A stretch of 64,000 nt of DNA from Burkholderiales bacterium. Lineage in GTDB: Bacteria; Pseudomonadota; Gammaproteobacteria; Burkholderiales; SG8-41. The position numbers were made by a program, and so were the translations under genes. A model generated the notes under the pieces. It was not told the DNA's origin and did no database searches. It saw only the letters and a program-made list of their open reading frames with translations. The stretch spans positions 1-64,000 of the forward strand of contig JAUXYA010000034.1 in NCBI GenBank assembly GCA_030684405.1, read 5' to 3'. This document shows positions 1-64,000 of this stretch, in pieces (position 1 is the stretch's first letter; each line of letters starts with the position of its first letter).

Positions 1-387
1 ACGACGACCGGCAGTGCCACCGCGATCGCGCTGATCTATCCCGAACTCAAGGGCAAGCTGAACGGGCACGCGGTGCGCGCGCCGGTGCTGAATGCCTCAC
101 TCACCGATTGCGTTTTCGAATTGCAGCGCGCCACAACTGCGGAAGAGGTCAATGCGCTGTTCGCGGCGGCGGCAAAAGGTCCTCTCGCCGGCATACTCGG
201 CTACGAAACCCGGCCACTGGTCAGCGCCGATTACGCGCGCGACACCCGCAGCAGCATCGTCGATGCGCCATCGACGATGGTCACCGACGGCACGCTGCTC
301 AAGGTCTACGCCTGGTACGATAACGAAATGGGCTACGCCTGCCGCATGGTCGACCTCGCCTGCCACATGAAGGCCACGGGCATCTGA
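1..387 (+). CDS. ArsJ-associated glyceraldehyde-3-phosphate dehydrogenase, C-terminal part
   Basis: The gene runs in from the left edge in frame 1; only the last 128 residues are present. The hallmark GAPDH C-terminal motif is near the end ([17 protein letters not shown], equivalent to the WYDNEWGYS region), and the [20 protein letters not shown] stretch matches the start of the family's catalytic domain. The stop lies 1 nt before arsJ. In such pairs the dehydrogenase makes 1-arseno-3-phosphoglycerate from arsenate and glyceraldehyde-3-phosphate, and ArsJ exports that compound (established for the gapdh-arsJ pair). The assignment to the arsenic-linked paralogue rather than glycolytic GAPDH rests on this neighbourhood. 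The active-site Cys lies outside the window. Confidence 0.88.
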
Positions 388-388
388 C

Positions 389-1630
389 ATGCAACACGCG
401 GTGCGCAACTACGCCATCGTCACCGCTGCCTACTGGGGCTTCACGCTGACCGACGGCGCCCTGCGCATGCTGGTGCTGCTGCACTTCTACCGCCTCGGCT
501 ACACCCCCTTCACCCTCGCCTTCCTGTTCCTGCTCTACGAAGCCGCCGGCGTGGTCGCCAACCTCATCGGCGGCTGGCTGGCCACGCGCTTCGGCATTGC
601 GCGGATGCTGATGGTGGGCCTGGTCACGCAGATCATCGGCTTCATGCTGCTCTCGCTGCTCAACCCGGAATGGACTGCTGCGCTGTCCGTAGCCTGGGTA
701 CTGGTGGCACAGGGCATCTGCGGCGTGGCCAAGGATCTGACCAAGACTGCCAGCAAGTCGGCGATCAAGGTCACAGCAGAGCAAGTCGACAACCGCGAGG
801 CGGGCCAGTTGTTCAAGTGGGTGGCCTGGTTCACCGGCAGCAAGAACGCGATGAAGGGTGTCGGTTTTTTCCTTGGCGGCCTGATGCTGGAACTGCTGGG
901 TTTCCGCGGCTCCCTGTGGATCATGGCAGCGCTGCTCGGGCTGGTGCTGCTGGGCGTGGTGCTGTCCCTGCCGCCGATGATGGGCAAAAGCCGCGCCTCG
1001 AAATCGGCGAAGGAACTGTTCGCCAAAAATCCGGGTATCAACGCCCTGGCGGCAGCCCGCATCTTTCTGTTCGGCGCGCGCGACGTCTGGTTCGTGGTCG
1101 GCGTACCGGTGTATCTGTATTCGGCGGGTTGGACTTTCCCGATGGTGGGCGGCTTTCTCGCTGCCTGGACCATCGGCTACGGACTGGTGCAGTCCATCGC
1201 ACCGCGCCTGGTACGCCGCAGCAGCGACGGCCTGAGCCACGAAGTACCGGCCGCAAGGACCTGGTCTGCCGCGCTGGCACTGATCCCCGCAGCGCTCGCG
1301 GCGACGGTTTTTCTCGAACTGCCCCAGTTGCAATGGATCGTGGTCGGCGGGCTTGCTGTATTCGGATTCGTTTTTGCCGTGAACTCTTCGGTGCACAGCT
1401 ATCTGGTGCTGGCCTATGCGGGTTCGGAAAAGGCCGCCGAGGATGTGGGCTTCTACTATGCGGCCAACGCGGCAGGACGTTTCGGCGGCACCCTGCTGTC
1501 CGGACTGCTCTACCAGTGGGGCGGGCTCGGCTGCACCCTGCTCGGCTCGGCGCTGATGCTCTTCGCCTGCTGGCTGATCACCTTGCGGCTGCCGAACGGC
1601 ACGCCAGAAGCTGCGGGGATGCGCGTATGA
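389..1630 (+). CDS. arsJ: Organoarsenical efflux MFS transporter ArsJ
   Basis: A 413-residue inner-membrane protein with about 12 hydrophobic segments and an MFS-like layout. It begins MQHAVRNYAIVTAAYWGFTL. A central hydrophilic stretch (about residues 195-215, KSRASKSAKELFAKNPG) separates the two halves. ArsJ exports 1-arseno-3-phosphoglycerate made by the upstream GAPDH; the product falls apart outside the cell, releasing arsenate. The start lies 1 nt after the GAPDH stop and the stop overlaps the arsR start (ATGA), so the three genes are one operon. The name rests on family resemblance together with the GAPDH and ArsR neighbours. Confidence 0.9.
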   Translation: MQHAVRNYAIVTAAYWGFTLTDGALRMLVLLHFYRLGYTPFTLAFLFLLYEAAGVVANLIGGWLATRFGIARMLMVGLVTQIIGFMLLSLLNPEWTAALSVAWVLVAQGICGVAKDLTKTASKSAIKVTAEQVDNREAGQLFKWVAWFTGSKNAMKGVGFFLGGLMLELLGFRGSLWIMAALLGLVLLGVVLSLPPMMGKSRASKSAKELFAKNPGINALAAARIFLFGARDVWFVVGVPVYLYSAGWTFPMVGGFLAAWTIGYGLVQSIAPRLVRRSSDGLSHEVPAARTWSAALALIPAALAATVFLELPQLQWIVVGGLAVFGFVFAVNSSVHSYLVLAYAGSEKAAEDVGFYYAANAAGRFGGTLLSGLLYQWGGLGCTLLGSALMLFACWLITLRLPNGTPEAAGMRV

Positions 1631-1980
1631 ACGACCGCTTTCAGCCGGCCGGCGAGGCACAGGCCCTGGGCGTACTCTCCGCCCTCGCCCAGCCCTCGCG
1701 CCTGCGCATATTTCGTGCTCTGGTCGGCGCCGGCCCCGTCGGCCTGCACCCGGGCCAGATCGGCGACGCGCTGCGCATTCCGGCAAATGCCCTGTCTTTC
1801 CACCTGCGGGCACTACACGGCAGTGGACTGGTTTCGCTACAGCGCGAAGGCCGTTTCCTGCGCTATCGCGCAAACCTGGGCGCCATGCAGGAGCTGCTGC
1901 AATTCCTGACAGCCAACTGTTGCGGGGGCGAGCCCTGCGCCGGCAGCAATCATTCAATTACAGTGGAAACACGGCCATAA
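1627..1980 (+). CDS. arsR: ArsR-family arsenic-responsive repressor
   Basis: A 117-residue winged-helix protein of the ArsR/SmtB family. The start ATG overlaps the arsJ stop by 4 nt, which decides the start although the reading frame is open far upstream. The DNA-recognition region is IPANALSFHLRALHGSGLVS (residues 51-70). Near the C-terminus a CCGGEPC cluster places Cys at 98, 99 and 104, like the C-terminal As(III) sites of Acidithiobacillus-type ArsR rather than the helix-3 CxCxxC site of plasmid R773 ArsR. It should repress its own operon and release on arsenite. The operon promoter lies left of the window. Confidence 0.9.
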   Translation: MNDRFQPAGEAQALGVLSALAQPSRLRIFRALVGAGPVGLHPGQIGDALRIPANALSFHLRALHGSGLVSLQREGRFLRYRANLGAMQELLQFLTANCCGGEPCAGSNHSITVETRP

Positions 1981-2141
1981 ACATCACTTCGTCAAGTACA
2001 GCGCGGCAGTCATACCCGGCTTCCGCCCCAATCGCGATGCGCTGGCCTGACTCCAGAGCAACAACATCGAGACGGGGAATCTGCGCACCAAAGGCAGAGA
2101 AAAGTTCGCACAGCCGGATTTATGTTGCGCCGCACATGGAT
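1981..2141. other. Gap between arsR and the Pho box; no convincing gene
   Basis: About 160 bp between the arsR stop and the Pho box. One frame reads VKYSAAVIPGFRPNRDALA then a stop, and this could be the tail of a lost gene, but I cannot identify it. A short open frame spanning 1920-2168 lacks coding features and overlaps arsR. I call no gene here. Confidence 0.4.
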
Positions 2142-2161
2142 TGTCATATGCCTGTCACATC
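2142..2161 (+). promoter_or_regulatory. Pho box (PhoB binding site) upstream of pstS
   Basis: TTGTCATATGCCTGTCACAT contains two direct TGTCA repeats spaced 11 nt apart, as in the enterobacterial Pho box CTGTCATA-AAT-CTGTCACAT. A weak -10 candidate, TTCAAT, follows at 2170-2175, at about the distance expected when a Pho box replaces the -35 element. The pstS start is about 90 bp downstream. This implies phosphate-starvation control by PhoB, which is not encoded in this window. Confidence 0.85.
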
Positions 2162-2250
2162 GCACTGATTCAATGCGAAGGTGATTTCTGGCAAGAGTTT
2201 AAGAGTTTGCTTGTGAAATTACATTTATCTTCCATCTTTGGGGACCACAC

Positions 2251-3222
2251 ATGATCAAACATTTTCGATTAACCGCGCTGGCGGCCTGTTTCGTTTTTGC
2301 AACCGCAGCGACGGCCCAGCAAAAGGTAGACCCCGCTCTTCCCGACTACAAAGCCGGCAGCGGCGTTTCCGGTAACCTGACCTCGATTGGGTCGGACACG
2401 CTGAATAACCTCATGACTTATTGGGCCGAGGGCTTCCGCAAGTTCTACCCCAACGTGAACATTCAGATTCAGGGTGCCGGCTCGGGAACCGCGCCACCGG
2501 CCCTGGTTCAGGGAACGGCCCAGTTCGGCCCGATGTCCCGCCCGATGCGTGGCACCGAAATCGGTGACTTCGAAAAGCGCTATGGCTACAAGCCCACCGC
2601 CATTCGCGGCGCTATCGATGCCCTGGGCGTCTTTGTGCATAAAGACAACCCCATTGAGTGCTTAAGCCTTCAGCAGATTGATGCCATCTTTTCATCAACC
2701 CGCCGGGGCGGCGCAAATGCGGCAATTACCTCCTGGGGCCAGGCCGGTTTGACAGGGGAATGGGCCAAACGGCCGATCTCTCTGTATGGCCGCAACTCGG
2801 CCTCCGGCACCTATGGCTACTTTAAAGAAGTGGCTTTGTCCGGCGGTGACTATTCTCCGTCTGTTCGTGAGCAACCCGGTTCGTCAACCGTGATTCAGGG
2901 CGTTGCTTCCGACATCAACGGCATCGGCTATTCGGGTGTGGGCTACGGCACCGCTGACGTCAGGCCCGTGCAGATTCGCGGCGCCGACGGCAAGTGTTAC
3001 GGGCCGACGGGTGTAGCTGCAGCCTCGGGTAACTATGCGATTGCGCGGTTTCTTTACATCTATGTCAATCGCAATCCCAACCAGAAACTGGAACCCCTGC
3101 GCGGCGAGTTCATCAAGTATGTCTACAGCAAGCAGGGTCAGCAAGACGTCATCCGTGCCGGCTTCTTTCCCCTGGTCAAATCGATTGCAGATGAAGACCT
3201 GAAAACTTTCGGCCTGCGTTGA
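2251..3222 (+). CDS. pstS: Periplasmic phosphate-binding protein PstS
   Basis: A 323-residue protein with a signal peptide (hydrophobic residues about 8-21, likely cut after ATA at about 22). The mature part is a phosphate-binding domain of the PstS/PBP-like family: a SGNLTSIGSDTL start, the IQGAGSGTAPPALVQGTAQFG loop region and the GRNSASGTYGYF loop, all of which contact phosphate in this family. It delivers phosphate to PstCAB in the inner membrane. It is the first gene behind the Pho box. Two strong hairpins separate it from pstC, which probably lets it be made in excess over the membrane subunits. Confidence 0.93.
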   Translation: MIKHFRLTALAACFVFATAATAQQKVDPALPDYKAGSGVSGNLTSIGSDTLNNLMTYWAEGFRKFYPNVNIQIQGAGSGTAPPALVQGTAQFGPMSRPMRGTEIGDFEKRYGYKPTAIRGAIDALGVFVHKDNPIECLSLQQIDAIFSSTRRGGANAAITSWGQAGLTGEWAKRPISLYGRNSASGTYGYFKEVALSGGDYSPSVREQPGSSTVIQGVASDINGIGYSGVGYGTADVRPVQIRGADGKCYGPTGVAAASGNYAIARFLYIYVNRNPNQKLEPLRGEFIKYVYSKQGQQDVIRAGFFPLVKSIADEDLKTFGLR

Positions 3223-3236
3223 TGTTTTGATAACTC

Positions 3237-3280
3237 AAGCCACTTTGTTCAAAAATTTTTACAATGTGGCTTGTTTTATA
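3237..3280 (+). terminator. Hairpin plus T-rich tail after pstS
   Basis: AAGCCAC at 3237-3243 pairs with GTGGCTT at 3266-3272, extended by TTGT/ACAA across one mismatch, and is followed by TTGTTTTA. This looks like an attenuating intrinsic terminator, or an mRNA-stabilising hairpin, between pstS and the rest of the operon. Confidence 0.6.
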
Positions 3281-3294
3281 GTTGTTCTGTAATG

Positions 3295-3326
3295 GGGTGG
3301 CAAGGTTGACTTCAGCCTTGCCACCC
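3295..3326 (+). promoter_or_regulatory. Second strong hairpin in the pstS-pstC gap
   Basis: GGGTGGCAAGG (3295-3305) and CCTTGCCACCC (3316-3326) form a perfect 11-bp stem with a 10-nt loop. No T-run follows, so an RNA-processing or stabilising element is more likely than a terminator. Confidence 0.6.
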
Positions 3327-3373
3327 GCTTCCTTTAAGACGTCGTTTCTGCCCCTGCCAGAAAGCCATCTTCC

Positions 3374-6022
3374 ATGAGTAGCACGCCGATTCCTCCCCAC
3401 AGTGTTGATGCTAGCGCAGCACAAGGCTTGTCCGACCGACGCCATAAGCGAAGTATGGATACCCGCAAGAGCGTGGTCTGGTCTGAAATAATTTCCAGAT
3501 GGACAATTACCCTGGGCGGACTGCTGGTTATTGTGGCAGTGCTGACCATTATGGTGTTTTTGTTTTGGGTGGCGGTACCCCTGATCGGTGGGGGCAAACA
3601 GGTTGGATCTGTGTCTTACGCACTGCCCAGTAGCGAAAAAACCGCCTGGCTTTATGCCGATGAATTTCAGACCATCGGCATTCGAGTCGGCGACCAAGGC
3701 GAGGTACTGAATTTTCATATTCCCAGTGGCCAGGTTATTTCCCGGTCCAACGTGCCGTTTGAAGGGCGCCGGCTTACGGCATCGGCTGGAACCCTGGAGC
3801 GTGACCGGGTACTTCTGGGCTTCGACGATGGCTCCGTCCAGTTCATGCGGCTCAGGGTCGAAACACGTACCACCCCTGGGGCAGACTTTCCGCAAGCGGC
3901 AAGCAAAATCGACGGCCGCGATTTTCAGTTTGAAGATTCCGTCTATACCCGGGTATTGACCGGGGACTACCGAACCCTGCGCCCGCTTAACGAAGTGGGA
4001 GCAACCGAAAAGATTTCTGATTTACCCATTGTGGCCGTGGACTATCGGGTGGGCGGCACTGTGGAGCGTCCCACCATTGCGTTTGCCACGGTTGACGCCA
4101 ATGCGCAGGTGCGGGTCAGCCAGTCGCGCGCTCAGCGCAACATGATGACCGGCGCGGAAATTGTGCGCACCGAGACCACCGAGCTGCCAAGCATGAATCT
4201 GAAGCCCGGTGTAAAGGTGACCTCGGTTTTGTTGTCGGGCTCGGCCGACCGCGCCATTGTGGCCACCGACGACGGGGTTGTGTATCGCTACGACCTGAGA
4301 GATCCGTCGAAGCCCATTTTGGCTGAATCCAAACGAATCCTGCCGGAGGGCGTGGCGATTACCGCGATGACCTTTTTGGGGGGTGAAGCAACCCTGGTGG
4401 TGGGTGGGTCCGATAGCACTGTGGCGGTCTTTTTCTGGCTTCAAATCGAGGGCTCTCAAACCGGCGATGGTTTTGAATTGGTGCAGTCCCGCCTGCATGA
4501 TCAATCTGCGGTGGGCGCTGTGCTGGGCCTGTCCGAGGCGCAGCGTGACAAGTCCTTTGTGGCCATTGACGACAAAGGTAATGTACGGGTGACCCACTCG
4601 ACATCGGACCAGGTCTTGTTTGGCTTTAAACGCTCGGGTGACCCTGCTAAGCCGGTAACCGCATTGATCTTCCCCAGAAGCGACGGCGTGTTGCTGGTCA
4701 GTGACACAGGCCAGGTCAACGGCTGGCAGTACGAGGATCCGCATCCTGAAATTACCCTGAAGGTCTTGTTCGGCAAGATCTGGTACGAGGGGTACAAGCA
4801 GCCGGAATGGATCTGGCAGTCTACTGCGGCAACTGATCTTGCCGAGCCCAAGTATTCTTTGGTACCACTTATTTTTGGAACCATCAAAGCAGCCTTTTAT
4901 GCCATGTTGTTCGGCGCACCAATTGCCCTGCTGGCAGCCATTTACACTTCTGAATTCATTCACCGGTCAGTGCGTGCCACGGTCAAGCCCCTCATGGAAA
5001 CCATGGAAAGCCTGCCCACTGTCATTCTGGGATTCATTGCCGCGCTGGTGTTGGCCCCGCTGGTCGAGGAATGGATTGGTGCGGTGTTGCTGGGCTTCAT
5101 TGCCGTGCCGATGGGCCTGATGCTGGGAGCTTTTATTTGGCAGACCCTGCCCCATCAAACGGTGGTCCGTTATGACGGCATGCCGAAGTTTCTGCTTATT
5201 TCTGCCAGCATCGTCCTGTCTGTCTATGTTTCCATTCAACTGGGCCCGCTCTTTGAAATAGTGCTGTTTTATGGGGACTTCAAGGCCTGGACCACCGGCA
5301 TCGTGGGCACTGGCACGCCGTTCATGTTTTTGATCCTGCTGCCACTGTCTTATGTAGCGGTGTCAATATTATTCAGCCGTTATGCGGGGCATTTGTACAA
5401 GGCGTATGTGGGCGACCGCGAACGAACTGTTGCCGGCCGGCTGGACATGCTGCGCTGGCTGGGCCTGTTGCTGGCTGCCGCGATGCTGAGCCTTCTGCTA
5501 GCCAGCCTGTTGACCCTGCTGGGCTACGACCCGCGTGGCGGCTTCATTGACAGCTACCAACAGCGCAACGCGCTGGTGGTGGGCTTTGTCATGGCCTTTG
5601 CCGTTATTCCCAACATCTACACCCTGGCCGAAGACGCCCTGAGCTCCGTGCCGGGCCACCTGCGTGCCGGCAGCCTGGCCTGCGGTGCCACACCCTGGCA
5701 AACCGCCATGTGGATCATTCTGCCGACTGCAGCCTCGGGCGTTTTTTCTGCACTCATGATGGGCATGGGCCGCGCGGTAGGTGAGACCATGATTGTGGTC
5801 ATGGCCGCAGGCAACACGCCTGTCATGGAGTGGAATGTGTTTTCGGGTCTCAGAACCTTGTCGGCCAACATTGCCATCGAACTGGGCGAAGCCGTTAAGG
5901 ACGGCACAAACTACCGCGTCCTGTTCCTGGCTGCGTTGACGCTCTTCATCATGACCTTCTTCATCAACACCATTGCCGAACTCATTCGGCAGCGCTTCCG
6001 CAAGCGCGCCTTTCAACTCTAA
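3374..6022 (+). CDS. pstC: Phosphate ABC transporter permease PstC, long form
   Basis: An 882-residue inner-membrane protein, much longer than E. coli PstC (319 residues). A first membrane segment lies at about residues 40-68. A soluble region follows to about residue 480; its short beta-rich repeats (for example ADRAIVATDDGVVYRYDL and GGEATLVVGGSDSTVAVFFW) recall a beta-propeller. The permease domain, with about six membrane segments, fills the C-terminal 400 residues and carries the EAA-type loop GSLACGATPWQTAMWIILPT that docks on PstB. Long PstC proteins are typical of gammaproteobacteria such as Pseudomonas. The propeller reading is my inference. Confidence 0.9.
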   Translation: MSSTPIPPHSVDASAAQGLSDRRHKRSMDTRKSVVWSEIISRWTITLGGLLVIVAVLTIMVFLFWVAVPLIGGGKQVGSVSYALPSSEKTAWLYADEFQTIGIRVGDQGEVLNFHIPSGQVISRSNVPFEGRRLTASAGTLERDRVLLGFDDGSVQFMRLRVETRTTPGADFPQAASKIDGRDFQFEDSVYTRVLTGDYRTLRPLNEVGATEKISDLPIVAVDYRVGGTVERPTIAFATVDANAQVRVSQSRAQRNMMTGAEIVRTETTELPSMNLKPGVKVTSVLLSGSADRAIVATDDGVVYRYDLRDPSKPILAESKRILPEGVAITAMTFLGGEATLVVGGSDSTVAVFFWLQIEGSQTGDGFELVQSRLHDQSAVGAVLGLSEAQRDKSFVAIDDKGNVRVTHSTSDQVLFGFKRSGDPAKPVTALIFPRSDGVLLVSDTGQVNGWQYEDPHPEITLKVLFGKIWYEGYKQPEWIWQSTAATDLAEPKYSLVPLIFGTIKAAFYAMLFGAPIALLAAIYTSEFIHRSVRATVKPLMETMESLPTVILGFIAALVLAPLVEEWIGAVLLGFIAVPMGLMLGAFIWQTLPHQTVVRYDGMPKFLLISASIVLSVYVSIQLGPLFEIVLFYGDFKAWTTGIVGTGTPFMFLILLPLSYVAVSILFSRYAGHLYKAYVGDRERTVAGRLDMLRWLGLLLAAAMLSLLLASLLTLLGYDPRGGFIDSYQQRNALVVGFVMAFAVIPNIYTLAEDALSSVPGHLRAGSLACGATPWQTAMWIILPTAASGVFSALMMGMGRAVGETMIVVMAAGNTPVMEWNVFSGLRTLSANIAIELGEAVKDGTNYRVLFLAALTLFIMTFFINTIAELIRQRFRKRAFQL

Positions 6023-6037
6023 CAGGCGTCTATCACT

Positions 6038-7765
6038 ATGGCTTCTACGGACAATGGAACTCTTCCCGGGCAAAAACCACGCGGGCGGGTGGTTCGCCGG
6101 TTTACCGCGGATTTATCGGCTACCGGTGAGCCCGCCCTCTGGGCTTTGGGAGGTGCGCTGGCTATCGGGGTTATTCTGATTTCCGGATTTCTGTTTTTGA
6201 TAGCCTGGAATGGATTCGCCACCTTCTGGCCCAAGCCCATCGCCAAAGTTGAACTGTTAAGCGGCACCACCATTGCCGGAGAACCCACACGGGCGGGGGA
6301 ATACCGTGTAGGCCAGGACATTCTCGCACTGCTGTCGCCTTCACAGAAGGCCGGCATTGAGCAGAACCTGGGATTTGCGAACCGGGTGCTTTACAAGACG
6401 GCCAACTTTGACTTGTACGGCGACGACTTTCGCTGGGTTTCGGAGTTCGAGGCCGCCAAGGTGGAATACCCCAAAGACCTCTTCCTGCTGGAACGCCAGC
6501 AATGGGGCGCATTTGTCGGCCGCATCAAGGGCATGACCATTCGCGGTGAGCAGCTGCCTTTTGATTATCAGCTGCTGCAGAAAGAACAGTCTGAAGCACG
6601 CAAGCGATTTGCCGAAATTCGCAAGCTTGAGCGAAAAGACATTGGTGCGGTGAACTATTATCTGGATCAAGAGCGGCTAAAGATTCGCAAAGCCATTCTG
6701 AAACATGGGGAAGGCAGCCAGGAGGCGCAACGGATTGCAAAGGCTGCTGAAGCCAAAATTGCGCAGCTCCAGGCGCAATTTACGGAACTGCAGAAGCGCA
6801 TCAACGATATTCGGACTCAGGACCGCCAATACCGCGTGCTGCTCGAGGAAATTGGCAGTCGCACTCTGGACACCGAGCTCAGTCAGATTGTCCGCTTCTA
6901 TCCCGCCAACGACATTTCTTTTTTTAACAAACTGGGCATCTATTTATCCCGCTGGGTCGAGTTTCTGACCACGGAGCCGCGAGAAGCCAATACCCAGGGC
7001 GGGGTGCTGCCGGCTATTTTTGGCACGGTCGGCATGACCTTGATGATGGTCATTTTTGTGGCGCCCTTCGGCGTGATTACTGCCTTATACCTGCGGGAAT
7101 ATGCCAAGCAGGGCCGTCTGACCTCCATTGTGCGCATCTCGGTGAACAATCTGGCCGGAGTGCCCAGCATTGTCTATGGGGTCTTTGGACTGGGTTTCTT
7201 TGCCTACATCGTGGGCGGGGGTATAGACGGTTTGTTCTTCCCCGAAAGACTGCCCAACCCCACCTTTGGAACCGGGGGCATTCTGTGGGCCTCGTTAACT
7301 CTGGCCTTGTTGACGGTGCCGGTGGTTATCGTCGCCACTGAAGAAGCACTGTCCGCCGTACCGCGCTCCATGCGGGAAGGTTCCCTGGCCTGCGGGGCCT
7401 CCAAGTGGCAGACCATTTATTATGTCATTCTGCCCAAGGCCTTCCCGGGAATCATGACCGGCCTGATTCTGGCCATGGCCCGCGGAGCAGGCGAGGTCGC
7501 ACCGTTAATGCTGGTGGGTGTCGTCAAGCTGGCCCCTGCCCTGCCCTTCGACGGCTTTTTCCCCTTCATTCACCTGGAGCGCAGTTTCATGCATCTGGGC
7601 TTTCATATTTTTGATGTGGGTTTTCAGTCTCGCAATTCCGAAGCCGGCAAGCCCATGGTATTTGTGACCACCTTGTTGCTGCTGGGCCTGATCGTGGCCA
7701 TGCAGTCAGGTGCCATTCATATTCGTAACCGTCTAAAGCGCAAATACGCTTCGGACAATTTCTAG
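6038..7765 (+). CDS. pstA: Phosphate ABC transporter permease PstA, long form
   Basis: A 575-residue permease, longer than E. coli PstA (296). After a first membrane segment (about residues 32-60) comes a soluble region to about residue 310 that includes a charged, probably coiled-coil stretch (about 180-270, rich in Lys, Glu and Gln). The permease domain follows, with the EAA-type motif [20 protein letters not shown] and the [12 protein letters not shown] segment. It pairs with PstC to form the phosphate channel. It starts 15 nt after pstC in the same operon and has the same lower-GC character. Confidence 0.9.
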
Positions 7766-7779
7766 AAGGCCGCACTGTC

Positions 7780-8604
7780 ATGTCGACTGAAACCATTGAC
7801 CGCCCAGTTACCGCTGAAAACACCTGTTACCACATTAAAGAAAGTAATCAGGGCACGTCTCTAGACATCAAGGACTTCAACCTGTGGTACGGAAACGCGC
7901 AGGCCCTGTTCGATATAAACATGTCCATTCAGAAGGGCATGGTCACGGCGCTGATTGGGCCGTCCGGTTGCGGCAAGTCAACGCTGCTGCGGTCCATTAA
8001 TCGCATGAATGACCTGATTGACGACCTTCGCATTGACGGCCAGATCAAGGTCGGCGACTACGGCATTTACGGCCCCGGGGTGGACGTCATTGCCTTGCGC
8101 AAGCGCATGGGCATGGTCTTTCAGAAACCCAATCCGTTTGCCATGTCGATTTATGAAAATGTGATTTACCCGCTGCGGGTAGACGGCATCTCGAAAAAGA
8201 GCATCCTGGACGAGACTGCAGAGCGGTCCCTCCGCGCGGCGGCCCTTTGGGACGAAGTAAAAGACCGCCTGGATGAGAGCGCCCTGGGCATGTCCGGCGG
8301 TCAGCAGCAGCGTCTGTGCATTGCACGCGGCATCGCTTCCGATCCCGAGGTTCTGCTCATGGACGAACCCTGCTCCGCTCTCGACCCCATTGCAACGGCG
8401 AAGATCGAGGACCTGATTCATCAATTGCGTGAGCAATACACCATTGTCATCGTAACGCACAACATGCAGCAGGCGGCTCGCGTGTCGGACAATGTGGGAT
8501 TCATGTATTTGGGAAAACTGATTGAATATGGCGAGACCGGAGTCATCTTTGTGAATCCGAAGCTGCAGCAGACATCGGATTACATTACGGGCCGTTTCGG
8601 TTGA
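7780..8604 (+). CDS. pstB: Phosphate ABC transporter ATPase PstB
   Basis: A 274-residue ABC ATPase. Walker A is GPSGCGKS (residues 60-67), the signature is [14 protein letters not shown] and Walker B is [12 protein letters not shown], followed by a typical H-loop ([11 protein letters not shown]). It hydrolyses ATP to drive phosphate import through PstCA. It begins 15 nt after pstA and closes the operon. The usual next gene, phoU, is absent; the following gene glmM is convergent. Confidence 0.95.
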
Positions 8605-8623
8605 GAGCCCGGCGCACGCGGCG

Positions 8624-9973
8624 TCAGCCCGCCGCGCTCACCGCCGTGGCTACTTGGCGGGCCAGCGCGACAACCTGGTGTTTTGACTCCCCTTCGACCA
8701 TCACCCGGATCACCGGCTCGGTGCCGGAGGGCCGCAGCAGCACCCGGCCAGAGTCCTTCAGCGCGCGCTCGGCTGCAGCCACGGCTTTCTGCACCGAAGC
8801 AGCGGCAACGACTGCGCTTGCTGCCCGGCCATTCACCTTCACGTTGAGCAGCACCTGGGGATAGAGCCTGAATTCGACGGCTTCGGCGAGTGTTTTTTTC
8901 TCGGCGCTCAGTGCCTCCAGCACCTGCAGCGCCGAAACGATCCCGTCGCCGGTGGTATGGCGATCCAGGCATACGATGTGGCCGGAGTTTTCACCGCCGA
9001 GCTGCCAGCCCTTCGCCTGCAGCATTTCGAGCACGTAGCGGTCGCCGACCTTTGCGCGCGCGAAGGGAATCTTCAGTTTTGCCAGCGCCTGTGCCATCGC
9101 GAGGTTGGTCATCTGGGTGCCGACTACGCCACCGCGCAGGCTGCGCTTGCGCTTGCGGCGGGCCGCGACGATGTATAGCAGCTCGTCGCCGTCGTAGATG
9201 CGTCCCGCTGCATCGGCCATGATCAAGCGGTCGCCGTCGCCGTCGAGCGCGATACCGATGTCGGCTTTCGCCTTGCGCACCGCCTTCTGCAGCGATTCGG
9301 CATGGGTGGCGCCGACGTTACGGTTGATATTGAAGCCGTCGGGTGCAACGCCCACCGGCAGCACCTCGGCGCCGAGTTCATGGAACACGTGCGGCGCGAT
9401 GTGGTAACCGGCACCGTGCGCGCAGTCCACCGCAATGCGCAGGCCGTGCAAGTCGAGCCGCGAGGGGAAGGTGCTTTTGCAGAATTCGATATAACGTCCC
9501 GCGGCATCGTCAATGCGCCGCGCCTTGCCGAGGCGCGACGGCGTGGCGCACTTCAGCGGCTGCTCCAGTGCGGCCTCGATCGCCGACTCCGTGGCATCCG
9601 GCAGCTTGCTGCCGTCGGCCGAGAAAAACTTGATGCCGTTGTCCGGGTAGGGATTGTGCGAAGCGCTGATGACGATTCCAGCCGACAGACGCAGCGTCCG
9701 GGTCAGGTAGGCCACGCCCGGCGTCGGCATTGGTCCGACCAGCAGCACGTCGACGCCCGCCGCCGAGAGCCCTGCCTCCAGCGCTGACTCGAGCATATAG
9801 CCGGAGATGCGGGTGTCCTTGCCGATCAACACCGCCGGTCGTTCGCCGCCAGCGGCCTTGCGCGCCAGCACCTTGCCCGCGGCATAACCCAGGCGCATCA
9901 CGAAATCCGGGGTAATCGGTGCCTTGCCCACCGTGCCGCGTATGCCGTCGGTGCCGAAATATTTTCTGGTCAA
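8624..9973 (-). CDS. glmM: Phosphoglucosamine mutase
   Basis: A 449-residue enzyme converting glucosamine-6-phosphate to glucosamine-1-phosphate for UDP-GlcNAc, peptidoglycan and LPS synthesis. It shows the phosphoserine active-site loop [19 protein letters not shown] (about residues 97-115), the metal loop [10 protein letters not shown], the sugar-binding GGENSGH and the C-terminal phosphate loop [14 protein letters not shown]. The length matches the family. It is the last gene of the rlmE-ftsH-folP-glmM series, separated from folP by a 149-bp gap carrying short repeats. Confidence 0.96.
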
Positions 9974-10001
9974 AAGGTTCTACCCCAAAAAAGCGTTAGC
10001 T

Positions 10002-10122
10002 GCAGAGGACACGGAGAAGGGCAAAAAAACCAAGAAACACCATCGGGAAAGCTCATGACGATCGGTCAGACGGAAATTCCGCAGGTCGCTCTATCAGGTT
10101 TTTTCTCTGTGGACTCTGTGGC
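10002..10122. repeat. Inverted pair of 9-bp degenerate repeats in the folP-glmM gap
   Basis: GCAGAGGACACGGAGAAGG at 10002-10020 and TTCTCTGTGGACTCTGTGGC at 10103-10122 are reverse-complement-like arrays of about 9-bp units (CCACAGAGN on the minus strand). The right array ends exactly at the folP stop codon (10123). About 80 bp of unrelated sequence lies between them. Confidence 0.6.
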
Positions 10123-10959
10123 TTAGTTTTTGATCTTGTTCGATTTTACCGCGCTCCAGACGGCTAATGCATCACGCGTGGCCGCCACGTCATGCACCCG
10201 CAGGATCGCAGCTCCCCGCTGTGCCGCGAGCAGCGCTGCGGCAACGCTGCCCGCCACGCGTTCTCCGACCGGCTTGCCGGTCAGCGCACCGATCATGGAT
10301 TTGCGCGACAGTCCCGTGAGCACCGGATAACCCGCGGCGGCAATCACCTCCAGCCCCCTCAGCAGCGCCAGGTTGTGCTCCAGGGTCTTGCCGAAACCGA
10401 AACCGGGATCGACGACGATGCGGTCGCGCACGATTCCGGACTGCTCCGCCGCTGCAGCGCGCTGCCGCAGCCAGGCATCGACCTCGGCCACCACATCCGA
10501 GTATTGCGGCGCCTGCTGCATGGTCCGCGCATCGCCCTGCCGGTGCATGATGCAAATAGCGCAATCGCTGCCGGCCACCGCTGCCAGCGCACCGGGCGCC
10601 TCGAAGCCGTTGACGTCGTTGATCAATGTCGCGCCCGCAGCCACGGCCTCACGCATCAGTTCGGGTTTTTGGGTATCCACTGACAGCGGCACGCCGGCAC
10701 CGGACAAGGTCTCAATCACCGGCAGCACGCGGCGGCGTTCCTCGTCAAGCGTCACCGGCGCTGCGCCCGGTCGTGTCGACTCGCCGCCGACATCAAGCAG
10801 GTCCGCCCCTTCCTCGATCAGTCGCCGCGCGTGGTCCACAGCGGCCTGCGCCTGCAGGAAATGGCCGCCATCGGAAAAGGAATCGGGCGTCACGTTGACC
10901 ACGCCCATGATCAGGGGGCGGTCGAGAACGAGCCGGTATTGGCCGCAGTGGAGAATCAT
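10123..10959 (-). CDS. folP: Dihydropteroate synthase
   Basis: A 278-residue TIM-barrel enzyme that joins p-aminobenzoate to the pterin diphosphate in folate synthesis; it is the sulfonamide target. Both family signatures are present: MGVVNVTPDSFSDGG near the N-terminus (about residues 19-33) and DVGGESTRPGA (about 57-67). SRKSMIGALTG carries the conserved Lys of the pterin site. It sits between ftsH and glmM as in many proteobacteria. A terminator and a heptamer array lie between ftsH and folP, so folP may have its own promoter. Confidence 0.96.
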   Translation of the reverse strand: MILHCGQYRLVLDRPLIMGVVNVTPDSFSDGGHFLQAQAAVDHARRLIEEGADLLDVGGESTRPGAAPVTLDEERRRVLPVIETLSGAGVPLSVDTQKPELMREAVAAGATLINDVNGFEAPGALAAVAGSDCAICIMHRQGDARTMQQAPQYSDVVAEVDAWLRQRAAAAEQSGIVRDRIVVDPGFGFGKTLEHNLALLRGLEVIAAAGYPVLTGLSRKSMIGALTGKPVGERVAGSVAAALLAAQRGAAILRVHDVAATRDALAVWSAVKSNKIKN

Positions 10960-10979
10960 CGGAACCGTTCAGCAACAGA

Positions 10980-11011
10980 AACAAAAACGGCAGGGAAAAA
11001 AGCCCCTGCCG
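10980..11011 (-). terminator. Intrinsic terminator downstream of ftsH
   Basis: CGGCAGGG (10988-10995) and CCCTGCCG (11004-11011) form a perfect 8-bp stem. On the minus strand the stem is followed by TTTTTGTTTCTG, a proper U-tract. It therefore terminates ftsH transcription. Confidence 0.8.
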
Positions 11012-11025
11012 CCTTGTTTAACCCG

Positions 11026-11060
11026 TCACTGCTCACCATTTACTGCTCATCGCCCACCGT
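11026..11060. repeat. Heptamer array (5 units) abutting the ftsH stop
   Basis: Five consecutive degenerate 7-bp units, TCACTGC TCACCAT TTACTGC TCATCGC CCACCGT, end 2 bp from the ftsH stop codon (11063-11065). They are followed on the minus strand by the ftsH terminator. Only one side of the usual inverted pair is present. Confidence 0.75.
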
Positions 11061-11062
11061 TT

Positions 11063-12958
11063 TCAGACTTCCGGCGCCGGCGTATTGGTTGCGGTGGCGC
11101 TGGGCGTGTTGTCCTTCGGTGGTTTGGGCGGGGTTGCGGCCACCGGCTTCGGCGCGCGTGGAGGCCTGCCCTGCATGATGTCCTCGATCTGCTCGGCGTC
11201 GATGGTCTCCCATTCGAGCAGCGCCTTGGCCATCGCTTCGACCTTGTCGCGATCTTCCTCGATCAGCTTGCGCGCCAGCCCATACTGCTGGTCGATGATG
11301 CGGCGAATTTCCGCGTCGACATTGCGCAGGGTTTCTTCGGACATGTTCTTGTGGGTGGTGATCGAGCGTCCGAGGAAAACCTCGCCCTCGTTCTCGCCGT
11401 AGACCATGGTGCCGAGGCTGTCGCTCATACCCCAGCGCGTGACCATGTTGCGCGCCATTTCGGTGGCACGCTCGAAGTCATTGGATGCACCGGTGGTCAT
11501 CTGACCCATGAACACTTCCTCGGCGATGCGGCCGCCGAACAGCACGGAGATGTTCTGCAGAATCTGGTCGCGGTTCATGCTGTAGCGGTCTTCGATCGGT
11601 AACTGCATGGTCACGCCCAATGCGCGGCCGCGCGGAATGATCGTCACCTTGTGCACCGGATCGGTCAGCGGCAGGCGACGGGCGACCAGCGCGTGCCCGG
11701 CCTCGTGGTAGGCGGTGTTGCGGCGCTCGTGCTCGGGCATCACCATCGAGCGACGCTCGGCGCCCATCATGATCTTGTCCTTGGCGCGTTCGAAATCTTC
11801 CATGTCGACCAGGCGCTTGCTGCCGCGTGCGGCGAACAGCGCCGCTTCGTTGACCAGGTTGGCAAGGTCGGCACCGGAGAATCCGGGCGTACCGCGGGCG
11901 ATGATGTCGGCCTTGACGTCGGGCGAGATCGGCACCTTGCGCATGTGCACCAGCAGGATCTGTTCGCGACCGCGGATGTCCGGCAGCGGAACCACCACCT
12001 GACGGTCGAAACGGCCCGGGCGCAGCAGCGCCGGATCCAGCACGTCAGGACGGTTGGTGGCAGCGATGATGATGACGCCCGAGTTCGGTTCGAAGCCGTC
12101 CATCTCGACCAGCAACTGATTCAGCGTCTGCTCACGCTCGTCGTTACCGCCGCCCAGGCCGGCGCCACGCTGGCGGCCGACCGCGTCGATCTCGTCGATG
12201 AACACGATGCAGGGTGAGTGCTTTTTCGCGTTTTCAAACATGTCGCGCACGCGCGCGGCGCCGACACCGACGAACATCTCGACGAAGTCAGAACCGGAGA
12301 TCGAGAAAAACGGCACCTTGGCCTCACCGGCAATCGCGCGCGCCAGCAGCGTCTTGCCGGTGCCGGGGTTGCCGACCATCAGCACGCCGCGGGGAATGCG
12401 TCCGCCGAGTTTCTGGAATTTCGAGGGGTCGCGCAGAAACTCGACCAGTTCGGAGACCTCTTCCTTGGCTTCCTCACAGCCGGCCACGTCGGCAAAGGTA
12501 ACCGTGTTGTTGTTCTCGTCCAGCAACCGCGCCTTGCTTTTGCCGAAGGAGAACGCGCCGCCGCGACCGCCGCCCTGCATCTGGCGCATGAAGAAAATCC
12601 ACACGCCGATCAACAGCAGCATCGGGAACCAGGAGACGAAGATGTTCATCAGCAGTGAGGGTTCTTCCTCGGGTTTGGCCTCGACGATGACGCCGTTCTT
12701 CAGCAGATCGGTGACCATCCAGATGTCGGAAGGGGAGTAGGTCGTGAACTTCTCGCCGGTGGACTTGACGCCCTTGACGACGCGGCCCTCGATGGTGACC
12801 TTGGCGATCCTGCCCTGCTTCACCTCGTCGATGAACTGGGAATACTCCATGGCTTTCTGCGGAGTCTGGCGCACGTTGAACTGGTTGAAAACCGTCATCA
12901 GCACCAATGCAATGACCAGCCAGATCGCCATGTTTTTCATCAGATTGTTCAAAGTCAC
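11063..12958 (-). CDS. ftsH: ATP-dependent zinc metalloprotease FtsH
   Basis: A 631-residue inner-membrane AAA+ protease that degrades membrane and regulatory proteins. There is a membrane segment at the N-terminus and a second at about residues 100-122, with a small periplasmic domain between them. In the AAA domain Walker A is GNPGTGKT, Walker B is [11 protein letters not shown] and the second region of homology is [19 protein letters not shown]. The zinc site is HEAGH within [10 protein letters not shown]. The Pro/Ala/Thr-rich tail is normal for the family. It lies 95 bp downstream of rlmE in the conserved rlmE-ftsH pair. Confidence 0.97.
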
Positions 12959-13053
12959 TCCTCGTTGCGCGGCACCCCGGGGCGCCGCTTATGCTAAGTG
13001 TCTCAATTCTAGACTTTTTTACGGTCTGCCGCAGTACGGGCGGGGCCCCGCAT

Positions 13054-13677
13054 TTACGTCGCCTTCAGCCCCTTCGCCACCACATACACCTCGCTCGACC
13101 GGCTGCGCGAGGCTTCAGGCTTGCGGATCACGACCTGGACAAAATGACGCCGGATGTCCGCCACCAGCGCCTCGAAACCTGATCCCTGAAAAACTTTGAC
13201 CATGAAATTCCCCCTAGGTTTCAGGTGCTTGACTGCAAAGTCCAGAGCCAGCTCGGCCAGCCCGATGCTGCGTGCTTGGTCAGTACCGGCAACACCACTG
13301 ATATTGGGGGCCATATCGGATAACACAAGGTCAGCGCCCTGCCCGCCCAGCACCTGTTCGACCTCGGCCAACACCGCATCGTCACCGAAATCCCCGTGGA
13401 TGAAGGTCACGCCGGCCACCCCGACCATTTCCAGCAGGTCCACCGCGACCACCCGGCCCGAAGGACCTACTGCCGCCGCAGCCACCTGTGACCAGCCACC
13501 CGGGGTCGCACCGAGGTCAACCACGATCATCCCGGGCTTCAGCAGCTTGTCGCGTTCGGCGAGCTGCTGCAGCTTGTACGCGGCGCGCGAGCGCAGGCCC
13601 TCCGCCTGCGCGCGGCGCACATAGGGATCGTTGACGTGCTCATGCATCCACGCCTTGCTGCTCTTGTTGCGTGCCAC
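13054..13677 (-). CDS. rlmE: 23S rRNA 2'-O-ribose U2552 methyltransferase
   Basis: A 207-residue FtsJ/RrmJ enzyme. I chose the GTG start at 13677 ([18 protein letters not shown]), because the longer open frame upstream only translates the intergenic heptamer array; the chosen length matches E. coli RlmE (209). The SAM-binding motif is [14 protein letters not shown], and the K-D-K-E catalytic set is visible (K in [10 protein letters not shown] in VLSDMAPN, K in [10 protein letters not shown] in SRSSEVYVV). It methylates the A-loop of 23S rRNA. It is divergent from yhbY. Confidence 0.95.
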
Positions 13678-13689
13678 CGTGATAACCCG

Positions 13690-13861
13690 GTAAATGGTGA
13701 TTGGTAAGTGGTGATTGGTGAAGGGTAAGTCGACGACAAAGGCGGCGCAGCCCGCCTTCCGGGTTACCATTCACCAATTACCGCTTACTGCTTACTGCTT
13801 ACTGCTTACCGCTCACCGCTTACTACACACCGCTCACCAATCACTACTTATCCATCACCAC
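13690..13861. repeat. Large inverted heptamer element between rlmE and yhbY
   Basis: The left array (13690-13731) has six 7-bp units of the GTRANNG type (GTAAATG, GTGATTG, GTAAGTG, GTGATTG, GTGAAGG, GTAAGTC). A core (13732-13763) contains AAGGCGG/CCGCCTT, a GC-rich hairpin. The right array (13764-13861) has 14 units in perfect register, mostly TTACYGC or TCACCNN, and stops 1 bp before the yhbY ATG. The two arrays are imperfect reverse complements. The rlmE frame has been mis-extended through the left array. Confidence 0.85.
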
Positions 13862-13862
13862 A

Positions 13863-14246
13863 ATGAAACTCCTGACTCCCGCCGAACGCCGCGCGTTGAA
13901 AGCCCGGGCACATCACCTGCAGCCGGTGGTCATGATCGGCGATGCCGGCCTGACACCGAAGGTATTGCGTGAAATCGACATCAATCTGAGCAGCCACGAA
14001 CTGATCAAGATCCGCGTCCTCGGCGACGACCGCGAAGCCCGCGCCGGCATGGTCGAGGCGATCTGCGAGCCGCTCGCCGCAGCGCCCGTGCAGCATATCG
14101 GAAAAATCCTGGTGCTCTTCCGGCCGCGTCCCGAGGATTCACCGGACACAGCATCGGCGGGCCCCAGCACTAAAGGCGCGAAAAAGCCGGGCAAGACCCG
14201 TGGCCCCAAGGCGCCGCACCGGACCAAACGCAGCTTTCAGGGTTGA
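13863..14246 (+). CDS. yhbY: YhbY/CRS1-type RNA-binding protein
   Basis: A 127-residue protein with a CRM (CRS1-YhbY) domain in its first 95 residues: LTPAERRALKARAHHLQPVV, the GDAGLTP turn in place of GxxG, and the ELIKIRVLG strand. A basic tail (GAKKPGKTRGPKAPHRTKRS) follows. YhbY associates with the 50S ribosomal precursor in E. coli. The heptamer array ends 1 bp before its ATG, so no Shine-Dalgarno motif is recognisable. It is divergent from rlmE, as is common. Confidence 0.9.
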   Translation: MKLLTPAERRALKARAHHLQPVVMIGDAGLTPKVLREIDINLSSHELIKIRVLGDDREARAGMVEAICEPLAAAPVQHIGKILVLFRPRPEDSPDTASAGPSTKGAKKPGKTRGPKAPHRTKRSFQG

Positions 14247-14273
14247 TGTATATTAAGTACTTGTTTTTAAACA

Positions 14274-14732
14274 CTATTTTCTGCGCGTTAAGAGGATGAC
14301 CAACGCCACACCGAGCAGGCTCTGGATCACGTAGAGGCCGCTGGCAACGCCATGCCAGGTTGCAAAGCGGTCGCGGAACACGGATTCCATCACCTGCTTC
14401 GGCAGCGCCTCTTCCCTCAGTGCTGCCATCACCGGCTGCACGCCGAACTCGCCGGCGCAGACCAGTGCCAGCATCAGCAGCAGCATCCACAACACGGCCT
14501 GGCGAAAAGCCGCAGCGCCGTAGCGGACAAAGCGGAACAAAAGCAGATACAAGGCGCAGCCGATGCCGATCCATGCCATCAGGCCAAAGAGTTTTCCGGC
14601 AAGCAGGCCCGCCGTGGCGCGATCGGGCAGTGTCGAAAAGAGCACAGGCGCGACCATGAAACCGGTTACCCAAAGGCCGCCAACCCACAGCGTCGCGGCA
14701 ACGGCCTGCAATGCGTCGGCGAGATTGCGCAT
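14274..14732 (-). CDS. DUF4149-like small membrane protein
   Basis: A 152-residue protein with four hydrophobic segments (about residues 8-30, 48-68, 78-100 and 127-148) and little else. It begins MRNLADALQAVAATLWVGGLWVTG. It resembles the DUF4149 (TMEM205-like) family often found next to greA in betaproteobacteria; no function is established. It is the last gene of the carA-carB-greA series and is separated from greA by a 109-bp gap filled almost completely by an inverted heptamer element that reaches 3 bp from its start codon. Confidence 0.75.
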   Translation of the reverse strand: MRNLADALQAVAATLWVGGLWVTGFMVAPVLFSTLPDRATAGLLAGKLFGLMAWIGIGCALYLLLFRFVRYGAAAFRQAVLWMLLLMLALVCAGEFGVQPVMAALREEALPKQVMESVFRDRFATWHGVASGLYVIQSLLGVALVILLTRRK

Positions 14733-14735
14733 GGG

Positions 14736-14843
14736 GTGGCCGGTGAGCGGTGAGGAGTGAGGCGTAAGCGGTAAAGCAGTGAACAGAAGAAAAACCTGGT
14801 TTTACTGCTCACCGCTCACTATTTACTACTCACCCATCACCCT
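14736..14843. repeat. Inverted heptamer element filling the greA-DUF4149 gap
   Basis: The left array at 14736-14784 has seven units (GTGGCCG GTGAGCG GTGAGGA and so on), then an 17-bp core, then the right array 14802-14843 has six units (TTACTGC TCACCGC TCACTAT and so on). The right array overlaps the greA stop codon (14842-14844) by 2 bp. The arrays are imperfect reverse complements, so the greA-DUF4149 mRNA could fold into one long hairpin here. Confidence 0.85.
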
Positions 14844-15321
14844 AGACGTAACGAACGTCGATAATCTCGTATTCGCGCACGCCGCCCGGTGCCTGGACCT
14901 CGGCGACATCGCCGGCGTACTTGCCGATCAACGCGCGCGCGATCGGAGAGCTGATCGAAATCTTGCACTTCTTGATATCGGCTTCGTCGTCGCCGACGAT
15001 CTGGTAGGTCACCTTGGTGCCGCCGGCAACGTCGTCGAGCTCGACAGTGGCGCCGAACACGCAGCGCCCGTCGGCATCGATGGTCGATGGGTCGATGATC
15101 TGGGCATTGGATACCTTCGACTCCAGTTCGGCGATACGGCCCTCAATGAAGCTCTGCCGCTCCTTAGCCGCCGAGTATTCGGCATTCTCCGACAGGTCGC
15201 CGTGCGAGCGCGCTTCGGCAATGGCGGTGATGATCGCCGGCCGCTGCACGGTTTTCAGTTCATGGAGTTCTGCGCGCAGCAGTTCCGCGCCTTTTACTGT
15301 CAATGGGGTTTTGGCAATCAT
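14842..15321 (-). CDS. greA: Transcription elongation factor GreA
   Basis: A 159-residue protein of the usual GreA length. The N-terminal coiled coil (residues about 8-75) carries the tip acidic pair in [15 protein letters not shown], which reaches into the RNA polymerase secondary channel to stimulate transcript cleavage. The C-terminal FKBP-like domain includes [26 protein letters not shown] precedes the ATG. It follows carB by 29 bp on the same strand. Confidence 0.96.
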
Positions 15322-15350
15322 GGATGCTCCCGTAACTTGTCAGGCCGGTC

Positions 15351-18572
<3,222 letters not shown>

Positions 18573-18580
18573 ATTTATTT

Positions 18581-18660
18581 AACCGCCGATGGACGCCGAT
18601 GGACGCCGATATCGAATCGGGCAGGTTTTAATCTGCGTTTATCTGCGTTCATCGGCGTTT
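18581..18660. repeat. Inverted pair of decamer arrays overlapping the 3' end of carA
   Basis: The left array (18581-18610) has three units, NNACGCCGAT type (AACCGCCGAT, GGACGCCGAT twice). A 20-bp core (18611-18630) follows, then the right array (18631-18660) has three units of the inverse type (ATCTGCGTTT, ATCTGCGTTC, ATCGGCGTTT). The carA stop codon (18639-18641) lies inside the right array, so the last residues of CarA (NADERR) are encoded by repeat units. Confidence 0.85.
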
Positions 18661-19793
18661 CCCGCTTTTTTGTTGTCCATCATCTTCACGAAGCGGTCGA
18701 ACAGGTAATCGACGTCGTGCGGACCCGGGCTCGCTTCAGGGTGGCCCTGGAAGCAGAACGCCGGCCTGTCGGTCAGCGCGAAGCCCTGAAGGCTGCCGTC
18801 AAACAGCGAAACATGAGTCACTTTCGCGCTGGCTGGAAGCGTTGCCGCGTCCACCGCGAAGCCGTGGTTCTGGCTGGTGATCATCACCCGCTTCGACTCG
18901 AGGTCCTGCACCGGGTGGTTGGCGCCGTGGTGGCCGAATTTCATTTTCAGCGTCTTCGCGCCGCAGGCCAGTGCCAGCAGCTGGTGGCCGAGGCAGATGC
19001 CGAACAGCGGAACACGGGCCGCCAGCAGTTCGCGGATGGCGCGGATGGCGTAGTCGCAGGGCTCCGGATCACCGGGGCCGTTGGACAGGAACACACCATC
19101 CGGATTCAGCTTCATCACGTCGGCTGCAGGGGTCTGCGCCGGCACCACGGTCAGGCGGCAGCCGCGCGCAGCGAGCATGCGCAGGATATTGCGCTTGACG
19201 CCAAAATCGTAGGCAACGACATGGAAGCGTTCGGCTTCACGCTTGCCGTAACCGGTGCCCAGCGCCCACACCGTCTCGTCCGTGGCATAGGGAATCCTGC
19301 AGGACACAACCTTCGCCAGATCCATGCCGATCAGTCCAGGGAACTCGCGCGCCGCCTTGAGTGCCGCCGCCTCGTCGATCTTGCCCGCCATGATGCAGCC
19401 GTCCTGCGCACCCTTGTCGCGCAGGATGCGCGTCAGCTTGCGGGTATCGATGCCGGCGATGGCGACAATGTTCTCGCGCTTCAGGTAATCGCCCAGCGTA
19501 ACGGTTTCGCGGAAATTGGATGACCGCAACGGCAGGTCGCGAATCACCAGGCCGGCGGCCTGTACCTTTTCCGATTCGACGTCTTCGTCGTTGGTGCCGG
19601 TGTTGCCGATATGGGGATAGGTCAGGGTGACGATCTGCCGGCAGTACGACGGATCGGTGAGGATTTCCTGATAGCCGGTCATGGACGTGTTGAACACGAC
19701 CTCCCCGGCAACGAATCCCTCGGCACCAATCGCGGAGCCGCGGAATACCGTGCCATCCTTCAGTACAAGAATGGCGGGCGTACGCGAATACAC
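18639..19793 (-). CDS. carA: Carbamoyl phosphate synthase, small (glutaminase) subunit
   Basis: A 384-residue subunit that hydrolyses glutamine and passes ammonia to CarB. The class I amidotransferase domain in the C-terminal half has the nucleophile elbow [13 protein letters not shown] and the catalytic His/Glu in [16 protein letters not shown] is the start, with AGGAG 6 nt before it. The terminal residues NADERR come from the intergenic decamer repeat rather than conserved sequence. A -10 element (TATAAT) lies about 75 bp upstream. Confidence 0.96.
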
Positions 19794-19828
19794 TTCAAGC
19801 TCCTGATTTTATTGGGTTTGATACGACA

Positions 19829-19853
19829 AGCGGAACGGGGTCGCCGTTCCGCT
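19829..19853 (-). promoter_or_regulatory. Hairpin in the carA leader
   Basis: AGCGGAACG (19829-19837) and CGTTCCGCT (19845-19853) form a perfect 9-bp stem with a 7-nt loop, downstream of the carA -10 element and 35 bp before the start codon. No T-run follows on the minus strand. It may affect carA mRNA stability or act in pyrimidine/arginine control; which of these is unknown. Confidence 0.45.
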
Positions 19854-19868
19854 GTTTCTGAAGTCGGA

Positions 19869-19897
19869 ATTATACGCGAGGGGGCGCTCTAGAACAA
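19869..19897 (-). promoter_or_regulatory. Sigma-70-type promoter of carA
   Basis: On the minus strand TTGTTC (19897-19892) and a perfect TATAAT (19874-19869) are separated by 17 bp. The expected transcript starts about 70 nt before the carA GTG. Confidence 0.6.
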
Positions 19898-19947
19898 ACC
19901 GCGAGCCGCGCGCTACTGCAACATCAAGGGCTTAAGTCGACACCCAT

Positions 19948-20721
19948 TCAGCGGCGCAAGGCGGCCTTGATGAAATCGGCTGCGCGACGTGCTGCGTCGA
20001 TCGTTGCGAGCTTTTCTTCGTCGCGCTGATCCTGACGGAAATCGAAAGCGCGACGCGCATGCGGATACATCAGCAGTTCCACCGGTACGCCGCGTTTCAT
20101 CAGCGCGTAATAGGCGCGGCGGATACCGGTGCGGCGCAGTTCCTGCTCCTCTTCGCCGACGATGAACAGTACCGGGACGTTGATTTTCTCGATCTCCGGC
20201 GCATAGCGGTAAACCTGCACCGGCTCCGGCGCATTGGGGTTGACCATGTGGCCATAGTAGGTCACCACGCAGGCGATCTCGCTGCGGCGTGCAGCCAGCA
20301 GCACGGCGTGATAACCACCGCGCGAAAAGCCGGCGACGCAGATGCGGTCGGAGCGCACTTCGGGAATTTTTTTAAGCGCGTCGATCGCCAGTTCGACATC
20401 CCTCTCGGTTGCCGGATCATGCTCGATCGGCCAGGCCGGGATGAAGCGCGGACTATGGTAATCCGGCGCGATCACCGCAAGGCCGTGGCCAACGAAACGC
20501 CGTACCTGGGCGTCAGCCTCCGCGTCCCAGCCGCGGCGGGCATGCACATAAAGCACGGCGGGATGCGGGCCGCGGCCCTGCGGCAGATAGAGCTTCGCGC
20601 CAATCTCGATATTGCCATTGCGGTAAGTCAGGTCGCGCACGCTGGCGCCCGTCGCAGGCAGCGGCGCAAGCATTGCGGCGATGAGCAGGCCGTACCCGAA
20701 ATGCGCCGCAAAATATCTCAT
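19948..20721 (-). CDS. Secreted dienelactone-hydrolase-like alpha/beta hydrolase
   Basis: A 257-residue protein with an N-terminal signal peptide (cut near ATGA, about residue 26) and an alpha/beta-hydrolase fold. The nucleophile elbow is VAGFSRGGYHAVLL (Ser at about 152) and the likely catalytic His lies in LMYPHARRAFDFR. The acid residue expected after the VPVLFIVGEEE strand would be Glu rather than Asp. The substrate is unknown; the similarity is to the dienelactone hydrolase family. It sits between dapB and carA on the same strand, though the 154-bp gap to carA carries the carA promoter. Confidence 0.75.
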   Translation of the reverse strand: MRYFAAHFGYGLLIAAMLAPLPATGASVRDLTYRNGNIEIGAKLYLPQGRGPHPAVLYVHARRGWDAEADAQVRRFVGHGLAVIAPDYHSPRFIPAWPIEHDPATERDVELAIDALKKIPEVRSDRICVAGFSRGGYHAVLLAARRSEIACVVTYYGHMVNPNAPEPVQVYRYAPEIEKINVPVLFIVGEEEQELRRTGIRRAYYALMKRGVPVELLMYPHARRAFDFRQDQRDEEKLATIDAARRAADFIKAALRR

Positions 20722-20744
20722 AACTTATTGATTATAAACATATT

Positions 20745-21560
20745 TTATCTGAGGCCGAGCACGTCCCACATATCGTACTGTCCTGCCGGGCGGCTCATCA
20801 GATAGTGCGCGGCGCGCAGCGCGCCCTGGGCATAAGTCGCGCGGCTGTTCGAACGATGGGTAATTTCAACGCGCTCGCCGGTGCCGGCGAACATCACGGT
20901 GTGGTCACCGACAATGTCACCGCCGCGGATGGTCGAAAAGCCTATGCTTCCCGGCTTGCGTTCGCCGGTATGTCCCTCGCGGGCATACACCGCGCAGTCG
21001 GCGAGCCGCTTGCCCATCGCGCCCGCCACCACCTCACCCATCTTCAGCGCGGTGCCCGAGGGCGCATCGACCTTGTGCTTGTGATGCGCCTCGATGATCT
21101 CGATGTCGTGGTCCTGCCCCATCGCCTGCGCCGCCATTTCCAGCAGCTTCAGCGTGACATTGACGCCGACACTCATGTTGGGCGCGAACACAATGCCGAT
21201 GTCGCGCGCGGCATCAGCAATCGCCTGCCGGCCTGCCTCGTCGAAACCGGTGGTGCCAATGACCATGCGCACCTTGAGGCTGCGGCAGATTGCCAGATGC
21301 CGCAGCGTGCCCTCGGGCCGGGTGAAATCGATCAGCACATCGCAGCCGGCAAGAACGCGTTGCGGATCGTCGCTGACCGCCACCCCGCGCGGAACCGCCG
21401 CCAGTTCGGCGGCATCGGAACCCACCTGCGGCGCGCCGGACTGCTCGAGCGCCGCGGCCAGCCGCGACTGGGGATCTGCTGCGACCGCCTCCAGCAGCAT
21501 GCGGCCCATGCGTCCGCCACTGCCGGCAATCGCGATGCGCATCGCCTTCTGCGTGCTCAT
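20745..21560 (-). CDS. dapB: 4-hydroxy-tetrahydrodipicolinate reductase
   Basis: A 271-residue NAD(P)H-dependent enzyme of the diaminopimelate/lysine pathway. The nucleotide-binding loop is [14 protein letters not shown] (residues 11-24). The substrate-binding region [20 protein letters not shown] carries the catalytic His-His and Lys. The C-terminal part ends at the GLR typical of the family. The start codon overlaps the bamE stop (ATGA), so bamE and dapB are co-transcribed, an order common in betaproteobacteria. Confidence 0.96.
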
Positions 21561-21925
21561 TTGTTCTCCTGCGCGACTGGCGGCTTCGCTTTGGCCGCCC
21601 CTCCGGGCACAACATCGCCCTCGATACGGTCGAGCAGATCGCCCTTGAACACGACCGTGATATTGCGCTGTTCAAGCAGATTGCCCTGCTTGCGCATCAT
21701 GTAGACGTAATCCCAGCGATCGCTGCGGAAAGGGTCGACGATTAGCGGCGTGCCCAGCGCGAATCGCACCTGACTGCGCGTCATGCCCGGCTTCAGTTTG
21801 GCAACCATGTCCTGGGAGATGTAATTACCCTGCTGGATGTCTATCTTGTGCGGCTGCAGCGTCGGCATCGACGGCATCTTGCTGCATCCGGCGAGCAGCA
21901 ACGTGATGATCAGTATTATTTTCAT
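21557..21925 (-). CDS. bamE: Outer-membrane assembly lipoprotein BamE
   Basis: A 122-residue lipoprotein. I start it at [17 protein letters not shown] because this gives a perfect lipoprotein signal with lipobox LAGC; the open frame continues 22 codons further upstream without meaning. The mature SmpA/OmlA domain shows the family motif [20 protein letters not shown] followed by [14 protein letters not shown]. It is part of the BAM complex that folds outer-membrane beta-barrels. It is divergent from fur, as in many proteobacteria. Confidence 0.93.
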
Positions 21926-22070
21926 GGGGAAAAATGCGTATCGGGCCACGCCGGCCCGCGGCATGGGGCGCGGAAACTTTGCTGATATCATAGCTGAGAA
22001 TCATCCCCAATGAGATCCCTCATCAGCGCTGCGGGCGCGGCTGCAGCCCGACCTCCAGACAGGACATGCA

Positions 22071-22502
22071 ATGAGTTCTCCCGACGATCTGAAGACGATC
22101 GGCCTCAAGGCCACACTGCCGCGCCTGCGCATCCTCGAGCTGTTTGAAAAAAGCGAAGTGCGCCACTTGTCCGCGGAGGATGTCTACAAGCGGCTGGTCG
22201 AGGAAGGCACGGACACCGGACTGGCAACGGTCTACCGGGTGCTCACCCAGTTCGAACAGGCCGGCCTGCTGATGCGCCACCACTTCGAATCGGGCAAGGC
22301 CGTCTACGAACTGAATCAGGGCAGCCACCACGACCATCTGGTCTGCCTGCAATGCGGCCATGTCGAGGAGTTCTACGACGCCGAGATCGAGAAGCGCCAG
22401 GAAAAAATCGCCCGGGACCGCGGCTTCCGCATCCACGACCACTCTTTGCACATTTACGCGGACTGCGCCGCCAACGATTGTCCGCGCAGGGACAAGGGCT
22501 GA
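22071..22502 (+). CDS. fur: Ferric uptake regulator Fur
   Basis: A 143-residue metal-dependent repressor. The N-terminal winged helix has [13 protein letters not shown] and the recognition region [20 protein letters not shown]. The metal-binding part shows [20 protein letters not shown] (His-rich site plus CxxC) and a C-terminal second Cys pair (CAANDC) that binds the structural zinc. CAGGA precedes the ATG. It lies divergently from bamE-dapB with a 145-bp shared upstream region. Confidence 0.96.
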
Positions 22503-22565
22503 CAGTCGGGCTGAACGCCGGACTGAACATTGCCCCGCCCTCGCCTGGCCCCTCCCCTGTTGCCG

Positions 22566-23810
22566 ATGCCCGCTGACGAACAAAGCTGGATGCGAGTGGG
22601 CGTAGCCCTCGGCATCGGCCTGCTGATCGGCATCGAGCGCGAAAGACGCAAGGGCGAGGGGCCGGCCCGCGCGATCGCCGGCGTGCGGACTTTCGCCGTG
22701 GTTTCGCTGCTCGGAGCGGTGAGCGTGATGATCGGCGAGGCCATGCTGCTCGCCGTCGCTGCCGCCGGACTCGCCGTTCTCATTGCCATCGGTTACGCGC
22801 GCACCCTCAAGCAGGATCCGGGACTGACCACCGAGATCGCGCTGCTGCTTACGCTGTTGCTCGGCGCATTGGCGATGCGCGAACCGCTGCTTGCCGCCGG
22901 ACTCGGCGCTGGCGTCGCGATCCTGCTTGCCGCGCGCGACTACATGCACCATTTTGTCCGCCGTGTGCTCACCGCCCAGGAACTCAATGACGCCCTGGTG
23001 CTGGCCGCAGCGACCCTGGTCGTACTGCCGCTGATACCTGACCGCCACATCGGCCCCTACAACGCCATCAACCCGCATACCGCCTGGACCATTGTTGTAC
23101 TGATGCTCGCCATCGGTGCCGCCGGACATGTCGCGCTGCGCACGCTGGGCCCACGCTACGGGCTCGCGGCTGCGGGTCTGGCCTCGGGTTTTGTATCGAG
23201 TACGGCGACCATCGGCAGCATGGGCGAACGCGCGAGCCGCGAGCCGGCACTGCTCGCACCGGCAGTTGCCGGCGCGGTACTGTCAACCGTGGCGACCATC
23301 CTGCTGATCGTGGCCATACTCGCTGCCGCAAGCATGGATACTCTGCGTGCAATGACCGTACCGTTGCTCTGCGCCGGCACCACTGCCATCACCTATGGCG
23401 TGCTTTTCACATTGCGCGCCGCCGACCACAATGTCCCGGAGCAGGCGCACATCGGCCGCGCCTTCAGCCCCGGCACCGCACTGCTCTTCGCGCTGGTAAT
23501 CTCCGGGGTGACCCTGCTCTCCGCGGCACTGGTCGATTGGATGGGTTCAGGCGGGCTGATCGCGGCGGCGGCAATGACAGGATTTGCCGACGCCCACGCG
23601 ACCGCGGCATCGGCAGCCTCTCTGGTGGCCTCGGCGACGATCACCACGAATCAGGCGACATTGCCGATACTGCTGGGACTCACCACCAACACAGTCAGCA
23701 AGATCGTGGTTGCCTTTGTCAGCGGTGGCAGACGCTATGCGATGCAGGTGGTGCCGGGGCTGCTGCTGACGGTCATTGCGGCATGGCTGGGGTGGTTGCT
23801 GGCGCGCTGA
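22566..23810 (+). CDS. MgtC/DUF4010-type membrane protein
   Basis: A 414-residue membrane protein with about 11-12 hydrophobic segments. The N-terminal part (VGVALGIGLLIGIERERRKG) has the MgtC/SapB signature, with the conserved acidic/Arg motif after the first helix, and the remainder resembles DUF4010 (for example VLPLIPDRHIGPYNAINPHT and the FADAHATAASAASL segment). The function is unknown; a transport or ion-homeostasis role is only inferred. I prefer the ATG at 22566 over an upstream TTG. It follows fur by 63 bp, so the two could be co-transcribed. Confidence 0.72.
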   Translation: MPADEQSWMRVGVALGIGLLIGIERERRKGEGPARAIAGVRTFAVVSLLGAVSVMIGEAMLLAVAAAGLAVLIAIGYARTLKQDPGLTTEIALLLTLLLGALAMREPLLAAGLGAGVAILLAARDYMHHFVRRVLTAQELNDALVLAAATLVVLPLIPDRHIGPYNAINPHTAWTIVVLMLAIGAAGHVALRTLGPRYGLAAAGLASGFVSSTATIGSMGERASREPALLAPAVAGAVLSTVATILLIVAILAAASMDTLRAMTVPLLCAGTTAITYGVLFTLRAADHNVPEQAHIGRAFSPGTALLFALVISGVTLLSAALVDWMGSGGLIAAAAMTGFADAHATAASAASLVASATITTNQATLPILLGLTTNTVSKIVVAFVSGGRRYAMQVVPGLLLTVIAAWLGWLLAR

Positions 23811-24197
23811 TTGGGCACGACCATTCTGCCCCCGTCTTCGTCAAGATCAACCTGTCAGGGGACAACAGGTCAGCAGGATTGCACCGCTGGAACTTCTGCG
23901 ATTTGTCAAAGACAAAATAAATCCTGTGTCATTGGTTCCGCGCGGCTATCAATATATGGACCTTTGATCGACGACATCAATATTTATGGGTATAAATTTT
24001 TTGGTAATCAGCATCCCTTAGCCAAGCTTCAACCGGCAGATAGCAATACGAGGGGGGATGGATTGCCTTTGCAATATGCTGACCATAAGGACTATCGTCC
24101 AAGACACCGAGGCTGACTGCCGCGGCGCTGTTTTTGTCCCGTCCCAACCGCAGGCGCCGGGGCCTGACGGCAAGCGGCCGGATTTCGGGGGCCACTC
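23811..24197. other. 387-bp gap upstream of the EAL gene
   Basis: No gene is convincing here. It contains an inverted repeat ACCTGT/ACAGGT (around 23850-23870) and an AT-rich stretch near 23980-24005 with TATAAAT, a possible -10 for the downstream gene. I found nothing resembling the c-di-GMP riboswitch core. Confidence 0.5.
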
Positions 24198-27137
24198 ATG
24201 ACGGCGGTCACCGCCCCGCCCCGGCGCAGATTCACGCTGCAACAACGGCTAGCCGTGATCGCGATGCTGATCACGCTGCCCTTCCTGGGACACACGCTGT
24301 GGACCGCCTGGAACGAACGCAACCGGGAATACACGGAGCGCGTTGAAAACGCCCTGGTATTGGCGCGGCTGGCGGCGGCGGATGTTTCCCAGACCATGAT
24401 CCACACCCGCCAGTTGCTGACGCTTTTTTCAGCGACCGTTGATCCCAGCGCTCCCTTGCACACCCTGTGCGAACCGCTGCTGCGAAAGATGATCGAGCAG
24501 GATGTTGTTTATCATCAGGCTGTCGTCGCGCAAACCGATGGCAAAATTGTCTGCGGGGTTAACCCGGTGCCGGAAGGCTCCACCCTCGCTGATCGCGAGT
24601 ACTTCCAGCGCGCCATGGCCAGCCAATCCTTCGCCACCAGCGGACTGGTGTACAGCCGGACCACCGGCAAGCGCGCGATCGCGGCCGGTTATCCCATCGT
24701 TGACCCGGAAGGCCGGGTCCGCGGCATGCTCGCCGCAACCATCGACCTGGAATGGCTGCAGCGCCTGTTCGAGCGCATCCAACTGCCCGAGGACATGGTG
24801 GCCTCGCTGGTGGACAGCGACGGCTTGATTGTGATGCGGTACCCGCAATGGCTGGAGGCAACAGGGAAACTGGTACCGGACGTTGCAACTTTTCTTCCGA
24901 CAGTGTCAAAACAAACGGATGGAATCATCCGAACCGTCGGCCACGATGCGGTTGACCGCATCGTGGCTTTCGCCAGAATCGACGGCGACACGCATAATCC
25001 ACTGTACCTGCGTACCGGGGTGGCGCGAGAGAGCATTGAAGCCCAGGCCCGCAGCATACTGATTTCCGGATTGATCACCTTTGCCATCGTAATGTTGATG
25101 GCCGGCTCCTTTGCCTGGTTTGCCGCGCACAACCTTGTCGTCAATCCGGTGCGCATGCTGATCGACGCGACGCAGCGCATGGGTATCGGCGACCTGCAAT
25201 TGCGCACGGGACTCGCGGATGAACGGAGCGAAATCGGGAGGCTTGCCGGCGCCTTTGATGACATGGCGGCGCGACTGCAGCGCAGCGTACGCGCATTGCG
25301 CGCACTGAGCGCGGGCAACCGCACCATCATCCGCCGCCAAACCGAACAGGAACTGCTCGAAACCATGTGCCGGGTGGCAGTCGAAAAAGGCGGCTACCCG
25401 CTGGCGATGGTGCATTACGCGCTGGCCGACGATGACAAAAACCTCGTGCCGCAGGCGCACGCAGGCGGCCACAACGATCACGTATCCGCACTCCGGCTGA
25501 CCTGGTCCGATACCGAACGCGGTCGCGGCCCGGCGGGAACTGCCGTACGCACCGGACAGATGGACGTCATCCATGATGTCATGATCGAGCCGCGGTTTGA
25601 ACCCTGGCGCGAAATGGCAAAAAACCGGGGATTCAGGTCGATCATTTCCTTCCCGCTGAAAGTGGAAGGTGCGGTGATCGGCAGCTTTACGCTCGCCGCC
25701 GCTGAATCCGAAGCATTCGATGACGACGAGGTCGAACTGCTCGACGAGATGGCTGCGGATCTCGCATTCGGCATCGAGACCATCCGTTCGCGGGCAGCGC
25801 GCGATGCCGCGCACGCCGCTGCAGATCATGCCGCGCGCCACGATCCCGTGACCGGCCTGCCCAACCGCGCAACGCTGATCAGACAACTGGAGTACTTCGC
25901 GCAGATCACCCAGACCACGGGGGAACCTGCGACCGTGCTGATGATTTACATGCCGCGCATGAAGGATTTGTTCGACGGGCTCGGCCATAAGACCAGCGAC
26001 CGGATACTGTCGATGCTGGCTGCCCGTTTGCGAGCCTTCAACAGCTTCGGCGGTTTCGTAGCGCGCATGTCATACGACGAATTCGGCATTGTCCTGGCGC
26101 GCAATAGCCTCGAAGAAGCGGCACCGATCGCGCTGCTGCTCCAGCGACTTTTCGAGCAACCCATAGAACTCGAAGGCAGCTGGATTGAAGTACAGGCATC
26201 CATCGGCATCACTGTGCTGCCTGACCACGGCAAAGAACCCGACCTGCTGGTGCGCCGCGCCGGACTCACCGCACGCGAGGCTGCGCGCCGGGATCTGGCG
26301 TCTTTGATCTATGCCGGTGAAACCGAGCGCGAAAACCCGCTGCAGCTGGCCCTGGTCGCCGAACTGCGCAAGGCCATCGACCGCAATGACCTCACGCTGC
26401 ACTACCAGCCCAAGGTGGACATCCGTTCCGGCGCCATGTATTCCGTGGAAGCGCTCGTGCGCTGGATGCATCCTGAAAAGGGCATGATCTCCCCGGCAGA
26501 ATTTATCCCGCTCGCCGAGAAGACCGGCCTGATCCGGCCGATGACCTACGCCATACTGGAGATCGCGGCACAACAACAGGCGGCCTGGATGGCACGCGGG
26601 CTGCAGACACCCATTGCAGTCAATCTCACGGCACGCTCGCTCGTCGATCCGCAATTTGCACCGCGCTTGGCCGATATCCTCGCGCGCCACGGAGTACCCG
26701 CCGAACTGATCTCAATCGAAATTACCGAATCTTCCCTGGTAGACGATCCCGAGGGCGCGCAACGCATGCTGTCGCAACTGCAGGACGACGGCCACCCGAT
26801 TTATATCGACGATTTCGGCACCGGATATTCCAGCCTGAGCTACCTGGTAAATCTGCCGGTGAAATCGCTGAAAATCGATCGCTCGTTCATCAACGAAATG
26901 GGCAAGACCCGGGGTGCCTATCTGGTCGTTGCTTCGGTGATTTCCATGGCGCAAAGCCTCGGCCTCTATGTCGTCGCCGAAGGCGTCGAGACTGCGCAGG
27001 ATGTCGATCTGCTGCGCGAACTGGGCTGCGACCAGGGCCAGGGCTATTTGTTCTGCAAACCCATTCCCGCTGCAACGCTCGAAGCTTTGTGGGAATCGGG
27101 CAAACTGCTAAGGGCGTCCGCTGCAGCTACGGCGTAA
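24198..27137 (+). CDS. Membrane sensor c-di-GMP phosphodiesterase (sensor-HAMP-GAF-degenerate GGDEF-EAL)
   Basis: A 979-residue protein. Order: membrane segment (about 15-38), periplasmic PDC/Cache-like sensor (about 45-285), second membrane segment (about 288-310), HAMP (about 311-365), GAF (about 375-540), GGDEF-like (about 545-705), EAL (about 720-975). In the GGDEF domain the signature is SYDEF, so it should not make c-di-GMP. The EAL domain is intact: EALVRW, NLTARSL, EITESSL, IDDFGTGYSSLSYL, KIDRSF and the C-terminal VVAEGVET. It should hydrolyse c-di-GMP in response to an extracellular signal, thereby affecting motility or biofilm. Confidence 0.93.
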   Translation: MTAVTAPPRRRFTLQQRLAVIAMLITLPFLGHTLWTAWNERNREYTERVENALVLARLAAADVSQTMIHTRQLLTLFSATVDPSAPLHTLCEPLLRKMIEQDVVYHQAVVAQTDGKIVCGVNPVPEGSTLADREYFQRAMASQSFATSGLVYSRTTGKRAIAAGYPIVDPEGRVRGMLAATIDLEWLQRLFERIQLPEDMVASLVDSDGLIVMRYPQWLEATGKLVPDVATFLPTVSKQTDGIIRTVGHDAVDRIVAFARIDGDTHNPLYLRTGVARESIEAQARSILISGLITFAIVMLMAGSFAWFAAHNLVVNPVRMLIDATQRMGIGDLQLRTGLADERSEIGRLAGAFDDMAARLQRSVRALRALSAGNRTIIRRQTEQELLETMCRVAVEKGGYPLAMVHYALADDDKNLVPQAHAGGHNDHVSALRLTWSDTERGRGPAGTAVRTGQMDVIHDVMIEPRFEPWREMAKNRGFRSIISFPLKVEGAVIGSFTLAAAESEAFDDDEVELLDEMAADLAFGIETIRSRAARDAAHAAADHAARHDPVTGLPNRATLIRQLEYFAQITQTTGEPATVLMIYMPRMKDLFDGLGHKTSDRILSMLAARLRAFNSFGGFVARMSYDEFGIVLARNSLEEAAPIALLLQRLFEQPIELEGSWIEVQASIGITVLPDHGKEPDLLVRRAGLTAREAARRDLASLIYAGETERENPLQLALVAELRKAIDRNDLTLHYQPKVDIRSGAMYSVEALVRWMHPEKGMISPAEFIPLAEKTGLIRPMTYAILEIAAQQQAAWMARGLQTPIAVNLTARSLVDPQFAPRLADILARHGVPAELISIEITESSLVDDPEGAQRMLSQLQDDGHPIYIDDFGTGYSSLSYLVNLPVKSLKIDRSFINEMGKTRGAYLVVASVISMAQSLGLYVVAEGVETAQDVDLLRELGCDQGQGYLFCKPIPAATLEALWESGKLLRASAAATA

Positions 27138-27146
27138 AAACTGCAA

Positions 27147-28835
27147 CTATTTGTTTTTATTTGTTTTTTTTAGTCGATTCTCCACGCCGAGTATTTCCGC
27201 GGCGTGCCGACGCGTGGTCTCGGTGATTTTGACGCCACCCAGCATGCGCGCGATTTCCTCGATACGCGCAGCGGCATCAAGGGCGACCACCGCCGAGGAC
27301 ACCTTGCCGCCGCGCGTCAGCTTGCTGACCTGCCATTGCCGCTCTGCCGTCGCCGCCACCTGCGGCAGGTGGGTGATGCACATCACCTGGTGGCGCTCGC
27401 CCAGTTCACGCAGCATGCGCCCGACGATTTCGGCGACACGGCCGCCGATGCCGACATCGACCTCGTCAAAAATCAGCGTCGGCACCCTGGCGACGCGGCT
27501 GAGCGCCGTCTGTATCACCAGCGACAGCCGCGACAGTTCGCCGCCGGATGCGGTTTTTGCAACCGGCTGCGGCGTGACGCCGGGATGCGGCGCGACGCGG
27601 AACTCGACCTGCTCGGATCCGTGGGCCGCCGGCGCATCCAGCGGCTCCAGCGCCACTTCGAACACGCCGCCCTGCATCGCCAACTCCTGCATGCCGGCGG
27701 TGACGGCATCAGCGAGTTTTTTCGCTGCCTTCCTGCGGCCGGCGGTCAGCTTCCTGGCCGCCTCGCGGCAGGCCGCCTCGGCCTCGGCTTCGCGCTTGCG
27801 CAAAGTCTCGGGATCGCCGCCGGCACCGAGTTCGGCCAGCCGTTCGCGGGTATGTTCAGCCAACGTCGGCAGCGCATCAGGATCAACGCGATACTTGCGC
27901 GCCGCGCCGTGCAATGCCTCCAGGCGCTGTTCGACTTCGCGGAGGCGCTGCGGATCAAGATCGGTGCGTTCGGCATAACGGCGCAGTGCGCTGGCCGCCT
28001 CCTGCAACTGGATCTGCGCCGGCTCCAGTGCGTCGAGAATGTCCCGCAGCCGCGGATCATGCTGCAGCAGCGGTAACAGCTTCGCGATCACGGCATTGAC
28101 CTGTTCCAGCGCCGCACCCTCGCCCTCGGAAAGCGTTTCCACGCCGGCCTGGGCCGCCTCGATCAGGCTCGCCGCATGGGCCAGCCGCGCATGTTCGACG
28201 CCCACCGCCGCCCATTCGCCGGGCTGCAGTTTCAGCGCCTCAAGGTCCTGTGCCTGCCACTCGAGGCGCTCGCGCTCGGCCTGGATCGCCGCTGCATTGC
28301 CCTCGAAAGCCAGGCGCTCCTCGCGCCGCCGCGACCAGGTGCGCCACAGATCGGCAACCAGCGCAGCATGCGCCTCCAGCCCGCCGTGGGCGTCGAGCAG
28401 CGCGCGCTGGGTCGCCGGCCGGCTCAGCGACTGGTGCTGGTGCTGGCCGTGGATGTCGACCAGGAAATCCGCGGCCTCGCGCAACTGGGCGGCGGTCGCC
28501 GGATGACCGTTGATGAACCCGCGCGAGCGACCCGAGGACTCAACCACCCGGCGCAGCAGGCACAGCCCCTCGTCGCCGCCGAGGTCGCAGTCGGCGAGCC
28601 AGTCCTGCAGCGGCCGGTTGCCGCCGATGTCGAATTCCGCGGTAATGTCGGCCCGCGCGGCACCCTCACGCACTGCGATGGCATCAGCGCGCTCACCCAG
28701 CGTCAATGCCAGCGCATCAATCAGGATCGACTTGCCGGCGCCGGTTTCGCCGGTGAGCACCGTGAAACCGCGGCCGAACTCAAGCTCGAGGCGCTCGACG
28801 ATGACGAAATCGGTGATGGTCAGCCGTTGCAGCAT
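27147..28835 (-). CDS. recN: DNA repair protein RecN
   Basis: A 562-residue SMC-like ATPase for double-strand-break repair. Walker A is GETGAGKS (residues 29-36) and the long middle part is coiled coil. The C-terminal half has the ABC-type signature ASGGELSRLSL and Walker B TLIFDEVDVGIGG. It converges with the EAL gene over 9 bp. It is the second gene after nadK, the gap being filled by the 14-copy heptamer repeat. Confidence 0.95.
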   Translation of the reverse strand: MLQRLTITDFVIVERLELEFGRGFTVLTGETGAGKSILIDALALTLGERADAIAVREGAARADITAEFDIGGNRPLQDWLADCDLGGDEGLCLLRRVVESSGRSRGFINGHPATAAQLREAADFLVDIHGQHQHQSLSRPATQRALLDAHGGLEAHAALVADLWRTWSRRREERLAFEGNAAAIQAERERLEWQAQDLEALKLQPGEWAAVGVEHARLAHAASLIEAAQAGVETLSEGEGAALEQVNAVIAKLLPLLQHDPRLRDILDALEPAQIQLQEAASALRRYAERTDLDPQRLREVEQRLEALHGAARKYRVDPDALPTLAEHTRERLAELGAGGDPETLRKREAEAEAACREAARKLTAGRRKAAKKLADAVTAGMQELAMQGGVFEVALEPLDAPAAHGSEQVEFRVAPHPGVTPQPVAKTASGGELSRLSLVIQTALSRVARVPTLIFDEVDVGIGGRVAEIVGRMLRELGERHQVMCITHLPQVAATAERQWQVSKLTRGGKVSSAVVALDAAARIEEIARMLGGVKITETTRRHAAEILGVENRLKKTNKNK

Positions 28836-28848
28836 GGGGTGGAGGCTT

Positions 28849-28946
28849 GTGAGCGGTGAGCGGTGAGCGGTGAGCGGTGAGCGGTGAGCGGTGAGCGGTG
28901 AGCGGTGAGCGGTGAGCGGTGAGCGGTGAGCGGTGAGCGGTGAGCG
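28849..28946. repeat. 14 perfect tandem copies of GTGAGCG upstream of recN
   Basis: The 7-bp unit GTGAGCG is repeated 14 times without a mismatch over 98 bp. It lies 13 bp from the recN start codon (28835), on the leader side. A partial unit (GTGTATT) follows. Perfect repetition means recent expansion, and slippage should change the copy number between strains. Confidence 0.95.
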
Positions 28947-28982
28947 GTGTATTAGATCCGTGCCATTAATTTTCAGTTCATT

Positions 28983-29012
28983 GTTTACTGCTCACTACTT
29001 GCTGTTCACCCA
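28983..29012. repeat. Inverted partner heptamers abutting the nadK stop
   Basis: TTTACTGC TCACTAC TTGCTGT TCACCCA (7-bp units) end directly at the nadK stop codon (29013-29015). They are reverse-complement-like relative to the 14-copy GTGAGCG array about 37 bp away. Confidence 0.7.
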
Positions 29013-29894
29013 TCAATCCCTGTTCCAATGCAGTTTCTCGCGCAACATCGCGTAATAACTGTGCCCGACCGGGTGCAGCAGCCGGATGGTATGCGAATAA
29101 CGGCGCACGACCACGCGGTCGCCTTCGCGCAGATCGAAATGGGAATGGCTGTCGAAATGGGCACGCGGGTCATCAGCGCTGCGCACGACGATCTCGACCG
29201 TGCTGTCGCCGCTGATGACGATCGGGCGGTTCGACAGCGTGTGTGGCGACACCGGCACCAGCGCCATCACCGACAGCGCCGGATGCACGATCGGACCGCC
29301 CGAGGACAGCGCATAGGCCGTCGATCCCGTGGGCGTTGCCACGATCAGGCCGTCGGAACGCTGGTTGTAGGTGTAATGGCCGTCGATCAGCACTTCGATT
29401 TCGACCATGCCCCCGAGAAATCCCTTGGCGACCACCACATCGTTGAAGGCCAGCACGTCGAACACCCGCTCCTGGCTGCCATTGCTGCCGCTCCACACCT
29501 CGGCTTCCAGCAACATACGCTCCTCGGTCATGTATTGACCTTCGAGTATCGAAGTGATGGTCTCGAACATGGTGTCGAGTGAGATGTCGGTCAGGAATCC
29601 GAGTCGCCCCTGGTTGACGCCAATCAGCGCAACATCGCAGGGAGCGAAGGTGCGTGCGATATTGAGCATGGTGCCGTCGCCGCCGATCACCACCGCGAGG
29701 TCGGCCTCGCGGCCGAGTTCCTCCAGCACCAGCACTTCGTAGGGACAGTTGCTGATGTGCGCCGCAGTCAGGCGGTCAATCAGCACGCGCAGGCCGCGTT
29801 TTTCGAGAAAGCGCGCGAGTGCCATCACCGGTTCGGCGATGTCGGTAGCCTTGAATTTGCCGATCAGTGCTACGGTGGAGAAGGCGGCTGGCAT
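29013..29894 (-). CDS. nadK: NAD kinase
   Basis: A 293-residue ATP-dependent kinase making NADP from NAD. The catalytic GGDGT motif is in VVIGGDGTMLNIAR and the NE-type/substrate segment is in LAFNDVVVAKG. TPTGSTAYALSSGGPIVHP and the ARHN-like later part are typical. I choose the ATG at 29894 (MPAAFSTVALIGKFK) because the length then matches E. coli NadK (292); an upstream ATG at 29918 would add 8 residues. It is divergent from hrcA and shares a 181-bp region with the CIRCE operator and a palindrome. Confidence 0.95.
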   Translation of the reverse strand: MPAAFSTVALIGKFKATDIAEPVMALARFLEKRGLRVLIDRLTAAHISNCPYEVLVLEELGREADLAVVIGGDGTMLNIARTFAPCDVALIGVNQGRLGFLTDISLDTMFETITSILEGQYMTEERMLLEAEVWSGSNGSQERVFDVLAFNDVVVAKGFLGGMVEIEVLIDGHYTYNQRSDGLIVATPTGSTAYALSSGGPIVHPALSVMALVPVSPHTLSNRPIVISGDSTVEIVVRSADDPRAHFDSHSHFDLREGDRVVVRRYSHTIRLLHPVGHSYYAMLREKLHWNRD

Positions 29895-29911
29895 GTCGGC
29901 TGCTGATTTAG

Positions 29912-29936
29912 TGAGCATGCAGGTGATACATGCTCA
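29912..29936. promoter_or_regulatory. Palindrome in the nadK-hrcA intergenic region
   Basis: TGAGCATG (29912-29919) and CATGCTCA (29929-29936) are perfect 8-bp inverted repeats with a 9-nt spacer. They straddle the alternative upstream nadK start. They could be an operator or an RNA hairpin; I do not recognise the factor. Confidence 0.4.
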
Positions 29937-30017
29937 TCCCTCACTCTTTTGTTCGACGCTCATTAAACCATAATTCGTTTCCAGCCGGCGTCCCGCAAAG
30001 CCATTAAAAACAATGCA

Positions 30018-30044
30018 TTGGCGCTCCTCCCGGAAGAGTGCTGG
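30018..30044 (+). promoter_or_regulatory. CIRCE operator upstream of hrcA
   Basis: TTGGCGCTC-N9-GAGTGCTGG matches the CIRCE consensus TTAGCACTC-N9-GAGTGCTAA in spacing and in 14 of 18 arm positions. It ends 31 bp before the hrcA ATG, and TAGAAT at 30063-30068 is a likely -10. HrcA binds CIRCE, so this indicates autorepression relieved by heat. Confidence 0.82.
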
Positions 30045-30075
30045 CACGCCGGCCTTTTTGTGTAGAATCGTCCGC

Positions 30076-31110
30076 ATGGCCCACGAGACTCAGACACTGA
30101 ATGAACGTGCGCAACTGCTGCTGAAGGCCCTGGTCGAGCGATACATTGCCGACGGCCAGCCGGTGGGCTCACGCGCGCTGTCCAAGCTTTCGGGCCTTGA
30201 CCTCTCGCCCGCCAGCATCCGCAACGTGATGGCCGACCTCGAGGACATGGGTTTCATCGCCAGCCCGCATACGTCTGCAGGCCGGATTCCCACCGCGCGC
30301 GGCTACCGCTTCTTCGTCGACACGCTGCTGACCGTCAAGCCGCTGGACCGCCTGGAGATCAATCAGCTCGAAGGCCAGCTGCAGATCGAAAGCACCCAGA
30401 AACTGGTGACTTCGGTGTCCCATGTGCTGTCCGAGCTCACCCGTTTCGCGGGCGTGGTTGTCACGCCGCGGCGCAGCGCCGGCTTCCGCCATATCGAATT
30501 TCTGAAGCTCTCCGAGAAGCGCCTGCTGCTGATCCTGGTGACCGCCGACGGCGATGTACAGAACCGCATCATTCTGACCGAGAAATCGTACTCGCCCTCG
30601 GAACTCATCGAAGCCTCAAATATTCTTAACCAGAATTATGCCGGCTGCAGCTTTGAGGATATCCGTCGCCGCGTCCAGGCCGAACTGAAGCAGCTGCGCG
30701 AAAACATGACCCAGCTGATGACGGCCGCACTCGCCGCCGGCGACCAGGCCGTCAGCGAATCCGCAGAGGACGTGGTGATCTCGGGCGAGGTCAATCTGCT
30801 GGGCGTCAACGACCTGTCCTCGAACATGGACAAGCTGCGAGAACTGTTCAACCTGTTCGAACATCGCACCACGCTGTTGCAGCTGCTCGACCATTCCAGT
30901 CGCGCCCAGGGCGTGCAAATTTTCATCGGCGGCGAGGCCGGCCTGCAACCGCTGGACGAATGCAGCGTTGTCACCGCGCCCTACGAGGTCGATGGCAAGG
31001 TGGTGGGAACGGTCGGCGTAATCGGCCCGACGCGCATGGCCTACGAGCGGGTGATCCCGATCGTCGACGTCACCGCCAAGCTGCTTTCCAGCGCGCTGGC
31101 CCAGCGCTAA
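30076..31110 (+). CDS. hrcA: Heat-inducible transcription repressor HrcA
   Basis: A 344-residue repressor. I choose the ATG at 30076 ([20 protein letters not shown]); a longer frame would start inside the operator region. The N-terminal winged helix ([35 protein letters not shown], then [19 protein letters not shown]) is typical of HrcA. A central dimerisation region and a GAF-like C-terminal domain ([21 protein letters not shown]) follow. It represses chaperone genes by binding CIRCE, with GroEL as cofactor. Only its own promoter in this window has a clear CIRCE. Confidence 0.96.
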
Positions 31111-31126
31111 GCAGGGCCACTGGGGG

Positions 31127-31200
31127 GATAACACCCCCTAACTGCTTACTGCTTACCGTTTACTGCTCACCGCTTACCGCTCACTACTTACCGCTAACCC
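31127..31200. repeat. Heptamer array abutting the hemH start codon
   Basis: Eight in-register 7-bp units from TAACTGC (31139) to TTACCGC (31188-31194), plus a partial ninth that runs into the hemH ATG (31201). They are preceded by the small GC hairpin GGGGG-ATAACA-CCCCC (around 31122-31138). There is no left partner array. The array leaves no room for a Shine-Dalgarno sequence. Confidence 0.8.
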
Positions 31201-32292
31201 ATGCCCTCTTTCCCGCAAGAACCACCCTACACCCACGGCAGCCTGGCCAAAATCGGCATCCTGCTGGTCAACCTCGGGTCGCCCGAAGCAGCGACGCCCA
31301 GCGCGGTGCGCAGCTACCTGCGCGAATTCCTCTCCGATCCTTACGTGGTCGAAATCCCACGCCCGGTGTGGTGGCTGATCCTCAACCTGATCGTGCTGAC
31401 CACCCGCCCCAAGGCCTCCGCGGAACGCTACGCCCAGGTATGGACTCCGGAGGGTTCGCCGCTGAAAGTGCACACCGAGCGCCAGACTGTGATGCTTCGC
31501 GGCTACCTCGGCGAACGCCTGAAGCAGCCGCATGTGGTCGAATACGCGATGCGCTACGGCAAACCCTCGATTCGCGAAAAACTGGAATCGCTGAAGGCGC
31601 TGGGCTGCGACCGCATCCTGCTGCTGCCGCTGTATCCGCAGTATTCAGCGAGCACCACCGGCACCGTGTTCAACGCCGCCTTTCGCGTGCTCGGCGCGAT
31701 GCGCAACCCACCGGCGCTGCGTACGATCAAGCACTTCCACGATCACGAGGGATACATCAAGGCGGTGGCGCAAAGCATCAATGACGACTGGGTCAGGAAC
31801 GGCCGTGGCGACCATCTGGTGCTGAGTTTCCATGGCGTACCGCGACGCACGCTGGACCAGGGCGACCCCTATCACTGCGAATGCCTGAAGACCGGACGCC
31901 TGATCGCCGAACAAATCGGACTGAAGCCCGACTTCTACACCATCGCTTTCCAGTCCCGCTTCGGCCGTGCCGAATGGCTCAAGCCCTATACCGCGGAAGT
32001 GATCAAGGACCTCGCCGTGAAGAAAGTCGGGCGTGTCGACGTCGCCTGCCCCGGCTTTGTCAGCGACTGTCTGGAAACCCTGGAAGAAATCGCTATCGAA
32101 GCCAAAGTCGAATTCCTCAAGTCGGGCGGCAGGGAGCTGCACTACATTCCCTGCCTCAACGAGCGCGACGACTGGCTGCATGCGCTGAGCGACATCACGC
32201 TGAAAAACCTGCTCGGCTGGAGCAGCAGCGCGACGCCGGACACCCTGAAGGCGTCACGCGACCGCGCCCTCGCACTGGGCGCCAAAATCTAG
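31201..32292 (+). CDS. hemH: Ferrochelatase
   Basis: A 363-residue enzyme that inserts ferrous iron into protoporphyrin IX, the last step of haem synthesis. It has [20 protein letters not shown], the RYGKPSI segment, the metal-binding His region [19 protein letters not shown] and the downstream [18 protein letters not shown] with the conserved Glu. It follows hrcA by 90 bp. No ribosome-binding site is visible, because a repeat array runs up to the ATG. Confidence 0.96.
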
Positions 32293-32499
32293 CCGCCCTG
32301 TAAATATCAATAAAATCAAGTACTTAATAATATATTCTTACCTGCAGTGCAGCGACCAGCGGCTGCAGCATTGGCAATTGCTTCAACGCATCGACTGACT
32401 CGCAACCGTTCACAGCCACCAACAACAAGCACATACCCCGGAAGTTTCGTCTCTAGCTTTGTCGCCGGCTACGAGGCTGCCTGCGCGTTGGAATTGAAC
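32293..32499. other. Gap between hemH and the tctC-like gene
   Basis: 207 bp between the stop of hemH and the stop of the minus-strand TctC-like gene. It contains an AT-rich motif (32311-32327) that recurs elsewhere in the window. I see no clear terminator and no gene. Confidence 0.5.
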
Positions 32500-33486
32500 T
32501 CAAAGCGCGGAAATGCCCGCCTGCTTCACCACCGGCGCCCATTTCCTCTGCTCGCTCACGAGGAAATCCATGAACGCTTGCGGCGACTCCGGCGAAGGCA
32601 GTGAGCTGTCACGCGCAAGCAGTTGCGAAAGCTGCGGCAGCTTGAGCGCCTCGATCAACTCGGAATACAGGCGGTCGAACACCGGCTTAGGCGTGCCAGA
32701 ACGCACCGCGAGACCATTCCAGATCAGGTGTTCGTAGCCTTTCACACCCGATTCGGCGATGGTCGGCACATCGGGGATCAGCGGCCAGCGCTTGGCTGTA
32801 GTTACCGCAACCAAACGCAGCCGCCCCGCCTTGATGTGCGGCATCGACGAGGTAGGATTGTTGAAGGCCACCTGCGTCTCGCCGCTCAGAACTGACGTGG
32901 TCGCCATCGCGCTACCCTTATAAGGCACATGCAGCAGCTTGACCTTCGCCAGCAGATTAAACAGCTCACCACCGAGGTGCGAACCACCGCCCGGGCCCGA
33001 TGATCCGAACGCGATCTGCTCCGGCTTTGCCTTTGCCAGCGCGACCAGGTCGGTGACCTTATGTACCGGCAACGAGGGATGAACAATAAGCCCTCCAGGC
33101 GAAATGCCTATGCGGCTCATGGGCGAAAAATCGCGCAACGTATCGAAAGGCATCTTGGCGTGGAGCAGCGGTGCCATGCTGACGTTGGTGCTGAAAAGGT
33201 AAAGCGTGTAGCCGTCGGCCGGCTGAGACAGCACAACCTGCGAGGCGATGATGGACCCGCCGCCCGGCCTGTTGTCGACGATGACCTGTTGTCCGAAGCG
33301 CTTGCTCAACTCGGCTGCGATCACACGCGCGGCGCCATCGTTGCCGCCACCGGGCGCGAGCGGAACAATCAGCCTGATCTGACGCTCGGGGAAACCCTGC
33401 GCAGCGACCTGCGGCGCTACAGCGGCAGCAAGCAAGGCGATCGTCGTGACCACGATCGTGAAAACCGCGGAGTGGTTAGATTGCAC
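32500..33486 (-). CDS. Bug/TctC-family periplasmic solute-binding protein
   Basis: A 328-residue extracytoplasmic solute receptor of the tripartite tricarboxylate transporter family. I choose the GTG at 33486 because GGAGG lies 7 nt before it and it gives a clean signal peptide (hydrophobic, cut near VAAQG, about residue 30). Family landmarks are IRLIVPLAPGGGNDGAARVI, VIVDNRPGGGSIIAS and FGSSGPGGGSHLGGELFN. Neither TctA nor TctB is nearby. It overlaps the SDR stop by 11 bp, so it is co-transcribed with it and probably binds the substrate or a related carboxylate. Confidence 0.88.
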   Translation of the reverse strand: MQSNHSAVFTIVVTTIALLAAAVAPQVAAQGFPERQIRLIVPLAPGGGNDGAARVIAAELSKRFGQQVIVDNRPGGGSIIASQVVLSQPADGYTLYLFSTNVSMAPLLHAKMPFDTLRDFSPMSRIGISPGGLIVHPSLPVHKVTDLVALAKAKPEQIAFGSSGPGGGSHLGGELFNLLAKVKLLHVPYKGSAMATTSVLSGETQVAFNNPTSSMPHIKAGRLRLVAVTTAKRWPLIPDVPTIAESGVKGYEHLIWNGLAVRSGTPKPVFDRLYSELIEALKLPQLSQLLARDSSLPSPESPQAFMDFLVSEQRKWAPVVKQAGISAL

Positions 33487-34267
33487 GGGAGCGTCCTCCA
33501 TCGACGTTGATGGCACAGCCGTTGATCATTCCGGCGCGCACCGAAGCAAGGAACACCGTCAAGTCGGCGACGTCCTCGGGCTTTACGACGCGCCCCATCG
33601 GCACGTCTGCGGTCAGTTCTTGCTCCGCCTCGACAAGGGAAATACCTTTCTCCTTCGCACGGATACCTACGAGTTCGGTCCAGCGCCCGGTATCGGTCGA
33701 ACCGGGGCAGATCGCATTGACTGTGACACCGGATGGCCCGAACTCGTTGGCCATAGCCTTGGTAATACTCAGAGTGCCGAGGTTGATCGGCCCCGACATG
33801 ACCTGCACGCCATGCGGCTCACGTCCGCGCGTCCCCGACATGTGAATCACGCGAGCCTGATCAGACTTCTTCAGGTACGGCATCGTCTCACGCGTCATGC
33901 GGATCAGACCCAGCGGCTTGACCGCGAAATACTCTTCCCACAGATGATCCGGGATCTCGGCGAGCCGGCCGCGGTAGGCACCGCCAGCACAGTTGACCAG
34001 GATGTCGACGCCGCCCAGTTGCGCGACCGCCTTCTCCACAGCCGGCTTGATCGCTTTCGCATCGGCGACGTCCAACTCGATTTCCGCGATGCGCAGCTGC
34101 GGATGCTTGTCGCGCAGTTCGGCGGCCACAGCGTTGATGCGCGCCATGTCGCGGCCGAACAGTCCGAGATTGACACCCTCTGTCGCCAGCGCCATGGCGA
34201 TTGAACGGCCGATACCACGACTGGCGCCAGTGATGAAGGCGGTACGTCCACTTAGATTTAGATCCAT
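33476..34267 (-). CDS. SDR-family oxidoreductase
   Basis: A 263-residue short-chain dehydrogenase/reductase. I choose ATG 34267 (MDLNLSGRTAFITGASRGIG), with GGAG 7 nt upstream; a longer frame has no support. The cofactor loop is TGASRGIG, the NAG-like motif is NCAGG, and the catalytic Ser region is HMSGTRG. The usual YxxxK is not in its standard form: the stretch NLGTLSITKAMANEFG has ITK where YxxxK is expected (the Tyr is missing). The substrate is unknown. Divergent from the LysR gene. Confidence 0.83.
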   Translation of the reverse strand: MDLNLSGRTAFITGASRGIGRSIAMALATEGVNLGLFGRDMARINAVAAELRDKHPQLRIAEIELDVADAKAIKPAVEKAVAQLGGVDILVNCAGGAYRGRLAEIPDHLWEEYFAVKPLGLIRMTRETMPYLKKSDQARVIHMSGTRGREPHGVQVMSGPINLGTLSITKAMANEFGPSGVTVNAICPGSTDTGRWTELVGIRAKEKGISLVEAEQELTADVPMGRVVKPEDVADLTVFLASVRAGMINGCAINVDGGRSRAI

Positions 34268-34336
34268 GTTTTCTCCACAATTGCTCGCGACCGGCGGGCG
34301 CTTTTGCGCCCCCCCGAAGCCGGCTAAGGCGGCGAC

Positions 34337-34342
34337 TATAAT
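34337..34342 (+). promoter_or_regulatory. Perfect -10 box upstream of the LysR gene
   Basis: TATAAT lies 72 bp before the LysR start in the divergent region. No convincing -35 is found 16-18 bp upstream, so activation by a regulator is possible. A hairpin (GGGCGC-TTTT-GCGCCC, 34296-34311) lies just upstream, on the SDR side. Confidence 0.5.
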
Positions 34343-34413
34343 AGGCGCCCCCACCCCCAGGTAAAGCGAAAAATGTTTACGTCGTCGCAACTTATTTTCA
34401 TGCTGCACCGCAG

Positions 34414-35319
34414 ATGACTCCCGGCCTGCCCCCGCTGAACACGCTGGTTGCGTTCGAGGCTGCGGCGCGGCTGCACAGCTTCGTCAAGGCCGCGCGCGAA
34501 CTGCACGTTACCGCGAGCGCGATCAGCCATCGCATCAAGCTGCTCGAGCAGCACTACAACACGCGTTTCTTCATCCGCGACAAGCAGAGCCTGTCGCTAA
34601 CGCGCGAAGGCTCGGTGTTCCTCAAGGCCGTGCTCGATGCACTACTGATATTGCGTTCGGCCTCTATTTGTCTGAAGCAGGACAATCAAAAGACCATCCG
34701 CATCAATGTATCTACGGCGCTCGCCAACAAATGGCTCGCCCACCGGCTTGACGGTTACTATCGGGAACATGACGACGCCCGCCTGGAAATCCGCGCGGTG
34801 CACCACACTGCGCTCAATGAACTCTCCGATCTGCGCTCTGGTGAAGTCGACCTCGCGATCCGCTACTGCCGCGCCGGCGACTGGCGAAGCTTCAAGAAAA
34901 TCCGACTGTTGTCAGTGAGGGTATTCCCGGTATGCAATCCAGGCTACAAATCGCGGCACCGGCTGAAAACACCTCGCGATCTCGCCAGAGCCACGTTGCT
35001 ACGCTCCCCGCGCGACCCCTGGGAGCCGTGGTTCCGCAGTGCCGGCGTGAAGACCCCCCCTGTCGCGGCCGGCACTGAGTTCAGTGACGCGGGACTGCTG
35101 TTAAGTGCCGCGATCGGCGGCCAAGGCGTGGCTCTCGCGCGCGACGTACTGGTTGAAGAAGACGTCTCGGTCGGCCGACTGGTGCGTCTGTTCAAGCACA
35201 GCGTGTCCACCGATTCCGCTTACTACGCGCTGCATCCCTCTGGCAGTGCCTTGCGTCCCGAAGTCAAAGCCTTCGTCGAATGGCTAACATCCGAATCCAG
35301 CGTCAAGCATGAGCGGTAA
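34414..35319 (+). CDS. LysR-family regulator (GcvA-like)
   Basis: A 301-residue regulator. The N-terminal helix-turn-helix is LNTLVAFEAAARLHSFVKAA followed by ELHVTASAISHRIKLLEQHY; the remainder is a LysR substrate-binding domain. It resembles the GcvA subgroup (LPPLNTLVAFEAAARLHSF). It is divergently transcribed from the SDR-TctC pair over a 146-bp shared region, the usual layout when the regulator controls that operon. The inducer is unknown. Confidence 0.88.
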   Translation: MTPGLPPLNTLVAFEAAARLHSFVKAARELHVTASAISHRIKLLEQHYNTRFFIRDKQSLSLTREGSVFLKAVLDALLILRSASICLKQDNQKTIRINVSTALANKWLAHRLDGYYREHDDARLEIRAVHHTALNELSDLRSGEVDLAIRYCRAGDWRSFKKIRLLSVRVFPVCNPGYKSRHRLKTPRDLARATLLRSPRDPWEPWFRSAGVKTPPVAAGTEFSDAGLLLSAAIGGQGVALARDVLVEEDVSVGRLVRLFKHSVSTDSAYYALHPSGSALRPEVKAFVEWLTSESSVKHER

Positions 35320-35329
35320 CGGCTGCGCC

Positions 35330-36031
35330 TCAGCCGGCAAGCATTACCTGTGCCCGCGTCAACAGGTCTGTACGCTCGCTGCCGGAACGCCGCATCAGTG
35401 CCATACGCCACAGCGGAAACAGATTGTGTTCTTCCCGGTACTCATGCTTCGCCAGCGTGCCGGACAGGATGGCGCAATAGACCGCCAGTTCCGACACGTC
35501 GACAGGCGCGGCCGCCAGCACATCTTCCACCAGCGCGAGTTGTTGCGCGATCTCGCGATGCTCGCGCAGCATCACACCCGGCGGCTCGTCGGCTGCGGCA
35601 CGGTCCGCACCGAGGCTGATGGCGAGCACACCGTCCTCGAAACCAACATGCCGCTTCAGCATGGCCGCAAATTCCCGCAGCAGCGGCGCCGCAGCCGCGG
35701 CATCACCGTGATTGAGCAGCGACAACGCCCGTGCCAGCAGTCCGTCTATGCGTTTGTGGTCGGCCGCCAGCAGCGCCAGCACGTCCGCCGGAGCAACATC
35801 CGCGCGGTGACGCACGGTGACGCGCCAGGCGCCGTCGGCCTCGACGACATCCCAGTGCAGGTTTTCGCGCAGTTGCAGGTTGAGGCTCGCCATCAGCAGC
35901 GCAGGTTCAGCGGCCAGCAGCAGTGTCACTGCAACGCCCGGGCGCACGACCTTGACGCGCTCAAGCGCCGCCCCGGTCAGATGGGCCGGGCGTTCGCCGC
36001 GCAGATCATGAACATGTTCCGGAATAGTCAT
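35330..36031 (-). CDS. DUF2249-hemerythrin fusion protein
   Basis: A 233-residue protein. The N-terminal ~75 residues look like DUF2249 (small TusA/SirA-like fold, ERVKVVRPGVAVTLLLAAEP). The C-terminal part is a hemerythrin HHE four-helix domain with iron-ligand motifs DHKRIDGLL, HVGFEDGVL, LREHREIAQQL and HEYREEHNLFPL. Such domains bind a di-iron centre and O2 or NO; this combination is often found near nitric-oxide or denitrification genes, but none is here. Converges with LysR over 10 bp. Confidence 0.8.
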   Translation of the reverse strand: MTIPEHVHDLRGERPAHLTGAALERVKVVRPGVAVTLLLAAEPALLMASLNLQLRENLHWDVVEADGAWRVTVRHRADVAPADVLALLAADHKRIDGLLARALSLLNHGDAAAAAPLLREFAAMLKRHVGFEDGVLAISLGADRAAADEPPGVMLREHREIAQQLALVEDVLAAAPVDVSELAVYCAILSGTLAKHEYREEHNLFPLWRMALMRRSGSERTDLLTRAQVMLAG

Positions 36032-36074
36032 TAAATATAATTAAAACAGCAGTTTACAAATTAACCCTAAAACC

Positions 36075-36101
36075 CTTGAAATCATCCGGGCTGCCCCAAG
36101 C
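36075..36101 (+). promoter_or_regulatory. Possible sigma-32 promoter of grpE
   Basis: CTTGAAA (36075-36081) followed after 12 nt by CCCCAAG (36094-36100) resembles the sigma-32 consensus CTTGAAA-N(11-16)-CCCCATNT. It lies 40 bp before the grpE ATG. The -35 match is perfect; the -10 matches in CCCCA only. Confidence 0.5.
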
Positions 36102-36140
36102 TGTCAAAGGCTCAATCATCCTCATCGGACAAGAATCGAC

Positions 36141-36686
36141 ATGTCGCAGGAATCGCTGGACCACAAACCCGAGAATACCGCTGAAGCGCCCGCTGCCGAA
36201 AGCAAGCCGGCGCCGGAAATCATGCCCTCGATCGAGGACCTGCTGCGCAAGGCCGAACTCGATGCGCAGGAACACCATGACGCCTGGCTGCGCGCCAAGG
36301 CCGAAACCGAGAACATCCGCAAGCGCGCCGTGCTCGACGTGGCCAACGCGCACAAGTACGCGGTTGAGGCCTTCGCCACTGAGCTGCTGGCCGTGCGTGA
36401 CAGTCTCGAAGCGGCGCTGGCCGTCGAGAGGCACACGGTCGAAAACCTGCGCAACGGCACCGAACTGACGCTGAAACAACTCAATGCCGCCTTCGAAAAG
36501 TTCAAGCTCGCCGAAGTCAATCCGGTGGGCGAAAAATTCGACCCCCATCGCCACCAGGCCATCAGCTTGGTCGAGGCCGACGCCGAGCCGAATACCGTGG
36601 TGCAGGTGCTGCAGAAGGGTTACCTGCTGCACGACCGCGTGGTGCGGCCGGCGCTGGTCACCGTGGCCAAGGCGCGGGACGCTTGA
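36141..36686 (+). CDS. grpE: Nucleotide exchange factor GrpE
   Basis: A 181-residue co-chaperone that releases ADP from DnaK. It has an N-terminal coiled coil (about residues 33-85, [18 protein letters not shown] and so on) and the C-terminal beta domain with [18 protein letters not shown] and [20 protein letters not shown]. The length is normal. It is the first gene of the grpE-dnaK-dnaJ chaperone group. Confidence 0.96.
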
Positions 36687-36810
36687 AAAACCCGCGACCG
36701 GCCCCAGCTATCCAATCAAGTCAGCCGGCATAACGATTTATAAAATATTTAATAAAATCAATATCTTATAAATATCCGGCGCAACAATTTCTGAATAACG
36801 AGGTTACGAC

Positions 36811-38742
<1,932 letters not shown>

Positions 38743-38746
38743 CCGC

Positions 38747-38837
38747 GTGAGGAGTAAGGCGTGAGGGGTGAGGGGAAAAATCCCTTCACCCCCTTTGCTT
38801 TTCTGCGTCTTACGCCTCTCGCCTAACGCTTCACGAA
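38747..38837. repeat. Inverted heptamer element between dnaK and dnaJ
   Basis: The left array (38747-38774) is GTGAGGA GTAAGGC GTGAGGG GTGAGGG; it begins 4 bp after the dnaK stop. The right array (38810-38837) is TTACGCC TCTCGCC TAACGCT TCACGAA, ending 6 bp before the dnaJ ATG. It fills most of the dnaK-dnaJ gap. Confidence 0.75.
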
Positions 38838-38843
38838 AAGCAA

Positions 38844-39968
38844 ATGGCCAAAAAAGACTATTACGAAGTGCTGGGTGTCAACCGCGACGCCTCCGAGGAC
38901 GACCTGAAGAAGGCCTATCGCAAGCTTGCGATGAAATGGCATCCGGACCGCAACCCGGACAACCCCAAGGCCGAGGAACATTTCAAGGAAGCCACGGAAG
39001 CCTACGAGGTACTGACCGATCCGCAAAAGCGCACGGCCTATGATCAGTTCGGCCATGCCGGCGTGGATCCCTCTGCGGGCGCCGGCGCGGGTGCCGGATT
39101 CGGCGGTTTTGGTGACGCCTTCGGTGACATTTTTGGCGACATCTTCGGCGGCGGTGGCGGCGGACGGCAGCGCTCGACCGTGTTCCGTGGCGCGGACCTG
39201 CGCTACAACCTAGAGGTTTCCCTGGAAGACGCGGCCCGTGGCACGGAGACGCGCATCCGCATCCCGGCAATGGAAGAGTGTGAAACCTGCCATGGCACGG
39301 GCGCGAAGCCGGGCACCCAGCCGACCACCTGCACGACCTGTGGCGGCCACGGCCAGGTACGCATGCAGCAGGGCTTCTTCTCGATCCAGCAGACCTGCCC
39401 GCGTTGTCATGGCACCGGAAAAATGGTGGCCAACCCCTGCAGCCCCTGCTCCGGCAGCGGCCGCATCAAGAAACAGAAAACCCTGGCGGTAAAAATACCG
39501 GCGGGTGTCGATGAAGGCGACCGCATCCGCCTCTCGGGCGAAGGTGAGGCCGGCGTCAACGGCGGGCCATCCGGCGACCTCTATGTGGTAATCCAGATCA
39601 AGCAGCACGGGGTATTCACCCGCGACCACAACGACCTGCACTGCGAGATGCCGGTGTCCTTCACCACTGCGGCGCTGGGCGGGGAAATCGAAATTCCGAC
39701 GCTCGACGGTTACGCAAAAATAAAAATTCCCGCAGAAACCCAGAGCGGCAAGGTTTTCCGGCTGCGCGGCAAGGGCATCAAGGGCGTGCGTTCAAGCACC
39801 CATGGCGACCTGCTTTGCCACGTCGTAGTCGAAACCCCGATCAAGCTGACACCACGCCAGCGCGAATTGCTGGAGGAATTCGAGGCAATCAGCGTCAAAG
39901 ACTCGGCGCGCCACAATCCGCGCGCGAAGTCGTGGATGGACCGGGTCAAGGAGTTCTTCGCGGAGTAA
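38844..39968 (+). CDS. dnaJ: Chaperone DnaJ (Hsp40)
   Basis: A 374-residue class I DnaJ. The J-domain has the HPD motif ([17 protein letters not shown]), followed by a Gly/Phe-rich region (about residues 70-105). Four zinc-binding CxxCxGxG repeats are present: [24 protein letters not shown] and CSPCSGSG. It stimulates DnaK ATPase activity. It lies 101 bp downstream of dnaK, the gap being a heptamer element. No Shine-Dalgarno is obvious before the ATG. Confidence 0.97.
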
Positions 39969-40040
39969 TCAGGCCTGTTCAGCCACCGAACGGCAGCGGT
40001 GATAAGCTAGGGCGCATGACTACCCGGAACTGCATGCGCG

Positions 40041-40544
40041 ATGAAATTTACCAGTTTCGACGCCCTGATTAAGGCGCTGGACACCGGGGGCGTCCGCTAT
40101 CTGATTGCCGGCGGACTTGCAGTCAATGCTTACGGCTATCTGCGGTTCACCAGAGACGTCGATGTGGTCATCCAGATGCTGCCGGACAATATCGGACGCG
40201 CCTTCTCGGCCTTAAACCGCATCGGATACAGCCCGGTGGTTCCCGTCACTGCGGAACAGTTCGCGGATGCTTCGCAACGCGAGCGCCGGATATGCGACAA
40301 GGGCATGAAAGTGCTGCAATTCTGGAGCGACGCCCACCGCGAAACGCCGGTAGACATGTTCGTCATCGAGCCTTTTGACTTCGAACAGGAATACGGCGTA
40401 TCGCTGGACAAGCCCTTGGGCGACATTCATGTCCGCTTCGTTTCGATTCCCACACTGATCCGGATGAAGGAAACCGCGGGCCGCCCGCAGGACAAGCTGG
40501 ACATCGAAGAACTGCGTCTGCTGCACCCGGACCATGGCCGCTGA
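40041..40544 (+). CDS. AbiEii/MNT-like nucleotidyltransferase
   Basis: A 167-residue protein with a nucleotidyltransferase fold. The GG motif with the paired Asp (IAGGLAVNAYGYLRFTRDVD, residues about 22-41) is typical of the family, and a third acidic residue lies in TPVDMFVIE. Proteins of this group are often one half of toxin-antitoxin pairs. The next gene overlaps it by 11 bp. It stands 72 bp after dnaJ. The family is fairly clear, the specific function not. Confidence 0.78.
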   Translation: MKFTSFDALIKALDTGGVRYLIAGGLAVNAYGYLRFTRDVDVVIQMLPDNIGRAFSALNRIGYSPVVPVTAEQFADASQRERRICDKGMKVLQFWSDAHRETPVDMFVIEPFDFEQEYGVSLDKPLGDIHVRFVSIPTLIRMKETAGRPQDKLDIEELRLLHPDHGR

Positions 40545-40740
40545 CCTGCCGGACATTGAGGATTTCGACTGGAGCCTGACAACCTGGGAAGGCTCCCGCC
40601 GGGAGCAACTCCGACGCTGGGCCCTGCTTTCGCTGGAGGAAATGATTCGCGCCCAGGAGGACATGGCCGACCTCGCTGAGCGTTTTTCGGAAATGCGTGC
40701 TGCCGAGCATTCCCCCAGGGATGGCACTCCACGGACTTGA
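40534..40740 (+). CDS. Small protein paired with the nucleotidyltransferase
   Basis: A 68-residue charged protein (MAADLPDIEDFDWSLTTWEG then a Glu/Arg-rich stretch with SLEEMIRAQEDMADLAERF, a probable amphipathic helix). It is not recognisable by family. Its start lies inside the last codons of the nucleotidyltransferase gene, so the two are translated together. By position it is a candidate antitoxin or partner; this is inference. Confidence 0.6.
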   Translation: MAADLPDIEDFDWSLTTWEGSRREQLRRWALLSLEEMIRAQEDMADLAERFSEMRAAEHSPRDGTPRT

Positions 40741-40807
40741 ACCGGCGCACAACTGATTGGCGCCCTTCAGCACATACCTCCGCTTCCCCCTGACCACCGG
40801 ATGCTGC

Positions 40808-41767
40808 GTGAATATTGAAACCACTCTGCCGGCTTACTCAGATGGCGAACTTTCTGCGCTGACAGTTTCTGAACTGCTGGACCTGCTGGCGCGGGACGAA
40901 GACCGTGTCCCGCGCAACGTTATTGACGCATGCTCGCGGCGCGGAGCCGCCATGGTGAGTGCGCTGGGCGAACTGCTCGACCGCGGCGACGCCTGGGTGC
41001 CGGAGCACAGTGACGGCCAATGGTGGCGCGCACTGCACACTGCAATGATCCTTGGCCTGATGTCCGGCGAAGCGGCGGGAGAACTGCTGGTGCGCTGCAT
41101 GCGCCGCATCTCTGACGAAGACGACGAAAACCTGGAGGACTGGCTGGCAGAACACTGGCCCGTGTTCTTCGGCAACAAGCCGGCCAGCCTGATGGCCGCC
41201 CTGCGCGGCATCAGCGATGATCGCAATCGTTACTGGTACGGTCGCGTCACCGCCAACGCGGCTCAGATGGGCCTGGCACAACAGCTTGGCGCTGCCGCGG
41301 TGGACGAATTGCTGGTGCGACTGGCAGCTGCAGCGGCGGATGAGACCGAGGACTGGGACTTCCGCCTGTTGACCGCCATCACGCTGCTCGACTTTCCGCG
41401 GCCACAACACCGGAAGCTGCTGGAAAATTTGGCAAAGCGACAGAAACACCCGGGAGCGATCTTTGGTCTGGAAGAAATCGAAAAGGCCTACGGCACGCCC
41501 GGCTACCTCGTAGCGCAGGATCGAATTAGGCGAGACCCCTGGGACTTCTACCAACCGGCTGCGATCGCCGAGAGGCAGAGCCGCTGGGACCGCGAAGACC
41601 GCGAGGCGCGAGAACGCGCGGCACGCGGAGAACCCCCGGAAGAGGACGTCGGGGACTATGACTTACTGGAGCCCTATGTTCGAGATACCCCGAAGATCGG
41701 TCGCAACGATCTTTGTCCCTGCGGCAGCGGAAAAAAATACAAGAAATGCTGCCTCAGTGAATCCTGA
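40808..41767 (+). CDS. DUF1186-like protein with C-terminal SEC-C motif
   Basis: A 319-residue protein. I prefer the GTG at 40808 ([18 protein letters not shown]); the upstream TTG at 40757 would add 17 residues without obvious merit. The C-terminus is a zinc-binding SEC-C motif: [16 protein letters not shown], as at the end of SecA. The rest is helical, with HEAT-like spacing and resembling DUF1186. The function is unknown. Confidence 0.7.
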
Positions 41768-41846
41768 TGCCAGCGCGGAAACTCCCGGTCAAACAGCCTC
41801 CGCGCCCGACGATGTGAATCGATAAATACTCTTCAGCCCGTCAAGC

Positions 41847-42998
41847 TCAAACGCGATATTTCTCGATCGCCTTCCAGTCAATTTCGAAGCCGAATCCCGG
41901 CAGTTCGTTCATGTGCACGCGGCCATCCTTGACCTGAGCGCGCTCGCTGAACATTTCGAACCACAGCGGATCGCGGTCGGCATTGCCATGCGATTCCACA
42001 CCGAAGCCCAGCCGCGGGAAGGCCGACACCAGGTGGGCATGCACCTCCGGCACCAGATGCGGCGCGATACGCACGCCGTGCTGCTCGGCCAGGTGGCTGA
42101 CGCGCAGCGATTCGGTAAATCCGGCGAAACGCGTCGAATCGAACTGCATGAAACCGAGCGCGCCACTGGTGATGAAATCGCGCGCGGTAAAACGTGTCAT
42201 TTCGCGCTCACCATGGGCCAGCGGGATCACCGTGTTTTTCGCCAGCACCGTGAAGTCGGCAGGCTGCAGATACCAGTGCAGCGGCTCTTCCAGCCAGTAG
42301 ATATCGTAGGGCTCGACCGCATGCGCGAAACGGATACAGTCCTCGAGGTCGTAGGCGGCATTCATGTCGAGCATCAGCTTCACATCCTTGCCAATCGCTT
42401 CGCGCGTCAGCCGGATGCGCTCGACTTCCTTCTCGATCGACAGACCGGCGGTTTTCAGCTTTACCGCCTGGTAACCGCGCTTGACGAAACCTGCCAGTTC
42501 ATCGGCGCAGACATGCAGCGGCGCGTCCAGTTCATAGTAGCCGCCGGTGGCATAGGTAAACAGCGGCTTGCCCTCGCCGCCCAGCAGCTTCCACACCGGC
42601 ACCTTGAAGGCCTTGCCCTTGATGTCCCACAGCGCGAGGTCGATACCGCCAATGGCCGCCATGATCTGCGGCCGGTCGCCGCGCGGCATCGGCTGCGGCA
42701 GGCCGTCGCGACCGCCCATGCCGGTCGGCCGTGGCGAAGTCAGCGACAGCATTTTTTCCCACACCGCAACCTGCTCGGTGGCATTCATGCCCTTGATCAC
42801 TTCGCCGAATTTCTCCACGTATTGGCAGATGTCCTTCATCGGCGAACCGTGGATCTGGCCGATACCGGTCAGCCCGTCGTCGGTCTTGATCTCCACCAGG
42901 ATCACGCTGGAACTGTGCAACTCCTCATGCGCGGTCCACAGCGTGTGCTTGAGTTTGGCGGAAATGGCATGGGCTTTGACGGAAGCAATACGGGTCAC
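41847..42998 (-). CDS. Mandelate racemase/muconate lactonising-type enzyme
   Basis: A 383-residue enolase-superfamily enzyme. The barrel residues are visible: KxK in QAVKLKTAGLS, Asp in LMLDMNAAYDLED, Glu in YWLEEPLHW, Glu in LAHGERE, and the His base in RIAPHLVPEVHAH. The N-terminal capping domain is complete. It probably dehydrates or epimerises an acid sugar; the substrate cannot be told from the sequence. It is a single gene without adjacent transporter or pathway genes. Confidence 0.85.
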   Translation of the reverse strand: MTRIASVKAHAISAKLKHTLWTAHEELHSSSVILVEIKTDDGLTGIGQIHGSPMKDICQYVEKFGEVIKGMNATEQVAVWEKMLSLTSPRPTGMGGRDGLPQPMPRGDRPQIMAAIGGIDLALWDIKGKAFKVPVWKLLGGEGKPLFTYATGGYYELDAPLHVCADELAGFVKRGYQAVKLKTAGLSIEKEVERIRLTREAIGKDVKLMLDMNAAYDLEDCIRFAHAVEPYDIYWLEEPLHWYLQPADFTVLAKNTVIPLAHGEREMTRFTARDFITSGALGFMQFDSTRFAGFTESLRVSHLAEQHGVRIAPHLVPEVHAHLVSAFPRLGFGVESHGNADRDPLWFEMFSERAQVKDGRVHMNELPGFGFEIDWKAIEKYRV

Positions 42999-43074
42999 AA
43001 GAAAATTCCTTCACTAAATTAATTAAAAATCTCAATCAGAAACCAACAATCACCGCCACTAACCCCCTTGTGAG

Positions 43075-43287
43075 CCGCCGAGCAACACACCCAGGCCGGG
43101 TGCCTTCAGCGAGGACTGTCTGAGTCCTTGCCGAAGGCAAGGGCGAGTTCCGCAGCCGCCCGGCCTGGCGAGCAGCACAGGGAAGTCCGCAGGACCGGCG
43201 AGCCAGGGCGCCCTTTTCTTTGGTGACTTTCTTTTGGGCAAGCAAAAGAAAGTCACCAGCCGCCGGGCTGCCCCCGGCGACCTTCAA
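43075..43287. repeat. Highly structured intergenic block (stacked hairpins)
   Basis: The 210 bp between the enolase-family gene and cysS form nested hairpins. CCAGGCCGGG (43091-43100) pairs with CCCGGCCTGG (43159-43168), enclosing CCTTGCC-GAA-GGCAAGG (43126-43142). Then GGTGACTTTCTTTTG (43222-43236) pairs perfectly with CAAAAGAAAGTCACC (43243-43257) over 15 bp with a 6-nt loop. CGCCGGG/CCCGGCG (around 43262-43281) closes the block. It resembles dispersed REP-like elements of betaproteobacteria. The 83-codon open frame across it is not a gene. Confidence 0.75.
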
Positions 43288-44697
43288 TCAAGCACGCCGC
43301 CAAGTAGTTCCCTGCGGCCCATCCTCAAGCACGATACCGGCCGCCTTCAACTCATCACGAATACGATCTGATTCGGCGAAGTTTTTTGCTTTCCGAGCAG
43401 CAATACGATCATTGATCATTCGATCAATCACTTCTGGCGTAAGTGTTGACGAGAGCGTACCGGACATCTCAACTGCTGGAAGCTCAAGAACGGCTCTGAA
43501 TGACTGCAAAAACTCCGTAGGCTTACGCTGCAGCAGTCCCAGTTGCACTGCCAGCGACTTCAGCAACACCCCGGTCTCGGGCGATTTCGTGCGGTTAACC
43601 TCGTTGGCGAGGTCGAACAGCACCGCCACGGCTTCCGGGGTGTTGAAATCGTCGTCCATCGCCGTCTTGAAACGCGCGGCGTACGCATTACCCCAGTCGA
43701 CCGTCCCGGCTTCCGCAGCAAGGCCCCTGAGCGCGGTGTAGAGCCGGGTAAGCCCCTGCTTCGCGTCATCCAGGTGTGCATCCGAATAATTCAGCGGGCT
43801 GCGGTACTGGGCGCGAATGATGAAAAAGCGCACCACTTCGGGGTCATAACGAGCGAGGATTTCGCGAACAGTGAAGAAATTGCCCAGCGACTTCGACATC
43901 TTCTCGTTGTCGACGCGGACAAAGCCGTTGTGCATCCAGTAATTAACAAAGGTGCAGCCGTTGGCACCCTCGGACTGGGCGATTTCGTTCTCATGATGCG
44001 GAAACTGCAGGTCCTGCCCGCCGCCATGGATGTCGAAATGTTTGCCGAGCAGTGCGCCCGACATCACCGAACACTCGATGTGCCAGCCGGGCCGGCCAGG
44101 ACCCCAGGGCGATTCCCATGCCGGTTCACCGGTCTTGGCGCGTTTCCATAACACAAAATCCAGCGGATCCTGCTTCGCCGCATCCACCGCGACCCGCTCG
44201 CCGGCGCGCAGATCCTCCAGCGATTTGCCCGACAGCTTGCCGTAGCCCTCGAAGCGACGCACCGCATAGTTCACGTCACCGTCGGCAGCCTTGTAGGCAT
44301 AACCGCGGCTTTTCAGAACGCTGATCATGTCGAGCATCCCGGAGACGTACTCGGTGGCACGCGGTTCGGCCGAAGGCTTCTGCACACCCAGCGCGGCGGC
44401 ATCCTCGTCCATCGCGCGGATGAAGCGTTCGGTCAGCGCCGCCACCGGTTCGTTGTTCTCCTGTGCGCGGCGGATGATCTTGTCATCGATGTCGGTAATG
44501 TTGCGCACATAGGTCACGTCATAACCGGAGGCTCGCAACCAGCGCTGCACGACATCAAAAATGACCATGACCCGGGCATGCCCGAGGTGGCAGAAATCGT
44601 AGACGGTCATGCCGCAGACGTACATGCGAACCTTGCCCGCTTCGATGGGTCTGAATTCCTGCTTGTCCCGCGCCAGGGTGTTATAAATTTTGAGCAT
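43288..44697 (-). CDS. cysS: Cysteinyl-tRNA synthetase
   Basis: A 469-residue class I synthetase. I start at [15 protein letters not shown] (44697); 12 further codons upstream are not conserved-looking. The HIGH equivalent is HLGHAR, the KMSKS motif is present, and the zinc site uses the Cys of CGMTVYD, a Cys in IECSVMSG, and the His pair of FPHHENE. It charges tRNA-Cys. It is divergent from the TPR gene, over a 251-bp gap with a plus-strand promoter, as in many betaproteobacteria. Confidence 0.96.
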
Positions 44698-44786
44698 TTT
44701 GAGCGGTGGGGATGCCTTTGGGCCTGACGGCACATCCCGGTCCTGCGGATTGAGTCGCGGGCCGGAGCTGCCCCGCGAAAGAGAAT

Positions 44787-44814
44787 TTGAATTGGCGGTT
44801 GTTCTTGGTAAAAT
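44787..44814 (+). promoter_or_regulatory. Promoter of the TPR/transpeptidase/cyclophilin/lpxH group
   Basis: TTGAAT (44787-44792) and TAAAAT (44809-44814) are separated by 16 bp, good matches to sigma-70 -35 and -10 elements. The first gene starts 135 bp downstream. Confidence 0.55.
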
Positions 44815-44948
44815 CCCTAAAATTCAAGGACTAATGTGTCGTCGAATGGCTGTGAAATGATCAGGGGTTCTCGTGCAGTTGCTCTTGAAGTCATCACCGG
44901 CCCGACAACGATTGCCGTCTTCAACAACGACGCTGGAATCATAGCACG

Positions 44949-46031
44949 ATGACTTTCAAATCGGCCGCAGCCCGGCTCGCCACAATCGCAGTCTGCCTCG
45001 GCCTTGCCGCCCCCCTCTTCGCGCAGGGCGATGCATTACAGGAAGCACAGCAGTTGCTGCGACAAGGCCAGACCGATCGCGCAATGGAACGCGTCGAGCA
45101 GTATCTGAAAAGCCGCCCGAAGGATGCACGCGGCCGTTTCCTCCGCGGCATTCTGCTCACCGAACAGAACAAACCCGCGGAAGCCATCCGCGTGTTCACC
45201 GAACTGACCCAGGAATACCCGGAGCTGCCGGAACCGTACAACAACCTTGCCGTGCTCCATGCCTCGCAGGGTCAGTACGACAAGGCGCGTGCAGCGCTGG
45301 AAATGGCGATCCGCACCCACCCCAGCTATGCCACCGCGCATGAGAACCTCGGTGACATCTACGCCAAGATGGCGAGCCAGGCCTACGACAAGGCGCTGCA
45401 GCTCGACAAGAACAACCAGGCTGCACAGACCAAGCTGAACCTGATCAAGGACCTGTTCATCGGCGCACCACGCCCGCCGAAAGTGGCGGTTGCGCAAGCC
45501 GAAATCCAGAAACCGCCGGCACCGGCGGCAAAACCCGCGCCCCCCGCCATCCCGGCACCGGCCGCGGCGCCCGCGGCCGCACCCAAACCTGCCGTCGCTG
45601 CAAAGGAAGCGGTTAAGGAGCCTGTCAAGCAACCGGCGAAGGAGCCCGCAAAAGAACCCGCAAAGGCCGCGGCAGCGGCCGGCAGTGCCGACAGTGATGC
45701 CGTGCTGAAAATCGTGAACACCTGGGCCGCCGCCTGGTCCGCCAACGACGTCAGCGGCTACCTCGCGCACTACGCCCCGGATTTCAAAACACCGGACGGC
45801 GAACCGCGCGCAGCCTGGGAAAGCGAACGCAAGGCGCGCATTGCCAAACCGCGCAAGATTGAAGTCCGGGTGGAAGGCGCCAAGGTCACATTCAGCGACG
45901 CCAACCGCGCCACGGTGACCTTCCGCCAGCACTACCGTTCGAATACGTTCAACGCTTCGGCCAGCAAGACGCTGGTGATGGTCCGTTCCGGCAAACAATG
46001 GCTGATCCAGGAAGAAAACGTCGGCGGATGA
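44949..46031 (+). CDS. Exported TPR protein with NTF2-like C-terminal domain
   Basis: A 360-residue protein with a signal peptide (cut near LFAQ, about residue 25), TPR repeats at about residues 30-160, an Ala/Pro/Lys-rich linker (about 180-245, many PAKEPAKE-like units), and a C-terminal NTF2/SnoaL-like domain (about 250-360) starting SDAVLKIVNTWAAAWS. The same kind of C-terminal domain ends the next gene, whose start overlaps its stop. It probably works with that enzyme in the envelope. Confidence 0.8.
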   Translation: MTFKSAAARLATIAVCLGLAAPLFAQGDALQEAQQLLRQGQTDRAMERVEQYLKSRPKDARGRFLRGILLTEQNKPAEAIRVFTELTQEYPELPEPYNNLAVLHASQGQYDKARAALEMAIRTHPSYATAHENLGDIYAKMASQAYDKALQLDKNNQAAQTKLNLIKDLFIGAPRPPKVAVAQAEIQKPPAPAAKPAPPAIPAPAAAPAAAPKPAVAAKEAVKEPVKQPAKEPAKEPAKAAAAAGSADSDAVLKIVNTWAAAWSANDVSGYLAHYAPDFKTPDGEPRAAWESERKARIAKPRKIEVRVEGAKVTFSDANRATVTFRQHYRSNTFNASASKTLVMVRSGKQWLIQEENVGG

Positions 46032-47296
46032 CGCGCCCGCTGATCGCCTGCACACTCGTGGCGGCGATTGCCGCCGCCGCGCTGACGCCGTCCTCCACCA
46101 CGCTGGCGCTGGGCAACCGCCCGCTTTCATCTGCAACCGTTGGCCTGCTCGGCTCCCCGGGCGGATCGTCAGTGCTGAACGCGCCGGAAGCCCTGCTCGC
46201 GCAGACGCTGATTGCGATCGCAGGCGCGCAATTCGACATTGCGCTCGCAGAAATCGACAAGGTGCTGAAGCAGCATCCCAACTTCCGCCTGGCGCATCTG
46301 GTCAAGGGCGACCTGCTGATGGCCCGTGCAAGGCCGATCAGCGGCATCGGCGCCGCCCCCGGCGCGCCGGCTGACCGCATTGCCGACCTGCGCGAGGAGG
46401 CGCGCGCGCGCCTCGTCCGCCACCAGCAGGAACGCCCGTTCAACCGGGTTCCCAGCAACCTGCTGCAGCTGACACCGGACCAGAAATACGTATTTGTCGT
46501 CGATGCCTCGAAATTCACGCTGTACGTGTTCGAAAACGATAACGGCACCCCGCGTTACGTCGCCGACTACTACGCCACCATCGGCCGCAACGGCAGCGAG
46601 AAGCTGCGCGAGGGCGATAAAAAAACCCCGCTGGGCGTCTACCACGTCACCGGCAACCTGCCGCGTGAACAGCTGACCAAAACCTACGGCTCGCTGAGCG
46701 AGCTCTACGGCGACGGCGCGTTCCCGATCAACTACCCCAACGAATGGGACCGCCGGCGCGGACGCACCGGCCACGGCATCTGGCTGCACGGTGTGCCCTT
46801 TGACACCTATAGCCGGCCACCACAGTCCAGCGACGGCTGCGTGGCGCTGACCAACGACGACCTGCAGGCGCTCTCCAAGCGCGTGCAGGTCGGCGTGACT
46901 CCGGTAATTATTGCCCAGGGGGTCGACTGGGTAGATGCCGACGCGGCAAAAAGCACCCGCGAGTCGCTGCAGCGCTCGCTCGACGAGTGGCGCCGGGACT
47001 GGGAAAGCCGTGACATCGAACGTTATCTGCGTCACTACTCGCGCGAGTTCTCTTCCGGGAAACAGGACATCGCCGCATGGTCCCAGCAGAAACGCAGCGT
47101 CAACGCCGGAAAAGCCTGGATCAAGGTCGGTATCGACGGGGTCAGCATGTTTCTCTACCCCGGCAATAACAACCTGGCCGTAGTGACGTTCAGCCAGGAC
47201 TACGCCAGCAGCAACATCAGCAACAAGATGCGCAAGCGCCAGTATTGGCAACTCGAAAACGGCCACTGGCGCATCATCCACGAGGGTGCGGCCTGA
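46028..47296 (+). CDS. L,D-transpeptidase-type (YkuD) enzyme with NTF2-like C-terminal domain
   Basis: A 422-residue protein. I choose the ATG at 46028 (MTRPLIACTLVAAIAAAA), overlapping the TPR stop by 4 nt. A signal peptide is followed by a helical region, then the YkuD domain (about residues 150-305) with the catalytic motifs HGIWLHG and SSDGCVAL (nucleophile Cys), and an NTF2-like domain at the C-terminus (RDWESRDIERYLRHYSREFS onwards). The layout is like Helicobacter Csd6, a peptidoglycan-trimming enzyme that affects cell shape. The activity may be L,D-transpeptidase or carboxypeptidase. Confidence 0.88.
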   Translation: MTRPLIACTLVAAIAAAALTPSSTTLALGNRPLSSATVGLLGSPGGSSVLNAPEALLAQTLIAIAGAQFDIALAEIDKVLKQHPNFRLAHLVKGDLLMARARPISGIGAAPGAPADRIADLREEARARLVRHQQERPFNRVPSNLLQLTPDQKYVFVVDASKFTLYVFENDNGTPRYVADYYATIGRNGSEKLREGDKKTPLGVYHVTGNLPREQLTKTYGSLSELYGDGAFPINYPNEWDRRRGRTGHGIWLHGVPFDTYSRPPQSSDGCVALTNDDLQALSKRVQVGVTPVIIAQGVDWVDADAAKSTRESLQRSLDEWRRDWESRDIERYLRHYSREFSSGKQDIAAWSQQKRSVNAGKAWIKVGIDGVSMFLYPGNNNLAVVTFSQDYASSNISNKMRKRQYWQLENGHWRIIHEGAA

Positions 47297-47353
47297 ACTC
47301 TGCCACCCCAACCTGCCAGTGTTTTATAACCCATTGTTTTTATTGGTAAAAAT

Positions 47354-47947
47354 ATGATCCGTTTCCTTGCACTCCTGATTGCCCTGACCATCACCCCCGC
47401 GGCACTCGCCAGCAATCCCAAAGTTGAATTCAGAACCTCGCTGGGCACGTTCGTCATCGACCTCTATCCGGAAAACGCGCCGCAAACCGTCGAGAATTTC
47501 CTGCAATACGTGAAGGACGGCTTCTACAATGGCACCGTGTTTCATCGCGTGATTCCCGGCTTCATGGTCCAGGGGGGCGGCTTCACCCGCAACCTGCAGC
47601 AGAAGCCGACGCGCCCGGCCATCCGCAACGAAGCCGGCAACGGCCTGCGCAATGCCGCCGGCACTGTTGCGATGGCCCGCACCAAGGATCCGCACTCGGC
47701 CACCGCCCAGTTCTTCGTCAACGTCGCCGATAATGACTTCCTCGACTTCAAGTCGCCGGACGATGACGGCTACGGCTACACGGTATTCGGCCGCGTCTCG
47801 GCCGGCATGGATGTCATACAAAAAATTCTGCAGGTGCCGACCGCCACCGTGGGTGCGCACCAGAACGTGCCGCGCACGCCTGTCCTCATTGAAAGCTCGC
47901 GTTTGATCGAGGCGGCGCCGGCAAAGCCCAAACCCGCGGCAAAATAA
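47354..47947 (+). CDS. ppiA: Periplasmic peptidyl-prolyl isomerase, cyclophilin type
   Basis: A 197-residue cyclophilin with a signal peptide ([20 protein letters not shown], cut about residue 19). The core has the family signature [15 protein letters not shown] and [18 protein letters not shown]. It catalyses proline isomerisation in the periplasm. It is a paralogue of the adjacent cytoplasmic form; the order cysS, TPR gene, ppi, ppi, lpxH is usual in betaproteobacteria. Confidence 0.92.
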
Positions 47948-47964
47948 ACCCTCAAGGAACCATC

Positions 47965-48456
47965 ATGATCAAGCTGCACACCAACCACGGCGTCATCAGT
48001 CTGGAACTCGACGCCGCCAAGGCACCGGATACCGTCGCCAACTTCATCAAGTACGTTGAGGACGGCCACTACAACAACACCGTTTTTCACCGCGTCATCG
48101 ACGGCTTCATGATCCAGGGCGGCGGTTTCGAGCCGGGCATGAAACAAAAGCCGACGCGTGAACCGGTGCAGAACGAAGCCAACAACGGCCTCAAGAACGA
48201 CCTGTACACCGTCGCGATGGCGCGCACCTCGGCACCCCATTCGGCCAGTGCGCAGTTTTTCATCAATGTCGGCGCCAACGATTTCCTGAACCATACTGCG
48301 CCTACGCCGCAGGGATGGGGTTACTGCGTTTTCGGCAAGGTCGTTGACGGCAGCGATGTGGTCGACAAGATCCGCAAGGTCAAGACCGGCAGCAAAGGCA
48401 TGCACCAGGACGTGCCGATCGAAGACGTGATCATCGAAAAAGCCGAAGTCGTCTGA
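47965..48456 (+). CDS. ppiB: Cytoplasmic peptidyl-prolyl isomerase, cyclophilin type
   Basis: A 163-residue cyclophilin without a signal peptide, starting [17 protein letters not shown]. It shows [18 protein letters not shown] and [24 protein letters not shown] lies before the ATG. It begins 17 bp after ppiA, so the two are co-transcribed. It is the cytoplasmic copy of a tandem pair. Confidence 0.94.
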
Positions 48457-48485
48457 GCCTGCGGGGCGGCAACGCCCCGCCGCCC

Positions 48486-49202
48486 ATGCATACGCTGCTC
48501 ATCTCCGACCTGCACCTCGCGCCCGAGCGGCCGCAGATCACGTCACAGTTCCTCGAGTTCATCCGCGGGATCGCGCCACAGGCGCAGGCCCTTTATGTCC
48601 TCGGTGATCTCTTCGAATACTGGGCCGGCGACGATGACGACGACGCGTTGGGCCTGCAGGCTGCTGCGGCCCTCGCCGGACTGGCCGCCAACGGTACCCG
48701 CGTCTTTCTGATGCACGGCAACCGCGACGTGCTGATGGGCGGGCTACTGGCGCAGCGCTGCGGTGCGACGCTGCTTGACGATCCCTTGCTCATCAACCTC
48801 CACGGCGCGCCAACGCTGCTCAGCCATGGCGACGCATTGTGCACCGGTGACGCCGATTACCAGCGCTTCCGTGCTTATGCGCGCGACCCCGGCAACCAGA
48901 CGAAATTCCTTGCCCAGCCGCTCGCCGCTCGCCGCGAACAGATGCTCGGCATGCGCGCGCAGAGCGAAGCCAGCAAGCAGCAGAAAAGCGAAACCATCAT
49001 GGACGTGACGCCGGCGGCGGTCGAAGACCTGCTGCGCCGTCACGGTTATCCGCGGTTGATCCACGGCCACACCCACCGCCCGGCCCGCCACCTGCATGTC
49101 GTCGATGGCCGCAGTTGCGAGCGCTGGGTACTCAACGACTGGTATGAACGCGGCGGCTACCTGCGCTGCGACGCCGCCGGTTGCACGATGCACCGGCTGT
49201 AG
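48486..49202 (+). CDS. lpxH: UDP-2,3-diacylglucosamine hydrolase
   Basis: A 238-residue metallophosphoesterase releasing lipid X and UMP in lipid A synthesis. Metal motifs are DLHL at the N-terminus, GDLFEYWAGDDD, GNRD, LLSHGD and the final GHTHRPA. It acts at the cytoplasmic face of the inner membrane. It is the last gene of the plus-strand series starting at 44949 and converges with metZ over 12 bp. Confidence 0.95.
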   Translation: MHTLLISDLHLAPERPQITSQFLEFIRGIAPQAQALYVLGDLFEYWAGDDDDDALGLQAAAALAGLAANGTRVFLMHGNRDVLMGGLLAQRCGATLLDDPLLINLHGAPTLLSHGDALCTGDADYQRFRAYARDPGNQTKFLAQPLAARREQMLGMRAQSEASKQQKSETIMDVTPAAVEDLLRRHGYPRLIHGHTHRPARHLHVVDGRSCERWVLNDWYERGGYLRCDAAGCTMHRL

Positions 49203-49214
49203 CCGGCAGCCGCC

Positions 49215-50405
49215 TCAGCCTGAGAGGCCGCGCTGCAGGTCGGCCTCAATATCCTCGAGGTTCTCCAGCCCGACGGCGATGCGCAGCAAACCGTCACCAA
49301 TGCCGGCCGCGGCGCGTGCTTCCGGCGTGATGCGGCCGTGGGTGGTCGATGCCGGGTGGGTGATCGTGGTCTTGGTGTCGCCGAGGTTGGCGGTGATCGA
49401 CAGCAGGCGCGTGTGGTCGATGACCCGCCACGCCGCATCCTTGCCGCCCTTGAGGTCGAAGGACACGATGCCGCCACCCGACTTCTGCTGTTTCAGCGCC
49501 AGCGCATGCTGCGGATGCGAAGGCAACCCCGGGTAATACACCCGCGCCACCTGCGGCTGCTGCTCCAGCCACTGCGCGAGTTTCAGCGCCGATGCACACT
49601 GCGCCTGCAGGCGGATGTTCAGCGTTTCCATGCCCTTGAGGATCACCCAGGCGTTGAAGGCGCTCAGCGTCGGTCCGGCGGTGCGCAGAAAACCGAGCAC
49701 CCCCTCGTAAACCACCTCCTTCTTGCCGAGCACCGCGCCGCCGAGCACGCGCCCCTGGCCATCAAGGTACTTGGTCGCCGAGTGAATCACCACGTCGGCA
49801 CCGAATTCCAGCGGCCGCTGCAGCGCCGGCGAGCAAAAGCAGTTGTCGACGGCAAGCAAGGCGCCGGCACGATGGGCGACATCGGCGAGCGCCGCGATGT
49901 CGTACACCTCTGTCAACGGGTTCGACGGCGTCTCGACATAAAGCAGCCGTGTTGCCGGCTTCATCGCAGCCTGCCAGGACGAGACATCAGTGCCGGAAAC
50001 GAAGGTGGTGTCGATGCCGAAACGTTTCAGGATCGTGCCGAAAAGTTGCACTGTCGCGCCGAAAACGCCGGCCGAGCAGACGACGTGGTCGCCGGACTTG
50101 AGCAGCCCCATCGCCGTCGACAGGATCGCCGCCATGCCCGAGGAGGTCGCGATGCAGCACTCCGCGCCCTCCAGCGCCGCAAGTCGCTGTTCGAACATGG
50201 TCACGGTCGGATTGGTGAAACGCGAATAGATATTGCCCGGCTGCTGGTTGGAAAACCGCGCCGCCGCCTCCGCCGCCGACTTGAACACAAAGCTCGAAGT
50301 CAGGTACAGCGCTTCGGCGTGTTCGCCGAACTGGCTGCGTTCGATGCCGGCACGCACCGCCAGCGTGTCCATGCCCAGGCCTTCCGGATTGAATGTCTTG
50401 TCCAT
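49215..50405 (-). CDS. metZ: O-succinylhomoserine sulfhydrylase
   Basis: A 396-residue PLP enzyme of the Cys/Met gamma family, making homocysteine from O-succinylhomoserine and sulfide. I use ATG 50405 (MDKTFNPEGLGMDTLAVRAG), with GGTGGAG before it. The PLP Lys lies in HSATKYLDGQGRVLGGA, and the GMAAILSTAMGLLKSGD and NPLTEVYDI regions are typical. It is preceded on its own strand by a SAM-II-like riboswitch and intrinsic terminator, so it is methionine-controlled. Confidence 0.95.
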   Translation of the reverse strand: MDKTFNPEGLGMDTLAVRAGIERSQFGEHAEALYLTSSFVFKSAAEAAARFSNQQPGNIYSRFTNPTVTMFEQRLAALEGAECCIATSSGMAAILSTAMGLLKSGDHVVCSAGVFGATVQLFGTILKRFGIDTTFVSGTDVSSWQAAMKPATRLLYVETPSNPLTEVYDIAALADVAHRAGALLAVDNCFCSPALQRPLEFGADVVIHSATKYLDGQGRVLGGAVLGKKEVVYEGVLGFLRTAGPTLSAFNAWVILKGMETLNIRLQAQCASALKLAQWLEQQPQVARVYYPGLPSHPQHALALKQQKSGGGIVSFDLKGGKDAAWRVIDHTRLLSITANLGDTKTTITHPASTTHGRITPEARAAAGIGDGLLRIAVGLENLEDIEADLQRGLSG

Positions 50406-50426
50406 GCTCCACCTTCCCGCAGACAC

Positions 50427-50462
50427 AAAAAAACCCGATTCAGCATTCTGCTAAACCGGGTT
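50427..50462 (-). terminator. Intrinsic terminator in the metZ leader
   Basis: On the minus strand AACCCGGTTTAGCA and TGCTGAATCGGGTT form a long stem followed by seven T. The GAAT loop separates the arms. It lies 22 bp before the metZ start, downstream of the putative riboswitch, and is the likely expression platform. Confidence 0.85.
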
Positions 50463-50465
50463 GCC

Positions 50466-50550
50466 CACGCTTTAGCCGCATTTTTTCGGACTGCCTCCCC
50501 GGTTCTGGGTCGGCCCCGGCGCCCGCAAGCTGATCGTCAAATCGGCGCAG
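50466..50550 (-). ncRNA. Candidate SAM-II-type riboswitch upstream of metZ
   Basis: On the minus strand the order is: CTGCGCC stem arm, loop GATTTGACGATCAGCTTGCG, GGGCGC stem arm, an extra spacer, then GAAAAAATGCGGCTAAAGCG. SAM-II (metA motif) has the same signature elements: P1 stem around a GATTTGA..GCTTGC loop and a GCTAAAG pseudoknot strand preceded by an A-run. The spacer (about 35 nt) is longer than in classical SAM-II. It is followed directly by an intrinsic terminator and metZ, a known SAM-II target. Confidence 0.75.
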
Positions 50551-50581
50551 GGAGAAGACTAACCCGGACCGGCGGAAACCG

Positions 50582-51217
50582 TCAAACCGGGCGCTCGCCG
50601 TCGACCAGCCGCGCCATCAGCGAAGCCTCCGCATCACCGCGCGCGCGGAAACCGGCAGCAACACCGTCGCGGTCGGCTTGCGCACGGTTCTGGCTGACCT
50701 TCCACTTGCCTTCGATGGACGTCACCGGGATCTCGATGCCGACAATGGCCTCGAGCATGCGGTCGATGTACTCCGTCGGTGCATCGCCGACACCCCAGGG
50801 TTGCGGCCGGCCCGTCTCCTGGCTACCCGTCAGGCGCGACACCAGGCCACGCAGCCAGTCGCGATCGTCGCGAATCACCAGTGGCCCGCGGACATGGACC
50901 ACGACATAGTTCCAGGTTGGCACCACCTTGCCATGCTCGCGTTTGGACGGATACCAGGACGGCGTGACATAAGCCTGCGGTCCCTGGAACACCGCCAGCA
51001 CTTCGCCGTCCGGAACTTGCCGCCACAGCGGATTGCTGCGGGCGACGTGGCCGCGCAGCGTGCCGTCGGGCGCGGGGTCGGCTTCAATCAGCAGTGGCAG
51101 ATGGTTGGCCTCGATGACGCCTCCGTGCACGCTGGAAAGCAGCGCCAGCGGATGTGCGCGGATCAGCGCATGCATCACCTCGATGCGGGTTTCCCGGAAC
51201 GCCGCGACTTCGTACAT
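50582..51217 (-). CDS. PaiB-family FMN-binding protein
   Basis: A 211-residue protein of the PaiB family (FMN-binding split-barrel, annotated as negative transcriptional regulator). Typical are MYEVAAFRETRIEVMHALI at the start, FQGPQAYVTPSWYPSKREHG and VVPTWNYVVVHVRG. It lies between purF and metZ on the same strand, 16 bp after purF; these two are usually adjacent, so it is probably an insertion. The true role is unclear. Confidence 0.85.
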   Translation of the reverse strand: MYEVAAFRETRIEVMHALIRAHPLALLSSVHGGVIEANHLPLLIEADPAPDGTLRGHVARSNPLWRQVPDGEVLAVFQGPQAYVTPSWYPSKREHGKVVPTWNYVVVHVRGPLVIRDDRDWLRGLVSRLTGSQETGRPQPWGVGDAPTEYIDRMLEAIVGIEIPVTSIEGKWKVSQNRAQADRDGVAAGFRARGDAEASLMARLVDGERPV

Positions 51218-51232
51218 GCCGCGGACGGCGGG

Positions 51233-52753
51233 TCAGTCGATGGTTTCCAGCCCGAGGTCGAGCTGGGTTGCTGCGGCAGTGGCTTCAGCCTTCGCGTCGT
51301 CACGGCGCTGGGCCTCGACGCCGTCGAGGTAAGCCTGGGTAACGTCCCCGGTGATGTAGTGGCCGCTGAAACAGGAAGTCTCGAAACTTGTCACTGCCGG
51401 ATTGACGCTGCGCACATCATCGATCAACGCTTCGAGGTCCTGATAAATCAGCGCATCACAGCCGATTTCGCGGGTAATTTCCTCGTCGCTGCGGCCGCTG
51501 GCGATCAACTCGTCGCGCGAAGGCATGTCGATGCCGTAGACGTTGGCGTAACGCACGGGCGGCGCCGCCGACGCGAAATAGACCTTGCGCGCACCGGATT
51601 CTCGAGCCATCTGCACGATTTCCCGGCTGGTCGTGCCGCGGACGATGGAGTCGTCGACCAGCAGCACGTTCTTGCCGCGGAACTCCACGCCGATGGCATT
51701 GAGTTTCTGGCGCACCGATTTCTTGCGGGTTGCCTGACCAGGCATGATGAAGGTGCGGCCGATGTAACGGTTCTTGATGAAGCCCTCGCGATAGGCGAGA
51801 TTCAACTGCTTCGAAAGCTCCATCGCCGCCGGCCTGCTCGAATCGGGGATCGGGATCACCACATCGATGTCGAGATTGGAAAAATCCTTGGCGATCTTGC
51901 GGCCAAGGCTCTCGCCCATGCGCAGCCGCGTTTCGTAGACCGAAATTCCGTCGATCACCGAATCCGGTCGCGCAAGGTAGACGAATTCGAAGAGACAGGG
52001 ATTGAGTGAGGGATTCGCCGCGCACTGCTGACTGTGGAAGTTACCGTCGAGGTCGATGAAAATCGCTTCCCCCGGGGCAACGTCGCGCACCAGCTTGAAT
52101 CCGAGCCCGTCGAGTGCCACGCTCTCCGAGGCAACCAGATACTCCCGGCCCTGCGGCGTTTCCGACTTGCCGAAGACCAGCGGGCGAATGCCAAAGGGGT
52201 CACGGAAGGCCAACAGGCCGTAGCCGGCGATCATCGCCACCACGGCGTAAGCGCCGCGGCAGCGGCGGTGCACGCCCGATACTGCAGCGAATATCGTGGC
52301 GGGGTCGAGCTTGTAGTTGGTGGCGTTCGCCGCCAGTTCGTGCGCCAGCACATTGAGCAGCACTTCCGAATCCGACTCGGTGTTGACATGGCGCAGATCG
52401 AGGCGGAACAGGTCGTTTTTCAGTTGCTCGGTATTGGTCAGATTGCCATTGTGTCCAAGCACGATGCCGAAGGGCGAGTTGACATAGAAGGGCTGGGATT
52501 CGGCTGCAGACCATGCCGAGCCCGCAGTCGGATAACGCGTGTGACCAATGCCGGCGTGGCCGGCAAGGCCGCGCATGTTGCGCGTGCGGAACACGTCGCG
52601 GACCATGCCGCCACCCTTGTGCATGTGAAAGCTCGATCCGTCGGCGGTGACAATGCCTGCAGCGTCCTGGCCGCGATGCTGCAGCACCAGCAGCCCGTCA
52701 TAGAGCAGTTGGTTGACCGGGTTATGGGCGACGACTCCGACTATTCCGCACAT
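51233..52753 (-). CDS. purF: Amidophosphoribosyltransferase
   Basis: A 506-residue enzyme, the first committed step of purine synthesis. The class II glutaminase begins [11 protein letters not shown], with Cys-2 as nucleophile after Met removal. The phosphoribosyltransferase part has the PRPP motif [19 protein letters not shown]. The length fits the proteobacterial type with no pro-peptide. It is downstream of cvpA by 9 bp, as in E. coli and betaproteobacteria. Confidence 0.97.
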
Positions 52754-52762
52754 GGCACTTCC

Positions 52763-53254
52763 TCAGCCGTACTTGATGTGTTGCCCGATCGCCGGCGGCA
52801 ACCAGTCCCTGATACCCAGCGCAGCCCGTTCCAGCAGGGGGCGCAGCGCTGCTTCGCGCCAGACCGGTTCGGCGGGTAGTGAAGTTGCTCCGGCAGCCAG
52901 CACCAGCACCATCACCACCAGCAGGCCTCGCGCCAAGCCGAACATGGCACCCAGCATCCGATCCTCGACACCGAGTCCTGCGCTTTTCACGAGCTGCGAG
53001 GCGGCGATCGCCACCAGGCTCATCGCCAGCAGAGCAAGAAAAAATACTGTGGCAAAACCGGCCAGCAGGCGCAGTTCCATGCTCGGTATCTCTTCCGGCA
53101 TCAGCGTCGCCAGTTCACTGCCGAGCAGCCACGCCACCACAAAAGCAATGGCCCACGCGGCGAGCGCGAGGACTTCGCGCACCAACCCGCGTATGACGCT
53201 GAGCAGGACCGAAAAACCGACAATGGCAAACACCGCATAATCGAGCAGTGTCAT
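52763..53254 (-). CDS. cvpA: CvpA family membrane protein
   Basis: A 163-residue inner-membrane protein with four hydrophobic segments, starting MTLLDYAVFAIVGFSVLLSV. Family-like elements are RGLVREVLALAAWAIAF and SAGLGVEDRMLGAMFGLARG. In E. coli CvpA is needed for colicin V export; its usual role is envelope-related and unclear. It lies between dedD and purF. Confidence 0.93.
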   Translation of the reverse strand: MTLLDYAVFAIVGFSVLLSVIRGLVREVLALAAWAIAFVVAWLLGSELATLMPEEIPSMELRLLAGFATVFFLALLAMSLVAIAASQLVKSAGLGVEDRMLGAMFGLARGLLVVMVLVLAAGATSLPAEPVWREAALRPLLERAALGIRDWLPPAIGQHIKYG

Positions 53255-53257
53255 CGG

Positions 53258-53911
53258 CTATCGCGGCACGACCTTGCCGTCGAGCTGCAGTTTCTGCAAT
53301 TGCGCACGCGCCTTTTCCGCGGCCTCGCGGCTGGCATAGGGTCCGACACGCACCCGCGTCACCGGGCCTTTCGCCGTCTGCACGACTTCGGTGTAGGCCT
53401 TAAGACCGGCACTGTTGATTTTCGCCTGCAGTTCCTTCGCTTTGACAGTGTCCGACAACGCAACAACCTGGATCGCGAAACCGCCGGTAACCTTCGCAGT
53501 CTCCGTCACCTTCGGTGCGTCCTTGGCTTTGGCTGGCGCTTCCGGTTTGGCTGCCGGCACAGGCGCCTCCGCCTTCGTGATGGGCGTCGCCTTGGACTCG
53601 GGCTTGGGTGCAGCCGCGACTTCCGGCTTCACCTCGACCTTCGTTTCGGATTTGATGTCGGCCTTTGGCGCTTCGGCAACGGCAGGTGCCGGCACATCCG
53701 CAGGCTTCAGTGGCTCGGGTTTCGCCGTAAGCACACCGGCATCCGGCGAGGGGATCTGGATGTTGATGCTCTGGCCAGCCGGCTTCGGCTCCGAATCCAG
53801 CACCATCGGCAGCACCACTGCCACTGCAGTGACCAGCACGATGGCGCCAACCAGGCGACGGCGTGCGCGTTTTTTCAGCTGGAGTTCTTCGTCGCTAACG
53901 GCTTTCGCCAT
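53258..53911 (-). CDS. DedD-like SPOR-domain protein
   Basis: A 217-residue protein with a short cytoplasmic N-terminus, one membrane segment (about residues 19-40), a Pro/Ala/Lys/Glu-rich linker (about 50-140) and a C-terminal SPOR domain (about 145-217, FAIQVVALSDTVKAKELQAK ... VRVGPYASREAAEKARAQLQ). SPOR domains bind denuded septal peptidoglycan, so it is probably a cell-division protein. The position before cvpA-purF matches dedD. Confidence 0.88.
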   Translation of the reverse strand: MAKAVSDEELQLKKRARRRLVGAIVLVTAVAVVLPMVLDSEPKPAGQSINIQIPSPDAGVLTAKPEPLKPADVPAPAVAEAPKADIKSETKVEVKPEVAAAPKPESKATPITKAEAPVPAAKPEAPAKAKDAPKVTETAKVTGGFAIQVVALSDTVKAKELQAKINSAGLKAYTEVVQTAKGPVTRVRVGPYASREAAEKARAQLQKLQLDGKVVPR

Positions 53912-53952
53912 ATTTCGTCACCGGTATTGCGTAAGTATTTGATTTTAAACGA

Positions 53953-55245
53953 TTATTTAAACTGGCGCTGGCGGGCCGCAGTCATTGCGGCGGCGACGAC
54001 GAGAAACGATCCGAAGGCCAAAATTCTATCACCAACTCCCGCCCTCCGATATGCGTGATCCATAGCTTCCATAATGTTCGCGCAGGGTGTGATGTCGACA
54101 ACCACACCGGCATCGCGCAACTGCCGCTGCAATTCGGCGAGCGGCGTCGCGCGGGCGCCCTCGACTGGCGCGATCAGCCAGTGATCGACATGACCGCGCA
54201 AAGCACGGACAACGCCGCCTATATCCTTGTCGTTCAGCATCGAGAACACCGCCAGCGTGTCACGGTACCCCGTCATTTTCGCCAGATTGCCGGCCAGTGC
54301 CGCCGCTGCCTGCGGATTGTGGGCAACATCGAGCATCAACGCAGGACGTCCCGGCAACAATTGAAAACGGCCCGGATTCTCGACACGCACGAGGCCGTTG
54401 CGGATGTCTCCGGTTGTAACCGGGAGCCGTTCGCGCAAGGCATCAAGCGCGGCGATGCAGGCACTGGCGTTAGCGGCCTGGAAATCACCGCGCAGTGCCG
54501 GCAGCGGCAAACCATGGCGGTCCCCGCCGGGACCCCGGTAGCTCCATTGCAGGGGTTGCAACTGCAAATCGAAATCGCGTCCCAGTTGCAGCAGCTTCGC
54601 GCCGATGAGGGCGGCATGCGCGGCCACAGTCCACGGCGGATCGCGGTCCGCGCAGACTGCAGTCTTTCCGGCGCGGAATACATGGGCCTTCTCCGCACCG
54701 ATAGCCTCGCGGGTGTCGCCAAGATAATCCATATGATCGAGGCCGACGCTCATCAGCATCGACACATCGGCATCGAAGGCATTGACGGCATCGAGGCGAC
54801 CGCCGAGGCCCACTTCGAGTAACGCCGCGTCGACGTGCTCACGGCAAAACAGCCACACCGCAGCCAGCGTGCCGAATTCGAAATAGGTCAACGGCACTCC
54901 AGTCGTAGCCCGCGCCTGCTCCACAGCGGCAAAGGCTTCGACCAGCGCATCGTCCGCCACCTCCGCGCCGCCTATACGCACGCGTTCGTTGTAGCGCAGC
55001 AAGTGCGGTGAGGTATAAGTGCCCACGCGATACCCGGCGCAACCGAGCACCGCCTCAAGCATCATGCAGGCTGAGCCCTTGCCGTTGGTGCCGGCAACGG
55101 TGATCAGCGGAAAGCCGGTCTTCAGCAGCAGCGCATCCCGCACCGCATTGACGCGGTCGAGGCCCATGGCGATGGATTGGGGGTGCTGGCGCTCGATGTA
55201 GCCGAGCCAGCCGGTCAGCGAGGACGGCAGGCTCATGGCAGGCAT
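53953..55245 (-). CDS. folC: Dihydrofolate synthase/folylpolyglutamate synthase
   Basis: A 430-residue Mur-ligase-like enzyme adding glutamate to folates. The P-loop is TVAGTNGKGSACMMLE and SPHLLRYNERVRIGG follows. The Mur-type motifs LGGRLDAVNAFD and VSMLMSVGLDHMDYLGDTRE are also present. Two in-frame ATG codons (55245 and 55236) are possible; neither has an obvious Shine-Dalgarno. It lies between accD and dedD. Confidence 0.95.
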   Translation of the reverse strand: MPAMSLPSSLTGWLGYIERQHPQSIAMGLDRVNAVRDALLLKTGFPLITVAGTNGKGSACMMLEAVLGCAGYRVGTYTSPHLLRYNERVRIGGAEVADDALVEAFAAVEQARATTGVPLTYFEFGTLAAVWLFCREHVDAALLEVGLGGRLDAVNAFDADVSMLMSVGLDHMDYLGDTREAIGAEKAHVFRAGKTAVCADRDPPWTVAAHAALIGAKLLQLGRDFDLQLQPLQWSYRGPGGDRHGLPLPALRGDFQAANASACIAALDALRERLPVTTGDIRNGLVRVENPGRFQLLPGRPALMLDVAHNPQAAAALAGNLAKMTGYRDTLAVFSMLNDKDIGGVVRALRGHVDHWLIAPVEGARATPLAELQRQLRDAGVVVDITPCANIMEAMDHAYRRAGVGDRILAFGSFLVVAAAMTAARQRQFK

Positions 55246-55302
55246 TCGGCGGCCGCATCAGGCCTGGGCCGGTCCGGAAGCACCGCGGGACTCATGCGGG
55301 CG

Positions 55303-56169
55303 TCAGGCCGGGAGTGGCTGTTTCAGCAGCAAGGCCAGCAGCCGCGCCAGCGTGTCGCGCATCTCGCGGCGGTCGACAATCATGTCGAGTGCGCCCTTCT
55401 GCAGCAGGAACTCTGCGCGCTGAAAACCTGCGGGCAGCGTCTCGCGCACGGTCTGCTCGATGACCCTTGGCCCGGCGAAGCCGATCAGCGCATTGGGTTC
55501 GGCAATGACCACATCACCGATCATCGCAAAGCTGGCCGACACACCGCCCATGGTCGGATCGGTCAGCACCGAGATGAAGGGCAGCCGTGCCTCTCCCAGC
55601 CGCGTCAGGGCTGCACAGGTTTTTGCCATCTGCATCAGTGAAAACAGCCCTTCCTGCATGCGTGCGCCGCCAGTGGCTGTGAAACAGATGAACGGCAGGC
55701 GCTGCTCAACGCAGACCTGCACGCCGCGCACGAAACGTTCACCGACAACCGAACCCATCGAGCCGCCGAGGAAACCGAACTCAAAGGCTGCAGTGACGAC
55801 CTGGATATCCCTGATCGCGCCCTGCATCACCACCAGCGCATCCTCCTCGCTGGTCTCGATGCGCGCATCGGCAAGGCGGTCGACATAACGCTTGCTGTCA
55901 CGGAACTTCAGACTGTCGACCGGCAGTACCTCGACGCCGATCTCGTAGCGTCCCTCCTGGTCAAGCAGCCAGTCGAGGCGCTCACGTGCCGAAACGCGGT
56001 TATGGTGATTGCACTTCGGGCAGACAAACAGGTTCTTCTCGAGATCGGTGCGGTAGAGCACCGCCTCGCAGGAATCGCATTTACTCCAGAGTCCTTCCGG
56101 AACCGCTTTTTTCGGCGATCCGGAATCACGCTTGATGCGCGGCGGCAGCAGCTTCTGCAGCCAGCTCAT
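55303..56169 (-). CDS. accD: Acetyl-CoA carboxylase carboxyltransferase subunit beta
   Basis: A 288-residue subunit. The N-terminal four-Cys zinc finger is [16 protein letters not shown] plus FVCPKC; the crotonase-fold region has [20 protein letters not shown] and [17 protein letters not shown]. It makes malonyl-CoA for fatty acid synthesis. The start overlaps the trpA stop by 4 nt. The trpA-accD-folC order is usual in betaproteobacteria. Confidence 0.96.
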
Positions 56170-56975
56170 GCCGCCGCGGCCCCGGTATCCATCGCCGCGC
56201 GGATACCCGACATGAAGGCGCGGGCGCGGGGAACGGCTTCGGCCGGCGCCGCCTCGATCTCCTGCACCAGCCGACTGCCGATGACCACCGCATCGGCAAC
56301 CTGCGCCACAGCGCGCGCAGTCTCGCCGTCACGGATGCCAAAACCGACGCCGACCGGCAGGGTGGTGAAGCTGCGGATATGCGCAAGGCGCCTGGCGACA
56401 TCGACAACATCAATGGTCGCCGCGCCGGTGACACCTTTCAGCGAAACGTAGTACAGGTATCCGCGACCCAGTGCCGCGACCTGCTTCAGGCGCGCATCGG
56501 TGGTCGTCGGTGACAGCAGGAACACCGTATCGAGTCCGGCAGCATCCAGGGTAGACACCAGGCGCTCAGCCTCTTCCAGCGGGTAATCGACCACCACCAC
56601 GCCATCAGCACCGGCGGCTTTCGCCGCGCCAGCGAACACATCTACACCCATGGACTCGACCGGATTCGCATATCCCATCAGCACCACCGGCGTATCACTG
56701 TTGGTGCTGCGGAACTCGGCGACCCAGCCGATCACGTCGCGCAGCGTTACACCGTGTTTCAGCGCGCGTTCGCTGGAACGCTGGATCACCGGGCCGTCGG
56801 CCATCGGATCGGAGAACGGCACACCGAGTTCGATGATGTCGGCGCCGCCGGCAACCAGGGCATGCATGAGCGGCACGCAACTCGCCGGGTCAGGGTCACC
56901 CGCGGTGAAAAACGGAATCAGGGCTTTGCGCCCCTGCAGCTTCAATCGGGAAAACGTAGCGGTGATGCGGGACAT
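56166..56975 (-). CDS. trpA: Tryptophan synthase alpha chain
   Basis: A 269-residue TIM-barrel that cleaves indole-3-glycerol phosphate. I start at [20 protein letters not shown]; the longer open frame is trpB antisense overlap. Key elements are [10 protein letters not shown], the catalytic Glu in [19 protein letters not shown], the catalytic Asp in [12 protein letters not shown] and [10 protein letters not shown]. It overlaps accD by 4 nt and lies 22 bp after trpB. Confidence 0.96.
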
Positions 56976-56997
56976 TGCGGATTCTTCGTATTGCAGT

Positions 56998-58197
56998 TCA
57001 GAACTTGAGGCCGGACTTCTCGGCGACCGTATGCATGTCCTTGTCGCCACGACCGGAAAGATTGACCAGCAGGATCTGGTCCTTGCGCATGCGCGGCGCG
57101 ATTTTTGCGGCATAGGCCAGCGCATGGCTCGACTCCAGCGCCGGGATAATGCCTTCCAGGCGGCACAGCTTGTGGAAAGCTTCCAGCGCCTCATCATCGG
57201 TCACCGCGACGTATTCGGCGCGGCCGCTGTCCTTCAGCCACGCATGTTCGGGGCCGACGCCGGGATAATCGAGGCCTGCCGAAATCGAATGCGTCTCGAT
57301 GATCTGCCCGTTGTCGTCCTGCAGCAGGTAGGTGCGGTTGCCATGCAGCACGCCGGAGCGGCCGGCACACAAGGTCGCCGAGTGCTGCCCGGTCTCCAGG
57401 CCATGCCCAGCGGCCTCAACGCCGATCAACCGCACCGACTCGTCAATAATATAGGGATGGAAAATGCCGATCGCGTTCGAGCCCCCGCCAACACAGGCCA
57501 GCACGGCATCCGGCTGGCGTCCGGTCATCTCGGGCATTTGCTCACGCGCCTCCTTGCCGATCACCGACTGGAAATCGCGCACCATCATCGGATAGGGATG
57601 CGGTCCGGCGACAGTACCGATGATGTAGAAGGTGTTCTCGACGTTGGTCACCCAGTCGCGCATCGCCTCGTTCAGCGCATCCTTCAGCGTCTTCGAGCCC
57701 GACTCCACCGGCACGACCGTCGCCCCCAGCAGTTTCATGCGGTAGACGTTCTGCGCCTGGCGCTTGACGTCCTCCGAGCCCATGTAGACCACGCACTCCA
57801 TGCCGTAACGTGCGGCAATGGTCGCCGTCGCCACGCCATGCTGGCCGGCGCCGGTTTCCGCGATCACCCGCGGCTTGCCCAGGTGCCGCGCCAGCAGCGC
57901 CTGGCCGATGACGTTGTTGATCTTGTGCGCGCCGGTGTGATTGAGGTCCTCGCGCTTGAGGTAGACCTGTGCACCGCCGAAATGCTCGGACCAGCGCCGT
58001 GCGTGGTAGACCGGGCTTGGCCGCCCGACGTAATGCTTCAGTTCGTAGGCGAACTCCGCCAGAAAGCCCGGATCATTCTTGAATTGCGCGTAGGCGGCTT
58101 TCAGATCCTCCAGCGCGGAGATCAGCGTCTCCGAAACAAACACACCGCCGTACGGACCGAAGTGGCCTTTCGCGTCCGGCAAGTCATATACCCGCAT
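56998..58197 (-). CDS. trpB: Tryptophan synthase beta chain
   Basis: A 399-residue PLP enzyme joining indole and serine. I start at [20 protein letters not shown]. The PLP Lys lies in the [14 protein letters not shown] motif and the Gly-rich phosphate loop in [16 protein letters not shown]. The substrate-acid Glu is in AETGAGQHG. It overlaps trpF by 14 nt. Confidence 0.97.
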
Positions 58198-58807
58198 TGC
58201 GCACCCCGTTGATGAAGGTTTCGATTTTCGCGGCATCCTTGATGCCCTTTGCCGACTCCACGCCGCTGGACACGTCGACCGCCCAGGGCCGCACGCGCCG
58301 CACCGCCTGCTCCACGTTGTCCGGATTGAGACCGCCCGACAGGATCACGGGCATCGGCAGGTCCGGCGGAATCAGCGACCAGTCAAAAGTGGCGCCGGTG
58401 CCGCCGTGCACACCCTCGACCCAGGCATCCAGCAGCAGGCCTTTGGCGGCATGAAAATCACGCGCATATTGTAGCAAATCGGTCTCCACCCTGACCCGTA
58501 ATGCGCGCAGGAAAGGCCGCCCGAAACCGGCACAGTAATCCGGCGTTTCGTCGCCGTGGAACTGCAGCAACTGCACTGGTGCGGCGGCCAGTGTGTCGCG
58601 GACAGTTGTGGCGTCCGCATTGACGAACAATCCGACCGGGACAACAAATGGCGGCAACACACGGATGATTTCAGCAGCCTGCGCCGGCGTCACCGCGCGT
58701 GGGCTGCCGGCATAGAAGACCAGGCCGACCGCATCCGCACCGAGACGTGCGGCAGCGCGTGCATCCTCGACACGGGTAATGCCGCAAATCTTGATCCGGG
58801 TTTTCAT
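58184..58807 (-). CDS. trpF: Phosphoribosylanthranilate isomerase
   Basis: A 207-residue TIM-barrel of tryptophan synthesis. I start at [19 protein letters not shown]; a longer upstream frame belongs to truA. The catalytic Cys is in KICGITR and the general acid Asp in [24 protein letters not shown] and the final [10 protein letters not shown] motif bind phosphate. The gap to truA is 1 nt and it overlaps trpB, so truA-trpF-trpB-trpA are one transcript. Confidence 0.96.
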
Positions 58808-58808
58808 C

Positions 58809-59606
58809 TCACTGCAACTCCGCATGGGCCAGCTGCGGGGAACGCAGGCGCGGTGCCGGCAATCCCCAGTGCGGCGCATATTCGACCTGTGCCAGGTACA
58901 AGCCCGAGGCATCGAAGGTCGGCGCGGCCTGCGAACGATCGCGGCCATCCAGCACTGCGGCCATCCACTGCGGCGGATGTTTGCCCTTGCCGACATAGAC
59001 CAGGCTGCCCACGAGGTTGCGCACCATGTGATGCAGGAAGGCATTCGCCCTGAACACGAAAATGAGATACGGCCCGGATTGATGAATCGCGGACTCGTGC
59101 AGCGTTCGCACCGGCGACTGCGCCTGGCACTCTGCAGCACGGAAAGCGCTGAAATCGTGCTCGCCGATGAGGCGGGATGCGGCCTCGCGCATGCGCTCTA
59201 CATCAAGCGGCGCATGGAACCAGCCGACACGGCCGTGATCTGTGGCGGGACGTACCGGCGAGTTGAGCAGGATATAACGATAGGTGCGCGAGAGAGCAGA
59301 GAAACGCGCATGAAAATCCGCGGCGACCGGTTGCCCCCAGGTCACCGCCAGACCCGCCGGCAGCAGCGCATTGACGCCGCGCACCCATGCGCTGACGGGA
59401 CGGTCTACCGCGCAGTCAAAATGCACGACTTGCCCCAGTGCATGTACCCCGGCATCAGTACGTCCCGCGCACACGGTCTTGACCGGAACGTTGGCAATTC
59501 CAGCGCAGGCCTGCTCCAGGCGATCCTGCACGGCACAGCCTTCGGACTGGCTCTGCCAGCCGCAAAATCCGCCGCCGTCGTATTCGATACCCAGCGCCAT
59601 CCTCAC
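58809..59606 (-). CDS. truA: tRNA pseudouridine38-40 synthase
   Basis: A 265-residue pseudouridine synthase acting on the anticodon stem-loop of tRNAs. The catalytic Asp is in [18 protein letters not shown]; the N-terminal [20 protein letters not shown] and the [18 protein letters not shown] region are typical. It lies upstream of trpF, as is usual in betaproteobacteria, and downstream of the fimV terminator. Confidence 0.95.
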
Positions 59607-59640
59607 GGACCATGCCTCCGATAAGGTTTTACCTGCCCCG

Positions 59641-59673
59641 AAAAAAAACCGCGGCAGAACGACTGCCGCGGTT
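59641..59673 (-). terminator. Intrinsic terminator of fimV
   Basis: AACCGCGGCAG and CTGCCGCGGTT form a perfect 11-bp stem with a 5-nt loop; on the minus strand it is followed by eight T. It ends fimV transcription, so truA onward needs its own promoter. Confidence 0.88.
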
Positions 59674-59696
59674 CATGATAACGCCTGACGGAGTCC

Positions 59697-62159
59697 TCAG
59701 CCGAGTGAGCCCAGCAGTTTCTGCGCCTGGTCTTTCTGCTCGGCGTCACCCTCTTTCAGCACTTCGTGGAGGATTTCCTTTGCACCGTCATTGTCACCCA
59801 TTTCCTGATAGGCCTTGGCCAGATCGAACTTCTGCTGCACGTCGTACCAGTGACTGTCCTTCTCGGCCCCCGGCGTGGCCGTGGTCGAAGGGTCATCAAG
59901 GTCGATGTTGAGGTCACCGACATCGATCTTGAAATCAAGTCCGGTATCTGTTGCGGGAGCCGGCAGTTCCGCAGCGGGGACATCGATGGCCGGCAATTCA
60001 ATGTTGAAATCAATCGATCCCGAATCCGTGGACTCCGGGGCCTCCAGCGCAATGTCGGTCTGTGCACCGGGTGCGGGAAGATCAAGGCTGAATTCCGTCG
60101 CCGCCGGCTCTACAGCGATATCAACAGGGGCCGCCATCTGAACCGTGCCCCCGAAATCGGCAGGCCGCTCTGCCATCGTGGGATCGGCATCAAGAGCAAT
60201 GTCCGGCACGCTGCTGCTGTCACCGCCCAGATCGAAGTCGAGATCGGTGCTCGTGGCGCTGTCCGAAACATCAACCATCGGCGCAACGTCCTTGCCGGCC
60301 GCATACAGCGGATTGGCGGGATCCAGCGCATACCCCATCGCTGCGATTTTGATCCAGTTGTCGCCCGTACCGCCAGTGAGCCCGTTCATGGAGCCCGCAA
60401 CTGTCGCGAACGAAGAAGTATCCTGCCGCGCGGAATAAACCTCCGCGAGTTTCAACTGCACGTCCTCGCGCGCAGGGTCGCGAGCCATCGCATCTTTCAG
60501 AATTTCCTCCGCCTGGCCATCTCGGCCATAGGCGATGTAAACCTCGGCTTCCTGCACCGGATCCACCTCGTCGGTGGCGGCGGCTGCCGGAGCGGCTGCC
60601 GTTGCCGTTCCAAATTCTTCGGCAGCAGCGGCGGCCGCAACGCTGCCGGCAGCTGCTGCTCCAAAAGTAGGTGCAACCGCTTCGATATCGTCTGCGTTGG
60701 CCGCCTGTGCACGGCGACGTCGCATCGCTGCAATGCCCAGGCCGCCAAGGACGAGAACACCCAAGCCGCCACCGATCAGCGGCAGATTTTCCATCACCAC
60801 ATCCATCAATTCCGGCTCGGGCGGAGGAGGCGGCGGGGCGACGGGCTTGGGTTTGGGTTTCGGCGCGGGTTTCGCTTCCTCAGCCGGTTGGTCGGCAAGC
60901 GGCGCGGCTGTATCGGGTTTCGCCTCTATCAGGGGAGCATCAGCCTTGGGCTCCGGCTTGACCGCGGGCGCCTCGGGTTTCGCTGCAACATCCTTCACCG
61001 GTTCCGCCGGCTTCTCCACGGGCTTCACCGCGTCAGCCTTGGCCGCCTCGGCCTTCTGCTGTACGGCTGCCATGCCCGGGCTCTTCAATTCGGCAAGTTT
61101 TTGCGAGTCTTTGATCGTCTTCTCGAGCCGGGCGATGCGTTCGTTGGCCTCGGCCAGTTCCTTGGTCCTGGCGATCAACTCTTCCTGCAACGCCCGTGCC
61201 TGGGCTTCACCGGTAAGCGGAGCACCTCCCTTGACGGGTTCGCCCTTCGACAGCTTGACGACATCCCTGCTCTCGGCCGCCGCAGAATCATCCACCTTCG
61301 CGGCGATGCGGCCGCGCGCGGTGCTGCCACCCTCCGGAGCCTGGCCTGCGGCATCAGCGATGCGGCTGCTGTAAGTGCGCCAGTCCGCAACTTGAGCGCG
61401 ATACTCCTTGACAGCTTCGCCCTGCGGGATCGTAGCGAGTTCCTGCGCATCGGGTACCCGCAGGATGCGTCCCGACCTTACGAGATTCATGTTGTTACGG
61501 ATGAATGCGTCGGGATTATTGCGATACAGGCCCACCAGCATCTGTTCGAGCGATACACCCTCAGGCTTAAGGCTTGCGGCAATCTTGCCGAGTGTCTCGC
61601 CTTTGGCGATCGGCCCGTATTCCTGGGCCTGGGCCTTCGGCGCAGTGGCGACCGTGGACGGCGCGGGAGCCCGTGCAACGGGAGCTGCCGCGATGGGCTT
61701 CGAAACCGGAGCTGCTGGCGCCGCTGCCGGAGCCGCAAGTACCTGTGCCTGCTGGCCGTAGCCGGGCGGATCAAGCAGGGCAGTGTATTCGCGCACGATG
61801 CGACCGCCGGACCACGACAATTCGATCAGCAGGTCGATGAACGGCTCGTTAATGGGGCGCGAGCCCGTAACTTTGATGAAAGACTGGCCGTTCGGACGCC
61901 GCTCGATGCTGAGCTTGAGTCCGGTCACGCCGGCGTTGTACTGCAGATTGGCCTGTTGATAGGCATCCGGGGAAGCCAGCCGGACGGCGAGGGTCGACGC
62001 TTCATCGCCCCTGACCGCCACGAGGTCAATTTCCGCGGTCAGCGGCTGACCCAGACTCGATTGAACGGTGAGCCGTCCCAGACCGGCCGCATGCGCCATC
62101 CAGGGCGCGAGCAGCAGCAGTGCCACCGCCAGTGCTTTGCCAAGAGAGAAAGTGCGCAC
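59697..62159 (-). CDS. fimV: FimV-like polar/pilus assembly protein
   Basis: An 820-residue membrane protein. I choose the GTG at 62159 (VRTFSLGKALAVALLLLAPW), with GGGAG before it and a clean signal peptide; the longer frame is less likely. N-terminal part: the FimV beta domain with GRLTVQSSLGQPLTAEIDLV, a LysM-like peptidoglycan-binding region (GPIAKGETLGKIAASLK), a coiled coil (ARALQEELIARTKELAEANE) and a Pro/Lys/Glu-rich stretch. One membrane helix (about residues 455-475) precedes an acidic region and the FimV C-terminal domain (FDLAKAYQEMGDNDGAKEIL). FimV is needed for type IV pili and polar localisation. Confidence 0.9.
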   Translation of the reverse strand: MRTFSLGKALAVALLLLAPWMAHAAGLGRLTVQSSLGQPLTAEIDLVAVRGDEASTLAVRLASPDAYQQANLQYNAGVTGLKLSIERRPNGQSFIKVTGSRPINEPFIDLLIELSWSGGRIVREYTALLDPPGYGQQAQVLAAPAAAPAAPVSKPIAAAPVARAPAPSTVATAPKAQAQEYGPIAKGETLGKIAASLKPEGVSLEQMLVGLYRNNPDAFIRNNMNLVRSGRILRVPDAQELATIPQGEAVKEYRAQVADWRTYSSRIADAAGQAPEGGSTARGRIAAKVDDSAAAESRDVVKLSKGEPVKGGAPLTGEAQARALQEELIARTKELAEANERIARLEKTIKDSQKLAELKSPGMAAVQQKAEAAKADAVKPVEKPAEPVKDVAAKPEAPAVKPEPKADAPLIEAKPDTAAPLADQPAEEAKPAPKPKPKPVAPPPPPPEPELMDVVMENLPLIGGGLGVLVLGGLGIAAMRRRRAQAANADDIEAVAPTFGAAAAGSVAAAAAAEEFGTATAAAPAAAATDEVDPVQEAEVYIAYGRDGQAEEILKDAMARDPAREDVQLKLAEVYSARQDTSSFATVAGSMNGLTGGTGDNWIKIAAMGYALDPANPLYAAGKDVAPMVDVSDSATSTDLDFDLGGDSSSVPDIALDADPTMAERPADFGGTVQMAAPVDIAVEPAATEFSLDLPAPGAQTDIALEAPESTDSGSIDFNIELPAIDVPAAELPAPATDTGLDFKIDVGDLNIDLDDPSTTATPGAEKDSHWYDVQQKFDLAKAYQEMGDNDGAKEILHEVLKEGDAEQKDQAQKLLGSLG

Positions 62160-62207
62160 GAACCGCTCCCGTATCGTTTTTTTATGGGACAACAAAGTTA
62201 GCATCAA

Positions 62208-62331
62208 TCAGTTAGGCATGCAAGCTAACAAAACCTCTAATGTCGCAGCCCAACCACATATTTTTTAAAGGAATTTCCGGCTTCGGATCATCTCCGGCTT
62301 GGACCGTCACCGGCCCCGGTTGCGTGCCAGA
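62208..62331. other. Gap between asd and fimV
   Basis: 124 bp between the asd stop and the fimV reading frame (fimV itself begins at 62159). It is AT-richer near 62250 (ATATTTTTTAAAGG). No terminator or gene is recognisable. Confidence 0.4.
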
Positions 62332-63492
62332 TCATGCACTTACCGGAACCCCGGATGCGGGTTGGTGACGCGCTGCAGCACCAGACTCCAGAAGGATGCG
62401 CAGCATGCGGCGCAGCGGTTCCGCCGCCCCCCACAGCAGTTGGTCGCCGACCGTGAAGGCAGTCAAGTACTCCCCGCCCATCGGCAGTTTTCGCAAACGC
62501 CCCACCGGCACGGTCAGCGTGCCGGTCACAGAGGTTGGTGTCAGGTCTCGCAACGAGGCCTCGCGTTCGTTGGGAATCACCCGCACCCAGTCGTTGGCAC
62601 CGGCGAGCAAGCGCTCGATCTCCGGCAGCGGCACATCACGGGTCAGCTTCAGGGTCAGTGCCTGGCTGTGGCAGCGCATCGATCCGATGCGTACGCAGAC
62701 GCCGTCCACCGGCAGCGGATGGGCTTCGCGCCCGAGAATCTTGTTGGTCTCCGCCATGCCCTTCCATTCTTCCTTGCTCTGGCCGTTGCCCAAGTCCTTA
62801 TCGATCCAGGGCAGCAGGCTGCCGGCGAGTGGATGTCCGAAATTCTCGGTCGGCACCGCACCCTTGCGCAAGGCATCCGCGACCACGCGGTCGAGTTCAA
62901 GGATGGCGGAAGCCGGGTTGTCGAGCAGGGGCTTGGCCACCGCATGCACGGCACCCATCTGGGCGACGAGTTCTCGCATATTGGCCGCACCGGCGCCCGA
63001 CGCAGCCTGGTAGGTCATTGCGGTAACCCAATCCACGAGGCCCGCCTTGAAGAGCCCGCCCAAGGCCATCAGCATCAGGCTGACCGTGCAGTTGCCGCCG
63101 ATGTAGTTCTTAACGCCCTTGGCCAGCGCCGCATCGATGACATCGCGGTTGACGGGGTCGAGAATGATTACCGCATCGGGCTGCATGCGCAGTGCAGAGG
63201 CCGCGTCGATCCAGTAGCCGTTCCAGCCAGCGGCGCGCAGCTTGGGGAAAATCGCGTTGGTGTAATCGCCGCCCTGGCAGGAAATCAGGACATCCATCTT
63301 CGCCAGCGCATCGACGCTGTTGGCATCCGCCACCAGGCCGACATCACGGCCGATATCAGGGCCTTTGCCGCCCGCCTGCGAGGTCGAAAAGAAGGTCGGC
63401 GCGATCAGTTCGAAATCGCGCTCCGCCCGCATTCGCTCCACGAGCACCGAGCCAACCATGCCGCGCCATCCGATGATTCCGACTTTTTTCAT
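62332..63492 (-). CDS. asd: Aspartate-semialdehyde dehydrogenase
   Basis: A 386-residue enzyme of the lysine/threonine/methionine pathway. The nucleotide-binding loop is [18 protein letters not shown] at the N-terminus, and the active-site Cys is in [16 protein letters not shown]. The catalytic His is in [16 protein letters not shown]. It lies between leuB and fimV, as in many betaproteobacteria. An AAAGG motif precedes the start. Confidence 0.96.
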
Positions 63493-63533
63493 AACTAGAC
63501 CTTTAAAAACAATATGCTACATCAAAGCTGGCG

Positions 63534-64000
<467 letters not shown>

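Follow-up and report, generated by a model that had tools for sequence, protein, structure and literature searches.

Among the described systems closest to the element reported here is the metA element (Corbino 2005; Rfam RF00521, SAM_alpha), which has the same P1 helix, conserved loop, pseudoknot strands and GCUAAAG segment in the same order, is likewise associated with methionine genes and in many published cases is followed by a downstream terminator. SAM-II elements with terminators, betaproteobacterial ones included, have already been published (PMC1273637, PMC2258182, PMC2704228), and translational SAM-II elements are known from Sargasso metX (PMC6061858, PMC10907184). At the metZ gene of Sinorhizobium meliloti, an alphaproteobacterium, the SAM-II terminator yields a short RNA of ~100 nt, consistent with termination, and the accessible text of that report makes no mention of an L3 hairpin (Scheuer 2022, PMC9373788). 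For betaproteobacteria, Leyn 2014 described a metXZ element in metX and metZ leaders, with six conserved regions, a terminator and a pseudoknot of regions 1-4 and 2-6; in the accessible portions of that paper the authors do not call it SAM-II, and report SAM_alpha in Rhizobiales and Rhodobacterales only (PMC4239095). Two further families come close: RF01726 (SAM-II long loops, Weinberg 2010) is by name a SAM-II with enlarged loops, listed for Bacteroidetes and marine sequences, and SAM-V has a pseudoknot of the same kind (PMC6061858), its published members being translational.

We compare with these systems an element upstream of metZ in the window (the whole 64,000-nucleotide stretch that was analyzed), for which a betaproteobacterial host is supported. 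A preliminary description of this DNA had placed SAM-II signature elements in order at 50427..50550 and named no strand; we observe them on the minus strand, to which the features below belong, with GAUUUG, GCUUGC and GCUAAAG all present in the expected order and the aptamer core (50549-50467) followed by a terminator and then metZ. A -35-like box (TTGACG, 50580..50585) is separated by an 18-nt spacer from a -10-like box (TAGTCT, 50556..50561), which stops 6 nt short of the P1 region. The 5' strand of P1 (GCGCC, 50544..50548) pairs with its 3' strand (GGCGC, 50519..50523), giving five pairs in the window, with a U-C mismatch at the outermost sixth position; between them lie the conserved L1 segment GAUUUG (50538..50543) and the 5' strand of the pseudoknot helix P2 (GCUUGC, 50525..50530), the latter assigned from complementarity alone. 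The difference from RF00521 is a 32-nt insert in L3 (50487..50518), directly adjoining P1, which is predicted to form an extra hairpin, P3, with its relatives as the chief support. The A-rich remainder of L3 (AAAAAAU, 50480..50486) corresponds to AcAAAU of compact relatives and is followed by the P2 3' strand (GGCTAAAGCG / GGCUAAAGCG, 50468..50477), which contains GCUAAAG and would double as the 5' strand of an antiterminator. An intrinsic terminator comes next (50427..50462), with a 14-bp stem (arms 50462-50449 / 50445-50432), a GAA loop and seven U (50433-50427) at -19.4 kcal/mol, bearing out the strong terminator noted earlier; its 5' arm contains UUUAGC (50450..50455), which complements GCUAAA and is the candidate antiterminator 3' strand. 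Between the terminator and the start codon lies AAGGTGGAG (50415-50407), ~55 nt past P2. The putative regulated gene, metZ (49215..50405, ATG at 50405-50403), is a methionine gene, as expected behind a SAM-II element, and encodes an O-succinylhomoserine sulfhydrylase (396 aa; NF006003, 716 bits). The intergenic gap before it measures 176 nt, and a gene for a 211-aa FMN-binding-domain protein (PF04299, 50582-51217) lies between purF and metZ. That gene's stop codon (50584-50582) shares bases with the -35-like box of the putative riboswitch promoter. Further upstream, in the same direction, we find purF and a CvpA-like gene (77.4 bits, under the model cut-off of 264).

With respect to covariance models, Rfam at gathering thresholds gave no match anywhere in the window. 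A permissive search with RF00521 returned a partial match of 16.2 bits (gathering threshold 36) that covers model positions 11-41, the P1 half only, likely because of the long L3 insert. RF01726 was discarded as a home for the window element, which it did not match at E <= 10, and SAM_V matched nothing in the window at gathering thresholds or permissive settings. We therefore turn to a model built from related leaders (R1), in which 48 of 154 P1-keeping elements were aligned (24 compact and 24 long-L3 with an assigned gene). R1 excludes the window element and its three nearest relatives (L036, L037, L038) and contains metX and metY leaders from the window's own genus, so that the holding out is by element and not by genus. 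The window element scores 62.7 bits with R1, and its alignment runs the whole length of the model, the hairpin being treated as an insertion; the E-values (3.9e-17 for the window, 2.2e-15 for the whole 3.7-Mb genome) come from a calibration that the search program itself rates as rough. In the whole-genome search the only other strong match is the metX leader (73.8 bits), which is not in the model, and the next match reaches 14.9 bits. That genome carries a compact SAM-II upstream of metX that exceeds the Rfam cut-off (38.2 bits with RF00521). Three weak RF00521 matches in the genome (L003-L005, 12-14.2 bits) were set aside, R1 being strong for the metX and metZ copies only. The covariance-model search that the preliminary description had suggested would, with Rfam alone, have misled as a refutation test because the Rfam model does not cover the hairpin form.

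P1 is further supported by covariation, with both-sided changes in 4/6 pairs among relatives; 16 cells with such changes were counted in 44 distinct relatives, a number that 0/500 shuffles reach. Its outermost pair is open in 11 of the 44 rows, as it is in the window. The P2 strands are complementary in the window and invariant in all 44 distinct rows; since the search patterns demanded those letters, P2 has no demonstrable covariation. Taken whole, the leader has an unexceptional fold (z -1.69, with 13/200 shuffles equally good), which we dropped as evidence because it is weak. By homology of sequence and structure, the element is a SAM-II riboswitch, for which SAM binding is predicted.

The enlarged loop or longer spacer reported earlier is indeed a long L3, with the correction that it holds the hairpin P3. 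We scanned genome contigs for elements with a long L3 and retrieved at least 119 stretches, which were selected on the long L3 and not on insert structure and do not amount to a census. Among the matches listed, 107/119 combine a long L3 with a P1 of four or more pairs. Of the other 12, 10 lack such a P1, L100 was matched first in a compact form, and L103 duplicates the leader of L046. Among 80 of these at least 119 stretches that were listed with titles, 55 name betaproteobacterial taxa by our count, and the remaining titles point to relatives of Legionella, to Hyphomicrobiales and other Proteobacteria, and to a small number of further phyla. Adding 8 elements from metZ relatives to the 107 listed scan elements gives 115 elements with 108 distinct inserts. 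Among the matches listed, these inserts fold better than their dinucleotide shuffles (mean z -2.04; P <= 0.05 in 62/108); 91/108 form at least 4 pairs and 17/108 form fewer. In the 91 folding inserts, again among the matches listed, the P3 stem begins 0-1 nt past P1 in 82 and ends 5-13 nt before GCUAAAG in 84.

We also paired the 5' halves of 80 inserts that are less than 70% alike with their own and with other inserts' 3' halves, a design by which relatedness is reduced and not removed. Among the matches listed, the mean energy is -9.5 kcal/mol with the own 3' half versus -5.1 kcal/mol with others (80 inserts), and the own half ranks within the best 5% of partners in 41/80 inserts (4 expected) and within the best 10% in 51/80. 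Across the insert set, the predicted helix is conserved by position, not by sequence. The window insert by itself folds at -15.0 kcal/mol, but with P = 0.06 against its own shuffles. Whole-leader folds keep the inner GCC-CCC/GGG-GGC part of P3, and its outer GGG can pair with a CCC just before P1, a segment absent from any transcript that begins at P1. Structurally, P3 may stack below P1 as a support, with the remainder of L3 roughly unchanged. Our literature search for SAM-II elements with an additional hairpin, in L3 or elsewhere, found none announced among the matches listed; subscription papers, figures and supplements lay outside its scope, and such a hairpin may be known there. Huang 2018 describes P3 as absent from SAM-II, the P3 of that paper being the one of SAM-V (PMC6061858, as far as its accessible text goes).

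Concerning the expression platform, the only terminator-like site that a scan of the window leader returns is on the minus strand, and among the matches listed a terminator was found in 105/152 elements with enough DNA, with none in 47/152. We compared the complementarity of the P2 3' strand to the terminator arm with that to shuffled arms. For metZ leaders with a terminator, P is <= 0.05 in 19/37 and <= 0.2 in 29/37, the window leader having 0.03; the corresponding counts are 7/14 and 9/14 for metY leaders and 11/22 and 16/22 for leaders of unassigned genes. The metX leaders give only 2/32 and 3/32, which rules out this antiterminator as a general rule for betaproteobacterial SAM-II and means that metX leaders must work some other way. 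P exceeds 0.2 in 8/37 metZ leaders (L012, L046, L047, L051, L108, L135, L154, L167), two of which, L046 and L047, have a long L3 and belong to the same family as the window genome. In the window, the lowest-energy fold pairs GCUAAA (50476-50471) with UUUAGC (50455-50450) when the transcript ends at 50450, 50446 or 50442; another fold is best for the transcript ending at 50438, and the terminator is best from 50434 onward, pseudoknots being outside the fold model. The local energies are -12.1 kcal/mol for the antiterminator versus -19.4 kcal/mol for the terminator, so switching would need to be kinetic, and these folds suggest that metZ control is likely of this kind. SAM would bind the P1/P2 pseudoknot, probably stabilizing it, and GCUAAAG would then be held in P2, letting the terminator form and turning metZ off; without SAM, GCUAAA would instead base-pair with UUUAGC in the terminator arm, and RNA polymerase would read on. 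The metZ element is in all likelihood a SAM-II-class riboswitch, a structural variant with P3 in L3, that controls metZ by transcription attenuation.

A switch acting on translation, instead of or besides transcription, with SAM binding hiding the ribosome-binding site, would be in line with the Sargasso metX elements (PMC6061858, PMC10907184) and with L078, a relative of another subtype that has a Shine-Dalgarno-like AAAGAGGAG at its P2 3' strand, and whole-leader folds do pair part of the terminator-to-start stretch with earlier leader segments. In the window, however, the 14-bp terminator separates P2 from the start codon and AAGGTGGAG is as far as ~55 nt past P2, and we consider translational control here unlikely. 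Slightly less credible still is the possibility that the hairpin and U tract merely terminate the transcript of purF and the FMN-binding-protein gene, next to a decayed or non-switching SAM-II-like relic. The upstream genes do run in the same direction, the gap measures 176 nt, and the terminator is stable alone; against this, the core aligns across the full R1 model, three relatives with 92-97% metZ identity retain it, and a promoter-like site stands right before P1. Such sites, ending 3-10 nt before P1, occur in 31/51 metZ leaders versus 0.05 expected from shuffles, and also in 16/40 metX, 13/14 metY and 11/48 unassigned leaders (0.35 expected from base shuffles for all leaders together). 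Corbino 2005 remarked on the same arrangement (PMC1273637). A generic promoter scan, which required 9 of 12 matches, called none at the window's TTGACG-18-TAGTCT (8/12).

The opposite strand carries a similarity of its own. RF02424 ('Burkholderia sRNA', Bp2_287) aligns end to end with the + strand of the window, opposite to the transcribed strand, at 17.9 bits compared with a gathering score of 70. A small antisense RNA with merely secondary minus-strand similarity is scarcely credible and we reject it: although the family stems from Burkholderia sRNA predictions, 8/15 selected members of which (Bp2_287 not necessarily among them) were detected by RT-PCR (PMC3521395), that RT-PCR was, according to the accessible text, oligo(dT)-primed, so the strand is unsettled, the score is low, and the terminator-like site, promoter-like site and SAM-II core are all on the minus strand. 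At gathering scores RF02424 matches 7/17 loci searched (L001 and 16 long-L3 loci), and in 7/7 Burkholderia/Paraburkholderia loci (L066, L086, L122, L129, L131, L142, L144) it is antisense to a SAM-II with its terminator. The Bp2_287 consensus contains the complement of GAUUUG, CAGCUUGCGG and GCUAAAGC plus a terminator, but Rfam catalogues the family as an sRNA encoded opposite to SAM-II. A review table gives RIT77, with BTH_s31 and Bp2_287, as expressed (PMC10987360), and this expression would fit a short terminated riboswitch transcript.

Among the genomes examined, RF00521 exceeds its cut-off in 34/61 (the own genome and 60 relatives), and R1 matches at E <= 1e-5 in 85/120 genomes drawn from the order. 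At the metZ loci of relatives, our own included, the core is found in 17/30, comprising 9 with a compact L3 (GGGCGC and GCTAAAG 12 nt apart) and 8 with a long L3 (the window, L036, L037, L038, L039, L046, L047 and L054). The core pattern has no match at the other 13/30 metZ loci, one of which (L044) is from the window's own genus, so not every metZ carries the element. Such elements also precede metX, metY, metH, metK and MetN- and SsuA-like genes, among others. R1 scores the metX leaders of Burkholderia, Paraburkholderia, Cupriavidus and Limnohabitans genomes as SAM-II-like, at 44.2-55.5 bits; judging from these scores and its published description, the metXZ element is very probably SAM-II.

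Several variants were observed alongside. A subtype with a G-run/C-run P1 (L070, L078, L087, L106, L109, L114, L124, L139) has its predicted start 18-20 nt downstream of the initial G of GCUAAAG in 6/8, a position that suggests translational control; of the genes behind it, those checked were metK at L124 and, at L078 and L087, one for an AAA-type ATPase with no assigned role (PF07728). In two metX leaders (L217, Paraburkholderia, minus strand; L218, Burkholderia, plus strand; both near base 1500), CGAUUGC replaces CAGCUUGC, L3 is hairpin-like and CUGAC/GUCAG could lengthen the pseudoknot. Tandem SAM-II-like units 97-168 nt apart occur at L194, L196, L198, L199 (= L231), L201, L230 and L078:560-800, the second unit being mostly of variant type; at L078 a terminator-like hairpin follows the first unit and the Shine-Dalgarno-like AAAGAGGAG lies at the 3' strand of the second. 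We dropped tandem SAM-II as a novelty, 44 examples having been published before (PMC9481103).

A further SAM-II-like variant, CGCCGAGUUAA..GACAACUUGC(A/G)GGGCG...GCUAAAGCGUC, is present in metK leaders (L219-L221, L224-L229, L232-L236, with L219 slightly different). Its exact pattern occurs in 13/120 genomes of the order versus 0 for a backward-read control, and 11/13 are directly upstream of metK. No Rfam family matched those 11 at E <= 1, nor L219-L221 at E <= 0.05, and our literature search returned none among the matches listed. It may represent a SAM-responsive leader of SAM synthetase not described before.

In the main, the preliminary description is upheld. The terminator-bearing betaproteobacterial SAM-II that it singled out for confirmation is present but, given the publications cited above, not itself new; what merits attention is the hairpin recurring in L3, together with what it implies for annotation. 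At gathering thresholds RF00521 reached its cut-off at only L001 of the 17 loci searched, missing the window element and 16/16 other long-L3 loci; SAM-II elements are thus probably more numerous, and spread over more hosts and genes, than current counts suggest. This SAM-II form offers an explanation both for the published orphan leader metXZ and for the opposite-strand sRNA family RF02424. We give an even chance to the broader proposal that SAM-II has a large unmodelled structural subclass, mostly betaproteobacterial, with a sequence-unconserved hairpin P3 beside P1 in L3, which would unify the metXZ element and the Bp2_287 sRNA and stand beside the metK variant, and in which P3 may tune folding speed or affinity, letting different methionine genes within a cell switch at differing SAM concentrations. 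The natural series with and without the hairpin in one aptamer would test the role of peripheral helices in a small pseudoknot riboswitch.
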